From NCBI GenBank assembly GCA_002170165.1, contig NHFY01000062.1, positions 69,670-133,669 on the forward strand: a stretch of 64,000 nucleotides of DNA, read 5' to 3'. The notes beneath the pieces are model-generated. The model was not told where the DNA came from. It was given only the letters and a program-made list of their open reading frames with translations, and did not search any database. Shown here piece by piece: positions 1 to 64,000 of this stretch. The number at the start of each line of letters is the position of its first letter. Positions within the stretch are counted from its first letter, which is position 1. The DNA comes from Flavobacteriales bacterium TMED123 (GTDB lineage: Bacteria > Bacteroidota > Bacteroidia > Flavobacteriales > BACL11). Position numbers and translations under genes: made by a program.

Positions 1-132
1 GATAATGTAGAATTGGAGGAAACACCACACTCATCTGATTCGGAACTTTCTAAATATACGCTTTCGGAAGGAGAGGATAATAAAACAGAAATAAAGTCAA
101 ACAACTCCTTTCTGCACGATAATGTAGATTAG
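1..132 (+). CDS. C-terminal end of an unknown protein (partial)
   Basis: An open frame enters from the left edge and stops at TAG 130-132, giving 43 residues rich in Asp, Glu, Ser and Asn with no recognisable domain. It is followed 31 bases later by a strong rho-independent terminator, which supports it being the real 3' end of a gene on this strand. Function cannot be told from this acidic tail alone. Confidence 0.6.
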   Translation, partial: DNVELEETPHSSDSELSKYTLSEGEDNKTEIKSNNSFLHDNVD

Positions 133-163
133 TTAATAATTGACTAGAATTGATTGATTGTTG

Positions 164-190
164 AAAGCCGAGCAGATGCTCGGCTTTTTT
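164..190 (+). terminator. Rho-independent terminator
   Basis: Perfect stem AAAGCCGAGC / GCTCGGCTTT with an AGAT loop, followed by a run of T. It ends the transcript of the partial gene at the left edge. The run of A on the other side could also make it work on the minus strand. Confidence 0.9.
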
Positions 191-427
191 ATTAATAAGC
201 TTTTAGAAATATATTTTCTAGAAAGAGGGTAATACAAAAACACTATTCTTATTCCAAAAAGTATTAAGTAAAAACAGAAAAATTGCAAGCTAAAGATATT
301 TGGGCTGTTGTAAAAGTGGTGTTAATTTTTCTTATTAGAATTTACACAATATATTCATTTTCTGCTTATACTTGGTATTTCCCACTAGTTCACTCTAGCA
401 ATAGAAAGTAAGAACGATTTTTTGTAT
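191..427. other. Gene-free spacer
   Basis: About 240 bases of AT-rich sequence between the two terminators. I see no gene, RNA or repeat here. Confidence 0.5.
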
Positions 428-460
428 AAAAAATCCCCACCATTTTGGCAGGGATTTTTG
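428..460 (-). terminator. Terminator of the groES-groEL operon
   Basis: Stem AAAAATCCC / GGGATTTTT with inner CC/GG pairs, about 40 bases past the groEL stop. Read on the minus strand it is followed by a T-rich tract. The A/T flanks make it potentially bidirectional. Confidence 0.8.
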
Positions 461-501
461 TTTAACTTTATTTGTTTATTAAAACAGGATGATAACTAAA
501 T

Positions 502-2423
<1,922 letters not shown>

Positions 2424-2466
2424 TTTTATTTATTTTAAGTTAAAAATTCGTTTGGATAAATAATTA

Positions 2467-2483
2467 TTCAATAAGTATGCCAA
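2467..2483 (-). promoter_or_regulatory. Sigma-54-like -24/-12 element before groES (candidate)
   Basis: Minus-strand TTGGCATACTTATTGAA has the spacing of the sigma-54 consensus (TGGCA, then TTG at the correct distance), but the invariant -12 GC reads GA. Predicted start would give a 5' UTR of about 35 bases. The mismatch keeps confidence low. Confidence 0.3.
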
Positions 2484-2500
2484 TTGCATTATAATGAAAA

Positions 2501-2511
2501 ATTGTCAGTTT
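2501..2511 (-). promoter_or_regulatory. AAACTGACAAT motif upstream of groES
   Basis: Minus-strand AAACTGACAAT, 78 bases before the groES start. The same 11 bases occur in the miaB/topA divergent promoter region (6726-6736). Candidate operator; function unknown. Confidence 0.35.
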
Positions 2512-2519
2512 GCAAAAGA

Positions 2520-2852
2520 CTACTGCTTGTCAGTTGGATTTAGCTCTGGCAAGTTTGGCACTTGTTGTGGTACAAGGGATTGATCAATCTGCTCTTGCAT
2601 AATTGATTCAGAATCCTCTATGTTCTCTCTAGGAATAGCAAAATTAGAAAGTAAGCTTAGTGAAATAAGCGAAATTGCCAAGGTCCAAGTTGCTTTTTCT
2701 AGAAAGTCAGTGGTCTTTTTCACGCCCATCATTTGGCTCCCACCCCCTCCAAAAGTAGAAGATAGTCCACCTCCTTTTGGGTTTTGCACCAATACCACCA
2801 ATACTAGTAGTACACAGCAAATAATAATTAGAATTGCGAAAATTGTATACAT
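2520..2852 (-). CDS. secG: Preprotein translocase subunit SecG
   Basis: Small inner-membrane subunit of the SecYEG channel. At 110 residues it shows the family layout: an N-terminal membrane helix (about 3-25), the glycine-rich loop NPKGGGLSSTFGGGGSQMMG, a second helix (about 52-72), and a polar C-terminal tail longer than in E. coli, as is common in Bacteroidota. The start codon follows the stop of the upstream TPR gene by one base, so the two are co-transcribed as the distal end of the miaB operon. Confidence 0.95.
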   Translation of the reverse strand: MYTIFAILIIICCVLLVLVVLVQNPKGGGLSSTFGGGGSQMMGVKKTTDFLEKATWTLAISLISLSLLSNFAIPRENIEDSESIMQEQIDQSLVPQQVPNLPELNPTDKQ

Positions 2853-2853
2853 T

Positions 2854-3558
2854 TTATTTTTCTTTTAAGTCATAAATTAATTTAATTTGGTTTGCAAAGA
2901 AAGTACTTTTTTGTGGAAATTTCAAACTTAATTTCTCATAAGATGTAATCGCCTTATCGTAATGTCCTTGTTCTAGATATACTCTAGCTAAAGTTTCGGT
3001 TACAATACTGTCATTTTCAAGCAAACTTTCTTTTGCAGATTCAGCAGAAGAGAAGAAGGATTCCTTTTTTGGTTTGCTTATGCTCGGCTCATTATCAATA
3101 AAAATATCAATTAAACCCCCTTGATTTCGATCATCTGTTCTGTCTATTTTCTTGACTTTTGTAAGCGAGAGCCATTTACCAAAAGAATGGATTTCATCTA
3201 CAGTGAAATCTAAAGGGGCGCCAATATTTAATTCTTTTTCTGCTCCTATTTCTTTGCTTGCTTCTTTCTTTTGTTCAACTAATTCTGTTTTACTTTCAGT
3301 AATTGCTTCTGTTTCTTTTATATTTTCAGTAATGAGTTTGAAAAGAAGTTTCCTATTACCAGCAAAGGCAGCAGCTTTCCTTAGTTGTCTGTTATAACTT
3401 ATACTGTTACTATTGTACAGCCCTTTAGTATAGAGTAGCTGTAGTGTAGAAAAATAAGGAAAGGCTTGTAAACTTATACGTATATCGGTAATCTCTTCAT
3501 TCCCAATTTGCATTGGATTTTGAATATTTTTTATGAGTTTTTCGCCTCTCATTACCAA
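2854..3558 (-). CDS. TPR-containing protein of unknown function
   Basis: A soluble 234-residue protein. The N-terminal part (FPYFSTLQLLYTKGL, then RKAAAFAGNRKLLFKLI) reads as helical repeats, the middle is charged and low-complexity (about 85-115), and a TPR pair closes the protein (about 184-234, LARVYLEQGHYDKAITSYEKL). No signal peptide or membrane helix. It overlaps the end of lptE by 7 bases and abuts secG, so it is translationally coupled in an envelope-related operon. A Met two codons in (at 3552) is an alternative start. The role is not known; the position between LptE and SecG is common in Flavobacteriia. Confidence 0.85.
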   Translation of the reverse strand: MVMRGEKLIKNIQNPMQIGNEEITDIRISLQAFPYFSTLQLLYTKGLYNSNSISYNRQLRKAAAFAGNRKLLFKLITENIKETEAITESKTELVEQKKEASKEIGAEKELNIGAPLDFTVDEIHSFGKWLSLTKVKKIDRTDDRNQGGLIDIFIDNEPSISKPKKESFFSSAESAKESLLENDSIVTETLARVYLEQGHYDKAITSYEKLSLKFPQKSTFFANQIKLIYDLKEK

Positions 3559-4058
3559 TTTACTACTGCTTTGTTAAAAATATCTTCTACTAGTTCTGCT
3601 GTAATTCGCTCAATCAAATTAACTTCTACATCTACTAAACTTTGACTGCTATCATAATCAGCATAGCGAGAAAATTGCTGATCGAAACTCTTGCTGTTAT
3701 CTTTTGTGTTCTCAAATTTTACTTTTACAGCAATTGTCAGCCTGTTTTGAGCTGCTTGTTCATTGGCCTTAATTGCTATTGGCTTTACTTCATATTTTAC
3801 TATACTCCCGCTAAAGTTTAAGTCAGCAGCATCCGAGTCTAAATTTAAATTGGTTTGTGCAAGAAGATAATCTTTGAGCTTTTCGGTAAAATGCTGGCTT
3901 AATGTGGGTTCAATAGTTGCCGCACGATTAGGGAAATATTGCACAGCAACCGTTTTTACATCTGCTGCAATGGAGGCGCCCGTAAATGAATAAAAGCCGC
4001 AAGCCGTTAATAAAACAGCTAAAACAAAAAGGTGAATTACTTTTGAAATTTTAATCAT
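3552..4058 (-). CDS. lptE: LptE-like LPS-assembly lipoprotein
   Basis: A 168-residue outer-membrane lipoprotein with a type II signal peptide: hydrophobic stretch then lipobox LTAC, Cys20. After the lipobox comes the family signature GFYSFTGASI, then a secreted alpha/beta domain. LptE plugs the LptD barrel and helps deliver LPS to the outer leaflet. The sequence is too diverged to prove LPS binding by eye, but lipobox, length, GFYSFTG motif and gene order match the Bacteroidota LptE family. Its start codon shares a base with the end of the sigma-54 activator gene upstream. Confidence 0.88.
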   Translation of the reverse strand: MIKISKVIHLFVLAVLLTACGFYSFTGASIAADVKTVAVQYFPNRAATIEPTLSQHFTEKLKDYLLAQTNLNLDSDAADLNFSGSIVKYEVKPIAIKANEQAAQNRLTIAVKVKFENTKDNSKSFDQQFSRYADYDSSQSLVDVEVNLIERITAELVEDIFNKAVVNW

Positions 4059-5233
4059 TAGAGCTCAAATTCTTTTATTTTCCTATAAAGCGTTCTTTCA
4101 GAAATTCCTAATTCTTTTGCCGCATCTTTTCTTTTTCCTTTGTATTTACCAAGGGCTTTTTCTATAAGCTTTTTTTCCTGTTCAAATAAGGATAAATTTT
4201 GAGGGATTGCTATGCTTTTCTGATTTTTATCAATTGGTAATATGGTTACCCTATTATCTTCTTCTAATTCTTCAAAAACCTTTGATGAAATACCTTCTGC
4301 CGCTCCTTCTTTTTGCATCAAATCAAAAGTAATTTTTTTCAGCTCTGTCAAGTCCTTTTTCATATCAAAAAGCACTTTATATAGAATTTCTCTTTCAGAA
4401 AATTCATTGCTGTTTTCTGCCTCAAAAAGCACTGGCATCTTATTTTTGTTTTGCTCTTGAGGAATATAAGTATTTAATGTGTCTGATGAAATGTTTCTTT
4501 CTTGCTCAATAACAGAAATTTGTGCAACAAAATTTTTCAATTGACGAATATTTCCCGGCCAAGCATAATTACAAAGTGTTTGCATAGCTTCTTCATTCAA
4601 GCGAATAGCCTGAGTATTGTATTGATCAGCAAAATCAGCAGCAAATTTTTTGAAAAGCAAAGGTATGTCACCTTTCCTATTTCTAAGAGCAGGAATTTGA
4701 ATGCTTACAGTATTCAAACGATAAAATAAATCTTCTCTGAACTTTCCTTTTCTTATCGCTTCTTGTACATTTACATTAGTAGCGGCAATAATACGCACAT
4801 CTGTTTTTTGACTTTTAGAAGAGCCAACTTTCATAAACTCCCCGCTTTCCAACACTCTTAAAAGTCGCACTTGTGTCGATAAAGGCAATTCAGCTACTTC
4901 ATCCAAAAAGATAGTGCCTCCATCTGACACCTCAAAATATCCTTCTCTACTATCATGTGCGCCAGTAAAAGCGCCTTTTTCGTGTCCGAAAAGTTCAGAA
5001 TCAATCGTACCTTCCGGAATCGCACCACAATTTACCGCCACATAATTATTGTGTTTTCTTTTACTACTTTGATGAATAATTTTTGGAATATTCTCTTTCC
5101 CTGTACCACTTTCACCATATACAAAAACGGAAATATCCGTAGGACCAACCTGCAAAGCCACATCAATTGCTTGAATAAGACCGTGGTCATTGCCTATAAT
5201 TCCAAACCTTTGTTTTGCCTTTTTTGTATCCAT
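4058..5233 (-). CDS. Sigma-54-dependent transcriptional activator, no sensory domain
   Basis: A 391-residue AAA+ enhancer-binding protein that remodels sigma-54 RNA polymerase. Walker A GESGTGKE lies at residues 40-47, the sigma-54-contacting loop GAFTGA at 87-92, and Walker B GTIFLDE at 106-112. A Fis-type helix-turn-helix closes the protein (about 367-388, AAKELGISERTLYRKI). The AAA+ domain starts almost at residue 10, so there is no response-regulator receiver, GAF or PAS input domain; activity is probably set by abundance or a partner protein. It sits between miaB and lptE. Targets cannot be read directly, though a sigma-54-like element lies before the nearby groES. Confidence 0.95.
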   Translation of the reverse strand: MDTKKAKQRFGIIGNDHGLIQAIDVALQVGPTDISVFVYGESGTGKENIPKIIHQSSKRKHNNYVAVNCGAIPEGTIDSELFGHEKGAFTGAHDSREGYFEVSDGGTIFLDEVAELPLSTQVRLLRVLESGEFMKVGSSKSQKTDVRIIAATNVNVQEAIRKGKFREDLFYRLNTVSIQIPALRNRKGDIPLLFKKFAADFADQYNTQAIRLNEEAMQTLCNYAWPGNIRQLKNFVAQISVIEQERNISSDTLNTYIPQEQNKNKMPVLFEAENSNEFSEREILYKVLFDMKKDLTELKKITFDLMQKEGAAEGISSKVFEELEEDNRVTILPIDKNQKSIAIPQNLSLFEQEKKLIEKALGKYKGKRKDAAKELGISERTLYRKIKEFEL

Positions 5234-5234
5234 A

Positions 5235-6692
5235 TTAAATTGCTTTTCCTATTAGTGTAGCAGCTGTACAATCCTCAATAAGAACATTTACATAATCACC
5301 AAATTTATGATTGGCTTTATCTACTACTACTACTTTATTTTGTTTTGTTCTGCCAAATAATTTATCCTTTGATTTTTTACTTTCTCCTTCAATCAAAATT
5401 TCATATTCTTTTCCTATTGTAGCTTCATTTCTATTTAGTGAATGCTGCATTTGCAAATCAATCACCTCAGCCAATCTTTTTTGTTTAAGTTCCTCTGAAA
5501 CATCATCTTCCCATTTCTTTTGAGCTGGAGTATTTGGTCTTTCAGAGTATTTGAACATATACCCAAAATCGAATTTTACTTTTTTCATCAAATCCAATGT
5601 GTCCTTATGTTCATCATCAGTTTCTGTGCAAAAACCAGAAATCATGTCCATTGATATAGCGCAATCTGGCATTATGTTTTTGATACTTTCAATTCTGTCT
5701 AAATATTCCTCTCTTGTATAGCCCCTATTCATCATCTCCAACACACGATTATTTCCAGATTGAACAGGTAAATGAATATAGTTACAAATATTCTCATACT
5801 TTGCCATAACATGCAATACATCATTTGTCATGTCCTGAGGATTTGAAGTGGAAAAACGAATCCTCAATTCAGGACTCACTTTAGCTACCATCTCCATCAA
5901 TTGTGCAAAGTTTACACTTTCTTTTTGCTCTTTCTTACTTAATGATTTGAATGCTTTCTTAGGGCCGCCACCAAACCAAAGATATGAATCCACATTTTGT
6001 CCTAAAAGCGTAACTTCTTTGTAGCCGTCAGCAACTAGTTGTTTGCATTCAGCCACTATGCTTTCAGGGTTTCTGCTTCTTTCCCGGCCTCTTGTGAATG
6101 GCACCACACAAAATGTACACATATTGTCACAACCTCTGGTGATAGAAACAAAGGCGGTAACGCCATTCCCTCCTAATCTTACTGGGTTTATTTCAGCATA
6201 AGTTTCTTCTTTCGAAAGAATTACATTTACTGCTTTTCGTCCATCATCTACTTGCTTGATTAAATTAGGTAAATCTCTATAAGCATCAGGACCAACTACA
6301 ATATCTACTAGCTGTTCTTCTTCCAAAAACTTTTCTTTTAATCTTTCTGCCATACATCCCAAAACACCTACAATCATTCCTGGATTTTGTTTCTTTTTGA
6401 TTGTATTATACACTTTCAGTCGATTTCGAACTGTTTGTTCTGCTTTTTCCCTAATTGAACAAGTATTTACAAAAACCAAATCAGCTTCTTCAATATTGCT
6501 TGTGGTAGAGAAGCCTTCCTTAGTTAAAATAGATGCTACAATTTCAGAATCAGAGAAATTCATCTGACAGCCATAACTTTCAAGATACATCTTCTTGGGG
6601 CTGTCACCATTGTTGGTTATTTTTAATGCTTCCCCCTGTCTTTTTTCGTCTATTTCTTTTTCTATTAAATTTTCAAAATTCATTTTTATCAT
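5235..6692 (-). CDS. miaB: tRNA-2-methylthio-N6-isopentenyladenosine synthase MiaB
   Basis: Radical-SAM methylthiotransferase modifying A37 of tRNAs that read UNN codons. The first Fe-S cluster cysteines are at residues 42 (YGCQMN), 78 (NTCSI) and 113 (LGCMAE); the radical-SAM cluster is C188-x3-C192-x2-C195 (GCDNMCTFC). A TRAM RNA-binding domain forms the last 60 or so residues. At 485 residues it is slightly longer than E. coli MiaB because of an N-terminal extension. It heads a minus-strand operon with the sigma-54 activator, lptE, the TPR gene and secG. A second Met three codons in (6683) is possible. Confidence 0.97.
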
Positions 6693-6702
6693 TTTCGGGA
6701 TG

Positions 6703-6710
6703 CAAAGTTA
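6703..6710 (-). promoter_or_regulatory. miaB -7 promoter element
   Basis: Minus-strand TAACTTTG, an exact match to the Bacteroidota -7 consensus TAnnTTTG, 10 bases before the miaB ATG at 6692. No clear -33 TTTG at the usual distance. Confidence 0.6.
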
Positions 6711-6725
6711 AATAAAAAATCTATG

Positions 6726-6790
6726 AAACTGACAATATGACAGAAATCAAAATTTCTTATATTATTATATAATATAATGTATATGTCAGT
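6726..6790. promoter_or_regulatory. Nested inverted repeats between miaB and topA
   Basis: An outer inverted repeat ACTGACA (6728-6734) / TGTCAGT (6784-6790) encloses a 9-bp AT-only palindrome TTATATTAT / ATAATATAA (6757-6765 / 6769-6777, 3-base loop). The left arm lies inside AAACTGACAAT (6726-6736), the motif also present before groES. A further TGACAG follows at 6738-6743. Sited between divergent promoters, this could be an operator or a cruciform-forming, supercoil-sensitive element. Confidence 0.45.
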
Positions 6791-6800
6791 AAAATTTGTA

Positions 6801-6833
6801 TTTGGAAAAGTTTAAAAAATGTCCTTTTCTTTG
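6801..6833 (+). promoter_or_regulatory. topA promoter
   Basis: -33 TTTG at 6801-6804 and -7-like TTTCTTTG at 6826-6833 with 21 bases between; one mismatch to TAnnTTTG. Leader of about 15 bases to the topA start. Confidence 0.55.
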
Positions 6834-6853
6834 CATAGAATTTCAAAACTAAA

Positions 6854-9178
6854 ATGGTTATGGGTAAGAATTTAGTTATTGTGGAATCGCCAGCAAAGGC
6901 AAAAACAATAGAAAATTATTTAGGAAAAGATTTCGTTGTTAAATCTAGTATAGGGCACATTCGGGATTTGCCTAAAAAAGGAGGAATGGCCATAGACATT
7001 GAAAATGGATTTAAGCCGAAATATGTTATTTCAGACGACAAGCAAAAAGTCGTAAATGAGCTAAAAGCGCAAGTAAAAAAAGCAGAAGTAGTTTGGCTTG
7101 CTACTGACGAGGACAGAGAAGGAGAGGCCATTGCTTGGCACTTAACAGAGGCACTAGATTTGGATAAAAAGCAAACAAAAAGGATAGTGTTTCATGAAAT
7201 TACTAAAAAAGCCATTACGCATGCGGTAGAAAACCCAAGAGGACTAGATAAAAATTTGATAAATGCGCAACAGGCACGTAGGATTTTAGATCGTTTAGTG
7301 GGCTTTGAAATTTCTCCAATCTTATGGAAAAAAATAAAACCTGGATTATCAGCTGGGAGAGTGCAATCTGTCGCATTAAAACTAATTGTTGAAAGAGAGA
7401 AAGAAATCAATAGTTTTCAAAGCACTTCTTATATCAAGGTGTCTGCAATTTTCATATCTACAGAGGGTAAAGAATTTAAAGCAGAACTGCCGACAAGATT
7501 AGCTAATTTGGAAGAAGCCAAGATTTTTTTGGAAAAATGTAAATCCACAACATTTAAGGTAGAAAATGTAGAAAAAAAACCGGCAAAAAAATCGCCATCT
7601 GCACCTTTTACAACCTCTACTTTGCAACAAGAAGCATCCAGAAAATTGGGCTTTTCTGTTAGTCAAACCATGATGGTTGCTCAAAAGTTATACGAGAATG
7701 GAAAGATAACTTATATGCGAACAGATAGTATGAATTTATCCAATGATGCGCTTTTATCTGCTCAAACTGCAATTACAACTAATTATGGGGAGCAATACGC
7801 AAAAAGAAGAACATTCTCCACAAAGGCAAAAGGAGCACAAGAAGCACATGAGGCAATTCGCCCAACTGATTTAAGTAAAAGCACTGTTGAAGGCGAAAGC
7901 GCACATCAAAAATTATATTCCCTTATTTGGAAAAGAACTATTGCATCACAAATGGCAGATGCGCAAATTGACAGGACTACTGCAAAAATTAGTATTTCTA
8001 CTGCTGAGCAGCAATTTGTTGCAAAGGGTGAGGTGATTACTTTTGATGGTTTTATGAAGGTGTATATGGAAGGAAAGGATGATGAAATTGAAGCAGAAAA
8101 AGGAATGCTTCCTAAACTTGAATTAGGTGCAAATGTAAGTGCAAATGAAATTCTAGGATTAGAACGCTTTAGTAAACACCTTCCTAGATATGCGGAAGCA
8201 AGTTTGGTAAAAAAATTAGAAGAATTAGGCATTGGAAGACCATCCACTTATGCAGCAACAATATCCACAATTCAACATAGAAAATATGTGTTGAAACAAA
8301 CTACAGAGCCCAAACAAAGAGAGGTTTCTGCAATCATTGTAAAAGATGGAGTGCTAAAAGAAGAAAGGCGTACAGAGAATTTTGGTGCAGAGAAGGGTAA
8401 GCTTTTCCCTACTTCAGAAGGAACGGTAGTTTGTGATTTTCTAGAACAGAATTTTGATAACATAATGGATTATGGTTTTACTTCTGCTGTTGAAACAGAA
8501 TTTGACGAAATAGCTGAGGGTAAAAAAGTCTGGAACGAAATGATTGCGGCTTTCTATGGGCCATTTCACAAAAAAGTGCTAGAAGTAGATGAAAATGCAG
8601 ATAGGGCTTCTGGAGAAAGATTGCTAGGGGTTGATCCTAAAAGTGGGAATAATGTGTATGCTAGAGTCGGAAGATATGGTCCTATGGTGCAAATTGGAGA
8701 AAGGGCGGAATCCGTTAGTGATCCAAAACCTAAATTTGCCTCAATAATAGGCGAACAAACCGTGCAAACCATCAATCTGGAACAAGCATTGGAACTGTTC
8801 AAATTACCTAGGGTTGTCGGAGAACTTGAAGGAGAAGAGGTGGTTGCTGCAATTGGCAGATTTGGACCATATTTACGGCATAAAGGGAAATTCACATCCA
8901 TCAAAAAATCGGATGAAGAAGATCCTTTAACAATAAAATTAGATAGAGCAATTGAGCTGATCAAAATCAAAATACAAGCCGATAAAGATCGATTAATCAA
9001 TAACTTTGAAGGAGAGCCGCTCATTCAAGTGCTTAATGGTAGATATGGCCCATTTGTTCAAGTGACACCTGAAAAGGGAAAGAAAATCAACTTGAAAATT
9101 TTAAAAAATACTGATCCTAAAAGTTTGAGTCGTGAAGATTGTTTAACTTTGCTGAAAGAACAGCAGAAAAACAAATAG
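6854..9178 (+). CDS. topA: DNA topoisomerase I (type IA)
   Basis: Relaxes negative supercoils by cutting one strand through a tyrosine link. The N-terminal Toprim domain is clear (KNLVIVESPAKAKTI, and DEDREGEAIAWH with its acidic metal ligands). The catalytic tyrosine is Tyr287 in ITYMRTDS. The C-terminal third carries three glycine-rich topoisomerase C-terminal repeats (ARVGRYGPMVQ, AAIGRFGPYLRHKGKF, VLNGRYGPFVQ) instead of the four-Cys zinc fingers of E. coli TopA, as is usual in Bacteroidota. ATG at 6860 (two codons later) is an equally likely start. The hutG-like gene follows directly. Confidence 0.98.
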   Translation: MVMGKNLVIVESPAKAKTIENYLGKDFVVKSSIGHIRDLPKKGGMAIDIENGFKPKYVISDDKQKVVNELKAQVKKAEVVWLATDEDREGEAIAWHLTEALDLDKKQTKRIVFHEITKKAITHAVENPRGLDKNLINAQQARRILDRLVGFEISPILWKKIKPGLSAGRVQSVALKLIVEREKEINSFQSTSYIKVSAIFISTEGKEFKAELPTRLANLEEAKIFLEKCKSTTFKVENVEKKPAKKSPSAPFTTSTLQQEASRKLGFSVSQTMMVAQKLYENGKITYMRTDSMNLSNDALLSAQTAITTNYGEQYAKRRTFSTKAKGAQEAHEAIRPTDLSKSTVEGESAHQKLYSLIWKRTIASQMADAQIDRTTAKISISTAEQQFVAKGEVITFDGFMKVYMEGKDDEIEAEKGMLPKLELGANVSANEILGLERFSKHLPRYAEASLVKKLEELGIGRPSTYAATISTIQHRKYVLKQTTEPKQREVSAIIVKDGVLKEERRTENFGAEKGKLFPTSEGTVVCDFLEQNFDNIMDYGFTSAVETEFDEIAEGKKVWNEMIAAFYGPFHKKVLEVDENADRASGERLLGVDPKSGNNVYARVGRYGPMVQIGERAESVSDPKPKFASIIGEQTVQTINLEQALELFKLPRVVGELEGEEVVAAIGRFGPYLRHKGKFTSIKKSDEEDPLTIKLDRAIELIKIKIQADKDRLINNFEGEPLIQVLNGRYGPFVQVTPEKGKKINLKILKNTDPKSLSREDCLTLLKEQQKNK

Positions 9179-9180
9179 CA

Positions 9181-10332
9181 TTGTACAATTTAGCTTCGTA
9201 TTTTCTTCCTATTGCTAATGATGTTTCAAATAACAATTGGCAGACTTCTCAAATAGGGCATAATATAGCAAAGCATACAACAGATAATTTTCCAGAAGCA
9301 GTCAATATAAAAATTGCTTTATTTACTATAGGAGAATGTGAGGGAACAGCAAATAAAACTTCTGATTTTACTGACTTAAGGCAAGAGTTGTATCGCTTAC
9401 ATTTTGAAGACCTTCCTCAATTAGCTGATTTGGGTAATTTACAATTGATGCCCACTAAAAAAGAGACCTTCAAACAGATTGAGAAAGTTTGTGCTACTCT
9501 TTTAGAAAACAAAATTATGCCTCTAGTAATTGGTGGTGGGCATGATATATCTTATGCCATTTACAAAGCATATGCTTCCGTTGAAAAAATCATCACATTT
9601 ACTGCTGTTGATTGTAGTTTTGATTTGGGTGCAGAACAAGACAAAATTAACAGTCATTCTTACTTAAGCAAAATGATTTCATATCAGCCGAATCATTTGT
9701 TCAATTTCTGCAATATTGGTTATCAATCTTATTTTGAAAGTCCAGCTGCCATTCAAATGCTTGATGACATTCATTTTGACAGCTATCGTTTAGGTTTTGT
9801 AAAGGCAAATTTGTTTGAAGTAGAGCCTATTATGAGAAATACTGATTTTGTAAGTTTTGACCTCTCTTGCGTTTCATCTGCATTCTCTGCAGCAAATGCT
9901 TATGCCTCCCCAAATGGTTTAGATGGTGCGGAAAGTTGTAGTGTTATGCGATATGCAGGATTAAGTGATAAGGTAACTTCATGTGGTATTTTTGAGTACA
10001 ATGAGCAGTTAGATTCCACAAAACAAACGAGCAAACTCATTGCTCAAATGTTGTGGTATTTTTTGGAGGGTTTTAAGCAAAGAAAAAATGAATTGAATCC
10101 AAATTTGAAAGCTTGTACGAAATACACAGTTACTTTTGATGATGGTGAAAATGAGGTGCTGTTTTATAAAAGCAATAAAACGGGTAGATGGTGGATTGGG
10201 GTGCCTTTTTCCATCTCTGATAAACAAAAAAAAGAGAATTATTTTGTAGCTTGTTCTTATAGAGATTATGAACAGTCTAATCAAGGAGAGCCACCTGAAA
10301 GATGGATAAAAACCTTTCAAAAGCTGAATTAA
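9181..10332 (+). CDS. Arginase-fold protein, formimidoylglutamase-like, degenerate metal site
   Basis: Belongs by sequence to the ureohydrolase (arginase/agmatinase/HutG) superfamily, whose active enzymes carry two Mn ions. The GGGHD motif is intact (9532-9546), but the D-x-H-x-D motif reads DCSFD (9610-9624, His to Ser) and the later D-x-D reads DLS (9859-9867, second Asp to Ser), so two metal ligands are lost. Catalysis is therefore doubtful; flavobacterial relatives annotated as formimidoylglutamase show, from memory, similar changes. No in-frame ATG exists near the start. I chose TTG 9181, two bases past the topA stop; TTG 9139, inside topA, is the alternative. It may be co-transcribed with topA. 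Confidence 0.8.
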   Translation: MYNLASYFLPIANDVSNNNWQTSQIGHNIAKHTTDNFPEAVNIKIALFTIGECEGTANKTSDFTDLRQELYRLHFEDLPQLADLGNLQLMPTKKETFKQIEKVCATLLENKIMPLVIGGGHDISYAIYKAYASVEKIITFTAVDCSFDLGAEQDKINSHSYLSKMISYQPNHLFNFCNIGYQSYFESPAAIQMLDDIHFDSYRLGFVKANLFEVEPIMRNTDFVSFDLSCVSSAFSAANAYASPNGLDGAESCSVMRYAGLSDKVTSCGIFEYNEQLDSTKQTSKLIAQMLWYFLEGFKQRKNELNPNLKACTKYTVTFDDGENEVLFYKSNKTGRWWIGVPFSISDKQKKENYFVACSYRDYEQSNQGEPPERWIKTFQKLN

Positions 10333-10422
10333 AGCCAATCACTTTCTTCTTATTTTATTCCTATTAAATAAAAAATAACTATTTTAGCAATCTGAAAACT
10401 TAAAAAAACGATAAAATTGAGT

Positions 10423-11328
10423 ATGAAAAAAACGATATTATCTCTATCCTTTTTGTTGATTGCCACCCTTGTTTTTTCGCAACAAGATCCACAATTCAGT
10501 CAAAATATGTTCAACAAATTGGCCAATAATCCTGGTTATGCGGGAAGCAATCAGGCTATATGTGCTACTGCTTTACACCGCTCACAATGGATGGGCTTTG
10601 AGGGCGCACCAACAACTCTTAATTTGAGTATGGATGCTGGTATTCCTGCTATTCATGGTGGAGTTGGACTTAATATTGTTAAGGATGATATTGCTGCATT
10701 TAGTAATTTAGGTCTGCAATTAACTTACGCATATAGAACAGATTTGGGAGATGGGCAATTAGGTGCAGGGCTTTCTTTGGGTATGTTCCAGTCAGGAGCA
10801 GATGGAGGGTGGTTTGATCCGGCTCAAACAGGAGATGCAGTAATTCCAACAGGAGATGCAAAAGGTTCAGCTATGGATTTTGGATTGGGCGTGTATTATA
10901 ATACTCAAGATGTTTATATTGGACTTTCTTCTTCTCATCTTACACAGCCTACTGTTGAGTGGTCAAATAGCCAAATGAAATTAGCAAGGCATTATTTTCT
11001 TATTGCTGGCTATGCTCATGAGTTAAATCCTATGTTTACGCTTAATCCTTCCATTTATTTGAAATCGGATGGCTCATCTTCTCAATTAGATATCAACACA
11101 AATGTATTGTACAATAATAAACTTTGGGGAGGCGTTAGTTATAGGTTGGACGAAGGTTTAATTGCTCTTTTAGGGATGCATATTAATGACGATTTAAAGT
11201 TTGGTATCGCTTATGATGTAGTGATGTCAGAAATCAAAAATAATAGTTTAGAGTTTATGTTGGGTTATTGTTTTCAAGTGTCTTATGATAGACCAGTGAA
11301 AAGTTATAAAAATCCAAGATTCTTATAA
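10423..11328 (+). CDS. PorP/SprF family type IX secretion outer-membrane protein
   Basis: A 301-residue protein with a Sec signal peptide (KKTILSLSFLLIATLVFSQ) and the family opening QQDPQFSQNMFNKLANNPGYAGS, split across residues 20-43. The rest alternates glycine- and aromatic-rich strands typical of an outer-membrane barrel. PorP/SprF proteins act with the GldKLMN complex in exporting T9SS cargo; SprF is specific for the adhesin SprB in Flavobacterium. ATG 10423 gives a classical signal peptide; an upstream TTG at 10417 adds two residues. It stands immediately before gldK, 111 bases away, probably in the same operon. Confidence 0.93.
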   Translation: MKKTILSLSFLLIATLVFSQQDPQFSQNMFNKLANNPGYAGSNQAICATALHRSQWMGFEGAPTTLNLSMDAGIPAIHGGVGLNIVKDDIAAFSNLGLQLTYAYRTDLGDGQLGAGLSLGMFQSGADGGWFDPAQTGDAVIPTGDAKGSAMDFGLGVYYNTQDVYIGLSSSHLTQPTVEWSNSQMKLARHYFLIAGYAHELNPMFTLNPSIYLKSDGSSSQLDINTNVLYNNKLWGGVSYRLDEGLIALLGMHINDDLKFGIAYDVVMSEIKNNSLEFMLGYCFQVSYDRPVKSYKNPRFL

Positions 11329-11439
11329 AATTAAAGTTAAATTAACCAGAATCATTGTGCATTCTTAACAAAATGTATGATGATTTTTTAAAATTAAAGA
11401 CTAATCATTTCGCAAGAGCGAAAAATAAAAATAACAGCT
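11329..11439 (+). other. Spacer with small hairpin before gldK
   Basis: Contains TTTCGC-AAGA-GCGAAA (11408-11423), a 6-bp stem with a 4-base loop, 16 bases before the gldK start. It is not followed by a T-run, so it is not a terminator; it may shape the 5' end of the gldK message. Confidence 0.4.
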
Positions 11440-12744
11440 ATGAAAAGAATATTATTTTTTGGATTAATTATTACGATTTTAAGTAGTTGCGGTAATTCGG
11501 GTAATGGCGAGCTAATAGGTACTCAAGATAGAGCTATCTGGCAACCTACTGATCCTTACGGAATGGTATTTATTCCTCAAGGAAGTTTTGTTATGGGGCC
11601 ATCTGATCAGGATGTACCTTTTGCAAATGTAACTGCAGCTAAAACAGTTTCTGTAGGTGCATTTTATATGGATGAAACAGAAATTACCAATAACGAATAC
11701 CGTCAATTTACCAATTGGGTAAGAGATTCTATTGCACACAGATTGCTAGGAGATGCAGGAATTGAAGGGCACCTAATTGAGGAAGATGAGTATGGTAATT
11801 TCTTAGAGCCAGCAAGTATAAATTGGAAAGAAAGAATTAGATGGGATGATATAGAGGTGCGAGAAATTTTAGAGGAAGAAATGTATTTACCAGAACACGA
11901 ACGGTTCAATGGAAAAAGACAGATTGATTCTAGAAAGTTAATTTATGTTTACCAAGAACTAGATTTAAATAAAGCGGCTGCAAAAGCAAATAGAGAAAAT
12001 GACGCGACTGGCAAAAGAGATCGTTCTGTTTTTTTGAAAGATGTTGAGGTTAACATTTTTCCAGATACACTTGCTTGGATGCACGATTATGCATATGCAT
12101 TTAACGAGCCAATGACAACTGAGTATTTTTGGCATCCTGCATTTGATGATTATCCAGTAGTGGGAATCAATTGGCAACAAGCTGTTGCTTTCACAAAGTG
12201 GAGAACGCAAATTATGAATCGATTTTTAAGAAAAAACAATGAGCCAACTCTACCCGAGTTCAGATTACCTACAGAGTCAGAGTGGGAATATGCAGCCAGA
12301 GGTGGGCAAGACTTATCACCATACCCTTGGGGAGGTCCTTATACTAGAAATCATAAGGGCTGTTTCTTAGCTAATTTTAAGCCGCTTAGAGGGAATTATA
12401 CAGCTGATGGTGGATTACGATCGGTAAAAGTAGCTAGTTATAATCCTAATGCTTATGGGCTTTATGATATGGCAGGGAATGTTTCTGAATGGACTTCTAA
12501 TACTTTTGATGAGTCTGCTTTTTCATACGCACATGATATGAATATGGATTACAGACTAAATAATGAAGATGCTGATTCTGAAGTATTGAAGAGAAAAGTA
12601 ATTAGAGGAGGTTCTTGGAAAGACATTTCTTACTTTATACAAACCAGTACAAGAGATTATGAGTACCAAGATACTGCAAAATGTTATATTGGATTCAGAT
12701 GTGCAGTTGATTTCCTAGGAAGAGATAAAAAAGATTTTGAATAA
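11440..12744 (+). CDS. gldK: Gliding motility / T9SS lipoprotein GldK
   Basis: A 434-residue lipoprotein of the ring that GldK/PorK forms with GldN/PorN under the outer membrane. The lipobox is LSSC with Cys17. The body is a formylglycine-generating-enzyme (sulfatase-modifying factor) fold: start GMVFIPQGSFVMG, middle DETEITNNEYRQF, ending RLPTESEWEYAARGG, AGNVSEWTSN and VIRGGSWKD. The fold is used structurally here, not as an enzyme. GldJ is a paralogue, but placement directly before gldL marks this as GldK. Confidence 0.96.
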   Translation: MKRILFFGLIITILSSCGNSGNGELIGTQDRAIWQPTDPYGMVFIPQGSFVMGPSDQDVPFANVTAAKTVSVGAFYMDETEITNNEYRQFTNWVRDSIAHRLLGDAGIEGHLIEEDEYGNFLEPASINWKERIRWDDIEVREILEEEMYLPEHERFNGKRQIDSRKLIYVYQELDLNKAAAKANRENDATGKRDRSVFLKDVEVNIFPDTLAWMHDYAYAFNEPMTTEYFWHPAFDDYPVVGINWQQAVAFTKWRTQIMNRFLRKNNEPTLPEFRLPTESEWEYAARGGQDLSPYPWGGPYTRNHKGCFLANFKPLRGNYTADGGLRSVKVASYNPNAYGLYDMAGNVSEWTSNTFDESAFSYAHDMNMDYRLNNEDADSEVLKRKVIRGGSWKDISYFIQTSTRDYEYQDTAKCYIGFRCAVDFLGRDKKDFE

Positions 12745-12780
12745 TAATAAAATTAATAGTTGAATTAAAAAAACAAAAAA

Positions 12781-13428
12781 ATGGGAATTAAGGAAATAGC
12801 AAATAAACCTGGTTTTAAGAAGTTTATGGCCCGTCTTTATGGTTGGGGTGCTTCACTAGTTATTTTAGGCGCTTTGTTTAAAATAGAACATTTGCCTGGA
12901 GCATCTTTAATGTTAATACTTGGACTTGGAACAGAAGCAATTATCTTCTTCTTTTCTGCATTTGAGGAAGCAAAAGAAGAGCCAGATTGGAGTTTGGTGT
13001 ATCCAGAATTGGCTTATATGAAAGATCCAGATAAGAAAGGAACTGCTGCTCAACAACTTGATAAAGCCCTTGAAAGGGCTAATATTGAAGATGAATTAAT
13101 TGAAAGTTTAGGTGATGGTCTTAGAAAATTTGGAGAAACAGCTGCTAAATTAAATGAGACAGTAGAGGCAGCTAGCGCTATTTCTGAGTATAACGAGCAG
13201 ATTGCTGAGGGAGTGAAAAACATGAATGCACTTAATTCCTTATATGAATTGCAATTGCAAACTTCTTCACAGCAAATGGAAGCCTCAACACAATTCTTAC
13301 AAAACTTGAGCACTTCCATTGAAGACTCTAAACGTTTCCAACAAGAGGTTGGTAAATTAGCAGAGAACCTATCATCATTAAATGAGGTTTATGCTAATAT
13401 GCTTAATGCAATGAATCCGAATAAATAA
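12781..13428 (+). CDS. gldL: T9SS motor protein GldL
   Basis: Inner-membrane stator of the T9SS motor, 215 residues. Two adjacent membrane helices (about 17-34 and 39-61, LYGWGASLVILGALFKI and SLMLILGLGTEAIIFFF) are followed by the conserved EEAKEEPDWSLVYPEL and a long helical cytoplasmic tail. GldL with GldM converts the proton motive force into rotation that powers secretion and gliding; the glutamate in the second helix (GTEAI) corresponds to the residue implicated in proton flow. It is 36 bases after gldK. Confidence 0.96.
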   Translation: MGIKEIANKPGFKKFMARLYGWGASLVILGALFKIEHLPGASLMLILGLGTEAIIFFFSAFEEAKEEPDWSLVYPELAYMKDPDKKGTAAQQLDKALERANIEDELIESLGDGLRKFGETAAKLNETVEAASAISEYNEQIAEGVKNMNALNSLYELQLQTSSQQMEASTQFLQNLSTSIEDSKRFQQEVGKLAENLSSLNEVYANMLNAMNPNK

Positions 13429-13448
13429 AAACTCTTTAGAAACGAAAA

Positions 13449-15179
13449 ATGGCAGGAAACCACCCAAGTCAGTTAAGTCCTAGGCAGAGGATGATAAACA
13501 TGATGTATTTAGTGTTAACAGCACTACTTGCTCTCAATGTTTCAAAAGAAGTATTAGATTCATTTTTTGAGGTTAATAAAGGTATAGAACGAACTACTAC
13601 AAATTTCTTTTCTAAAAATTCTGAAACCTATGCAGCTTTTGATAATGCAGCCGCTAATAATCCTGAGAAATATGAAAAGGTTAAAGATAAAGCATATGAA
13701 ATAAAAAGAAAAATTGATCGACTTGTAATGACTATTCAGAACATGAAATATGATTTAGTGAATGAAGCAGATCGTGGGAAGGTATATCTTGGTGAGGATT
13801 GGGAGATTTTTGATTCACAAGGAGACCTAATTGAAGAAAAAGAGATTAAAGATACAAAATTTGAAGATTTAACTGTGAATCAAAAGAAGCAAAAAATAGG
13901 ATATTTGTCAAATAAATCTAATAGAACTGCATCCGGAGATTTATTTTGGCCAAAGGGAGTTAAAGATAATCGAGCCAAGTTATTAAAAGATGAAATAATT
14001 ATTACAAGTAGTTTTTTGCAAGATGTTGCTGCTGAAAATCAGCAATTAATAAATAGTATTAAATCTTCAACTGATGTTAGTGATAGAACAATTGGACAAA
14101 AGACTAAATCATGGGAAGAATATTATTTTTATGATATGCCAGCAGTTGGGGCAGTAACATTATTATCAAAAATGCAATCAGATTTAAGAAATGCTGAGGC
14201 AGATGTTATTGATTTTCTTCAGAAAGATATTGATGCAAAATCCTTAAAGTTTAGTTCTGCTGAGGCAATTGCAATACCACAAACAAATTTTGTGTTACGG
14301 GGAGATTCGTTTAGAGCAGATGTATTTATCACAGCTAAGAATGAGAACCAAAATCCAGATATTTATATTGGGGAATATGATTTAGTTGATTCTGTAAATT
14401 CTCAATATAAAATGCGAGGGGTGGAAGGTCAGGATTATCAAAATATAAATGTTAAAAGTGGTACTGGTAAGTATTCAATAAAAACAACTGGAGAGGGAAT
14501 GAAAAAATGGGGAGGATTAATTGCTATGAAAACTGAAACAGGAACAAAGTTTTATCCATTTGAGGGCAGTTATTTAGTTGCTAATAGAAGCGTTGTAGTA
14601 TCGCCAGTAAATATGAATGTATTTTATTTAGAAGTTGACAATCCTGTAAAAATTTCTGTTCCGGGTTTTGCAGCTGCAGACGTTACTGCTAGTATGTCTA
14701 ATGGGACTATTACTGCTACAAAAAAATCTGCAGGTGAATACATTGCAAGACCTACTAAAAAAGGAAAAGCAACCGTTACGCTTTTTACTAATATTGAAGG
14801 TAAAAGAACAAGAATGGGAGAAATGGAGTTTAGAGTGAAGGAAGTTCCGCCACCAAAGCCTTATATTGGGGGTAAATCCGAAGGAGTTTTAGAGAAGCAA
14901 AGAATGTTGGCAGCAGGGGGGATTCAAGCTAAATTAGAAGACTTTGACTTTAAAGGTGTTAGGTATAAGATTGTTTCTTACTCATTTACTACTGTATATA
15001 AAGGAGATCAGGTTACTGAAACAGTGAATGGGCAAAAGTTTAACACACGAATTAATGCAATTATTAACAATACAAAATCAGGTAATTCTATCACTGTTTC
15101 CAACATTATGGCAAAAAGAACAGATGCCAAAGGGACAGCAACTAGATCTTTACCGCCACTAGTTTTAAAAATTAAATAA
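13449..15179 (+). CDS. gldM: T9SS motor protein GldM
   Basis: The periplasm-spanning shaft partner of GldL. One N-terminal membrane helix (MMYLVLTALLALNVSKEVL, about 18-36) is followed by a large periplasmic region ending in immunoglobulin-like domains (for example VFYLEVDNPVKISVPGFA, then MEFRVKEVPPPKPYIGGK). At 576 residues it is longer than the approximately 515 residues usual for GldM, the extra length lying in the periplasmic part. Conserved opening GNHPSQLSPRQRMINMMYLV. It is 20 bases after gldL and 7 bases before gldN. Confidence 0.96.
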   Translation: MAGNHPSQLSPRQRMINMMYLVLTALLALNVSKEVLDSFFEVNKGIERTTTNFFSKNSETYAAFDNAAANNPEKYEKVKDKAYEIKRKIDRLVMTIQNMKYDLVNEADRGKVYLGEDWEIFDSQGDLIEEKEIKDTKFEDLTVNQKKQKIGYLSNKSNRTASGDLFWPKGVKDNRAKLLKDEIIITSSFLQDVAAENQQLINSIKSSTDVSDRTIGQKTKSWEEYYFYDMPAVGAVTLLSKMQSDLRNAEADVIDFLQKDIDAKSLKFSSAEAIAIPQTNFVLRGDSFRADVFITAKNENQNPDIYIGEYDLVDSVNSQYKMRGVEGQDYQNINVKSGTGKYSIKTTGEGMKKWGGLIAMKTETGTKFYPFEGSYLVANRSVVVSPVNMNVFYLEVDNPVKISVPGFAAADVTASMSNGTITATKKSAGEYIARPTKKGKATVTLFTNIEGKRTRMGEMEFRVKEVPPPKPYIGGKSEGVLEKQRMLAAGGIQAKLEDFDFKGVRYKIVSYSFTTVYKGDQVTETVNGQKFNTRINAIINNTKSGNSITVSNIMAKRTDAKGTATRSLPPLVLKIK

Positions 15180-15186
15180 TATTATT

Positions 15187-16059
15187 ATGAAAAATCTTAT
15201 TTTACTATTTATCTCGTTCCTTATGATTTCTATAACAGGAAATGCACAAGATATTTTGGATGGTGCATATGATCGTAAGACTACTTATGAGAATAGAAAA
15301 GTACAGCCTTATCCGCATTTAAGGCAAGCTGACGTAATGTGGTCTCGCAAGATTTGGCGTGAGATTGATTTAAGAGAAAAGGTAAATCACCCTTTCTATT
15401 ATCCAGCAATTCAACCAGGTCAGGAGAAAGTAAATGACAGGAGAAGTTTGATTGATGTTATCATGGATGGAGTTATTGAAGGAAGTATTACTGCTTATGC
15501 AAATGCAATATATGATGATGAATTTAAGCTAGAAATGACTCAAGAAGATATTAAAAGAATAGGAGGGGCAAGAGAAGAGATTATGCAAGTTACCGATTGG
15601 AATAGTGATGAAGAAGATGCTACAAAAGACACTTTAATAAAAGTTGAGTTCGACAGAACTACAGTTAAAAAGTGGAGAATAAAAGAGGAGTGGTATTTTG
15701 ACAAACAAAGATCAGTTATGGATGTCCGTGTTATTGGTATTTGTCCAATGCAGGAAGGGAAAGACGAAATAACAGGAGAGCCAACAGGGTTTTTTGATCC
15801 ATTATTTTGGGTGTATTTTCCAGAAGCAAGGCCAATTCTTGCAAATGCTGAAATCTTCAATTTGATGAAAAATGATGCAGAAAGAAGAACATATGATGAC
15901 ATTTTTTGGAAAAGAATGTTTTCATCATATATCATAAAACAATCAAATGTTATGGATAGAAAAGTAAATGAATATATGATTGGTTTAGATGCGATTCTGA
16001 AATCTGAAGAAATTAAGGCAGAGTTATTTAATATTGAGCACGATTTGTGGGAATATTAA
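15187..16059 (+). CDS. gldN: T9SS ring protein GldN
   Basis: A 290-residue periplasmic partner of GldK in the outer-membrane-associated ring. A signal peptide is clear (residues 1-20, LLFISFLMISITGNAQ). Family hallmarks include MWSRKIWREIDLREKVNHP and the aromatic WVYFPEARPILANAE stretch. It is the last gene of the porP-gldKLMN run and is closed by a strong terminator, which defines the operon's 3' end. Confidence 0.96.
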   Translation: MKNLILLFISFLMISITGNAQDILDGAYDRKTTYENRKVQPYPHLRQADVMWSRKIWREIDLREKVNHPFYYPAIQPGQEKVNDRRSLIDVIMDGVIEGSITAYANAIYDDEFKLEMTQEDIKRIGGAREEIMQVTDWNSDEEDATKDTLIKVEFDRTTVKKWRIKEEWYFDKQRSVMDVRVIGICPMQEGKDEITGEPTGFFDPLFWVYFPEARPILANAEIFNLMKNDAERRTYDDIFWKRMFSSYIIKQSNVMDRKVNEYMIGLDAILKSEEIKAELFNIEHDLWEY

Positions 16060-16080
16060 ACTCTGTTTATAACTTTACTC

Positions 16081-16110
16081 AAAAACCCCTTCTTTGTAAG
16101 GGGTTTTTTT
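16081..16110 (+). terminator. Terminator of the gldKLMN operon
   Basis: Perfect 11-bp stem AAAAACCCCTT / AAGGGGTTTTT with a 6-base loop (CTTTGT) and trailing T-run, 21 bases past the gldN stop. Confidence 0.92.
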
Positions 16111-16134
16111 ATAGAAGTGCTAATATAAAAATCC

Positions 16135-16142
16135 TATCTTTG
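16135..16142 (+). promoter_or_regulatory. galE -7 promoter element, leaderless layout
   Basis: TATCTTTG, exact TAnnTTTG, ends 5 bases before the galE ATG. The predicted start of transcription coincides with the start codon. Probable promoter of the whole polysaccharide operon. Confidence 0.65.
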
Positions 16143-16147
16143 TAAGT

Positions 16148-17134
16148 ATGAAAATATTGGTAACAGGAGGTGCAGGATATATTGGAAGCCATACAGTTAC
16201 TGAGCTTATTCAAGAAGGTTTTCAGCCAATAATTGTAGACAACCTGTGCAACTCTTCAGTCAAAAATTTGGAAGGGATAAGATCTGTTACTGACACAATA
16301 GTGCAATTGTACAATGTAGATTGTACCAATGAAATAGAGTTTAAAGAAGTATTCGAAAAAGAAAAAGATATTGTTGGCGCTATACATTTTGCCGCATACA
16401 AATCGGTAGAAGAATCAGTAAGAGAGCCAGAAAAGTATTTTCAAAACAATATTGGCTCATTAAAAGTGTTGTTAAAACTAATGGAGCATTTTGAAGTAGA
16501 TTATTTAATATTCTCATCTTCTTGTACAGTATACGGCACTCCAGATAATTTGCCAGTAACAGAAGAAGCGCCTTTCAAAAAGGCCGAATCACCTTATGGA
16601 GAGACAAAACAACAATGTGAAGAAATTTTGCAATCAGTTGCAATAAAAAGCATCTCATTGCGCTATTTTAATCCTATTGGCTCCCATAGCTCTGGATTAA
16701 TTGGAGATTGTTCAGCAGACAAACCTGCTAACCTTATTCCAATTATTTGTGAAGTAGCAAAAGGAGTAAGAGAAAAACTAATTGTAAATGGGAATGATTA
16801 CAACACTATTGATGGTAGTTGCGTTCGAGACTATATCCATGTTGTTGATTTAGCAAAATCGCATGTTGCTGCTTTAAAATATCTGATAAAAAACCCAAAA
16901 AAGGGAGTTTTTAATATTGGGACAGGAAAAGGTTTAAGTGTATTAGAGGCAATTCAATGTTTTGAGAAAGCAAATAAAACAAATGTAAATTATGAGATTG
17001 GCCCAAGAAGGGATGGAGATGTAGAAGAAATTTTCTCAGATAATACAAAAGTAGAAAAGCTTCTTGATTGGAAAGCTCAGATTTCATTAGAACAAGCAAT
17101 GCAAGACGCTTGGAATTGGGAAATAAAAAAATAG
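16148..17134 (+). CDS. galE: UDP-glucose 4-epimerase
   Basis: A short-chain dehydrogenase-type epimerase of 328 residues that interconverts UDP-Glc(NAc) and UDP-Gal(NAc). The NAD-binding GGAGYIGSH lies at residues 7-15, [11 protein letters not shown] is the usual substrate-side motif, and the catalytic Tyr-x3-Lys is YGETK with Ser in FSSSCTVYG. As first gene of the polysaccharide operon it supplies Gal or GalNAc precursors. wecB follows one base after its stop. Confidence 0.95.
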
Positions 17135-17135
17135 A

Positions 17136-18248
17136 ATGAAAAAAGTACTGATTGTATTTGGAACTAGGCCAGAAGCTATTAAGATGGCTCCAGTTGTTAA
17201 GGCATTTAAAGCAACTCATCATTTTGAAACTAGGGTATGTGTAACTGCTCAACATAGAGAAATGTTAGACCAAGTTTTAGAATTTTTTGATATTACTCCC
17301 GATTATGATTTGGATTTGATGAAGCCTAATCAGAACTTATATAACTTAACTGGAGAAATTATTAATGGTTTAAAGCCTGTACTAGAAGAGCTCAAACCTG
17401 ACTTTGTATTTGTACATGGAGATACCACCACCACTATGGCTGCAAGCATTGCCGGATTTTATTCTGGCGCAAAAGTGTGTCATGTGGAGGCAGGGCTTAG
17501 AACACATAATAAGTATGCTCCATTCCCAGAAGAGATAAATCGACAACTAACTGGAAGAATTGCAGATTTCCATTTTGCTCCTACCAAACAATCCAAACAA
17601 AATCTAATTAATGAAAATGTTGATGAAGACAGTATTTTAGTAACTGGGAATACCGTTATTGACGCCCTTTTATTTGGAGTAGAAAAAGTAAAATATATTG
17701 ATAATGAGCAAATCAATATGCTCAAGGAAATCGTTAATTCTGATAAGGATTTCATTTTAGTTACTGGACATAGAAGAGAAAATCATGGAGAAGGATTCCT
17801 GAATATTTGTAAAGCTTTGAAAGTAATTGCTGAGCAGAATGATGTACAGATTATTTATCCTGTGCATTTGAATCCGAATGTGCAAAAACCGGTAAATGAG
17901 ATTTTATCGGATGTAAAAAATATTGATTTGATTGCTCCACTTGCTTATGAAGCATTTTTGTGGTTAATGGAAAAGTCAAAATTAATAATTACCGATAGTG
18001 GTGGTGTACAAGAAGAAGCCCCCTCCCTTGGAAAACCAGTTTTGGTAATGCGCGAAACTACTGAAAGACCTGAAGCAATAGAAGCCGGAACAGTAATTTT
18101 GGTAGGTACTAATGTAGAGAAAATAGTTAGTGAGGCAAATTCACTACTTCAAGATGCAGAAAAATATGAAAGGATGAGTAAACTGCATAATCCTTATGGA
18201 GATGGGCAGGCGAGTAAACAAATTGTAGAATTTTTATCAAAAAAATAA
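17136..18248 (+). CDS. wecB: UDP-N-acetylglucosamine 2-epimerase (non-hydrolysing)
   Basis: Converts UDP-GlcNAc to UDP-ManNAc. At 370 residues it has the family signatures [13 protein letters not shown] at the N-terminus, [30 protein letters not shown] and the C-terminal [20 protein letters not shown]. It is paired with the next gene, WecC-type dehydrogenase, giving UDP-ManNAc uronic acid. Spacing to both neighbours is one base, so expression is coupled. Confidence 0.96.
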
Positions 18249-18249
18249 G

Positions 18250-19452
18250 ATGTCAGATTTAAAAGTAGTTATGATGGGCTTGGGTTATATTGGCTTGCCA
18301 ACAGCAGCCCTAATTGCTAGTCGAGGAATAAAGGTACAGGGAATTGATGTAAATAAATCAGTAGTAGATATAATAAATGAAGGTAAAATTCATATCGTAG
18401 AACCTGCACTTGATGGGCTGGTAAAACATGTAGTAGAAAGAGGATTGTTAAGGGCAAGTACAACTCCTGAAACGGCAGATGTTTATTTAATTGCTGTACC
18501 TACTCCTTTTAAAGGGGATCATCAGCCGGATTTGAAGTATGTAGAATCGGCTACAAGAATGATAATTTCCAAACTTAAAGAGGGAGATTTGTTCATTATA
18601 GAATCAACCAGCCCTGTGGGAACCACCGATAAAATGGCGCAAATTATTTTTGAAGAAAGGTCGGAGTTGAAAGGAAAAATACACATTGCTTACTGTCCAG
18701 AAAGAGTGTTGCCTGGGAAGGTGATTTATGAATTAGAGCATAACGATAGAGTAATTGGTGGTTTGGATGAACAATCAACAAAGGTTGCACAAGATTTTTA
18801 CCGTCATTTTGTAAAAGGAGAATTACATGGAACCAATGCAAAAACGGCTGAAATGTGTAAACTGGTGGAGAACTCATCAAGAGATGTGAGCATTGCTTTT
18901 GCTAATGAACTGAGTATGATTTGTGATAAAGCAGGAATTAATGTTTGGGAATTGATTAATCTAGCCAATAAACACCCAAGAGTAAATATATTACAACCAG
19001 GAACTGGGGTTGGTGGGCATTGCATTGCTGTTGATCCATGGTTTATTGTTTCTGAATTTGAGAAAGAAGCAATAATTATCCGAAATGCAAGAGAGATCAA
19101 TAACTATAAAACAGAATGGGTAATAGAGAAAATTAAATCTACTGCATTACAATTTGAATTGGATAATAATCGAATGCCAATAATTGCTCTAATGGGCTTG
19201 GCTTTTAAGCCAGATATTGATGATTTGAGAGAGTCTCCTGCTTTACAAGTTGCAGAAACCTTGCTTGCTGAGAATAAATATCATTTACTTTTAGTTGAAC
19301 CTAATTTAGAGAAAAGCGATAAATATGATTTATCTGATTATGAAAAGCTAAATAGAGATGCAGATATTGTGGCATATTTGGTAGCACATAAAGAGTTTAG
19401 AGGATGTCAATTTGAGGCATTAGAGTTAGATTTTTGTGGAGTTAAAAAATAA
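18250..19452 (+). CDS. wecC: UDP-N-acetyl-D-mannosamine dehydrogenase
   Basis: NAD-dependent four-electron oxidation of UDP-ManNAc to UDP-ManNAcA. It has a Rossmann start (GLGYIGLPTAALIAS), the catalytic cysteine in GTGVGGHCIAVDPWF, and the third-domain ALMGLAFKPDIDDLRESPA. At 400 residues it is normal length. It belongs to the WecC rather than the UDP-glucose dehydrogenase branch by its pairing with wecB. Its 3' end overlaps the wzx start by 17 bases. Confidence 0.94.
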   Translation: MSDLKVVMMGLGYIGLPTAALIASRGIKVQGIDVNKSVVDIINEGKIHIVEPALDGLVKHVVERGLLRASTTPETADVYLIAVPTPFKGDHQPDLKYVESATRMIISKLKEGDLFIIESTSPVGTTDKMAQIIFEERSELKGKIHIAYCPERVLPGKVIYELEHNDRVIGGLDEQSTKVAQDFYRHFVKGELHGTNAKTAEMCKLVENSSRDVSIAFANELSMICDKAGINVWELINLANKHPRVNILQPGTGVGGHCIAVDPWFIVSEFEKEAIIIRNAREINNYKTEWVIEKIKSTALQFELDNNRMPIIALMGLAFKPDIDDLRESPALQVAETLLAENKYHLLLVEPNLEKSDKYDLSDYEKLNRDADIVAYLVAHKEFRGCQFEALELDFCGVKK

Positions 19453-20758
19453 ATTATTGAAGGAACTATATTATAAATTTAAGGAGAATGAAATTTTAAA
19501 TAAAGGATCGTCTGCCTTTATTTTGAAAATTATCGGATCTTTACTTGGCTATATTTTTTTACTTCTTGTAACAAGAGCAGCTGGTGCTGAGACATGGGGT
19601 GTGTTTGCGCTTTGTTTGGCACTGTTGAATATAACATCAATTTTTAGCCGAATGGGTATTGACATCGCTTTATTAAAGTATGTAGCTCAGTTTAAGGGAA
19701 AAATGTCTGAGATAAAAGATGTTTATTTTCAAGGGACCTCTCTAGTACTAGTATTATCTATAGTTTTTTCAATATTATTATATTTCTGTTCTGACTTAGT
19801 TGCTGAACTTGTTTTCCAGAAACCTCAACTATCATCTTATTTTAAGATTATTTCTTATGCACTTGTTCCTTTTACAATTATTCATATCAATGTTGAAACT
19901 CTAAGGGGGTTAAAAAAGATTAAGGAATTTGCTTTTTTTCAGCATGTTTCAAAGTTTTTTGGGGCAATAGTTTTTTTCTTATTATTTACAGAATTTTATA
20001 ATAGTGATAAATTGAATTCTCCAATAGTTGCTTTCACACTTTCAATTTTTTTAGTAATGATTATAAGTTCAGTTTTTGTGATCAAGCAATTTAAGCGAAT
20101 TAAATTAATAAGAACTCTCTCTAAGAAAGAGATTATTAAGACTTCTTTTCCAATGATGTTATCTTCTTCTATATTATTATTAATGGCATGGTCTGATACG
20201 ATTATGATAGGGATATTTAAAGCAGAAGTAGATGTGGGTGTTTATAATGTAGCCTTAAAATTAGCTATGACTACTGGTATTGTGCTAGGGGCAGTAAACA
20301 GTATTGTTGCACCCAAACTATCAGAAACATTTAATAATGACAGGTTGGATGAGTTTCAAAAATTGATTAAGGAATCTACTAGAATTATATTTTTTAGCAC
20401 ATTACCTATTTTAATCATTTTATTTCTTTTTCCTGAATTTCTATTATCCTTCTTTGGTGCTGAATTTACAATAGCAAAAACCACATTACTTATTTTATTA
20501 GTTGGTCAATTGGCTAATGCAATGTCGGGTTCGGTTGGTTATATTTTGCAGATGACTGGCAAAGAGAAGGTATATCATAACATCTTGTTAATTTCTTTAT
20601 TATTTAATATTACATTAAATTTTATTCTAATTCCAAAATTTGGTATTGAAGGAGCAGCAATAGCTAGTGCTTTTAGTTTATTGTTATGGAATTTATGTTC
20701 TGTGTTTTATATTTATAAGAAATATAATGTGTTAACTTTTTTTACTTCTTTGATATGA
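19436..20758 (+). CDS. Wzx-like polysaccharide flippase
   Basis: A 440-residue multi-pass inner-membrane protein with about 12-14 hydrophobic segments and the MATE/PST opening (SSAFILKIIGSLLGYIFLL, TRAAGAETWGVFALC). It would move lipid-linked repeat units across the inner membrane. The start is GTG inside the end of wecC; no better ATG is in frame nearby. It ends in an ATGA overlap with the next gene. The sequence class is highly variable, so substrate cannot be inferred. Confidence 0.9.
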   Translation: MELKNKLLKELYYKFKENEILNKGSSAFILKIIGSLLGYIFLLLVTRAAGAETWGVFALCLALLNITSIFSRMGIDIALLKYVAQFKGKMSEIKDVYFQGTSLVLVLSIVFSILLYFCSDLVAELVFQKPQLSSYFKIISYALVPFTIIHINVETLRGLKKIKEFAFFQHVSKFFGAIVFFLLFTEFYNSDKLNSPIVAFTLSIFLVMIISSVFVIKQFKRIKLIRTLSKKEIIKTSFPMMLSSSILLLMAWSDTIMIGIFKAEVDVGVYNVALKLAMTTGIVLGAVNSIVAPKLSETFNNDRLDEFQKLIKESTRIIFFSTLPILIILFLFPEFLLSFFGAEFTIAKTTLLILLVGQLANAMSGSVGYILQMTGKEKVYHNILLISLLFNITLNFILIPKFGIEGAAIASAFSLLLWNLCSVFYIYKKYNVLTFFTSLI

Positions 20759-21624
20759 GAAAGATTGATTTTTTCATTGCAGGCGTTCAAAAGAGCGGTA
20801 CAACTACTTTATATGACTTATTGTCACAGGATAGTAGAATCTTTTTACCTAGTATAAAAGAGAATCCATTTTTTACAAACCCTGAGATACAAACTGATTT
20901 TTTAGCCAGATTATACGCAGATTATACGTCAGAAGATTTAATTGGAGGCGCATATGCTAACGCAATCTTATTTGAAGATTCAGCCAAAGAATTAGTCAAC
21001 AATAATAATGACATTAAAATTATTATAATTTTAAGAAACCCTATTGATAGAGCATATTCAGCATATAATTATTCGTATAGATTAGGTATAGAAAAATGTA
21101 ATTCTTTTGAAGAAGCTTTAGAGAATGATATGATAAATAATTATACTAATTATATTGATATTGCTAATAGAACCTATTTAAAACATGGACATTATTATAA
21201 TCAGATTATAGCATATACTAACCATATACCTATTGAAAAAGTACACTGTATCTTATTTGATGATTTAATAAAAGATGAGATAGGTGTACTTAAAAGGCTT
21301 TATAAATTCTTAGAGTTAGATTATAAGCATAATATTTCACCTGTAAAAAGTAATATATCATCTGTAGTTAGAATAAAATGGATTCATAAGGTAATTTTTG
21401 ATAAAAATATTTTAAAATCCATATATCAGAAGTTTATGCCTGCAAAATTCCAATATCTAATTAATCATAAGATTGTTAAGAGAATAGAAAGAATTAATAA
21501 AAAGAGCACACCTTATAATCCAATGAATATCGAAACTAGAGAAAGATTAATTAAGTATTATTCTAATCATAATAAAAACTTAGAAGAGTTGTTAAAAATA
21601 GATTTAAAATCATGGAATAAATGA
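20755..21624 (+). CDS. Sulfotransferase of the polysaccharide locus
   Basis: A 289-residue protein with the PAPS-binding loop near its N-terminus (FIAGVQKSGTTTLYDLLSQ, residues 7-25) and the 3'-phosphate motif IIILRNPIDRAYSAYNY, as in heparan/carbohydrate sulfotransferases. It would transfer sulfate from PAPS to a sugar hydroxyl or amine. Position between wzx and wzy indicates the glycan made here is sulfated. Coupled by ATGA overlaps on both sides. Confidence 0.88.
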   Translation: MRKIDFFIAGVQKSGTTTLYDLLSQDSRIFLPSIKENPFFTNPEIQTDFLARLYADYTSEDLIGGAYANAILFEDSAKELVNNNNDIKIIIILRNPIDRAYSAYNYSYRLGIEKCNSFEEALENDMINNYTNYIDIANRTYLKHGHYYNQIIAYTNHIPIEKVHCILFDDLIKDEIGVLKRLYKFLELDYKHNISPVKSNISSVVRIKWIHKVIFDKNILKSIYQKFMPAKFQYLINHKIVKRIERINKKSTPYNPMNIETRERLIKYYSNHNKNLEELLKIDLKSWNK

Positions 21625-22937
21625 CAGATATACTGAGTTCTCTTGCAAGCTGGAACAATATTCTATTTATTTCCTTGCTTAATTCGGCTCTTATATTTGG
21701 CTACATTAAATTTAATAAATATAATTTAATATCAGCATCAAATTTTTTTTTATTATCTATTTGGATATGTTTTTTTGTTGGATTTGTATTGGCATTTTTT
21801 TCTAACAATTTACTTGGCGATTATAGCCTATCAGTTTATCAAGTTTTTATAACAGTATGTTTAATCAGCATTTGTTTATACTTGTATTTACTTGTATTCT
21901 TTGCTTTTGATGTATTGATACCTCGAAAAAGATTAGTACTTTTTAAGATTCCAAATAGTAAATTATTTATTAACATACTATCTTCTATTTTGTTCATTAC
22001 GTCAGTGTTATCAATCTTCATTTATGTTTGGAAAAATCAAGGATTTGTATTGCTAAAGAGTACAGGATATTTGGATAGGTATGAAGCAAATAGAGGATTA
22101 GGACTTATTACTTTGTTGATAAAGATGTATATACCTGCAATAATATTGTTCTATTTGTTAAATCCTACTAAGAGTAAGCTTCTCTTTTCCTTGTTACTTG
22201 CTATAGGTTTTGGTTTGCTAAGTTATTTGGCGATGGGTGGTTATAGGCAGATATTAATTATGGGGGTAGCATCTTTAATATTTCATAGAGTGTTACATAA
22301 AGGTATTTCTTTTTTTAAGATTGTTTTATACTCAATAATTGGGGTTGCCTCTTTGTACTATTTGGCCATGTTAAGATATAATATTAATGTAGATGAAACT
22401 AGATTAGGTTTATTGATTGGATTTACCCAAGATAGTTTATCTCCATTTAATTCTTTTACTAAAATTTTTGAATATATAAATACCACTTCAGAATATCAGA
22501 ATTTTAAATTGTTTTTAGGTCATTTTCAGATTATGATTCCAAGAATATTATGGGAAGGTAAACCTGAGCTAATACTTAATAGCGGCAACTATTATACACA
22601 GCATGTGATAAATTATGAGAGTAACCTGACCATCTCCCCAACATTAGCTGGAGAATTGTATTTAATGAGGGGTTTTTGGTCACTTTTTATTGGATTTGGA
22701 TTAATTGCGGTTATGAACGTTTTTTTAGAAAGAATTGTGATTTATTATAAAGAAAGTAATATAAAGTCAATAGTGCAAAATACATTCTTTTTAGTAGTTA
22801 TTTTTAATGCTTTTTGGTTAGTAAGAGAAGGCTTGGAAGTCTATATTTATAGAATGCTCAGAATGTATGTTTTATTTTGGGTTTTTATTGTATTAACATA
22901 CTTTATTTATTTTATATTTAAAAAAGATAATAATTAA
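21621..22937 (+). CDS. Wzy-like O-antigen/capsule polymerase
   Basis: A 438-residue integral membrane protein with about 10-12 predicted helices and a long periplasmic loop near residues 245-330 (AMLRYNINVDETRLG through LGHFQIMIPRILWEGKPEL). This is the layout of Wzy and oligosaccharide repeat-unit polymerases, a class with little sequence conservation; the call rests on topology, the PRILWEGKP-type loop and the position between wzx and glycosyltransferases. Overlaps the sulfotransferase by 4 bases. Confidence 0.82.
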   Translation: MTDILSSLASWNNILFISLLNSALIFGYIKFNKYNLISASNFFLLSIWICFFVGFVLAFFSNNLLGDYSLSVYQVFITVCLISICLYLYLLVFFAFDVLIPRKRLVLFKIPNSKLFINILSSILFITSVLSIFIYVWKNQGFVLLKSTGYLDRYEANRGLGLITLLIKMYIPAIILFYLLNPTKSKLLFSLLLAIGFGLLSYLAMGGYRQILIMGVASLIFHRVLHKGISFFKIVLYSIIGVASLYYLAMLRYNINVDETRLGLLIGFTQDSLSPFNSFTKIFEYINTTSEYQNFKLFLGHFQIMIPRILWEGKPELILNSGNYYTQHVINYESNLTISPTLAGELYLMRGFWSLFIGFGLIAVMNVFLERIVIYYKESNIKSIVQNTFFLVVIFNAFWLVREGLEVYIYRMLRMYVLFWVFIVLTYFIYFIFKKDNN

Positions 22938-22940
22938 TTT

Positions 22941-24020
22941 ATGAGAATTTTATTGATTTCGAATATGTATCCATCAAAGGAATATCCATCCTTTGGTGTT
23001 TTTGTTAAGAACTTTATTGAGAATTTAAGAAATGATTTTAATGTTTCTTTTGTTCTAGCATTGATTAAAGGCAGGCAAACATTTTTCTTCAAAAAAATAT
23101 TAATCTATATTTATCATTATGCTGATATTATCTACAAGGGTCTTACATCTAATTATAACCTGATATATTTACACTATATAAGTCATAGTGCATTGCCGGT
23201 AATATTTGTAAAATTACTGACTGGTAAATTATTAGTAATTAATGCACATGGTAGTGATGTAATCTCAGACAATAAGGTTTTGAAGATTGGTGCTTATTTT
23301 ATTAGAAAACTTGTAACCCTTTCTGATTGTATAGTTGTTCCTTCTAAATATTATAAAGAAGTGATGTTAAGGAAATATAATGTTGATGATTCGAAATTTT
23401 ATATTTCTCCATCAGGGGGTGTTGATACATCATTATTTACTGCATACGAACGGGAAAGTAATTGCAATGAGTTAATAATAGGATATGTTTCAAATCTTGT
23501 TCCCGGAAAAGGGTGGGATATTTTTATTGATGCTCTTTTAATATTAAAGGACAAGATTAATGTTAGAGCTATAATGGTAGGCGATGGTGTTGACAGAGAT
23601 AAACTAGCAAATAAAATTAAGAAGAATAATATTGATCATCTAGTCGAGATGTGCGGTTTACTTCCTCAAAAAGATCTTCCAGGGGTGTATAATAAATTAG
23701 ATGTATTTATTTTCCCCACCACTAGATTAGCTGAGAGTTTAGGTTTAGTTGGGATTGAATCTATGTCGTGTGGAGTTCCTGTCATTGGTTCTAATATTGG
23801 GGGGCCTTCAGAATATATTGTAGATGGTAAGAATGGATATAAGTTTATATCTGGAAATGCAATAGATCTGGCTTCTAAGATGCAAATATTTAATGATTTG
23901 CCTATAGAAGATGTCAATCTTATAAGAAGAAATTGTATTGTAACAGCTGAGAAATTTGACAATAAGTCAGTTACTAAGAGAATGTATGATAGATTGGATA
24001 ATATTTTATGGGAAAAATAA
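22941..24020 (+). CDS. Glycosyltransferase family 4 protein
   Basis: A 359-residue GT-B retaining glycosyltransferase. N-terminal domain starts ILLISNMYPSKEYPSFGVFV; the C-terminal domain shows the GT4 pattern VSNLVPGKGWDIFIDAL, VGDGVDRDKL and the nucleotide-sugar site ESLGLVGIESMSCGVPVIG, with the E-x7-E spacing usual for the family. It would add one sugar to the lipid-linked repeat unit in the cytosol. Donor and acceptor cannot be assigned. It overlaps the next gene by 13 bases. Confidence 0.92.
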   Translation: MRILLISNMYPSKEYPSFGVFVKNFIENLRNDFNVSFVLALIKGRQTFFFKKILIYIYHYADIIYKGLTSNYNLIYLHYISHSALPVIFVKLLTGKLLVINAHGSDVISDNKVLKIGAYFIRKLVTLSDCIVVPSKYYKEVMLRKYNVDDSKFYISPSGGVDTSLFTAYERESNCNELIIGYVSNLVPGKGWDIFIDALLILKDKINVRAIMVGDGVDRDKLANKIKKNNIDHLVEMCGLLPQKDLPGVYNKLDVFIFPTTRLAESLGLVGIESMSCGVPVIGSNIGGPSEYIVDGKNGYKFISGNAIDLASKMQIFNDLPIEDVNLIRRNCIVTAEKFDNKSVTKRMYDRLDNILWEK

Positions 24021-24745
24021 ACGTTCTTAACATACCTATTGATGCAATAACAATGCAGGAAACTCTTCAAAAAGTTGAGACTGCTATTGCAACAAAAAAA
24101 CAGATTCATCATACGGTTGTGAATGCTGGAAAAGTCGTGTTGATGCAAACGGATAAAGAATTAGAAAAGAGTGTAGTAGAAGCGGATATCATAAATGCTG
24201 ATGGGCAGGCAGTAGTATGGGCTGCTAATTTATTAGGAAAGCATTTGCCTGAACGCGTTTCGGGTATTGATTTGATGGAAAAATTGGTAAAAATATCTTT
24301 TGAGAAAGGATATAAATGTTTTTTTCTAGGCGCTAAGGAAGAGGTGGTTAAAAAAGTAGTGGATATTTACAGAGAACAATATTCGGAGCAGATAATTGCA
24401 GGTTATAGAAATGGATATTTTAATAAACGTGAGGAAGAAAAGATTGCAAAAAAAATTGCTGATAGCGGAGCGAATATTTTGTTTGTAGCCATTACCTCTC
24501 CAAAAAAGGAGATTTTTCTAAATACCTACAAAGAACAATTACGAAATGTAAATTTTATAATGGGAGTAGGCGGAAGTTTTGATGTAATTGCCGGAAAAGT
24601 GAAACGAGCTCCGGTTTGGATGCAGAATATAGGTTTTGAGTGGTTTTATCGTTTTCTACAAGAGCCTAGAAGAATGTGGAAGCGCTATTTAATTGGCAAT
24701 GCAAAGTTTATATGCTTAGTAGTAAGCTCAATTTTCAAGAAATAG
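24008..24745 (+). CDS. WecG/TagA/CpsF family glycosyltransferase
   Basis: A 245-residue GT26 enzyme. Signatures include NADGQAVVWAANLLGKHLPERVSG (residues about 59-82), FFLGAKEEVVKK, VAITSPKKEIFLN and GVGGSFDVIAGKVKRAP. Members transfer ManNAc or ManNAcA to a lipid-linked sugar. With wecB and wecC in the same operon, a UDP-ManNAcA transferase role like WecG of enterobacterial common antigen is the simplest reading. That is an inference from the context. Confidence 0.92.
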   Translation: MGKINVLNIPIDAITMQETLQKVETAIATKKQIHHTVVNAGKVVLMQTDKELEKSVVEADIINADGQAVVWAANLLGKHLPERVSGIDLMEKLVKISFEKGYKCFFLGAKEEVVKKVVDIYREQYSEQIIAGYRNGYFNKREEEKIAKKIADSGANILFVAITSPKKEIFLNTYKEQLRNVNFIMGVGGSFDVIAGKVKRAPVWMQNIGFEWFYRFLQEPRRMWKRYLIGNAKFICLVVSSIFKK

Positions 24746-24759
24746 AAGTAGAATTTCCC

Positions 24760-24767
24760 TATTTTTG
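24760..24767 (+). promoter_or_regulatory. -7 element before the second UDP-sugar dehydrogenase, leaderless layout
   Basis: TATTTTTG, exact TAnnTTTG, ends 5 bases before ATG 24773. Suggests an internal promoter that restarts transcription in the middle of the polysaccharide locus. Confidence 0.5.
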
Positions 24768-24772
24768 TAGTA

Positions 24773-26044
24773 ATGAATTTAAACCAAAATAAAATAGCAA
24801 TAATAGGTCTTGGTTATGTAGGCTTGCCACTTGCTGCTGAGTTTGCAAAGCAATATCAAGTAGTAGGTTTTGATATAGATGCGCAAAGAATAGATGAACT
24901 CAAAAAAGGGACAGAAAGAACAAAAGAAATTGAGTCAGAAGAGCTTAAGAAAGCTTTAGAAAAGGGATTGTATCTAAGTTCAGATCTTCAAAGCATCTCA
25001 GATTCAAATATTTATATAGTCACTGTTCCAACTCCAATAAATGATAAAAAAGAACCAGATCTATCACATTTATTTGACGCATCAAAGCTAATTGCTCAAT
25101 TCTTAAAGCAAGGCGATATTATCATTTATGAATCTACAGTTTATCCCGGATGTACAGAAGAAGATTGTGTACCTGTTTTAGAAAATATAAGTGGTTTAAA
25201 ATACAATAAGGATTTTTTCTGTGGCTATTCCCCTGAAAGAATCAGTCCTGGCGACAAGAATAATACACTTACAAAAATCATAAAGGTTACTTCTGGGTCA
25301 AATAGAGCGACTGCTCTAAAAGTCGATGAACTGTATAAATCTATTATAAAAGCAGGGACATATATGGCTCCAAGTATAAAGGTAGCCGAAGCTTCTAAAT
25401 CAATTGAGAATGCACAACGAGATCTAAATATCTCTTTTATGAATGAACTTGCAGTTATTTTTGACAAAATGGATATTGACACCAATGATGTCTTGGAAGC
25501 GGCAAAGACAAAATGGAATTTTCTCCCTTTTAAGCCTGGCTTGGTTGGTGGACATTGCATTAGTGTTGATCCTTATTATTTAACTTATAAATCAGAAAAG
25601 CTAGGGTATAAGCCAGATGTTATTCTTTCAGGCAGAAATGTGAATGATAAGATGGGGAAATTTGTAGCATCAAAGGTTGTGAAACTAATGTTAAAGAAAG
25701 ATATAGAAATAAAAAGTGCAGAAATTCTAATTCTTGGCATTACTTTTAAGGAAAATTGTCCTGATGTTCGCAATACAAAAATTATAGATGTTTATGATGA
25801 GCTTGTTGCGCTAGGAGCAAATGTTGAGGTGTTTGATCCTGTAGCCAATAAGCAGGAGGTTAAAAAAGAATTATCAATTGATTTAATTACTGATTACAAT
25901 AAAAAAAAGTATACTACTATTGTTTTAGCAGTTGCTCATGATGATTTTAAGACAATAGATTTTAACAGTTTAAAGCATGAGAAGACAGTAATTTTTGATG
26001 CTAAATCTTTTTTGCCTACCACTTGGATAGATGGGAGATTATAA
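24773..26044 (+). CDS. Nucleotide-sugar dehydrogenase, TviB/WbpA-like
   Basis: A 423-residue NAD-dependent UDP-sugar 6-dehydrogenase. Rossmann motif IIGLGYVGLPLAAEFAK (residues 9-25), the catalytic cysteine in GLVGGHCISVDPYYL, and GITFKENCPDVRNTK in the C-terminal domain, a pattern closest to the UDP-GlcNAc/GalNAc dehydrogenases TviB and WbpA. It would make a second uronic acid, so the glycan is likely strongly acidic. It is only distantly like the WecC gene of the same locus, not a recent duplicate. Confidence 0.9.
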   Translation: MNLNQNKIAIIGLGYVGLPLAAEFAKQYQVVGFDIDAQRIDELKKGTERTKEIESEELKKALEKGLYLSSDLQSISDSNIYIVTVPTPINDKKEPDLSHLFDASKLIAQFLKQGDIIIYESTVYPGCTEEDCVPVLENISGLKYNKDFFCGYSPERISPGDKNNTLTKIIKVTSGSNRATALKVDELYKSIIKAGTYMAPSIKVAEASKSIENAQRDLNISFMNELAVIFDKMDIDTNDVLEAAKTKWNFLPFKPGLVGGHCISVDPYYLTYKSEKLGYKPDVILSGRNVNDKMGKFVASKVVKLMLKKDIEIKSAEILILGITFKENCPDVRNTKIIDVYDELVALGANVEVFDPVANKQEVKKELSIDLITDYNKKKYTTIVLAVAHDDFKTIDFNSLKHEKTVIFDAKSFLPTTWIDGRL

Positions 26045-26075
26045 AAATCACTATTTTTACCAAAATTAATTTAAG

Positions 26076-27461
26076 TTGAAAGGTTACTCACGATATTTTT
26101 GGGCAATTCATTTTGCAGGCGACTTACTTTTAATCAATCTTGCATTTGTTATTACATATTTTGTCAAGTTTGACACTTTCCTTTTTTCAGACAAATACAA
26201 ATTCCTTTTACTCATTTTTAACTTTATATGGATATTAACAGCATTTTTACTTAAGCTGTATGATATAAAGAGTGTAAGAAGATTAGACAGGGTACTATTT
26301 AACCTTTTCAAAGCAGCCTTGATAAATGGAGTAGCATTATCAGCAATTTTATTTTCTTTAAAGGCGTCCACTTTTTCTCGAGAACATTTGTACGCTACTT
26401 ATGCTTTTTCGTTTGGTCTGGTCTTATTATGGAGGATTTTGGCTTTACGTTTAATCTATTTTTTTAGAAAGTCAGGATTTAATTATACAAGAGTACTCTT
26501 AATAGGTGGAGGAAATGTAGCCAAGCAATTGTATAATTATATTCATAAAAAAGATGTGTTTGGCATCAGATTGCTGGCTATATTCTCAGAAAATGAGATA
26601 AGCTTTGAGGTAGAGGCTGGTATAAAAAAAGGCTCTTTTGAAGATTTAGAAGCTTTTGCTATTAAAAACAATGTAGATGAAATTTACTACACCTTACCCC
26701 TTACATACACCTCAAAAATAAAAGGAATAATCGAATTTGCGGACAAAAACATGATTCGCTTTAAAATTGTACCTGATTTTAGAGGTTTTCCATTTAAGCG
26801 AGTAAATATTGATTTCTTTGAAGATGTTCCTGTTATTACTTTCAGACAAGAGCCACTTACTGATATTGTGAATCAGATGTTAAAGCGTCTGTTTGATATC
26901 GTTTTTTCTTTTTTAGTAATTGTCCTTTTACTTTCTTGGCTTTATCCAATTATTGCACTCTTAATAAAATTATCATCAAAAGGACCCGTACTTTTTAAGC
27001 AAGTACGCTCAGGATTGAACAACGAGGAATTCATTTGTTTGAAATTCCGGTCAATGGCTAAAAACGAAGAAGCTGATAATTTACAGGCAACAAAAGGTGA
27101 TGCAAGAATTACAAAAATTGGCTCATTTTTACGCAAAAGTAGTTTAGATGAATTACCACAATTCTTAAACGTGTTGATAGGAGATATGTCAGTAGTTGGT
27201 CCAAGGCCACATATGCTCAAACATACGGAAGAATATTCCGCTTTAATTGGAAAATACATGGTGCGCCAGCTCGTCAAACCAGGAATTACCGGAGTAGCGC
27301 AAGTAAAAGGATACAGGGGAGAAACTAAGAAATTGAAAGATATGGAAGGTAGAGTAAGAGCAGATGTTTGGTATATTGAAAATTGGTCGTTAGCATTGGA
27401 TATTAATTTGATTGCACTAACAGTTTGGAATGTAGTAAAAGGAGATGAGAAAGCTTTCTAG
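26076..27461 (+). CDS. Undecaprenyl-phosphate sugar phosphotransferase (WbaP/WcaJ type)
   Basis: Initiating enzyme that puts the first sugar-1-phosphate on undecaprenyl phosphate. At 461 residues it shows four N-terminal membrane helices, a cytosolic Rossmann-like domain (RVLLIGGGNVAKQLYNYI), a fifth helix (VFSFLVIVLLLSWLYPIIA) and the C-terminal catalytic domain (KGPVLFKQVRSG, CLKFRSM, SSLDELPQFLNVLIGDMSVV, GPRPHM, KPGITGVAQVKGYRGET). The start is TTG; no in-frame ATG occurs for over 200 codons, so the non-ATG start is required. The next gene begins inside its end. Confidence 0.93.
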   Translation: MKGYSRYFWAIHFAGDLLLINLAFVITYFVKFDTFLFSDKYKFLLLIFNFIWILTAFLLKLYDIKSVRRLDRVLFNLFKAALINGVALSAILFSLKASTFSREHLYATYAFSFGLVLLWRILALRLIYFFRKSGFNYTRVLLIGGGNVAKQLYNYIHKKDVFGIRLLAIFSENEISFEVEAGIKKGSFEDLEAFAIKNNVDEIYYTLPLTYTSKIKGIIEFADKNMIRFKIVPDFRGFPFKRVNIDFFEDVPVITFRQEPLTDIVNQMLKRLFDIVFSFLVIVLLLSWLYPIIALLIKLSSKGPVLFKQVRSGLNNEEFICLKFRSMAKNEEADNLQATKGDARITKIGSFLRKSSLDELPQFLNVLIGDMSVVGPRPHMLKHTEEYSALIGKYMVRQLVKPGITGVAQVKGYRGETKKLKDMEGRVRADVWYIENWSLALDINLIALTVWNVVKGDEKAF

Positions 27462-28908
27462 CATATTCATCCTTCTTTTATTTTCGCTAAGCTTGTCAGC
27501 TCAGCAGTCTTATTCTTCTTTGTATTATAGTTATAGACTTTTAGAGAAAGAATCTTCTTTTCATCCGATTTTATCACCAAAAGTGCCACAAAAAAGTCTA
27601 TTAGGATTGAATGTTTTTCCTATTGCGTCTTACACACATGCATTTGGAGAGTCAACATTTGATTGTCATTCTTTTGGATTTCGGGTAGCCTATAAAACAA
27701 AAAATAGATTCCGTTTTTCATTTAATAACGAAAAATTTAAAGGAAAACAATCCACTTATAGTGAAAGTTATTTAGATGATTTTCATATTTTTCCAGGAAG
27801 GGGAGAAGTGCAGGAAAAAGCAGGCAAGTATGCTTTTCAAGATTTTAATTATAGGATAGGCTATAATATTTCAAAATATTTTGATGTTGAAATTGGAAAA
27901 AACAAACATTTTATAGGTGATGGTTATCGTTCGCTTTTACTTTCAGATAATAGTAGTAATTATCCTTTTTTAAGATTTACCACCAGCTTTTGGAAGGTAA
28001 AATATACGAATCTCTACACTACATTTACTGATATTTGGGACTATCCAATAAAAAGAAAAAAGCATGCAACTTTTCATTATTTAGATTTACAACTATTGGA
28101 AAATATTTCTATTGGTATTTTTGAAAGCGTAATATGGCAATCATCAGATGACCATTATTATAGAGGTTTTGATTATAATTATTGGAATCCAATTATTTTT
28201 TATCGTCCTGTAGAATTTTCTCAACATTCTCCAGACAATGTGCTGATGGGAGCTAATTTAAAATACTCTTATAAGCAATACAATATCTATGGGCAATTAC
28301 TTTTAGATGATTTAAATATCTCTCGGCAAAAAGATAGAGATGAAAATTACTCAGGAGGGTTTTTCCAAAACAAATTTGCTTATCAGATTGGAATGAAGGC
28401 TATTAGCCCATTTAATTTGCAAAATCTTTTTGTATTAGGAGAGTATAATCAAGTGCAGCCCTATACTTATGCGCACAAATCGCCCATGCAAAATTATACC
28501 CATATGAATCAAGCTTTATCTCATCCGCTTGGAGCAAATTTTAAAGAAATGGTAGGGATTGTAAATTATAGTTATCAAAAATGGAATTTAGAATTTAAAT
28601 GGAATCGTGCAATTTATGGAGCTGATTCAACAGGCACCCATTTTGGAAAAAACATTTTCCTTTCAGATTTTGAAGCAGAAAGAGATGGAGAGCAGTATTC
28701 TTATGGTAATTTTATTGGGCAAGGATTAAAAACAACTCAAGATTATATTAGCATTACTTTAAGCTATCAGGCAATAAAAAATAGCAACCTTTACTTGTAT
28801 GGACAAATTACTTCTAGAGAGTTAAACTCTGATTTAGAAGAATTTAATCAATTGTATTATATGCTTGGCATTAAAACCAACTTACACAATTCCTCTTTTG
28901 ATTTTTAA
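27445..28908 (+). CDS. RemB/Wzi-like outer-membrane barrel protein
   Basis: A 487-residue exported protein: signal peptide (residues 1-19, IFILLLFSLSLSAQQ), then alternating aromatic beta-strands. The stretch EIGKNKHFIGDGYRSLLLSD at about 150-169 resembles Flavobacterium RemB and the Wzi capsule-assembly barrels. RemB affects gliding; Wzi anchors capsule at the surface. A 17-base overlap with the sugar phosphotransferase gene ties it to polysaccharide synthesis, favouring a role in export or retention of the glycan. The family call is from memory of motifs. Confidence 0.7.
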   Translation: MRKLSSIFILLLFSLSLSAQQSYSSLYYSYRLLEKESSFHPILSPKVPQKSLLGLNVFPIASYTHAFGESTFDCHSFGFRVAYKTKNRFRFSFNNEKFKGKQSTYSESYLDDFHIFPGRGEVQEKAGKYAFQDFNYRIGYNISKYFDVEIGKNKHFIGDGYRSLLLSDNSSNYPFLRFTTSFWKVKYTNLYTTFTDIWDYPIKRKKHATFHYLDLQLLENISIGIFESVIWQSSDDHYYRGFDYNYWNPIIFYRPVEFSQHSPDNVLMGANLKYSYKQYNIYGQLLLDDLNISRQKDRDENYSGGFFQNKFAYQIGMKAISPFNLQNLFVLGEYNQVQPYTYAHKSPMQNYTHMNQALSHPLGANFKEMVGIVNYSYQKWNLEFKWNRAIYGADSTGTHFGKNIFLSDFEAERDGEQYSYGNFIGQGLKTTQDYISITLSYQAIKNSNLYLYGQITSRELNSDLEEFNQLYYMLGIKTNLHNSSFDF

Positions 28909-28912
28909 ACAA

Positions 28913-28938
28913 AAAAAGCCCCATTTGGGGCTTTTTCA
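28913..28938. terminator. Bidirectional terminator
   Basis: 10-bp stem AAAAAGCCCC / GGGGCTTTTT with a 4-base loop, lying between converging genes (plus-strand polysaccharide operon and minus-strand cargo gene). A/T tracts on both sides allow it to end both transcripts. Confidence 0.9.
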
Positions 28939-28955
28939 ATCTGTGTTATAATACC

Positions 28956-30047
28956 TTATTCTACGATAACTTTCTTTGTTATACTTCCTTTCTCAGTAGT
29001 AATGTAGAGCAAATATGTCCCTTTTTTAATATTGCTAAGATTCAAAGTCTTATTTGTAGAGAAAGCCTTATGCAATACCATTTTACCGGTCATGTCATAT
29101 ATTTTGTAGTCTGTCTTTTTAGCATCCGTATCAATATATAGCATGTAAGTAGTTGGAATAGGATACGCTTTTATTGAGTTTACACTTGCATTTTGTATGT
29201 TGCTTGCAGAATTATGTAAGAATCGGACACTATTATCGATATTACCTATTGAATCTACTTGGACTTCAGCTAAAGCAAATTTAGCACTGACATCATTTGA
29301 CCACCACTGGTAACTTATTTCCTGATCTAAATCTGACCAAGGAAGAGTATACCAGCCAGAACCATTTCCTGTAATAGTGTCTGAGCAATAAACCTGAATT
29401 ATATTATTTGATGTTCGCTCTATTTTTAATCTTAAGCAATTAAAAGTGCCCATAGGGATTGTCATTGAACCCCATGCATCTACATCAAAATCAGTAACAA
29501 ATTCTAATTGAATATTAAGTGTGTCTGCTGTATGTGCTGCTCCCAAACTTATCATATTAGCTGTTATCCCTTGAGAGGCAAGTATCAGATTCACAACAGG
29601 ACCACCAATAATAGAATCTAGCATCATAATTGGACCATCTGTATATGTTGCTCCATAGGTTAGAGAAAGAGGTAACACGACTATTGGCTGTTGAAAAACA
29701 GAATCTCCTTCACCTAACATTTCTACCTTGGAGGAGCTTTTATTGAAATACAAATAATCTCCACTTTCTTCAATACAAAGATTTGCATTTGGATAATATT
29801 GAGAATGCGGCGTACCATTTGGATCAATACATTGTAATGTTTCAACATTTGTAATTTGGAGTGTCGAAAAATCCCAATTTTGATTTGGCCCACTATTCCC
29901 TATATTAATTGATGAATCTATACTGTCAGTTTCAGCGATATGCATAATATCACCAATTGATAATATATCATTATCTGTAACTGTAATTTGGGAAAAGGTT
30001 TTTAAACCTAAGAATGCTAGTGCAATTGTAAATAGTTTTGTTTTCAT
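28956..30047 (-). CDS. Secreted protein with T9SS type A sorting domain
   Basis: A 363-residue secreted protein: signal peptide (FTIALAFLGLKTFSQ), a beta-rich body with no domain I can name (GPNQNWDFSTLQ, near residues 53-64, is common in Bacteroidota secreted proteins), and a C-terminal T9SS type A sorting domain of about 75 residues (IKAYPIPTTYMLYID, YKIYDMTGKMVLHK, LSNIKKGTYLLYITTEKG, KKVIVE). It should be exported by Sec, then by the T9SS, with the tail cleaved. It follows the next cargo gene by 7 bases, so they form one minus-strand operon. Confidence 0.88.
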   Translation of the reverse strand: MKTKLFTIALAFLGLKTFSQITVTDNDILSIGDIMHIAETDSIDSSINIGNSGPNQNWDFSTLQITNVETLQCIDPNGTPHSQYYPNANLCIEESGDYLYFNKSSSKVEMLGEGDSVFQQPIVVLPLSLTYGATYTDGPIMMLDSIIGGPVVNLILASQGITANMISLGAAHTADTLNIQLEFVTDFDVDAWGSMTIPMGTFNCLRLKIERTSNNIIQVYCSDTITGNGSGWYTLPWSDLDQEISYQWWSNDVSAKFALAEVQVDSIGNIDNSVRFLHNSASNIQNASVNSIKAYPIPTTYMLYIDTDAKKTDYKIYDMTGKMVLHKAFSTNKTLNLSNIKKGTYLLYITTEKGSITKKVIVE

Positions 30048-30054
30048 TTTTTTG

Positions 30055-30864
30055 TTAGTGAATAATTAAATTTTTTCTTTGAATACTGTTTTTATCTGTG
30101 AATTCAACAATAAAACATCCTCTTCCTAGGCTGTTCTTTGATAGTTCTAGGTTATTTTCAATATTGGTTCTTGCAAAAGCTATCCTTCCTATATTGTCAT
30201 AAACTTTAATGTTTTTTACCCCCTCAAATTGTAAGGTTGTTTTATCAGTTGTTGGATTTGGATACATTACAATTTGATTTAGCCCTTTTGTATCAATTCC
30301 TGCACTCCCGTCAATAAACAAATCGTATTGTTGCCCTGAAAATGCTGGAAAATCAACTGCCATGCCAGCAAAAATAGCACCAATAGCAGGGATCTGTATA
30401 TTAATAACCATATTCACATCAATTGGAAATGTTCCTGATTGAGTAGGAGTCCCATTTATTTCTATGCATCCATCTATACCAGATGTATATTGACAATTGT
30501 ATATGTCGCAAGAAAAAGTCAGATTGCTAGGCAAACCTGTTATGTCATAAGTGACATGATTTGCTCCTACCGTCATTACGGTACTAATTCCTGCTAAATT
30601 CATTGCAGAAACAACAGATGTTGGAAGCAAAAATCCTATGTCCAGAGTTGTATCTTCCAATACAACAAGTGTTAAAGTCTCGCTGTAAGGCATATTTAAT
30701 TGTCCGTCAGCAATACCCGTCATTGGTATATTAGGAATGGGCAGGTTAGGCGGGTAAATGCCAGGTAATCCAAGAGTTGTAAAAATAAAATTAGGTGAGC
30801 ATTGCGCATTTACATTCATTGTGTATACAAGTAAAATGCTTAATGAAAGTAGTATTTTTTTCAA
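30055..30864 (-). CDS. Secreted protein with T9SS type A sorting domain
   Basis: A 269-residue exported protein. It has a signal peptide (SLSILLVYTMNVNAQ), a cysteine-containing beta-rich body (CSPNFIFTTLG, SCDIYNCQYTSGIDGC) and a type A sorting domain (QIVMYPNPTTDKTTLQF, IKVYDNIGRIAFAR, LGRGCFIVEFTDKN, KNLIIH). The body resembles no family I recognise. A canonical promoter lies upstream (30887-30894), and the second cargo gene follows, so both are probably made and secreted together. Confidence 0.86.
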   Translation of the reverse strand: MKKILLSLSILLVYTMNVNAQCSPNFIFTTLGLPGIYPPNLPIPNIPMTGIADGQLNMPYSETLTLVVLEDTTLDIGFLLPTSVVSAMNLAGISTVMTVGANHVTYDITGLPSNLTFSCDIYNCQYTSGIDGCIEINGTPTQSGTFPIDVNMVINIQIPAIGAIFAGMAVDFPAFSGQQYDLFIDGSAGIDTKGLNQIVMYPNPTTDKTTLQFEGVKNIKVYDNIGRIAFARTNIENNLELSKNSLGRGCFIVEFTDKNSIQRKNLIIH

Positions 30865-30886
30865 AACAGAAAGATTTAAATCTGCT

Positions 30887-30894
30887 CAAATTTA
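30887..30894 (-). promoter_or_regulatory. -7 element of the T9SS cargo gene pair
   Basis: Minus-strand TAAATTTG, exact TAnnTTTG, 22 bases before the ATG at 30864. Confidence 0.55.
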
Positions 30895-30964
30895 GCATAA
30901 AAAAATAAATAAAGTTTTACTATTCAGGTTATATTTATTAAATGCTAAAGCTGCTTAAATAAAA

Positions 30965-31036
30965 AAGGACTTGCTATGTATAGGGGCTCTTTATGATTAT
31001 ATAGAAGATTATAAGAAGTATACGTATAGTTAGTAA
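30965..31036 (+). pseudogene. Fragment of a lost lipoprotein gene (copy A)
   Basis: Bases 30991-31040 match 31841-31890 closely, in the same orientation. In the frame starting TAT at 30992 it reads YDYIEDYKKYTYS then TAG, whereas copy B reads YDYIEDY-stop-KYAYVGS. Several differences are synonymous third-base changes (TAT/TAC, GAT/GAC), which implies both were once coding. There is no start codon or complete frame here, so this is a remnant. Confidence 0.5.
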
Positions 31037-31089
31037 TATACCTTTTATACTTTTAATATTATTAAATAAAGAGTATTACTATAACTTAT

Positions 31090-31097
31090 TATCTTTG
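31090..31097 (+). promoter_or_regulatory. -7 element for the 121-residue membrane protein
   Basis: TATCTTTG, exact TAnnTTTG, 28 bases before ATG 31126. Confidence 0.55.
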
Positions 31098-31125
31098 TAA
31101 GATAAATATTATAAATTAGAAAAAT

Positions 31126-31491
31126 ATGAAACCTTATCAAGCTAATATGTTAAATGTTCTAACATTGATAACAATGTCTTTATGGGCATACTTTGCATAC
31201 GAACCAACTCCAGAAAAGATGAGTCCGTCATTAACAACATTTATTCCATTATTTTTTGGCGTTATTTTATTGATATGTAATAATGGTCTTAAAAAAGAAA
31301 ATAAAGTAATTGCTCATGTTGCTGTCTTAATAACTTTATTGTCTGTCATAGGACTTACAAAGCCTTTCATGTCAGCTATTGACGAAGAAAGATTTATGGC
31401 AGTTTTTCGTGTTGGGTTAATGATTTTAACTGGAGTTATTGCATTGATTACATTTATAAAAAGTTTTATTGCAGCTAGAAGAAAGTCTTAA
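31126..31491 (+). CDS. Small four-helix membrane protein of unknown function
   Basis: A 121-residue inner-membrane protein with four hydrophobic segments (about 9-25, 36-51, 62-80, 94-114) and a basic C-terminal end (SFIAARRKS). The pattern TFIPLFFGVILLICNNGLKK and KVIAHVAVLITLL recalls an uncharacterised family common in Bacteroidota. It has its own promoter and an intact frame, in contrast to the broken genes that follow it. No function can be assigned. Confidence 0.75.
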   Translation: MKPYQANMLNVLTLITMSLWAYFAYEPTPEKMSPSLTTFIPLFFGVILLICNNGLKKENKVIAHVAVLITLLSVIGLTKPFMSAIDEERFMAVFRVGLMILTGVIALITFIKSFIAARRKS

Positions 31492-31505
31492 TATTATTTA
31501 TAGAT

Positions 31506-31739
31506 ATGTTAAGGCTTTATATTATTGGCGTATGTGTATTATTCATTGCCATTATAGCTAATGTAATTATTGGTAAGATTGGTTTAAGTACCTGGTATGA
31601 TTTTGGGCCTCAATTTTTTAAAAGAGGATTTGTTGTTAAAGAAGTTGGTTTTTTGAGTAGTATTTAGTTATTCTTTTTATATCCAATAGTACTTGCATTC
31701 AGTTATATTATTGGTGACAAAATCTATAATTTATTTTAA
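31506..31739 (+). pseudogene. Small membrane protein gene interrupted by TAG
   Basis: An ATG frame with membrane-protein sequence (YIIGVCVLFIAIIANVIIGK) is stopped by TAG at 31665-31667, yet the same frame continues as LFFLYPIVLAFSYIIGDKIY, a second plausible membrane helix, and stops at 31737-31739. Fusing both parts gives a 77-residue two-helix protein, which looks like the ancestral form. The reading as a nonsense-mutated gene fits the decayed neighbourhood. It lies 14 bases after the intact membrane gene and may be its former operon partner. Confidence 0.55.
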
Positions 31740-31742
31740 TTA

Positions 31743-31919
31743 ATGAAAAAGCTATGTTACATATTTTTAGAATTATCAATTACTTTATTAGCTTGTCAGA
31801 AAGAAGAATCTTCTATATAAATTGAGGAGGAGCCTACTATTTATGATTACATAGAAGACTATTAGAAGTATGCTTATGTAGGTAGTAATAGTAGTTTAAA
31901 TACTATAATGAGAAGATAA
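31743..31919 (+). pseudogene. Broken lipoprotein gene (copy B)
   Basis: Opens with MKKLCYIFLELSITLLACQK, a lipoprotein signal with lipobox LLAC, then TAA at 31818-31820. The frame goes on as IEEEPTIYDYIEDY, TAG at 31863-31865, then KYAYVGSNSSLNTIMRR to a final TAA. Two different nonsense codons in one frame point to decay. The YDYIEDY segment is duplicated at 30991-31040 (copy A). Confidence 0.5.
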
Positions 31920-31979
31920 TCTTGAAATAAAAAGACATCACTCATTCTACAGAGATGTAATTAAAATATTTTCTTAGTA

Positions 31980-32213
31980 CTATTTTTTCCAATCAAAGCA
32001 AACCATTGTATTGCTAGCTTCTGAAGGCTTTGAACAGCTTTCTTTACCAAAATGAGAACAATTAGTACAAGAAGAGTTTTTTGTTATAGAATCTGTATAA
32101 GCATGACTCTCACAAAAATTATTTATTTCTACTTTTTGTTTATGCTTACTGCAAATAAAATCTCTAAGTAAATTTGCACAGTTTAGACAAGTGTTGACAT
32201 TTCTTAATTCCAT
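31980..32213 (-). CDS. Cysteine-rich small protein, probable zinc binder
   Basis: A 77-residue soluble protein with nine cysteines and three histidines in two clusters: CLNC...C-x2-H (residues about 9-23) with C34 and H37, then CTNCSHF (about 49-55), C60 and C72. The spacing suggests one or two structural zinc sites. It has its own exact TAnnTTTG element (32235-32242) and no frame damage, so it seems alive although it lies inside a decayed island. No domain recognised; role unknown. Confidence 0.65.
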   Translation of the reverse strand: MELRNVNTCLNCANLLRDFICSKHKQKVEINNFCESHAYTDSITKNSSCTNCSHFGKESCSKPSEASNTMVCFDWKK

Positions 32214-32234
32214 GGTTTTTTATTTTTTATACGA

Positions 32235-32242
32235 CAAATATA
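32235..32242 (-). promoter_or_regulatory. -7 element of the cysteine-rich gene
   Basis: Minus-strand TATATTTG, exact TAnnTTTG, 21 bases before the ATG at 32213. Confidence 0.55.
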
Positions 32243-32330
32243 CTATATAAGTTTCATAGATTGAAAAGTAAGTAGCTGATTATTAATAATTTATAATTAG
32301 AATAAATAAAAATAAGAATAGTAGATTGCT

Positions 32331-32746
<416 letters not shown>

Positions 32747-32824
32747 ATTTAGGAATGCAAATATACGGCATAAACTTAATTTGCCAATACTTAACGAAAG
32801 TTATTTTACTCTTTTGCAAAAATG

Positions 32825-32832
32825 TATTTTTG
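32825..32832 (+). promoter_or_regulatory. -7 element of the ABC-F gene, leaderless layout
   Basis: TATTTTTG, exact TAnnTTTG, ends 5 bases before ATG 32838. Confidence 0.6.
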
Positions 32833-32837
32833 TAGCT

Positions 32838-34769
32838 ATGATTTCCGTAAACAATCTTTCATTATACTTTGGTGGACAGGATGTGTTCAAAGGCATTTCT
32901 TTATCGGTAAATAAAGGAGATAAAATCGGTTTGGTTGGGAAGAATGGTGCTGGAAAATCAACTCTTCTTAATTTATTTGCGCAAAAAATAAATCCTAATT
33001 CAGGCAATGTAGCAAGTCCAAATAATTTAAAGATTGGTTATTTAACACAAGATTTGGACTTTGTTGATGGTTTAAGCGTAATTGATGAAGCAAAAAAAGC
33101 ATATAAAGAAATTAATATTTTGCAAGATGAAATTGTCACACTGAATCAGGAGTTGGGAAACAGAACAGATTATGAGTCAGAGGGCTATATGCAACTTATC
33201 AGTCATTTGCATGAAAAACAAGAGCAATTCCGCTTAAAAGGAGGTCATGATTTGCAAAGTTCAATTACCCAAGTGCTCTTAGGATTAGGTTTTTTGCAAT
33301 CTGATTTCAATCGACTTACTAATGAGTTTAGTGGCGGTTGGCGAATGCGTATCGAACTGGCTAAAATCCTCTTGCAACGACCAGATGTATTATTGCTTGA
33401 CGAGCCTACTAATCATCTAGATATAGAATCAATCATATGGCTTGAAAACTGGCTTAAAAAATTTGATGGCGCTTTGGTTTTAGTCTCTCATGATAGATTG
33501 TTTTTAGATAGTGTTACTAATCGGACTGTTGAAATTGCATTTGGCAGATTGAACCAGTATAAAGCTTCATACACTAAATACATCACGCTCAGAAAAGATA
33601 GGCAAGAAAAGCAAATTCAAGCCAAGAAAAATCAAGATAAATTTATTGATGAAACAAAGATACTCATCAATAAGTTCAGGGCTAAGAAAAATAAAGCTGC
33701 TTTTGCACAAACACTTATTAAAAAATTAGAAAAGTTAGAGATTATTGAAGTTGAACAAGAGGATATTGCAAAAATGCGATTCAAATTCCCTCCAGCTCCA
33801 CATTCTGGAAAAGTAAGTTTGCAAGCAAAATCAATTTGCAAGAATTATGATTTCTTATCCGTGTTGAAAGATGTAAATCTGGAAATTGTAAAAGGAGAGA
33901 AAATTGCATTTGTTGGTAAAAATGGAGAAGGGAAAACAACTCTTGCTAAAATATTAGTAGATCAAATTCCATTTGATGGAAAAGTGAAATTAGGACATCA
34001 AGTAAATATTGGCTATTACGCACAGAATCAAACAGACTTTTTGGATGAAGATAAAAGCGTTTTACAATGCATACAGGATGCAGCAGACGCGGAAACAAGT
34101 GGTAAAGTACGCGATATTTTAGGCTCATTTCTTTTTTCAAAAGATGATGTGGATAAGAAAATCAAAGTACTTTCTGGTGGTGAAAGAGCAAGAGTTGCCC
34201 TTTGCAAGTTGTTGCTTGAGCCTAAAAATCTACTCATAATGGATGAGCCTACCAATCATTTAGATATGATGTCCAAAGATATTTTAAAACGCGCACTTCA
34301 AGCTTACGATGGGACATTAATCATTGTGTCGCACGATAGGGACTTTCTGCATGAACTTACCGAAAAAGTATATGAGTTCAAGGATAAAAATATCAGGCAG
34401 TATATTGGGGATATCAATGCTTTTTTGAAAGAAAGAAATTTGATGGATTTCAAACAATTAGAGCAAAAACATAAAAAAGAAAGTAAAAACGATAAAACAA
34501 AGCAGCAGTCCTCTTACCATCAACAGAAAGATGCTCTGAAAGCAAAAAGAAAATTGCAAAATAAGATTAGCAAGCTAGAAAAGCAGATTCAAAATTTAGA
34601 GCAAACACAAAAAAAATTAGATGAAAAACTAGCTGATCCTAAGCAATTTCAAGAACTTTCAAAGGAAAAAGGCTTTTTTGAAAAGTATGAGAAGAATCAG
34701 CTAAAATTAGCGAAGATGGAGCAAGATTGGGAAAAATACATTGAGGATTTAGAGCAACTAAAAAGCTAA
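32838..34769 (+). CDS. ABC-F family ATPase (ribosome-associated, Uup/YbiT-like)
   Basis: A soluble 643-residue protein with two ABC ATPase domains and no membrane helices. Walker A motifs are GKNGAGKS (34-41) and GKNGEGKTT; signatures FSGGWRMRIELA and LSGGERARVALC; Walker B LLLDEPTNHLD and LIMDEPTNHLD. A charged linker between the domains and a C-terminal coiled coil (last 100 residues, KISKLEKQIQNLEQTQKKLD) fit ABC-F translation factors that act at the ribosomal E site. The ATG at 32838 is chosen since the upstream ATG would lie before the promoter; homologues start with this short MISVNNLSL. Confidence 0.93.
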   Translation: MISVNNLSLYFGGQDVFKGISLSVNKGDKIGLVGKNGAGKSTLLNLFAQKINPNSGNVASPNNLKIGYLTQDLDFVDGLSVIDEAKKAYKEINILQDEIVTLNQELGNRTDYESEGYMQLISHLHEKQEQFRLKGGHDLQSSITQVLLGLGFLQSDFNRLTNEFSGGWRMRIELAKILLQRPDVLLLDEPTNHLDIESIIWLENWLKKFDGALVLVSHDRLFLDSVTNRTVEIAFGRLNQYKASYTKYITLRKDRQEKQIQAKKNQDKFIDETKILINKFRAKKNKAAFAQTLIKKLEKLEIIEVEQEDIAKMRFKFPPAPHSGKVSLQAKSICKNYDFLSVLKDVNLEIVKGEKIAFVGKNGEGKTTLAKILVDQIPFDGKVKLGHQVNIGYYAQNQTDFLDEDKSVLQCIQDAADAETSGKVRDILGSFLFSKDDVDKKIKVLSGGERARVALCKLLLEPKNLLIMDEPTNHLDMMSKDILKRALQAYDGTLIIVSHDRDFLHELTEKVYEFKDKNIRQYIGDINAFLKERNLMDFKQLEQKHKKESKNDKTKQQSSYHQQKDALKAKRKLQNKISKLEKQIQNLEQTQKKLDEKLADPKQFQELSKEKGFFEKYEKNQLKLAKMEQDWEKYIEDLEQLKS

Positions 34770-34794
34770 TTGTAATCTGGTAAAATTGAGATAC

Positions 34795-34820
34795 TATGCT
34801 ATGCATAATATTTTATTTTT
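34795..34820 (+). terminator. Weak terminator-like hairpin after the ABC-F gene
   Basis: TATGC-TAT-GCATA (34795-34807) followed by a T-rich tract. A similar hairpin follows der (38098-38112). Confidence 0.4.
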
Positions 34821-34827
34821 TTCACTT

Positions 34828-34835
34828 TATTTTTG
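34828..34835 (+). promoter_or_regulatory. -7 element for the barrel-like protein gene
   Basis: TATTTTTG, exact TAnnTTTG, 27 bases before ATG 34863. Confidence 0.5.
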
Positions 34836-34862
34836 TCCCAGAATTGATAAAAAACTAAAATC

Positions 34863-35828
34863 ATGAAGAATTTAATTTTAACAATAGCAATTTTACTGCT
34901 AACTATTAGCAGTGTTTTTTCTCAAACCAATGAGGTGGGTAAAAAGTACATCTATGAGTTTAGAGATGGTACAACTATCATTGGATTCTTTGAAAGAGAA
35001 GAACACGGAAATATTTATATAAAAGATTTAGAGGGGAAAGAAGTTTACCTACCAAAGGTTATGGTGGCGCAAACACATGTAGTTACAGATAAAAATTTGA
35101 GAGGTGGAGAGTATTTTTTTCCAAATTTACATGACACTCGATATTTCTTTGCGCCTACAGCTTTTGGTTTGGAAGAAGGTGAGGGGTATTTTAATAATGT
35201 TTATTATCTGTTTTGGCAAGCACAATTTGGACTTACCGATGATTTATCAATTGGAGGAGGGACCTCTTTATTTGGTTTGCCTGCAACATTAAATGCTAAA
35301 TATTCCTTTAATTTAAGTAAAGAATTTAATATGGCTATGGGATATTTTTGGATTGGTAATCTTTTTTGGGGTGGTGATGATGACCGTACTATTGTTAGTA
35401 TGCCTTTTGCAGTTGTTACCAAGGGCTCAAAAGAAAATAATATTACTTTAGGAATAGGTTACAACTTTTCTGAGAACTGGTCAAGAAGTGATGGTAGTAT
35501 GGAGTCAACTGTTTATACTGACTCTCAAGGGAATACGACTGAGACCTGGAGATATGTTGAATCCGAGTATACTTATAAAGATAAGATTACATTAAATTTT
35601 GGAGCTACTTTCAGAACCTCTCGTAGATTTTCTTTGATTGCAGAAGCTTGGATATTTAATCTTGATGATCCTTCTGTTATGGGAGGTCCTGGTATTAGGT
35701 ACTTTAGAAAAATGAATAGAGTTACAGCAAGAAATGGAGCAGGTGCAAAAACATTTGATTTTCAATTATTAATGAATCCAGAGAGCGAGGCAGTAATCCC
35801 ACTTTTTGGAGCTTCTCAGAAATTCTAA
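34863..35828 (+). CDS. Exported beta-rich protein of unknown function
   Basis: A 321-residue exported protein: signal peptide (TIAILLLTISSVFSQ), then a short N-terminal domain (YEFRDGTTIIGFFEREEHGN, about 30-49), then a barrel-like section with glycine- and aromatic-rich alternating strands (LSIGGGTSLFGLPATLNAKY, NITLGIGYNFSENWS, FSLIAEAWIF). It looks like an outer-membrane protein of the type many Bacteroidota carry without assigned role. It stands alone between terminator-like hairpin and era, with its own promoter. Confidence 0.75.
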   Translation: MKNLILTIAILLLTISSVFSQTNEVGKKYIYEFRDGTTIIGFFEREEHGNIYIKDLEGKEVYLPKVMVAQTHVVTDKNLRGGEYFFPNLHDTRYFFAPTAFGLEEGEGYFNNVYYLFWQAQFGLTDDLSIGGGTSLFGLPATLNAKYSFNLSKEFNMAMGYFWIGNLFWGGDDDRTIVSMPFAVVTKGSKENNITLGIGYNFSENWSRSDGSMESTVYTDSQGNTTETWRYVESEYTYKDKITLNFGATFRTSRRFSLIAEAWIFNLDDPSVMGGPGIRYFRKMNRVTARNGAGAKTFDFQLLMNPESEAVIPLFGASQKF

Positions 35829-35882
35829 AATTATCACAAAATTATAAGAAAGGGCTAAACAAATGAGTTGGCTCTTTTTTCG

Positions 35883-35890
35883 TTTCTTTG
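35883..35890 (+). promoter_or_regulatory. -7-like element of era, leaderless layout
   Basis: TTTCTTTG, one mismatch to TAnnTTTG, ends 4 bases before ATG 35895. The upstream start at 35868 lies before the promoter and is rejected. Confidence 0.45.
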
Positions 35891-35894
35891 TAAA

Positions 35895-36773
35895 ATGGAA
35901 CACAAAGCAGGTTTTGTAAATATAATTGGTAATCCTAATGTAGGAAAATCTACATTAATGAATGCTTTAATAGGTGAAAAAATCTCTATTATTACCCGTA
36001 AAGCACAAACTACTCGTCACCGTATTTTAGGAATCTTGAATGAGGAAAATTATCAAATTGTTTTTTCCGACACACCTGGAATTATAAAGCCTGTTTACAG
36101 GTTGCAAGAAAGTATGATGAATTTTGTGCAATCGGCTTTCCAGGATGCTGATGTGTTAATTTATATGGTAGAAGTTGGTGAAAAAGAATTGAAAGATGAT
36201 GCGCTTTTTGAAAAGTTAAAAAATACCAAGGTCCCGATTTTACTTTTACTAAACAAAATTGATTTAACTCAGCAAGAAAAGGTAGCAGAGCAAATCGATC
36301 ATTGGAAAGCAAAAGTTCCAAATGCAGAAATTCTACCCATTTCAGCGTTGAACAAATTTAATCTTGAAAAAATACTAGAGCGCATTTTAGAGCTATTGCC
36401 AATTGCACCACCATATTATGAAAAAGATGCTATAACCGACAAGCCAAAGCGCTTCTTTGTTGCAGAAAGTATCCGAGAAAAGATATTAAAACATTATAAA
36501 CAAGAGGTGCCTTATTCTGTACAGGTAGAAGTGGAAGAATTTGAAGATGATGAAGAAATCATCAAGATTCGTGCTATAATTTATGTGATGCGAGAAAGTC
36601 AGAAAGGAATCATAATTGGACATAAAGGAGCAGGCATAAAAAGAATAGGAACAGAAGCAAGAAAAGAATTGGAACGATTTTTTGACAAAAAAATATTTTT
36701 AGAAACACCTATAAAAGTAAAGAAGAATTGGAGAGATGATAAAAGGCAATTAAAATCTTTCGGCTATGAATAA
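35895..36773 (+). CDS. era: GTPase Era
   Basis: Essential GTPase for 16S rRNA maturation and 30S assembly, 292 residues. G1 [10 protein letters not shown] (residues 9-18), G3 DTPGI, G4 NKID, and a C-terminal KH domain ([20 protein letters not shown] with the GxxG loop). I start at ATG 35895, matching the usual short N-terminus ([12 protein letters not shown]). The 3' end overlaps der by 8 bases, so the two GTPases are coupled. Confidence 0.96.
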
Positions 36774-38070
36774 TATAGTTGCCATAGTAGGAAGGCCGAA
36801 TGTGGGAAAATCTACAATTTTTAATAGATTAACCCAAACGCGTCAAGCTATTACGGATGAGGTGAGTGGGGTTACACGTGATAGACATTACGGAAAATGC
36901 GAATGGAACGGCAAAGAATTTTCAGTAATTGATACTGGTGGTTATGTTGAGGGGAGTGATGATATTTTTGAAAAAGAGATTCGTAAGCAAGTAGAATTGG
37001 CCATAGATGAGGCGAATGTGATATTGTTTTTAGTAGATGCTAAAGATGGTATTACTGATTTAGATCAGTCAGTAGCACAACTGCTCAGAAAAACCGATAA
37101 AAAAGTAATTCTTGTTGTCAATAAAACAGATAATTCTCAGTTATTGAATGAAGCAGTAGAATTCTACAATCTGGGAATGGGCGAATATATTTCAGTTTCC
37201 TCAATAAGCGGAAGCGGAACAGGAGAATTGTTAGATGAGCTCACAAAATATTTTGTGGATGATAGCCCTGAGGAAGATTTGGGTATTCCAAAATTTGCTG
37301 TAATTGGAAGGCCTAATGTAGGGAAGTCTTCTTTCATCAACGCATTGGTTGGAAAAGAGCAAAATATAGTGACTGAAATTGCTGGCACCACAAGAGACTC
37401 GTTAAATACACCTTTCAACAAATTCGGTTTTGATTTTATTTTAGTAGACACAGCAGGGCTTAGAAAAAAGAAAAATGTACATGAGAATTTAGAATTTTAT
37501 TCTGTAATGCGTTCAGTACGCGCCATAGAACATGCAGATGTTTGTGTTTTAATTATTGATGCTGAAAGAGGTTTTGAGGCGCAAGACCAAAGGATCTTTC
37601 ATATTGCTGACAGAAATAAAAAAGGGCTAGTTATTTTAGTAAATAAGTGGGATTTGATTACAAAAGACACTACCACTACAAAAGTATTTGAGGAGCAAAT
37701 TAGAGCAAAAATTGCACCATTTTCTGATGTACCTATTTTATTTATTTCTGCCCTCAACAAACAAAGATTATTAAAAGGCTTGGAAACAGCAATTCAAGTT
37801 TACAATAACAGAACACAAAAAATTTCCACTTCCAAACTAAATAATGTGATGTTGCCTTATATTGAGCAAAACCCTCCTCCTGCACTTAAAGGAAAATACA
37901 TCAGAATTAAATATTCTACTCAACTTAAAGTAGCTACTCCTACTTTTGCATTTTTTGCCAATTTACCACAATATATCAAAGAACCTTACAAGCGATTTAT
38001 TGAGAATAAATTGAGGGAAAATTTTGATTTCTCAGGAGTTCCAATTCAAATCTATTTTAGAAAAAAATAG
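36766..38070 (+). CDS. der: GTPase Der (EngA)
   Basis: Ribosome-assembly GTPase for the 50S subunit, unique in having two tandem G domains. G1 motifs are [14 protein letters not shown] and [14 protein letters not shown], with DTGGY and DTAGLRKKK as G3 and NKTD / NKWD as G4, followed by a C-terminal KH-like domain ([16 protein letters not shown]). At 434 residues it is of normal length. It overlaps era and is followed by a small hairpin. Confidence 0.97.
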
Positions 38071-38097
38071 ATTTTATTTTCTAATAATTTCAAAGCG

Positions 38098-38125
38098 CTA
38101 TGCTTAGCATAGTACTTTATTTTTG
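38098..38125 (+). terminator. Weak terminator-like hairpin after der
   Basis: CTATGC-TTA-GCATAG (38098-38112), a perfect 6-bp stem, followed by TACTTTATTTTT. Closely resembles the hairpin after the ABC-F gene. Confidence 0.45.
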
Positions 38126-38131
38126 GTTGTT

Positions 38132-38139
38132 TACCTTTG
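38132..38139 (+). promoter_or_regulatory. -7 element of the small lipoprotein gene
   Basis: TACCTTTG, exact TAnnTTTG, 22 bases before ATG 38162. Confidence 0.5.
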
Positions 38140-38161
38140 TTTATATTAATCAAAATTCAAA

Positions 38162-38659
38162 ATGATGAGAAATCTAATCATATTTTTATTTACCGCAACT
38201 CTACTTCCATCTTGCTCTAATGTAGAATTTATACACCCGCAACCAGAATTTTTAGACCCGTTAACAGAAATTCCTGAAAAGTTTCATGGTGAGTATGTTA
38301 TTCCAGAAATGGACACAAAAACATATGTTGTCAGTAATTTAACTATTGCTGGTGATAGTATAAATAATGGAAAATTTGTAATCAAAAGTTGGGGAAATTA
38401 TTTGTTTATAAATGAAAGAGAAGGTGAAGGCGACACATATGATTTGACAATTGGAAAGGCAGTAAAATTTTTAAATTATGAGACCTTATCTATCCATTTT
38501 ATAAAAATAGATACTAGTCAAACACACTTATTTAATATTATTGAAAAAGCGAAAGGAGGATTTTCTGCAGTTGATTATATTCTACAAGATGTTAACCGAA
38601 ATCAATTCCAGACTTTACTCAATAATTCAGAAAAGATGGATGTGGTACGGGTCGAATAA
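38162..38659 (+). CDS. Small lipoprotein of unknown function
   Basis: A 165-residue lipoprotein with a type II signal peptide (NLIIFLFTATLLPSC, Cys at residue 17). The mature part is beta-rich and acidic, with no recognised domain. Bacteroidota lipoproteins with Asp or other acidic residues soon after the Cys can be surface-exposed; here the mature start is CSNVEF, so no clear export signal is visible. It stands alone between der and the converging metK. Confidence 0.75.
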   Translation: MMRNLIIFLFTATLLPSCSNVEFIHPQPEFLDPLTEIPEKFHGEYVIPEMDTKTYVVSNLTIAGDSINNGKFVIKSWGNYLFINEREGEGDTYDLTIGKAVKFLNYETLSIHFIKIDTSQTHLFNIIEKAKGGFSAVDYILQDVNRNQFQTLLNNSEKMDVVRVE

Positions 38660-38682
38660 ATTATTTTAGAAACAGTTTTGTC

Positions 38683-38704
38683 AAAAAAGGTCCAAATACG
38701 ACCT
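38683..38704 (-). terminator. Terminator of metK
   Basis: Minus-strand AGGTC-GTATTTG-GACCT followed by TTTTTT, 26 bases past the metK stop. Confidence 0.75.
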
Positions 38705-38729
38705 CAAAATAGTGATCTTTTAATTGTTA

Positions 38730-39989
38730 TTAAAGATTGAAAGCAGCTTTCACTTCAGCTTGGCAATCTAATTTTTCCCAAGTAAAAGTTTCTACTGTTT
38801 GTGTTTTCCACTCTCCATCAATCCAAAATTTTACTGATTTTTCTTCTGAATTTCTTCCCATATGTCCGTAAGCTGCAGTTTCAGAATAAATGGGCTTTTT
38901 AAGTTTTAGTCTGCTGATGATAGAAGCTGGTTTGAGATTAAAGCAGGGCATATTTTTAACCGTTTCTGCGATCATGCTATCTGACATATCTACTCTTGCA
39001 GTTCCATAAGTATCTACAAAAACACCCATTGGTTCAGCTACACCAATTGCATAACTTACTTGTACAAGTAACCTGTCACACAGGCCAGCAGCTACTAAAT
39101 TTTTAGCAATATGACGAGTGGCATAGGCAGCAGAGCGGTCTACTTTGGATGGGTCTTTCCCAGAAAAAGCACCTCCACCATGCGCTCCTTTTCCACCATA
39201 AGTATCTACAATAATTTTTCTTCCTGTTAGCCCTGTGTCTCCATGAGGCCCTCCTATTACAAATTTCCCTGTCGGATTTACATGGTATTTTTCTGATGCA
39301 AACAAAGCGTTATTTGTAGCTGAAAGCTGTGCTTTAATCCTTGGTATTAAGATCTCTTTTACGTCTTTTTCAATTTGCTTTTGCATAGCATCTTCAGTGT
39401 CAAAATCATCATGCTGAGTGGAAACTACAATATCGGTAATGCTTTTAGGCGTATGATCGTCATTGTACTCCAGAGTCACTTGTGATTTTGAATCTGGACG
39501 CAAATAACTCATCTGTTTTCCTTCTCTTCTTATAGCGGCAAGTTCAATTAAAATTTTATGCGATATATCTAGAGCTAAGGGCATCAAGTTTTCTGTTTCG
39601 TTCGTGGCATAACCAAACATCATTCCTTGATCTCCAGCTCCTTGTTCCTGATGCAAACCTTCTCCTTCCACTACACCTTGTCGTATATCTGCACTTTGCT
39701 CATGTATTGCAGAAATCACTCCACAACTATCGGCGTCAAATTGGTACTCTGATTTGGTGTAGCCAATTTTACGAATCACTTCTCTTGCTACTTTTTGTAC
39801 ATCTACATATCCTTCTGTCTTTACCTCTCCACTTAGCACAGTTAATCCTGTAGTAACTAAGGTTTCACAAGCCACCTTAGAGTTAGGGTCTTGTGCCAGA
39901 AAGTTGTCTAATAATGCGTCTGAAATTTGATCAGCTACTTTGTCAGGATGTCCTTCCGAAACAGATTCTGATGTGAAATAATATGCCAT
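38730..39989 (-). CDS. metK: S-adenosylmethionine synthetase
   Basis: Makes SAM from methionine and ATP, 419 residues. Family motifs: [17 protein letters not shown] at the N-terminus with the catalytic His, [12 protein letters not shown], the phosphate loop [18 protein letters not shown], and the C-terminal YGHMGR region. The frame stays open 40 codons further upstream, but ATG 39989 gives the canonical N-terminus, and the extension lies in the 5' leader downstream of a good promoter. It is divergent from metH, which recycles homocysteine to methionine. Confidence 0.97.
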
Positions 39990-40039
39990 CTTCTTTTTTT
40001 TAATCGTTAATATAATTGGAAGATTTGGCGAAAATGAGC

Positions 40040-40061
40040 TAAAAGAACACTGTTTTAGCAT
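40040..40061 (-). other. Hairpin in the metK leader
   Basis: GCTAAAA-CAGTGTTC-TTTTAGC on the minus strand, a 7-bp stem in the approximately 110-base untranslated leader. It is not followed by a T-run, and no SAM aptamer is recognisable on this side. Confidence 0.4.
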
Positions 40062-40106
40062 TTTTTTTAGTGGTTGCAATAGGCCAAATCTTTCCACTTG
40101 GGTGGG

Positions 40107-40136
40107 CAAATTTATAAAAATTTATAAACAAACAAA
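40107..40136 (-). promoter_or_regulatory. metK promoter
   Basis: Minus-strand -33 TTTG (40136-40133), 18-base spacer, then -7 TAAATTTG (40114-40107), an exact match to both Bacteroidota elements. Its -33 forms half of the palindrome CAAATTTG (40133-40140) shared with the metH promoter. Confidence 0.75.
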
Positions 40137-40168
40137 TTTGGCAGTTAAAAAAAAATGACGTTAATTTG
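40137..40168 (+). promoter_or_regulatory. metH promoter
   Basis: -33 TTTG (40137-40140), 20-base spacer, -7-like TTAATTTG (40161-40168; one mismatch). The expected start of transcription, about 40173, is the first base of the riboswitch P1 stem. Confidence 0.7.
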
Positions 40169-40172
40169 CATC

Positions 40173-40312
40173 AGACTTATCAAGAAAGACGGAGGGACGG
40201 GCCCTTTGATGTCTTGGCAACCCTGAAAAGCAGGGTGCTAATTCCCACTCCAAAATTTGGAGGAAGATGAGCGAAATCCACAAAATTTCCCCACATCTTT
40301 TTTGCTAAGTCT
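40173..40312 (+). promoter_or_regulatory. SAM-I (S-box) riboswitch controlling metH
   Basis: Contains the conserved SAM-I core: CTTATCAAGA, GGAGGGACGGGCCC, TTGGCAACC, then CAGGGTGCTAATTCC. P1 closes perfectly between AGACTTA (40173-40179) and TAAGTCT (40306-40312). The P1 3' strand ends only 14 bases before the metH ATG and no terminator hairpin follows, so control is more likely at translation initiation. Binding of SAM would be expected to turn metH off. Confidence 0.9.
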
Positions 40313-40326
40313 TGTAAAAGCAAACA

Positions 40327-43300
40327 ATGAGCAAGACAATCGATAATATATTATCAGAACGCATCTTGGTTTTAGATGGCGCTATGGGGACCATGATCCA
40401 AAGATATGGTTTAACGGAAGCAGATTTTAGGGGAGAGGTATTCAAAAATCATCCTTGCGATTTGAAAGGGAATAACGATTTGCTTTCCATAACGTGTCCA
40501 GATATCATTAAAGATATTCATAAAGAGTATTTAGATGCTGGAGCAGATATTATTGAAACTAATACCTTTAGTAGTACTTCTATTGCGCAAGCAGATTATC
40601 AATTAGAGCATTCAGTATACCAATTGAATTACCAATCCGCTAAAATTGCGAAAGAAGTAGCTCTTTCTTGCACTACTTTCGATAAACCCAGATTTGTAGC
40701 AGGAGCAATTGGTCCTACAAACAGAACAGCATCTATTTCTCCAGATGTAGAAAATCCTGCATTCAGGCACATCACTTTTGATCAGTTAAAGTCGGCATAT
40801 GCAGAGCAAGTACAGGGGCTTGTTGATGGAGGTACTGATCTATTACTCGTAGAAACCGTTTTTGACACCTTAAATTGTAAAGCTGCTCTCTTTGCTATAG
40901 AAGAAGTATTTGAAGAAAAAGGTATACGTTTACCTATTTTAGTTTCGGGAACAATTACAGACGAAAGTGGCAGAACACTTTCTGGACAAACAGCAGAGGC
41001 ATTTTTGAATTCTATTTCGCATATCCCTTTGCTAAGTGTTGGTTTTAATTGTGCTTTGGGTACAAAAGCCATGCGTCCTTATGTACAGGAATTGGCAAAA
41101 AAAGCGCCATTTAATGTGAGTGCTTATCCTAATGCAGGGCTACCTAATGAAATGGGAGAGTATGATGAAAGTCCAGAGGCAATGGGTGCTCAATTAGAAG
41201 ATTTCATGCAAAGTGCTTTGGTTAATATAGTGGGGGGTTGCTGTGGGACAACTCCCCAGCACATTGCTGAATTTGCGCGACTAGCCACAAAATATACCCC
41301 CAGAAAAAAGCCTGATATTGCTAAAGCTATGCGATTAAGTGGTTTGGAAGCTGTTAGCATTACCCAAGCAAGTAATTTTGCTAATATAGGAGAGCGTACC
41401 AATGTAATGGGCTCTTTAAAATTTAAAAGACTCATAAAAGAAGAGCAGTTTGAAGAGGCTTTAGAGGTGGCACTTCATCAAGTAGAAGGAGGGGCGCAAG
41501 CCATAGATATAAATATGGATGATGGGATGTTAGATGGACAAGAATGCATGACACATTTTTTAAATTTAATTGCTTCGGATCCTGATATTTCTAAAGTGCC
41601 CATCATGATAGATTCTTCCAAATGGCATATTGTTGAAGCAGGACTTAAATGTATACAAGGCAAGGGAATTGTCAATTCTATTTCCTTAAAAGAAGGAGAA
41701 GAAGTTTTTAAAGCTCAAGCAAAAGCAATTATGCGATATGGTGCTGCTGTGGTGGTTATGGCATTTGATGAAAAAGGGCAGGCGGTTGAGTATGCTGATA
41801 AAATTCGTATTTGTGAAAGAGCTTATAATATATTGCTCAATGATGTTGGTTTTGCTGCTGAGGATATCATTTTCGATCCAAACATACTCACAGTTGCTAC
41901 AGGAATTCAGGAGCACAACAACTATGCTGTGGATTTTTTTAAAGCTACTAAATGGATAAAAGAAAACCTACCTCATGCCAAAGTGAGTGGAGGTGTGAGT
42001 AATGTTTCCTTTTCTTTCAGAGGTAATAATATAGTGCGTGAAGCCATGCACTCCGCCTTTTTATATCATGCCATAAATCATGGTTTGGATATGGGTATTG
42101 TAAATGCTGGAATGATTGAAGTCTATGAAGATATCCCCACAGATTTACTGAAAGCTGTAGAGGATGTACTTTTAAATTCTGATGATGGCGCTACTGAGCG
42201 TTTGGTCGATTTAGCAGAAAACATTAAAGGTGAAGGGAAACAAAGGGCTGAGGATTTATCTTGGAGAGAACAATCTGTTGAACAGAGGCTTTCGCATGCC
42301 CTAGTAAAAGGAATAGTAGCCTATATAGAAGAAGATGTAGAGGAAGCACGTCAAAAAATTGATAAACCTATAGAAGTAATTGAAGGACCACTAATGGATG
42401 GGATGGGAGTAGTAGGAGAGCTTTTTGGTGCTGGAAAAATGTTTTTACCTCAAGTGGTAAAATCAGCAAGGGTAATGAAGAAAGCAGTTGCCATACTCAC
42501 TCCTTACATAGAGCAAGAGAAAGCTGCAGGCTCTTCAGCTGGAAAAGTGCTATTAGCCACTGTAAAAGGAGATGTGCATGACATTGGTAAGAATATCTTA
42601 GGAGTGGTTTTGGGTTGTAATAATTATGAAATTATTGATTTGGGCGTAATGGTTCCTGCTGATAAAATTTTGGAAGAAGCCAAAAAGAATCAGGTAGATG
42701 TAATTGGCTTGAGCGGCTTAATAACCCCTTCTTTAGATGAAATGATTCATGTGGCCAAAGAAATGCAAAGGAATGATTTTCAACTCCCACTAATGATTGG
42801 CGGGGCTACTACTTCCAAAATTCATACGGCTGTAAAAATTGATGAGCATTACAACAACAATACAGTGGTACATGTACTGGATGCCTCCAAAGCAGTTGGC
42901 GTCACTAACAAATTGATTGGTAGTAATCATCAAGATTTTCAAGCTAAAGTTACTGATGAGTATAACGCAATAAAATCGAATTATTTAAGTAGAAAATCAG
43001 CTAAAGAATACTTGAGTATAAAGGACGCAAGAGCTAACAACTTGCAAAGTAATTGGCAAGAAATGGAAATCAAAAAGCCAAATCAGTTAGGAGTGCAAGT
43101 TTTTGATGAGGTTGATCTTGCCATTATTCGAGAATATATTGACTGGACACCCTTCTTTTTTACTTGGGAAATGCGCAAGAAATATCCTGCTATTTTAGAA
43201 GATGCAAAATTTGGAGAGCAAGCCAAGCAGCTTTTTGATGATGCCAATAAAATGTTAGACGATATCATAGACAACAAGTGGTTGCAGGCAAAAGCAGTAA

Positions 43301-43959
43301 TAGGTCTTTGGCAAGCTAACTCAGATGAAGATGATGTACATCTTTATGCAGATAGTGAAGACCTAGCTACTTTTAATTTCCTGCGCCAGCAATCCAAAAG
43401 GTCCAAAAACAATAGGAGTTTGGCTGATTTTGTAGCGCCACAATCCTCAGGAAAGCAGGATTATATGGGTGCCTTTTTGTGCACAGCAGGTTTAGGTATA
43501 GAAAAACAATTGGCTCATTATGAGCAAGAAAGCGATGATTATAACAGTATTATGCTCAAAGCATTGGCTGACAGATTAGCAGAAGCCTTAACTGAATACA
43601 TGCATGAAAGAATCAGAAAAGAAATATGGGGTTATGCAGCTGATGAAGCTTTTGCTAATGAAGATTTAATTGCAGAAAAGTACAAAGGCATCCGCCCAGC
43701 CCCTGGTTATACAGCATGCCCAGACCATACAGAAAAGCAAAAGATATTCAGCCTTTTAGATGCAGCAAAAATTGGTGCAAAGCTCACAGAAAATATGGCT
43801 ATGTATCCTAATGCTACTGTAAGCGGTTACTATTTTGCACATCCTGAAGCTAAGTATTTTAGTGTCGGGAAAGTGCAGGATGATCAGATAAAAGATTATG
43901 CAAAAAGAAAAAATCAAAGTATAGCAGAAACCGAAAAATGGCTCCTCTCTAATATTTAA
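40327..43959 (+). CDS. metH: Cobalamin-dependent methionine synthase
   Basis: Full-length 1210-residue MetH. Homocysteine-binding domain with Zn cysteines ([19 protein letters not shown]), pterin domain ([11 protein letters not shown]), B12-binding domain with [12 protein letters not shown] whose His ligates cobalt, and the C-terminal SAM-dependent reactivation domain ([14 protein letters not shown]). It methylates homocysteine from 5-methyl-THF. Controlled by the SAM-I riboswitch just upstream. metF follows 9 bases later and supplies its methyl donor. Confidence 0.98.
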
Positions 43960-43968
43960 AACAAGATT

Positions 43969-44922
43969 ATGAAAGTGACAGAACATATTATTCAAACAAA
44001 AAAAACTTTATTCTCCTTTGAGATTTTACCTCCTCTAAAAGGGAAAAGTATACAATCTATTTATGATTCTTTAGACCCACTTATGGAGTTTAAACCTCCT
44101 TTTGTAGATGTAACTTATCATAGAGAGGAGTATGTTTATAAGAAAAGAAAAGATTACTTACTAGAAAGGTATGCAGTACGCAAGCGCCCTGGAACAGTTG
44201 GGATTTGTGCTGCCATCATGAATAAATATCAAGTAGATACGGTTCCGCATATTATTTGTGGAGGATTCAATAAAGAGGAAACAGAAAATGCCTTAATCGA
44301 TTTAGATTTTTTAGGAGTAGATAATGTGTTGGTGCTAAGAGGAGACCCTATAAAATCAGAAACTTATTTTACACCAGAAGAAGGAGGTCATAGTTATGCA
44401 TCCGAATTGCTGCATCAAGTAGACAATATGAATAAAGGTATTTATTTAGATGAAGACTTGAAAAACTCTTCCCCTACCAATTTTTGTGTAGGAGTTGCGG
44501 GCTATCCGGAAAAACATTTTGAAGCGCCCAATATTCGTTCTGATTTACATTTTTTGAAAAAGAAAGTAGAAGCAGGAGCTGACTATATTGTTACCCAAAT
44601 GTTTTTTGATAATCAGCAGTATTTTGATTTTGTTGCGCTTTGCCGAGACAATGATATCAATGTACCTATTATACCAGGCCTAAAACCTCTTGCTACCCAA
44701 AAACAGTTGACCTTATTACCTCAAAGGTTTCATTTGAATGTTCCTAATCCGCTAGTAGACGAGGTGCTTAAATGTAAAAGTAATGATGAGGTTCGTCAAG
44801 TTGGTGTTGAGTGGGGAAAGCAACAAGTAAAAGAGTTGATTGAATTTGGTGCCCCATGCATTCATTTTTACACTATGGGGAAATCGGATAATGTACAGCA
44901 GATAGTAGGTAGCTTTGTTTAG
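43969..44922 (+). CDS. metF: 5,10-methylenetetrahydrofolate reductase
   Basis: FAD-dependent TIM-barrel enzyme, 317 residues, producing 5-methyl-THF for MetH. Recognised by FSFEILPPLKGKSIQ, DVTYH, NVLVLRGDP, YPEKHFEA, the Gln/Phe-rich FDNQQYFDFV, and IIPGLKPL. Directly downstream of metH, so it probably shares the riboswitch-controlled message. Its last 4 bases overlap the end of the converging ATPase gene. Confidence 0.96.
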   Translation: MKVTEHIIQTKKTLFSFEILPPLKGKSIQSIYDSLDPLMEFKPPFVDVTYHREEYVYKKRKDYLLERYAVRKRPGTVGICAAIMNKYQVDTVPHIICGGFNKEETENALIDLDFLGVDNVLVLRGDPIKSETYFTPEEGGHSYASELLHQVDNMNKGIYLDEDLKNSSPTNFCVGVAGYPEKHFEAPNIRSDLHFLKKKVEAGADYIVTQMFFDNQQYFDFVALCRDNDINVPIIPGLKPLATQKQLTLLPQRFHLNVPNPLVDEVLKCKSNDEVRQVGVEWGKQQVKELIEFGAPCIHFYTMGKSDNVQQIVGSFV

Positions 44923-45620
44923 GTAGTTAGCTTTCTGAAATGTTCTTCTAAGTTAATCTTGTTGTGCTGCAAATCAGTAATGAGCCTATCATCTACAATC
45001 TTTCCATTATTGATGATAAGTATGCGATTACACATTTTATCCACCTCTTGCATGATGTGTGTTGAAAGCAAAACGGTTTTATCTTTGCCTACCTCTTTTA
45101 TCAAGTTCCGGATTTCTACTAATTGATTGGGGTCTAATCCAGTAGTGGGCTCATCCAGAATTAAGATTTCGGGATTATGAATAAGGGCTGCAGCCAAGCC
45201 GACTCTTTGTCTGTATCCTTTAGAAAGCGCATCAATTTTTTTGTGTTGTTCAGCACTTAGGCCAGTTTGTGTAATCACCTCCTCAACCCTTTTAACGATA
45301 TTCTCAATATCGTAAATACGTCCCAAAAAAGTCAGATATTCCTTAATGTACATATCGGTATAGAGTGGATTGTTTTCTGGTAAATAGCCAATTTTTTCTT
45401 TTACCGCTAACGGGTTTTCAATAGTGTCCAAATCACACACTTTTAGCGTTCCACTATCTTGAGAGAAATAGCAACAGATAATTTTTATTAGTGTAGATTT
45501 TCCTGCTCCATTAGGGCCTAAAAATCCAATAATTTCTCCTTTTTTTATGCTAAAAGAAACTTCAGAAAGCGCTTGCTGTGTGCCGTAAAACTTATTGATT
45601 TTTTCTATTTTAATAGACAT
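44919..45620 (-). CDS. GldA-like ABC transporter ATPase
   Basis: A single ABC ATPase domain: Walker A GPNGAGKST (residues about 35-43), signature LSKGYRQRVGLA, Walker B LILDEPTTGLDP, switch STHIMQEV. The sequence from FLGPNGAGKST onward resembles GldA, the ATPase of the gliding-associated GldAFG transporter, but GldA is about 300 residues and this ends at 233, lacking the C-terminal domain. No permease gene (gldF/gldG) is adjacent, so the partner must lie elsewhere. It converges on metF with a 4-base overlap. Could also be a general ABC-2 exporter ATPase. Confidence 0.8.
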   Translation of the reverse strand: MSIKIEKINKFYGTQQALSEVSFSIKKGEIIGFLGPNGAGKSTLIKIICCYFSQDSGTLKVCDLDTIENPLAVKEKIGYLPENNPLYTDMYIKEYLTFLGRIYDIENIVKRVEEVITQTGLSAEQHKKIDALSKGYRQRVGLAAALIHNPEILILDEPTTGLDPNQLVEIRNLIKEVGKDKTVLLSTHIMQEVDKMCNRILIINNGKIVDDRLITDLQHNKINLEEHFRKLTT

Positions 45621-45624
45621 TAGG

Positions 45625-45632
45625 CAAAGATA
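45625..45632 (-). promoter_or_regulatory. -7 element of the GldA-like gene, leaderless layout
   Basis: Minus-strand TATCTTTG, exact TAnnTTTG, ends 4 bases before the ATG at 45620. Confidence 0.6.
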
Positions 45633-45656
45633 AAAATAGAAAGTGGTTTACTTAAA

Positions 45657-45706
45657 AATTATTCTCTTTTCTGCTTTTGCATTTTTAAATGTAAAATAGA
45701 AGGGTG
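45657..45706 (+). repeat. Hairpin direct repeat, left copy
   Basis: About 50 bases beginning AATTATTCTCTTTTCT and matching 46610-46660 in the same orientation. It can fold into a long hairpin centred on CATTT / AAATG. It lies between the divergent GldA-like and sulfotransferase genes. Confidence 0.7.
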
Positions 45707-45755
45707 TTTTTTTCAATTTAGAAAGAGAAAAAAGAACCCATATTTTAATATTTAC

Positions 45756-45788
45756 TTTGGTTCTATTCTGATTATTATCATAATTTTG
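45756..45788 (+). promoter_or_regulatory. Promoter of the lone sulfotransferase, leaderless layout
   Basis: -33 TTTG (45756-45759), 21-base spacer, -7 TAATTTTG (45781-45788), ending 4 bases before ATG 45793. One of the clearest full promoters in the window. Confidence 0.75.
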
Positions 45789-45792
45789 CAGC

Positions 45793-46608
45793 ATGAAATT
45801 ACACACCTCTCCAAGATGGTACCTGCATCTTAGTTATTATCGAGCATTAAAATTTAGTAGGTTTTTTACAAATAATCTTTTTGGAAGAGAAAAACATATT
45901 TTTCTATTTATTTTAACACCACCATTTTGTGGTTCAACATTACTGAATCAGATTTTATCTACTTCCAATAATTTGAGTTGCAATAATCATTTAGGAGTTA
46001 GAGAAGGTCAGTTGCTTCCGGAACTTAAAGATATGATGTTTTACAATAAAGGTTGGCATAATGATGTAAATTATGACTGGCCATTTATCAAAAAAACTTG
46101 GATGAAGTATTGGGATCAAAGAAAAGCGATTTTAATGGATAAGAGTAATACAAATATAATGCGTGTAGCTAAAATAAAAGAGGTATTTGATAATGCTATT
46201 TTTTTGGCAATGGTAAGAAACCCTTATGCGCATGCGGAAGGTATAATGAGAAGAAATGGCGCTACACCTGAATATGCAGCAAATTTTGCAATAAAATGTT
46301 TGAGATACCAAAAAGAAAACAAGTTATCTGAAAAAGAAAATATATTATTTATTTCTTACGAGAACTTGTGTGATAGTACAGAGCAAGTCATAAAAAACAT
46401 TAACAGTTTTATTCCTGAACTTGGGAAGGTTAATGCTGAATTAGAGTTCTCGGCTCACAATTTTAAGACAGAAGGAAAAATGAAGATACAGAACCTTAAT
46501 GATGAAAAAATTAAGAAACTAAGTAAAAAAGATATAGGTATTATCAATACCTTCTTTAAGAAAGAAGAAGAATTGTTACAGTTTTTTGACTATTCAATTA
46601 TTGAATAA
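45793..46608 (+). CDS. Sulfotransferase-family protein
   Basis: A 271-residue protein with a sulfotransferase-type nucleotide loop (IFLFILTPPFCGSTLLNQIL, about 36-55) and AMVRNPYAHAEGIMRRNG in place of the 3'-phosphate motif. The Lys common in the PAPS loop of many members is absent here (TPPFCGST). It is distinct from the polysaccharide-locus sulfotransferase. It is a single-gene unit with its own promoter, bracketed by two copies of a hairpin repeat, so it may be an inserted cassette. Substrate unknown. Confidence 0.75.
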   Translation: MKLHTSPRWYLHLSYYRALKFSRFFTNNLFGREKHIFLFILTPPFCGSTLLNQILSTSNNLSCNNHLGVREGQLLPELKDMMFYNKGWHNDVNYDWPFIKKTWMKYWDQRKAILMDKSNTNIMRVAKIKEVFDNAIFLAMVRNPYAHAEGIMRRNGATPEYAANFAIKCLRYQKENKLSEKENILFISYENLCDSTEQVIKNINSFIPELGKVNAELEFSAHNFKTEGKMKIQNLNDEKIKKLSKKDIGIINTFFKKEEELLQFFDYSIIE

Positions 46609-46609
46609 T

Positions 46610-46660
46610 AATTATTCTCTTTTCTACTTTTTCATTTTCATAAATGTAAAGTAGAGGGGA
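46610..46660 (+). repeat. Hairpin direct repeat, right copy
   Basis: About 51 bases matching the left copy. Folds as TCTACTTT-TT-CATTT-TCAT-AAATG-T-AAAGTAGA with further G:U pairs outside. Starts 2 bases after the sulfotransferase stop and may also end its transcript. Confidence 0.7.
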
Positions 46661-46664
46661 ATTG

Positions 46665-46672
46665 TATATTTG
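46665..46672 (+). promoter_or_regulatory. -7 element of rsgA, leaderless layout
   Basis: TATATTTG, exact TAnnTTTG, ends 4 bases before ATG 46677. Confidence 0.6.
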
Positions 46673-46676
46673 CCCT

Positions 46677-47591
46677 ATGCTAGCAGTAGTGATAAAATCC
46701 ACAGGTAGTTGGTATACCGTAAAAACAACAAAGGGGCAAGTGTTGGATTGCAGAATAAAAGGAAAATTTCGCATTAAAGGTATTAAAAGTACTAATCCTA
46801 TTGTGGTAGGGGATTTGGTTAGCATTGAGCTAGAAGGAGAAAGTTGGCTGATTACAACCTTAGAAGAGCGTAAAAATTTTATTGTTCGTAAATCCGTAAA
46901 CTTAAGTAAGCAAATCCACATTATTGCTTCCAATGTTGATCAGGCAATATTAATGGTAACCATTCAAAGCCCTATTACCACTACTGGATTTATCGATCGT
47001 TTTTTAGCAGCTGCTCAATCCTATGGTATACAGCTGCTTATCATCTTCAACAAACTAGATATTTACAATAAAGAGATGATGCAGAAACAACAAGAGTTGC
47101 ACAAGTTGTATGAGAAAATCGGCTACTCTTGCATTGCAATTTCTGTATTGCATGACAATCTGGATGCTGTAAAAGGAGCAATGAAAAATAAAGTAAATGT
47201 AATTGCTGGGCATTCTGGAGTGGGCAAATCAACCCTTATCAATAAGCTACAGCCTGGATTGAATTTGGCTACTAAAACCATTTCAGAAATTCATAAGCAA
47301 GGTCAGCATACTACTACTTTCTCTGAGATGTATGAGCTTGATTTTGGCGCTTGGATCATTGATACTCCTGGAATAAGAGGTTTCGGACTGGTCGAAATTA
47401 AAAAGAAAGAGTTAGGGGATTATTTCAAAGAATTCTTAGCTCTAAAACAGAAGTGTAAATTCCATAATTGCATACATGTAAATGAGCCAGATTGTGCCAT
47501 AAAAGAGGGGTTAAGAAAAGGTAGTATTGCAGAAAGCAGGTTTGCTAGTTATTTAAGTATGTTAGAAGAAGAAACAACTTACAGAATATGA
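46677..47591 (+). CDS. rsgA: Ribosome small-subunit GTPase RsgA
   Basis: Circularly permuted GTPase for late 30S maturation, 304 residues. An OB-fold N-terminus is followed by G4 NKLD, then G1 GHSGVGKSTLINKL and G3 DTPGIRGFGL, the permuted order that defines the family. The C-terminal zinc knuckle is CKFHNCIHVNEPDC. ATG 46677 is preferred over an ATG five codons upstream because the -7 element overlaps that region. Its end overlaps dtd by 4 bases. Confidence 0.95.
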   Translation: MLAVVIKSTGSWYTVKTTKGQVLDCRIKGKFRIKGIKSTNPIVVGDLVSIELEGESWLITTLEERKNFIVRKSVNLSKQIHIIASNVDQAILMVTIQSPITTTGFIDRFLAAAQSYGIQLLIIFNKLDIYNKEMMQKQQELHKLYEKIGYSCIAISVLHDNLDAVKGAMKNKVNVIAGHSGVGKSTLINKLQPGLNLATKTISEIHKQGQHTTTFSEMYELDFGAWIIDTPGIRGFGLVEIKKKELGDYFKEFLALKQKCKFHNCIHVNEPDCAIKEGLRKGSIAESRFASYLSMLEEETTYRI

Positions 47592-48040
47592 GAGCAGTAA
47601 TACAAAGAGTAAGTGAGGCTTCAGTTCAGATAGAAAATCAGCAAGTTGCGACAATTAAAAGAGGGCTTTTAATTTTATTAGGCATTGAATTAGAAGACAC
47701 TCTAGAAGATGTAAAATGGTTGTCTAATAAAATTACTCAACTCCGTATTTTTTCCGATGATGAAGGGAAAATGAATAAGTCTGTCGTAGAAGCAGATGGA
47801 AGTGCTATTGTAGTAAGTCAGTTTACCCTTCATGCAAAAACTAAAAAAGGAAACAGACCCTCTTATGTAAAAGCAGCAAGACCAGAAAAAGCTTTTTCTT
47901 TATATGAGAAATTTAAAAAGGGTCTTTCTGATGGAATTGGCAAAAAAGTACAATCCGGAGAATTTGGCGCAGAGATGCAAGTCTCTCTTGTAAATGATGG
48001 CCCTGTCACTATATTAATTGACACCAAAAATAAGGAATAA
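47588..48040 (+). CDS. dtd: D-aminoacyl-tRNA deacylase
   Basis: A 150-residue homodimeric editing enzyme that removes D-amino acids (and Gly from tRNA-Ala). Shows MRAVIQRVSEASV at the start, VSQFTL in the catalytic region, and the cross-subunit Gly-cis-Pro motif NDGPVTI near the end. It is translationally coupled to rsgA through an ATGA overlap. Its stop is immediately adjacent to that of the converging lipoprotein gene. Confidence 0.96.
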   Translation: MRAVIQRVSEASVQIENQQVATIKRGLLILLGIELEDTLEDVKWLSNKITQLRIFSDDEGKMNKSVVEADGSAIVVSQFTLHAKTKKGNRPSYVKAARPEKAFSLYEKFKKGLSDGIGKKVQSGEFGAEMQVSLVNDGPVTILIDTKNKE

Positions 48041-48685
48041 TTATTTTTTCATTCCACTAGGAATTCCGTAAAAATGTATGATATCAATTTTTTCAGAAAG
48101 CGACATTAAACCTGGATTAATTCCTAATTTGTTTTGTGGGATTTTAACTTCTAAATCTGTATAATATTCTTTCCACGCATCTATTGTGTCATTTGTTTTC
48201 GGATGAATAAATGTCATTGGTTTTAATTCAAATATGCTATCATTTTGAAAAGCTTCATAAATAAGTTCAGAGCAATAATAACTATCGTTATTCATGATGA
48301 ATACATTATCATATTTTGCGCCTATTTTTGAAAATAAAAACCTTATCCCTCCTTTTATGCTATGTGAGTACTCATCTTTGAATCTTCCTACAATCACTTT
48401 CGGATTTCCGTCTTTGTCAGATGATTTATTTAAGAAATCTTTCAAAGAAGTTAGTTGTACAATAGGAGGTATTGCTTCTAAAACTTTAAGCGTGCCTTTA
48501 TCTAAAACAACTATTCCTATATGAGAAAAATTAGACCCTTTATACCCAGGTGTAACTACCTCAATTGCATCACACAATGGGGAAGAATCTAAATCTTGAA
48601 ACAATAAATCCCCTTCTTTTAAATGGAACTGCTCGTTACAAGAAAAAAGCGTAATAATAAGTAGTAAAAAAAAGATATTTTTCAT
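48041..48685 (-). CDS. YiiX-like NlpC/P60-type lipoprotein
   Basis: A 214-residue lipoprotein (LLIITLFSC, Cys at residue 16) of the permuted papain fold. Catalytic His is in FSHIGIVV and the Cys in YYCSELIYEAF, the inverted order characteristic of the YiiX/YebB and LRAT-like group. EGDLLFQDLDSSPLCDAIE is the family entry motif. Such enzymes cleave or transfer acyl or peptide groups; the substrate here is unknown. It has its own leaderless-type promoter and runs away from atpC's terminator. Confidence 0.88.
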   Translation of the reverse strand: MKNIFFLLLIITLFSCNEQFHLKEGDLLFQDLDSSPLCDAIEVVTPGYKGSNFSHIGIVVLDKGTLKVLEAIPPIVQLTSLKDFLNKSSDKDGNPKVIVGRFKDEYSHSIKGGIRFLFSKIGAKYDNVFIMNNDSYYCSELIYEAFQNDSIFELKPMTFIHPKTNDTIDAWKEYYTDLEVKIPQNKLGINPGLMSLSEKIDIIHFYGIPSGMKK

Positions 48686-48689
48686 TTTT

Positions 48690-48697
48690 CAAACATA
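48690..48697 (-). promoter_or_regulatory. -7 element of the YiiX-like gene, leaderless layout
   Basis: Minus-strand TATGTTTG, exact TAnnTTTG, ends 4 bases before the ATG at 48685. It abuts the atpDC terminator. Confidence 0.6.
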
Positions 48698-48698
48698 A

Positions 48699-48729
48699 AA
48701 AAAGAGGACTACAATCTAATCCTCTTTTT
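48699..48729 (-). terminator. Terminator of atpD-atpC
   Basis: 10-bp stem AAAAAGAGGA / TCCTCTTTTT with an 11-base loop, 18 bases past the atpC stop; A/T flanks on both sides. Confidence 0.85.
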
Positions 48730-48747
48730 AAATTTATTCAGTCGTGA

Positions 48748-48984
48748 TTAATCTGCTAAAACAACAATCTTATTATTTTGCATTTCAATTACACCACCAT
48801 TAATTGAAAGGTGCTCTGTTTTTTTGTCAGCTGTAATAATTCTAATATCACCTTTTGTAAGAGCTGAAATAATTGGCGCGTGATTATTTAAAATCTCAAA
48901 TCCACCAGAAATTCCTGGAAATTTTACGCTTGTCACCTCTCCTTCAAAGGCTTTCTTTTCTGGGGTAATTATTTCTAAAAACAT
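48748..48984 (-). CDS. atpC: ATP synthase F1 epsilon subunit (short form)
   Basis: A 78-residue epsilon subunit holding only the N-terminal beta-sandwich (TPEKKAFEGEVTSVKFPG, LNNHAPIISAL, VIEMQNNKIVVLAD) and lacking the C-terminal helical hairpin that inhibits ATP hydrolysis in E. coli. Short epsilons are usual in Bacteroidota. It follows atpD by 9 bases. The rest of the ATP synthase genes are not in this window, in line with the split arrangement in this phylum. Confidence 0.94.
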   Translation of the reverse strand: MFLEIITPEKKAFEGEVTSVKFPGISGGFEILNNHAPIISALTKGDIRIITADKKTEHLSINGGVIEMQNNKIVVLAD

Positions 48985-48993
48985 CTATTCTTT

Positions 48994-50532
<1,539 letters not shown>

Positions 50533-50559
50533 CTAATTTTGCAATAATTTTTTCGGCTC

Positions 50560-50567
50560 CAAATGTA
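50560..50567 (-). promoter_or_regulatory. atpD -7 promoter element
   Basis: Minus-strand TACATTTG, exact TAnnTTTG, 57 bases before the atpD start. At the -33 position the sequence is ATTG rather than TTTG. Confidence 0.55.
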
Positions 50568-50594
50568 TTATTTTTAATTTGTTTTACCATCAAT

Positions 50595-50622
50595 AAATTA
50601 ACAATAAATTAATTGTTAATTT
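50595..50622. promoter_or_regulatory. Inverted repeat between atpD and ribF
   Basis: Perfect 11-bp arms AAATTAACAAT / ATTGTTAATTT separated by 6 bases, located just upstream of the atpD -33 region and 39 bases before ribF. Candidate operator for a dimeric regulator; the sequence is all but one C/G pair AT-rich, so chance or an UP-like element is also possible. Confidence 0.4.
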
Positions 50623-50661
50623 TGAACACTTTTTTAACATATATTATAGAGATAATAAATA

Positions 50662-51588
50662 GTGAAAATATTTTCTTCCATTCCTGATTTTCCTTCAGAA
50701 ACTAAAACAATTCTAACCATTGGTACTTTTGATGGAGTACATTTGGGACATAGCGTTATTCTTAATCGGTTAAATGCAATTACTGAAAAAACAAAAATGC
50801 AATCGGTTTTGCTTACTTTCTTTCCTCATCCAAGACATGTATTGCAAAAAACCGATCAGGACATGAAACTCATCAATACTTTAGATGAGAAAAAACTATT
50901 GTTGGAAAAATCAGGACTTAATAATTTAGTGGTACAGGAATTTACAAAAGAATTCTCAAGAATTCAATCTGCTAATTTTGTAAGAGATTATTTAGTCGAA
51001 AAACTGAATCTACACACATTGGTTATCGGTTACGATCATCATTTTGGGCGCAACAGAGAGGGGTCTATTAAGGAATTGACTGTTCTATCAGAAATATATG
51101 GTTTTAATATAGAAATGATTTCGCCACAGATTTTTGAGGATGTAGCAGTGAGTTCCACTAAAATCCGAAAACTATTAGAAAAGGGAGAAATTGAGCAAGC
51201 AAATCACTACTTAGGTTATACATTTTTTATTTTCGGAAAAGTGATAAGAGGTAATGCTATTGGAAAAACAATAGGTTTTCCTACTGCTAATATTGAAATT
51301 GAAAATAAATGGAAGCTGTATCCTGCTGAAGGGGTATATGCGGTGCAAGTAATACTAGAAGAAAGAACATATAAGGGGATGATGAATATTGGTAATAGAC
51401 CAACTGTTGAAGGGGATAAAAAAACATTGGAAGTTCATCTACTTGATTTTTCAGAGGATATTTATGAAAAACAGTTGCAAATAAAGTTTATTAAAAAAAT
51501 TAGAGAAGAGAAAAAGTTTGAAAATTTAGACGCACTGAAACAACAGTTAATTATTGATAAAAATAAAGTAGAGCATTTAATAGGATGA
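50662..51588 (+). CDS. ribF: Bifunctional riboflavin kinase / FAD synthetase
   Basis: Converts riboflavin to FMN, then FAD; 308 residues. The N-terminal adenylyltransferase half carries GTFDGVHLGH with the HxGH nucleotide motif, and VSSTKIRKLLEKG; the C-terminal kinase half carries GNAIGKTIGFPTANIE and MNIGNRPTV. The start codon is GTG at 50662, directly before the conserved N-terminus; no in-frame ATG fits. Transcribed divergently from atpD. Confidence 0.95.
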   Translation: MKIFSSIPDFPSETKTILTIGTFDGVHLGHSVILNRLNAITEKTKMQSVLLTFFPHPRHVLQKTDQDMKLINTLDEKKLLLEKSGLNNLVVQEFTKEFSRIQSANFVRDYLVEKLNLHTLVIGYDHHFGRNREGSIKELTVLSEIYGFNIEMISPQIFEDVAVSSTKIRKLLEKGEIEQANHYLGYTFFIFGKVIRGNAIGKTIGFPTANIEIENKWKLYPAEGVYAVQVILEERTYKGMMNIGNRPTVEGDKKTLEVHLLDFSEDIYEKQLQIKFIKKIREEKKFENLDALKQQLIIDKNKVEHLIG

Positions 51589-51641
51589 AGTAATAAAAAA
51601 GTTAAAAGAAGAAAGGGGGAGGAACACTTGCTACACTAATA

Positions 51642-53906
51642 TTAACTCAAAATTTCTAATCTAGCAAATTTTAACAAAAGCATTTTTTGACCCACACCTT
51701 CAAAAAAAACAGTTGCCTTTTTGTTGGCGTCTGATCCTTCAATCTTAAGAATTTTACCTTTGCCAAACCGGCTATGCTTTACATTGACACCAACCTGTAA
51801 GTTTTGTAAATTGCTTGCGTTGACATTCTGTTTTGTAGCACTTACTTTTTTCAGATTTTTAGTAATCCTTGGCTTTGGTTTTGTTGGCGTTTTAGTTTTT
51901 GCAAATATTTTATAGGGCTTTTTTTCTGCAACTTTTTCGTTTAACTTTATTACACTTTCTTCAATAAATTTTTTGTTAAGTTCTTCTAAAAAACGAGAGG
52001 GGTTACAGTCAGTGTATTGTCCCCATTTGAACCTGCTTAGTGCGTAGGATAGGAAAAGGCGTTTTTCAGCTCTTGTTATTGCCACATAAAAAAGGCGCCT
52101 TTCTTCCTCTAATCCATCACGGCTATCCATTGTCATCATAGAAGGGAAAAGATTTTCTTCCAATCCAACTACAAAAACATAAGGGAATTCCAAACCTTTT
52201 GCTGCATGAATTGTCATTAGCGTTACTTTATTATAATCGTCATCTTTTTCATTGTCAGCATTTGTCAAAAGAGCAATATCTTGCATAAAAAGTTCCAGTT
52301 TATTTTCGCCTGCTACTGCTTTCTCGCTAAAATCTTTTATCCCATTTAAGAGCTCTTGTAAATTCTCAAATCGACTAACGCCCTCAGCCGTTTTATCTGA
52401 ATATAAATCATGAAATACTCCAGAATTTTTTGCAATTTGTTCTGCCAAAGCATAAGCATCTAATTTATCCTTTTGCACAATATAACTATTAATTAGAGTA
52501 GCAAACTGATTTAGTTTTTCTGTACTTCCTTTATTTATTTTTACTTCATATTTTTCTAAACTTTCAATCACCTCCCATATACTTACTTCATTATTGTTGG
52601 CTGCAATAATGAGTTTTTGCAAAGTGGTAGCGCCAATTCCTCTTGTTGGGTAATTGATGATTCTTTTTAGAGCTTCTTCATCTTTTGGATTAATACAAAT
52701 CCTGAAATAAGCCAATACATCTTTCACTTCTTTTCTGGCATAAAAGGAAAGGCCTCCATAAATTTTGTAGGGAATATTTTTCTTTCTTAGCGCTTCTTCC
52801 AAAGCCCTACTTTGTGCATTGGTTCTATAGAGCACAGCATAATCTTGCCAATTTGTTTTTTCTTTTATATAAAGTTGGTAAATGGTATTGGCTACAATTC
52901 GTCCTTCCTCATTATCATTTAAGGTTTTGCAAACTATAGTTTTTTCACCCTCATTATTTTTGGTCCAAACCTCTTTCTCAATTTGCTTTTTATTGTGCGT
53001 GATTAAGCTATTTGCCAAATTCACAATATTGGAGGTTGATCGGTAATTTTGCTCTAATTTAAAGGTTTTGAAATCGGGATAATCTACTTTGAAGTTCAAG
53101 ATATTCTGAATATTTGCTCCTCTAAAAGAATAGATGCTTTGCGCATCATCCCCCACTACACAAATGTTTTCGTTAAGCGCTGCTAATTTTTTAATAATCA
53201 AATACTGAACATGGTTGGTGTCCTGATATTCATCTACTAAAATATATTTGAATTTATTTTGGTATTTGTACAATACATCAGGAAATTCATTAAGCAAATG
53301 ATAGGTGTTCAATAGCAAATCATCAAAATCCATAGCTCCCGATTTAACACACCTTTTATTGTATTTTTGATAAATACTACCGAATGCATCTCGTCTAGCA
53401 ATTTTATCTGTTTGTAAAAGTTCAGGAGAATTTCCATAATCTTTTGGACTAATAAAGCTGTTTTTAAGTGATGAAATCCTATTTTGAATGACAGCTGGTT
53501 TATACAAATCTTTATCCAATCCCATTTCTTTAATAATACTTTTTATCAAGCTTTTGGCATCAGCTGTATCATAAATGGTAAAGTTGGAGGTGTAATTGAT
53601 TTTTTCTGCTTCAATGCGTAAAATTTTGGAAAAAACGGCATGAAAAGTACCCATCCACAAATTTCTAGCCTCATGATTCTCAACAATAGATTCTATTCTA
53701 TTTCGCATTTCTTTTGCGGCCTTGTTTGTAAAAGTAAGAGCGAGTATATTAAAACTGTCAGTTCCAGATTTTATTAAATGTGCAATACGATAAGTAAGTA
53801 CTCTTGTTTTGCCCGATCCAGGGCCAGCAATCACCATCATAGGACCCTCAAGCTGTCTTACAGCTGTACATTGCGATTGATTAAGATGTTCTAAATAGTT
53901 GTCCAA
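51642..53906 (-). CDS. UvrD/PcrA-type DNA helicase
   Basis: Superfamily 1A 3'-5' helicase of 754 residues. The helicase motifs run in order: Q-motif LNQSQCTAV, Walker A AGPGSGKTR, Ia LTFTNKAAKEM, II VDEYQDTN, III VVGDDAQSIYSFRGA, IV EQNYRS, V TIHAAKGLEFPYVF and VI YVAITRAEKRLFLSYA. The C-terminal tail ends in a small tudor-like domain (VGVNVKHSRFGKGKILKIEG) known from PcrA/UvrD. It acts in excision repair and in clearing stalled replication or transcription. Stands alone with its own -7 element. Confidence 0.95.
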   Translation of the reverse strand: MDNYLEHLNQSQCTAVRQLEGPMMVIAGPGSGKTRVLTYRIAHLIKSGTDSFNILALTFTNKAAKEMRNRIESIVENHEARNLWMGTFHAVFSKILRIEAEKINYTSNFTIYDTADAKSLIKSIIKEMGLDKDLYKPAVIQNRISSLKNSFISPKDYGNSPELLQTDKIARRDAFGSIYQKYNKRCVKSGAMDFDDLLLNTYHLLNEFPDVLYKYQNKFKYILVDEYQDTNHVQYLIIKKLAALNENICVVGDDAQSIYSFRGANIQNILNFKVDYPDFKTFKLEQNYRSTSNIVNLANSLITHNKKQIEKEVWTKNNEGEKTIVCKTLNDNEEGRIVANTIYQLYIKEKTNWQDYAVLYRTNAQSRALEEALRKKNIPYKIYGGLSFYARKEVKDVLAYFRICINPKDEEALKRIINYPTRGIGATTLQKLIIAANNNEVSIWEVIESLEKYEVKINKGSTEKLNQFATLINSYIVQKDKLDAYALAEQIAKNSGVFHDLYSDKTAEGVSRFENLQELLNGIKDFSEKAVAGENKLELFMQDIALLTNADNEKDDDYNKVTLMTIHAAKGLEFPYVFVVGLEENLFPSMMTMDSRDGLEEERRLFYVAITRAEKRLFLSYALSRFKWGQYTDCNPSRFLEELNKKFIEESVIKLNEKVAEKKPYKIFAKTKTPTKPKPRITKNLKKVSATKQNVNASNLQNLQVGVNVKHSRFGKGKILKIEGSDANKKATVFFEGVGQKMLLLKFARLEILS

Positions 53907-53926
53907 ATTCCAGAAAAAATGAAAAC

Positions 53927-53934
53927 CAAAAGTA
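53927..53934 (-). promoter_or_regulatory. -7 element of the helicase gene
   Basis: Minus-strand TACTTTTG, exact TAnnTTTG, 20 bases before the ATG at 53906. Confidence 0.5.
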
Positions 53935-53978
53935 ACTTTTTACTGAAGATAAATTAGCGAAAATCAGTAAAGTTTTTG

Positions 53979-53986
53979 TATGTTTG
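53979..53986 (+). promoter_or_regulatory. -7 element of the first SprB-like gene
   Basis: TATGTTTG, exact TAnnTTTG, 31 bases before ATG 54018. Confidence 0.5.
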
Positions 53987-54017
53987 TCGGTTTGTTAAAT
54001 CGAAGGAAAAAAATTAG

Positions 54018-57000
54018 ATGATAAAACGACTACTTTTTTGTTTTTTGTTTTTTGTTTCTGCGCATTGCTTTTCGCAATGTCCTTTACAAGTAAATATAGA
54101 TCGTGAAGTTTCTTGTTATGATGGAAACGATGGGCAAATAACAGTAACATCATCATCATCTGGCATTTATGAGTTTCATGTGGAAAGATGGATTCCTCTT
54201 CTTAATAATTGGGTTCCCTTTTCTTTTTTTACACTTAATTTTCCAGCTACAATTCAAATGTTAGAATCGGATAGTTTTAGAGTTTGGGTTGATGGAACAC
54301 TTGATTCAATAAATAATGCAATTCCAAACGGCTGCGTCTCTCCTGTTGTATTTATTTCTGAGCCACCAGAGTTAACATTGTCAACAACTGCTTTTTCAGA
54401 TGAAAGTGCTCCAGGAGCTTGTGATGGATCAATAAGTACTTTTATGACAGGAGGCACACCTTCTTATAATTATTCTTGGACAGGTCCAAATGGATTTACA
54501 TCAAATAATCAGAATATAAATAACTTATGCGCTGGTAATTATGAATTAACAGTTAGCGATACAAATAATTGCACTACAACATTAAACCAAACTATTAGTT
54601 CTGCTATTATTTGTGACATTTTTGTTGATTCTGTTGAGCACGTTATTTGCCCTGGAATTAGTGATGGATCAGCAGTCATTACAAATGGTTCTGCCTCTTT
54701 TCAAATTTTTAGCTGGGATAACTTAAGTGATGGTCAGAATTATGGAAACGGGCCAGCTACCTCAAATTATAATTTAGCCACTGGATGGTATAGGGTTACA
54801 GGAACAGATGTAACAGGCAACTGTCCGCCATCTCAATCTGATAGTTTTTATGTGGCAGAAGCTATGCCTTTCATACAAAGTGCTCAGGCAGCATGTATTG
54901 GTGATAGTATTCAGCTTTCAGTAGATTTACTAAATCCTAAAGCGGGAGTGCAGTATTCATTCAGTGTAAATGGAAATGCAAATACTTATATAATGGGCGC
55001 AAGTTCTTTAGAATATCTGCAAATAGGCAATCATTATTACACCCTGTTTGCTGATACAGGGTCAGGAAATTTTAGTTGTGGAAGTCAGCCTTTTCCTTTT
55101 GTAATTTCAGGCATTAATCCCCTGAATATTAGTGTAGATTCTAACTTAGAAACATGTAGAGGAAATGATGCAAATATTATTGTAAATGCAGCTGGAGGAG
55201 GAGGTGTGCTTAATTACTCTATAGACGGTGGAAACACCTTTTTTTCTAATTCTGTTTTTTCAAATTTAATTGCTGGCAACTACAATATATTTGTGCAAGA
55301 ATCAGGAGCTTGTATACAGCCATACGCAAATAATCCAGTAAATATTGGTATAACTCCAATCAATCATGTGGTGGATTCTGTTGTAGCAGTAGAAGAAAGT
55401 TGTTGTGGAAATGATGGAAGAATTCAAGTTTTTACTTCTGGAACGGACTCTTTTCTTTCTTATTCAGCAGACTCTATGTTTACATGGCAAGATTCTGCTA
55501 AATTCCATTTTCTTTCTGAGGGTAATTATTATGTAGTAGTTGAAGATACAAATGGATGTAAAACAGATTGGGGATATGTAGGTGTCACGACATCTTCTAC
55601 ACCAGATATAGATATGTCAGTTCATGTAACTGATATAATTTGTAATGCAGATACTAATGGCACCTTCCGTGTGCTTTATCCGGATTCTTGTTATTCATAT
55701 GCTTTATGGAGATATACCATTTCTCCTCCATACTATATTCCTGTTGATACGGGTACTTATTTCAATGGATTAATTCCTGGTTCTTATGGAGTAATTGCGA
55801 CCTCAAATACAGGAAATTGTATTGATTCTTCATTGGCAGTAGTGATTGATGAGCCTACACAACTTATTCAGAATGGAATTGAAGTGCAGGAGGTAAGATG
55901 CTCTAATAATGGAATATGTGATGGAGAAATCAACTTATCAGCCGCACCAACTGGAGGAACCCCTCCTTATTATTATTCTATTCTAGACTATGGTAGTAAT
56001 ATTCCTTTTGGGCCAATTTCTAGTGATTCAACTTTTAGCGGTTTATGTACTGACAGTTTTGAAGTTTCGCTTTTTGATGCGAATGCTTGTAAAGTAATAG
56101 ATATTGTTTTTGTTCCTGATTCAACTTTATATATCGATTCCATTGTCACAACACATGTAAGCTGTTTTGGATTTGCAAATGGTTCGGCCATTGTATATGC
56201 TTATGGTGGTTATACGCCTTATAGTTACATATGGACTAGTGGAGATTCTAGTATGCAGACAGATAGCTTAACAAACATGCAATACTCAGTAATTGTAAGT
56301 GATGCGCAAAATTGTGTTGCTTACGATACAATAAATATAACTCAGCCAAGAGAATTGTTTTTCAATATTAAAGTTGTTGATGGATTTAAGCCAGAAAGTT
56401 GTAAAGGAGTTAGCTATGATGGTGAATTCTATATGAAATATCAAGGAGGTACAGCTCCATTTAATTGGAGTTGGGTTGGGACTTCCGGAAATAATAATTC
56501 CGGTTTTGGTGATACCATAGGAAATTTAACTTTCGATACATTGACGCTTTTTGTTACAGATGCCAATGCTTGTATTGGAGAGCCAGCTTGGATCCATGCT
56601 GATTCGGCAAGGGTAGATGCGCTAAATGCGCTTAACCCACTTGTTTTAGACACTGTGATTACAGATAGCATTCTTTGTTATGGAAGTGCTACTGCAAGTA
56701 TCTTTATTGATGTAAAAAGTGGAGAAGAAGTGTTTTCCTATTCTATTGATAGCGGACAGACTTTTACTAATGATTCCAGTTTTATAAATCTATCAGCAGG
56801 CAATTATCATATTGAAGTCAGGGACACCTTTGGCTGTGCAGTTTATACTCAAGTTGATATCAAACAAGCTGCTGAAATCATCATTTTTAAAGATAGTATA
56901 AAACACATCAGTTGTTATGATGGAACGGATGGGTATTTGTCCGTTTCTGCAGAAGGTGGCTATGCACCATATATTTATTTATGGGATCCAACTAATAGTA

Positions 57001-58370
57001 TAAATAATTTTATCAATAACCTTGCGGTTGGAATGTATACTGTCAGTGTCTCTGATATAGTAGGATGCACAAAAGTAGATTCTTTTTCAGTCGTTGAGCT
57101 TACTTTGCCACTGCTTTCAAATGCAGTTGTTACAGCAAATGCAAGTTGTAATGATTCAGCAAATGCAAGTGCAACTATAAGTGTGCAAGGCGGTATGTTG
57201 CCATACACTATTGATTGGAATGGAGTAGATAATAATGCCTTAACTGCAGGAACTTACATCATCACAATTAATGACAGTTTCAATTGTGGTCCGATTTATG
57301 ATACTGTCGAAATTTTAGAACCTACTCCTTTTCTAATTCAAACAACTTCGATAACAGCTAACCCTTGTTTTGGAGATGCATTAGGAGTGCTCACATTGTC
57401 AGCAAGTGGAGGGACTATGCCATATGCTGAATACTATGCAAGGGATGAGCAGAGCAATATAATTATGGTATATCTACCAACTATTTCAGGGCTTGGAGCT
57501 TCTAATTATGACTTGTGGTCAATAGATGCTAATGGCTGTCCTTCTGACACTTTAAAGGGTGTTAAAGTAGGGGAGCCAGGAGCAATTCAAATCAATATAA
57601 ATAATCATACTAACGCAACATGTTATCAATTAGATGATGGTGCATTAGATTTGTATTTAATTAGCGGGACTTCACCTTATTCTTATGTTTTATCATCAAA
57701 TGGAAATACTATTGCTCAAGGGAACATTAGTCAAACTGCCTCATTAATTTTTGATGAGTTGTCAGCTGATCAATATTTGCTAAGTATTTCAGATTCTAAT
57801 GATTGTCAAAAAGATTCCTTAATAGAAGTTATAGAACCCAATGAGGTGGTTGCTGATTTTTCTTCCGATAATATAAGTGGACAAGAATCGTTCACTGTTA
57901 ATTTGACCAATATGAGTCAAGGAGCAGATATTTTTGTGTGGGATTATGATGACGGAAATCAAGATATTTTAGCAGTAAATGAAATGCCGACACACACTTA
58001 CAATAAGCAAGGACAATACGAGATTATGCTTATTGCAGAAAATTCAGCTTTAAGCAGTGCATGTAATGATACTGCTTTCCAAATTATAGATGTACAAGGG
58101 TTTGATGTGTTTAATGTATTTACACCAAATGGTGACGGGTTAAATGATGTATTTACTTTTGATGATTGGGATTTGTCTTCACTATATGTTGAGATTTACA
58201 ATAGATGGGGAGAGAGAGTCTACCATTGGGATGCTACAAATGGAAGTTGGAATGGAATCGCTTATAATGGCGATAAAGCACCAGAGGGGGTGTATTATTT
58301 TTACTTAAAAGCAAGTGGAATTGATGGTTATTTGTACGAGCAAGAAGGAAGCATTACTCTTTTAAGGTAA
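54018..58370 (+). CDS. SprB-like repeat adhesin with T9SS type B sorting domain
   Basis: A 1450-residue exported protein. Signal peptide at 1-20 (FCFLFFVSAHCFSQ); then about 14 diverged SprB-type repeats of 70-90 residues, each with a core like V-x-C-[FY]-x-G-x-x-D/N-G, a GGTxPYxYxW motif and a final GxYxVxVxDxxxC; a PKD-like domain at about 1272-1355 (FVWDYDDGNQD, THTYNKQGQYEIML); and a C-terminal gliding-motility-associated domain from about 1360 (VFNVFTPNGDGLNDVFTF, YNRWGERVYH, GVYYFYLKA). It should reach the surface through the T9SS encoded at 10-16 kb and act in adhesion or gliding. Ligand unknown. Confidence 0.92.
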   Translation: MIKRLLFCFLFFVSAHCFSQCPLQVNIDREVSCYDGNDGQITVTSSSSGIYEFHVERWIPLLNNWVPFSFFTLNFPATIQMLESDSFRVWVDGTLDSINNAIPNGCVSPVVFISEPPELTLSTTAFSDESAPGACDGSISTFMTGGTPSYNYSWTGPNGFTSNNQNINNLCAGNYELTVSDTNNCTTTLNQTISSAIICDIFVDSVEHVICPGISDGSAVITNGSASFQIFSWDNLSDGQNYGNGPATSNYNLATGWYRVTGTDVTGNCPPSQSDSFYVAEAMPFIQSAQAACIGDSIQLSVDLLNPKAGVQYSFSVNGNANTYIMGASSLEYLQIGNHYYTLFADTGSGNFSCGSQPFPFVISGINPLNISVDSNLETCRGNDANIIVNAAGGGGVLNYSIDGGNTFFSNSVFSNLIAGNYNIFVQESGACIQPYANNPVNIGITPINHVVDSVVAVEESCCGNDGRIQVFTSGTDSFLSYSADSMFTWQDSAKFHFLSEGNYYVVVEDTNGCKTDWGYVGVTTSSTPDIDMSVHVTDIICNADTNGTFRVLYPDSCYSYALWRYTISPPYYIPVDTGTYFNGLIPGSYGVIATSNTGNCIDSSLAVVIDEPTQLIQNGIEVQEVRCSNNGICDGEINLSAAPTGGTPPYYYSILDYGSNIPFGPISSDSTFSGLCTDSFEVSLFDANACKVIDIVFVPDSTLYIDSIVTTHVSCFGFANGSAIVYAYGGYTPYSYIWTSGDSSMQTDSLTNMQYSVIVSDAQNCVAYDTINITQPRELFFNIKVVDGFKPESCKGVSYDGEFYMKYQGGTAPFNWSWVGTSGNNNSGFGDTIGNLTFDTLTLFVTDANACIGEPAWIHADSARVDALNALNPLVLDTVITDSILCYGSATASIFIDVKSGEEVFSYSIDSGQTFTNDSSFINLSAGNYHIEVRDTFGCAVYTQVDIKQAAEIIIFKDSIKHISCYDGTDGYLSVSAEGGYAPYIYLWDPTNSINNFINNLAVGMYTVSVSDIVGCTKVDSFSVVELTLPLLSNAVVTANASCNDSANASATISVQGGMLPYTIDWNGVDNNALTAGTYIITINDSFNCGPIYDTVEILEPTPFLIQTTSITANPCFGDALGVLTLSASGGTMPYAEYYARDEQSNIIMVYLPTISGLGASNYDLWSIDANGCPSDTLKGVKVGEPGAIQININNHTNATCYQLDDGALDLYLISGTSPYSYVLSSNGNTIAQGNISQTASLIFDELSADQYLLSISDSNDCQKDSLIEVIEPNEVVADFSSDNISGQESFTVNLTNMSQGADIFVWDYDDGNQDILAVNEMPTHTYNKQGQYEIMLIAENSALSSACNDTAFQIIDVQGFDVFNVFTPNGDGLNDVFTFDDWDLSSLYVEIYNRWGERVYHWDATNGSWNGIAYNGDKAPEGVYYFYLKASGIDGYLYEQEGSITLLR
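54090..57830 (+). repeat. SprB-type protein repeats in the first adhesin
   Basis: About 14 strongly diverged units, for example VSCYDGNDGQITV (first), VSCFGFANGSAIVYAYGGY, ISCYDGTDGYLSVSAEGGY and ATCYQLDDGALDLYL (last). DNA similarity between units is low, so they are old. Confidence 0.8.
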
Positions 58371-58433
58371 TTGAATGCATAAGGATTTAACTAGGATTTA
58401 TAATAACAAAATACAAATACGCCAATAAAATCA

Positions 58434-58441
58434 TAACTTTG
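58434..58441 (+). promoter_or_regulatory. -7 element of the second SprB-like gene
   Basis: TAACTTTG, exact TAnnTTTG, 15 bases before ATG 58457. Confidence 0.55.
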
Positions 58442-58456
58442 TAAAAAATATAAATA

Positions 58457-61400
58457 ATGAAAAAACTATTTTTAGTACTATGTGTAGGTTTTCTTTTATG
58501 CTCGCCAGCCAAAGCATCTCATTTAATGGGAGGTGAAATTACTTGGACTTGCATAACTGATCCTACAGTAGGACCTGTCGGCTTATATATCTTCAAATTA
58601 AAAGTATATAGAGATTGTAATGGCATCCCTATTAGCGGTACTATGCAAACTATTACTGTACATAATAATCCGCTTATTTCTTCAATAAATGTGAATTTAG
58701 TTGCTGGCGCACCTTTTGACATTTCTCCTCTTTGCGATCCAGTAAATAGTGGAAATCCACAAATGAGTTGTGTTAGCCCACAACAAGGCTCGGTTGAAGA
58801 ATATGTATATGAATCATTGCCTATAAATTTAGCGGGGATTCCTCCTGCTGGCGGATGGCATTTTACTTGGGATGAGTGTTGCAGGAATGGCGCAATTACC
58901 AACGGATTTGCTAATCAAGGTTTTACTTTGAGGGCAATAATGTATCCTTATTCTGTTGCTGGTGTCCCTCAAAACACAAATCCTTGTTTTGATTCTTCTC
59001 CACAATTTAATGAGCAGCCCAAAACGATTATTTGTGTCGGATATCCTTTTTCTTATTCTCACAATGCTTCCGACCCTGAATTAGACTCTTTAGTTTATGA
59101 ATGGGCTGATGTATTGGATGATGGATTTTACAATCCAGCAGCTCCTGCTACTTTGCCTTTTTCTGCACCTTATTCAGTCACTTCTCCAATTCCAAGTAAT
59201 TTATCTACACCACCTGCTCCAACTTTGGATTCACAATCAGGGGAGATAACATATTATACTAATATTTCAGGGAATTTTGTGACTTGTGTAAAAGTATCTT
59301 CCTTTAAGTGTGGGCAATTGGTAGCTGAAGTTTACAGAGAAATTCAGGTTGTTCTTTTAAACTGCCCTCCTTTGTCATCTGGTAATCCAAATTTACCTCC
59401 AGCTGTTGTTCCTCCCTTTGCTGGAGGTACTTCTTATTTTTTACAAGTAACTGCGGGAACTTTAGTAAATTTTAATATTACCGGAACTGATAATGATCTT
59501 TATGCCAATGGTTCTGCTCAAGATTTAACAATGGAAGTTTCAGGAGGGCAATTTGCTTCTGATTTTGTTACAGACACATTATGTCTAAACCCACCTTGTG
59601 CTACATTTAATAATGGGGCAGGTATTACCCCACCTTTTTCGGCTCCATCAATTGTTTCAGGTGTGTTCAATTGGCAAACCTCTTGTTATCATATTGCTGC
59701 AAATGCAGGTTGTAATACCACCTCAAACATTTATACTTTTGCTATCAAGGTAGTTGATGATTTCTGTCCAGCTCCAGCCATTAAGTTTGCCACCATTACC
59801 ATAGAGGTGGTTCAAGCGCCTTTTAGCGTGTCTCCTGATGTAAATTGCGCTGCTGTTGATAATAATGGAGATGTTTCCCTTACATGGAATCACCAGCCAG
59901 TAGCTAATCCAAATACGGTTTATCATGTATATTCAGCAACAAATGTAAACGGTCCTTTTTCTCTGGTTGATTCTTTATACTTTCCTGATAGCACTTATTT
60001 ACATCAAGGGGTAAATGCAAATGTAACACCAAGATTCTATTATATGACAACTTCTTCAGATTGTGCAGGTATGTCACCACCATCAGATACACTATCCGCA
60101 ATTATACTTGATGCTGGTAATAATTATTTTACTTGTGATAGTGTGCAGATGACAAATGGATCTGTGGTTGGAGGTTCAAATTTAACGTATTTATGGTCGC
60201 CAGCAGCTGGTTTGGATGACCCAACAGTATTTAATCCTTGGGCAACACCAACTGTATCAACTATGTATTCATTAACTATCACAACTCCAAATGGCTGTGT
60301 GCTAACAGATTCAGTTAAGGTTGATTATAATGTCGGGGTACTGAATTATACAGTAAATACTCAAAATGTAAGTTGTTGGGATGGAAGTGATGGTAAAATT
60401 GCTGTTTATCCAACAGGTGGCTCTCCACCTTATGGCTATTACATCAATGGTAATTTGAATCCAAATCCATCACCTTATGATTCATTATTTACCAACTTAT
60501 CAGTAGGGCAATATAATATCACGGTTATTGATGGAAATAATTGTTTTGACACAGGTCCAATATCCTTAGTTGGTCCTGGTTATCCTATGCAGGTAATTAC
60601 TTCGGATTCAGTAGCAATATGTTATGGAGATTCGAATGGAGTAGCTAATGCTTGGGGAGCGGGAGGAACGCCTCCTTATAGTTATGATTGGTTTAACGCT
60701 GGGCAAGTTTCATTTTCTAATAATGATAGCGTAAGCGATTTGCATGTAGGTTCTTATTTTGTAGAAATTACTGATGCTTTAGGTTGTGATACTTTTACTA
60801 CTATTAATGTGGTACAACCACAAACCGCACTTTCAGCTTCTATTCAAATAATGGATGTAGTATGTAAAGGAGATAGTAGTGGATTTATAGTAGCTACTTC
60901 TGGAGGAAGCTATGCACCTTATACTTATGTATGGTTATCAGGTTCTGATACATTGAGGCATGCTTCTCATCCTGTTGAAGTAACAAGAGATAGCTTGAAT
61001 AATTTGCCAGCAGGAAGTTATGAATTGCATGTATATGATAATGTGGGCTGTTTTGAAAGTTATTCCAATGTGGTGAGTGAGCCAACAGTTGCACTTACAT
61101 CTACTTTAAATAAAATTAATGATGTAGATTGTTATGGAGACAGCACAGGAGCTGTGCAAGTTGTGGTAATTGGAGGTGTGCCAGCTTATTCCTATATTTG
61201 GGATGATGTAGCAGTGAGTTCTTCCATTGTTTCTAATTTGGCTGCAGGCTTACATACTGTCTACATAACAGATGATTGGAATTGTACCATAGAAGATACC
61301 ATTACCATTTTTGAAAATCCACTTATAGTAGGTAATATTAGTATTGTTCAAAATGTAAGTTGCCATGGCGGAAATGATGGTATTGTAAGTGTTAGTAGTA

Positions 61401-64000
61401 CAGGAGGTGTTTTAGGGCATACTTACGATTGGAGCAATGGCCATCAAGGTTTATCCCAACCAGATACCAATTCAGGATTATTCTATGGTTCTTATTATGT
61501 AATTATTGAAGATCAGCTCGGGTGTAGGGTAGTGGATAGTGTATTTATATCTGAGCCGGATGTACTGGAAACAGAAGCGACTAAGTTAGCTCATATCAGT
61601 TGTTTTGGTTTTGATGACGGAATTGCTTCAGCAGTTGGTATTGGTGGAACTGCACCATTCAATTTTACTTGGAGTCCTGGTGGGCAAAGTGGAGATACGG
61701 CTCTTGGTTTAATACCAGTAGTACATACAGTAAATGTGACAGATGCAAAAGGTTGTACAGCTTCTGATACAGTTACTATAATTGAGCCAACACAATTAGT
61801 AGTTGATATTGACAGCTCACAGACCATATTGGCTTATTGTACTGGTGTAAATTCTGCATCTCTTACTGCAGTGGCAAGCGGAGGTACTCGAGGATATACA
61901 TATGTATGGGACGATAGTAATGTACTGCCTCAAATTACTGCAACAGCTACTAATTTATTTGCGGGAATTTACACCGTCATAGTTACCGATTATAGAGGTT
62001 GTATGGCGACTGACACAGAAGATATCGATACCATTACTGCTACAATGGATGCGAGAATAGATACTCAATTATATCCTGGTGCTGTTGAGGTAAGTTGTTT
62101 TGGCGCTAATGATGGAATGGCAATTGTTTCAACTTGGGGAGCACATGCACCTTATACTTATCAATGGTATGGTCCAAATAGTTACACTGCTACCAATGAT
62201 AGTATTTATAATTTATTTGCAGGCACTTATTCCGTTACAATTAGTGATACCAATAATTGTTCAATTAATAGAAGTATAAATCTTACTCAGCCAGATGCGC
62301 TTGTTTTTACAACATTTTCATCCTCAAATGAAACATGTTTAGGAGCTGCTAATGGCACAGTAAGTATTGATATACAAGGTGGTTCTTCCCCTTACACAGG
62401 AATAGCAACTGACAATAATAGTGGTGTTGTTAGCACTCATTTAATGCAAAATGATACTGTTATCCCAGGAATTACTTCAGGTATTTTTACCATAAGTTTA
62501 ACGGATGCTAACAACTGTAGTAGTGCATTAATTCTAGGAGGAAATGATCAGCAAATTATTGGGACAACAATTGCTACATATGCCAATATTGACCCTTCTT
62601 CTGTAGTGCATTTAGACTGTTATGGTATTCCAACTGGTGTCGCTACTGTTCAAAACCCAATAAACCTATCAAATTACAGTTATAGCTGGCAAGATATTGC
62701 TGGCAATAGCTATGGAACAGACACTATAGCAGAGAATCTACTGGCAGGAACTTATGTGCTTTTTGCTCATTATTCTGATTCTTTAGGAGCTTATCCTGGT
62801 TGTACAACTACCGATACTGTTGTGCTCACACAACCAGATGAAATTCAAGTTAATCCAACTCTTATAAAAGATGCAGATTGTTTTGGAGGAAATGATGGTA
62901 GAATTCAGACTCAAATTAGCGGTGGAACACGATTTCCTGGAGGACCAAATAGTTGGTACCAATTGCTCTGGAATTCTGGGCAAACAACAAGAAACATCAA
63001 TGGACTAACTGCAGGAACTTATATCATAAATATTACAGATGCAAATGGATGTTTGCAAGCAGATACATTTGCAGTTGCAGAGCCATTGGATTTAATTTCT
63101 ACAATTACTCCATCTGATTATAATGGTTATGGTATCAGTTGTTTTGGTGGAAATAATGGGGTCATCAATTTAACTATAGATCAAAATACTGGAACAGCTC
63201 CATACGTTTACACTTGGAGTAGTGGGCAATCATCTCTAAATATTTATAATCTTTCATCTGGACAGTATACTGTTACTATTACAGATGCCAAAGGTTGTAC
63301 TTACACCAATAGCACCAATTTAACTGAACCAGCTCAATTGCTACCATCTCCAGTAGTAAGTTCAGATTATTTTGGAGCTCATATTTCTTGTTTTGGTGCA
63401 GCTGATGGAGAGCTTACTGTTTCAACAATAGGAGGAGTGCAGCCATATGATATTTTATGGAATGATGGTTCAGTTAATTCTACTAATTCAGGTTTAATGT
63501 CGGGAATATATAGTGTTAGTGTTACAGATGAGAATGGGTGTATTGAGAATGCTTCTATCACATTGGTAGATCCTGTAGCTTTAAGTATTGATTTGAGTAT
63601 AAGAGATAGCCTTACCTATAATGTAAGTTGTTTTGGAATTTGTGATGGCTGGGCTTTAGCAACAGCTATTGGAGGTACAGGATCGTACACATACGCTTGG
63701 AGTGATGGTCAAACATCTGCTCTTGCTGAAGGGCTTTGTTCAGGATCGGCTTATACTATTACCGTTACAGATGCTAATGGTTGTGATCAAAGCAATACGA
63801 CCATAACATTTGCTCAGCCACCAGCTTTTGAAGCAGAAGTGTCAACTCCCAATTATTTCGGTCCGGCCAAACCACCACTTGATGTAACATTTGCTGATAG
63901 TACTTATTTGAGTACGGTTCACCCAATGCTATTTACATGGATTTGGCCTGATGGTGGTATTGAACCAATTGCATGGGAGTTTGGAGAAAGTGGTATTAAC
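58457..64000 (+). CDS. Giant SprB-like adhesin (partial, runs off window)
   Basis: An open frame of 1848 codons with no stop in the parts I translated, continuing in phase to the last base. Signal peptide at 1-21 (FLVLCVGFLLCSPAKA) and SHLMGGEITWTC, the opening of many Bacteroidota giant surface proteins. A roughly 630-residue beta-rich N-terminal part with paired cysteines (YRDCNGIPI, WDECCRNGAI) includes a fibronectin-like stretch (about 455-545). From 60365 come 14 SprB-type repeats. The window ends at the beginning of what looks like a PKD domain (WEFGESGIN). A C-terminal T9SS tail would be expected beyond the edge but cannot be seen. Confidence 0.9.
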   Translation, partial: MKKLFLVLCVGFLLCSPAKASHLMGGEITWTCITDPTVGPVGLYIFKLKVYRDCNGIPISGTMQTITVHNNPLISSINVNLVAGAPFDISPLCDPVNSGNPQMSCVSPQQGSVEEYVYESLPINLAGIPPAGGWHFTWDECCRNGAITNGFANQGFTLRAIMYPYSVAGVPQNTNPCFDSSPQFNEQPKTIICVGYPFSYSHNASDPELDSLVYEWADVLDDGFYNPAAPATLPFSAPYSVTSPIPSNLSTPPAPTLDSQSGEITYYTNISGNFVTCVKVSSFKCGQLVAEVYREIQVVLLNCPPLSSGNPNLPPAVVPPFAGGTSYFLQVTAGTLVNFNITGTDNDLYANGSAQDLTMEVSGGQFASDFVTDTLCLNPPCATFNNGAGITPPFSAPSIVSGVFNWQTSCYHIAANAGCNTTSNIYTFAIKVVDDFCPAPAIKFATITIEVVQAPFSVSPDVNCAAVDNNGDVSLTWNHQPVANPNTVYHVYSATNVNGPFSLVDSLYFPDSTYLHQGVNANVTPRFYYMTTSSDCAGMSPPSDTLSAIILDAGNNYFTCDSVQMTNGSVVGGSNLTYLWSPAAGLDDPTVFNPWATPTVSTMYSLTITTPNGCVLTDSVKVDYNVGVLNYTVNTQNVSCWDGSDGKIAVYPTGGSPPYGYYINGNLNPNPSPYDSLFTNLSVGQYNITVIDGNNCFDTGPISLVGPGYPMQVITSDSVAICYGDSNGVANAWGAGGTPPYSYDWFNAGQVSFSNNDSVSDLHVGSYFVEITDALGCDTFTTINVVQPQTALSASIQIMDVVCKGDSSGFIVATSGGSYAPYTYVWLSGSDTLRHASHPVEVTRDSLNNLPAGSYELHVYDNVGCFESYSNVVSEPTVALTSTLNKINDVDCYGDSTGAVQVVVIGGVPAYSYIWDDVAVSSSIVSNLAAGLHTVYITDDWNCTIEDTITIFENPLIVGNISIVQNVSCHGGNDGIVSVSSTGGVLGHTYDWSNGHQGLSQPDTNSGLFYGSYYVIIEDQLGCRVVDSVFISEPDVLETEATKLAHISCFGFDDGIASAVGIGGTAPFNFTWSPGGQSGDTALGLIPVVHTVNVTDAKGCTASDTVTIIEPTQLVVDIDSSQTILAYCTGVNSASLTAVASGGTRGYTYVWDDSNVLPQITATATNLFAGIYTVIVTDYRGCMATDTEDIDTITATMDARIDTQLYPGAVEVSCFGANDGMAIVSTWGAHAPYTYQWYGPNSYTATNDSIYNLFAGTYSVTISDTNNCSINRSINLTQPDALVFTTFSSSNETCLGAANGTVSIDIQGGSSPYTGIATDNNSGVVSTHLMQNDTVIPGITSGIFTISLTDANNCSSALILGGNDQQIIGTTIATYANIDPSSVVHLDCYGIPTGVATVQNPINLSNYSYSWQDIAGNSYGTDTIAENLLAGTYVLFAHYSDSLGAYPGCTTTDTVVLTQPDEIQVNPTLIKDADCFGGNDGRIQTQISGGTRFPGGPNSWYQLLWNSGQTTRNINGLTAGTYIINITDANGCLQADTFAVAEPLDLISTITPSDYNGYGISCFGGNNGVINLTIDQNTGTAPYVYTWSSGQSSLNIYNLSSGQYTVTITDAKGCTYTNSTNLTEPAQLLPSPVVSSDYFGAHISCFGAADGELTVSTIGGVQPYDILWNDGSVNSTNSGLMSGIYSVSVTDENGCIENASITLVDPVALSIDLSIRDSLTYNVSCFGICDGWALATAIGGTGSYTYAWSDGQTSALAEGLCSGSAYTITVTDANGCDQSNTTITFAQPPAFEAEVSTPNYFGPAKPPLDVTFADSTYLSTVHPMLFTWIWPDGGIEPIAWEFGESGIN
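60365..63830 (+). repeat. Fourteen SprB-type repeats in the second adhesin
   Basis: Unit starts near 60365, 60615, 60855, 61120, 61350, 61595, 61835, 62088, 62333, 62603, 62873, 63128, 63383 and 63623, a period of about 230-270 bases. Typical core: VSCFGxxDG ... GGTxPYTYxW ... LxAGxYxVxVTDxxGC ... EP. Cores such as ISCFGFDDG, VSCFGANDG, ISCFGGNNG, ISCFGAADG are more alike than in the neighbouring adhesin, which suggests more recent expansion. Confidence 0.85.

Follow-up and report, generated by a model that had tools for sequence, protein, structure and literature searches.

A sulfotransferase gene in the marine bacterium Flavobacteriales bacterium TMED123 stands alone between two direct copies of a sequence of roughly 50 bases, each of which can fold into a hairpin. 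This arrangement raises the question of what the repeat is and how it came to lie on both sides of a single gene. The first-pass annotation of the region proposed a mobile or duplicated single-gene cassette, or a gene inserted by recombination between the repeats. Here, the whole 64,000-nucleotide stretch of contig NHFY01000062.1 that was analysed is referred to as the window, and the locus is compared with its counterparts in related genomes.

The repeat pair and the gene between its copies

The two copies, each about 52 bases long (45653-45704 and 46606-46659), bracket the sulfotransferase gene (Table 1) and are 87% identical over 54 aligned columns. They are made up of two blocks, one 91% identical (D1, 45653-45685 versus 46606-46638) and the other 89% identical (D4, 45686-45704 versus 46641-46659), both in the same orientation. 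The same-orientation repeat and the one-gene unit between its copies, consisting of a single open reading frame (ORF), are therefore present as first described. In blastn comparisons, the two copies match each other with an E value of about 1e-10 among the compared loci and 3.8e-11 across the whole genome from which the window derives (2.14 Mb, 73.6% complete). The next DNA match in that genome has an E value of 0.035, so at the DNA level the repeat is a two-copy sequence there. The search for further copies that the first-pass annotation had called for thus yields just two strong DNA copies in this genome, and the sequence is met elsewhere as family-wide gene ends.

Table 1. Features of the variable site and its borders (positions in the window)
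Feature	Position	Strand	Remarks
GldA-like ABC transporter ATPase gene	44919..45620	-	Left border of the variable site; ABC_tran E 6.1e-30; neighbour of rsgA in relatives
Left repeat	45653..45712	-	Frameshifted 3' stub of a tail-bearing gene; reverse complement is a hairpin followed by a T run
TAATTTTG, presumed -7-like motif	45781..45788	+	Just before the sulfotransferase start; matched in G023
Sulfotransferase gene, 271 aa	45793..46608	+	Accessory; PF13469 (Sulfotransfer_3) E 8.8e-11
Right repeat	46598..46660	-	In-frame 3' stub PLLYIYENEKVEKRIIIIQ-stop, most likely of a deleted T322
AATTGTATATTTGCCC, rsgA promoter/leader	46661..46676	+	Identical to G023 up to the deletion point
rsgA	46677..47591	+	Right border of the variable site; RsgA_GTPase E 1.4e-53

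The sulfotransferase gene is matched in 22 of the 52 genomes of the family at E<=1e-30, and at this threshold no match was found in the three other members of the genus. It occupies the site between the same border genes in the window and in the related genomes G023, G061 and G062, and lies elsewhere in G059; close relatives of the gene occur at other genomic places as well. Between the window and the three genomes that share the site, identity is 74-76% for the sulfotransferase, 73-74% for gldA and 64-66% for rsgA, values with which both shared descent and horizontal acquisition from genus g10 would be compatible. No solved structure matches the protein by sequence at E<=0.1. The gene had also been credited with the best promoter in the window. 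For sigma-70 this does not hold, since a scan of 44000-49000 returned 21 sites against 21.3 expected and the site of the sulfotransferase gene was not the best of them. The gene does possess one of just five sites in the window of the form TTTG-N18-22-TAnnTTTG, which we take to be the Bacteroidetes-type promoter motif.

A conserved C-terminal tail encoded by the repeat

A DNA search of 40 relatives gave 28 listed matches to the repeat at E<=1e-4 outside the window's genome, and these fall in 15 of the 24 same-family relatives searched and in none outside the family. Such matches suggested a dispersed non-coding repeat family, a candidate that was rejected when the copies were translated. Thirty aligned copies, including the two of the window, translate as one tail on the opposite strand (one of them, L087_2391, appears to match by chance and is not counted in the fold medians given below), and intact ORFs in relatives end with this tail. 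Read in reverse complement, the repeat is a gene end that encodes a short C-terminal tail, and relatives have whole tail-bearing genes where the window has its copies. Across 78 proteins, the tail has a length of about 35 residues and the consensus KkLiKItDlLGREtk..NqPLFYIYDDGTVEKkIIIE, after which comes a stop codon. At E<=0.01, a protein-level search detects the tail 2-47 times in each of the 52 family genomes; across the order, 92 of 296 genomes have it at E<=0.001. Most of the listed tail matches belong to long open frames. Of the 89 tails first collected, 69 have the 5' side of their frame within the locus, and 55 of these are positive in a crude signal-peptide test.

Both copies in the window lack the body of such a gene. 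On the minus strand, the right copy reads in frame as ...NSPLLYIYENEKVEKRIIIIQ-stop and is matched by the tblastn tail search of its own genome (E 0.007), with about 20 codons remaining before the rsgA leader. In the left copy, a 2-base deletion separates KNTLLFYI from NAKAEKRIIFK-stop, which lies in the next frame. This copy runs into the short space before the sulfotransferase gene; it was not recovered by the protein-level tail search of the same genome. After EKRII the ends diverge, to FK-stop in the left copy and IIQ-stop in the right.

The tail is a candidate short relative of the type A sorting signal of the type IX secretion system (T9SS), with a putative role in export. Like the T9SS type A sorting domain (PF18962, TIGR04183), it stands at the very C-terminus of Bacteroidota proteins with signal peptides, and its VxxLGR stretch aligns, below cut-off, to the first half of the models. 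Unlike that domain, it has only about 35 residues and leaves the second half of the models unmatched, the matches spanning model positions 7-40 only. All 10 tails compared scored below the cut-offs (best 15.9 bits for PF18962, cut-off 27; best 17.3 for TIGR04183, cut-off 23); the window's own genome contains 31 PF18962 matches above the cut-off. An hhalign comparison of the 78 tails with 19 sorting domains of this genome gave a 29% probability over 20 columns. Judged by these alignments, the family-wide tail is possibly an unmodelled short T9SS sorting signal. A tail of this kind, missed by current T9SS models, could raise the predicted number of secreted proteins in these marine bacteria. Literature searches for the exact string YIYDDGTVEKR in article text and for work joining T9SS and pseudogenes found nothing among the papers covered.

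Probable gene turnover between gldA and rsgA

The border genes (the name GldA-like was taken from the earlier sequence-only reading) were surveyed at 32 chosen junctions, 30 of which have both genes on one stretch (G013 and G062 fall outside the 30). The gap between them measures 36-335 bp in 17 of the 30 genomes and 1,056-4,354 bp in the other 13. Tail remains are found in two of the 17 short gaps (G056 and G058), and no repeat was seen in the other 15.

The right copy is best understood through a tail-bearing gene of about 322 codons, here labelled T322. Among the 52 family genomes searched at E<=1e-30, T322 lies divergently beside rsgA in all 14 that hold it, and it was not found in the genome of the window. 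Four copies of its product have no Pfam or NCBIfam match; in T322 of L084 (2624-3598) the stretch EEVIHTINHVGH gives the impression of a putative metallopeptidase. G023 and G062 both carry the GldA-like gene, the sulfotransferase, a convergent T322 and rsgA, in this order, with T322 of G062 split across two contigs. In G061, the gene convergent to the sulfotransferase is a different tail-bearing gene, and T322 follows further on; this different gene (L180, 5505-5620) has a stop codon inside its tail, by which the sorting end would be lost. In these three genomes, the place of the right copy is thus taken by the end of a neighbour gene that is whole or almost so. In the window, the stop codon of the right stub overlaps that of the sulfotransferase gene by 11 bases, the stop-stop overlap TATTCAATTATTGAATAATAA is common to G023 and the window, and the overlap is also kept in G061 and G062. 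On the other side, the rsgA leader agrees exactly with that of G023 up to the repeat.

Taken across genomes, this one junction displays a decay series: an intact T322, an internally deleted T322 in G056, where 75 codons are left and the repeat is the tail of the shortened gene, a stub in G058, and absence. In G058, the sequence on the rsgA side is identical to the start region of G023 T322 at 63 of 66 positions, and on the tail side decayed tail sequence upstream of the stub is identical to the end of G023 T322 at 75 of 100 positions. The first-pass annotation had asked whether relatives have the neighbours directly adjacent with a single repeat copy; this is the case at one of the 17 short junctions, that of G058, and because the copy there is flanked by remains of both T322 ends, it is a deletion remnant and not an empty cassette site. 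The window represents the stub stage of this series, twice. A tblastn search with the whole T322 protein against the window's junction produced no convincing alignment among the matches listed, the tail being too short. As a separate observation, the joined parts of T322 in G056 (L193) are alike at VDxLG, which would fit a deletion guided by a short internal repeat.

For the left copy, the corresponding evidence lies beside the GldA-like gene. The distance from this gene to the sulfotransferase is 70 bp in G023 versus 172 bp in the window, and the extra part holds the left copy, which is absent from G023. The gldA-side sequence of the window aligns to G058 with the tail stub included (70 of 87 positions identical), and in G059, G060 and G064 the GldA-like gene is adjoined by the end of an intact tail-bearing gene. 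Tail-bearing genes therefore match both stub positions in relatives, with no single relative having both around the sulfotransferase.

These findings argue strongly that the repeats are the leftover 3' ends of two lost secreted-protein genes at a spot of gene turnover, a reading in which we have high confidence. The ancestral order would have been a tail-bearing gene beside the GldA-like gene, the sulfotransferase, and a convergent T322 divergent from rsgA. Two deletions would then have removed the gene bodies as far as the promoters of the genes diverging from them, namely the sulfotransferase gene and rsgA, and the tails would have stayed. Because the tail is so conserved, any two tail-bearing genes look like a repeat of about 50 bases. 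A dedicated mobility mechanism would be unnecessary, the gldA-rsgA site probably being a spot where genes turn over and the sulfotransferase one passenger.

Both hallmarks of a gene relic are found here, namely an intact homologue at the same place in relatives and a frame that is broken or a gene that is mostly gone; on the left side, the evidence includes the 2-base frameshifting deletion and the match in position with the G058 stub. Weighing against the origin from two lost genes are the mutual best match of the copies, their strong folds, the failure of the tail search to recover the left copy, and the occurrence of the full ancestral order in no single relative. As in pseudogene remnants and 3' gene stubs, there is a start-less but in-frame right copy and a frameshifted left copy, together with intact orthologues and intermediate deletions. 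What sets this case apart from usual gene stubs is that a gene happens to stand between two of them sharing one conserved end, which gives the appearance of a direct repeat. The attractive pattern most likely has an ordinary origin, in relic gene ends at a turnover site. Conserved secretion tails can imitate an element with direct repeats and hairpins in AT-rich Bacteroidota genomes, and scans may thus take gene relics for mobile cassettes.

At the same locus, rsgA of G002 is 86% identical to that of G023, which belongs to another genus, versus 65% to that of the window's genome, which belongs to its own. This pattern would reflect either exchange at the gldA-rsgA locus or a doubtful grouping.

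Duplication, hairpins and recombination as alternatives

In one alternative, only the right copy would be a direct gene relic and the left copy a short duplication of it. The two copies are mutual best matches among the 89 tails first collected, with a similarity score of 39 (next-best partners: 33 for the left copy, 38 for the right), and both carry a strong hairpin. Against this, such a level of similarity is normal among tails: a score of 39 or more is reached with at least one partner by 67 of 83 comparable tails, and by 613 of 3382 pairs when pairs scoring at least 55 are left out as one copy seen twice. The mutual likeness of the two copies is ordinary for two tail-bearing genes. In addition, the shared sequence stops where tail conservation stops, the ends differing after EKRII, and in alignment the left copy occupies the position that the tail stub has in G058. 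Duplication is not needed to explain the repeat, because two independent tail-bearing genes suffice, and we consider it unlikely.

The hairpins deserve separate consideration, since they might act as transcription terminators or leader structures whatever their origin. Each copy does fold on the plus strand, as originally noted, with -12.9 kcal/mol and z -3.2 for the left and -18.7 kcal/mol and z -3.4 for the right, and none of 200 shuffles was as good in either case. The change from A-U to G-U in the left copy, read earlier as a sign that structure matters, is real, but the neighbouring pair is C-G in the right copy and C.A in the left, where it is bulged in the fold; because this mismatch adjoins the G-U pair, the two copies give no net sign of compensatory change. 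When compared with 27 coding tails (median z -0.3, best -2.6), the left and right copies reach z -3.5 and -4.8 on the plus strand, and in a second sample of 79 intact tails anchored on their stop codons, one reaches z -3. Strong folding as a general property of the tails was therefore rejected, coding and intact tails folding poorly on this strand, and it is peculiar to the stubs of the window. The value depends on the segment folded: the right copy scores z -2.0 in a fixed 60-base segment, which truncates its 3' arm, and -4.7 in a longer segment, and none of five orphan or shortened tails, the right copy among them, folds strongly in the fixed segment.

The folds may have arisen by chance in two related AT-rich stubs, or may reflect a retained terminator or leader role. 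A TTTTTTT run directly follows the left stem and the right hairpin lies just past the sulfotransferase stop codon, both of which would suit termination. Conversely, no T run follows the right stem, neither hairpin appears among the terminators listed by a terminator scan, and the only plus-strand gene end before the left copy is that of metF, beyond the convergent gldA. A terminator or leader role is doubtful, and any putative hairpin function has a low probability; maintenance of the hairpins by selection is possible.

A further idea is that the tails offer recombination a common handle for swapping or deleting gene bodies, the two tails in the window then possibly being kept as RNA hairpins. 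In each genome, dozens of unrelated genes for secreted proteins have almost identical last 50 or so bases, and the gene that carries the tail beside the sulfotransferase is not the same in G061 as in G023 and G062. If the idea were true, gene bodies would be exchanged or deleted while the tail stays; we regard it as rather improbable.

The cassette first proposed, whether mobile or inserted by recombination and bounded by the repeats, is very improbable: an accessory gene at a variable site with direct repeats does exist, and the neighbours are adjacent with one repeat copy in G058, but the repeats are the coding ends of unrelated genes across the family, where they occur without the sulfotransferase, G023 has the sulfotransferase gene at this site but no left copy, the G058 copy lies inside a T322 remnant, the longest identical run between the copies is just 16 bases, and the ORFs of 42000-51000 gave no sign of a recombinase. 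What survives of that proposal is the accessory gene at a variable site; its repeats as ends of a mobile or duplicated cassette were rejected once the repeat proved to be a gene end and thus not specific to an element. Integron attC sites have the ends RYYYAAC and GTTRRRY, and neither motif was found in the two copies when read by eye. The locus resembles integron and other repeat-bounded cassettes in having a single accessory gene followed by an imperfect hairpin in direct orientation, and it differs from integron cassettes in that the repeat is coding sequence of neighbouring genes without attC-like ends.

Elsewhere in the window, a SAM-II riboswitch (40045-40103, minus strand) and a SAM-I riboswitch (40174-40273, plus strand) lie back to back, the latter just upstream of a 1210-aa ORF at 40327 that probably encodes a methionine-synthase-like protein.
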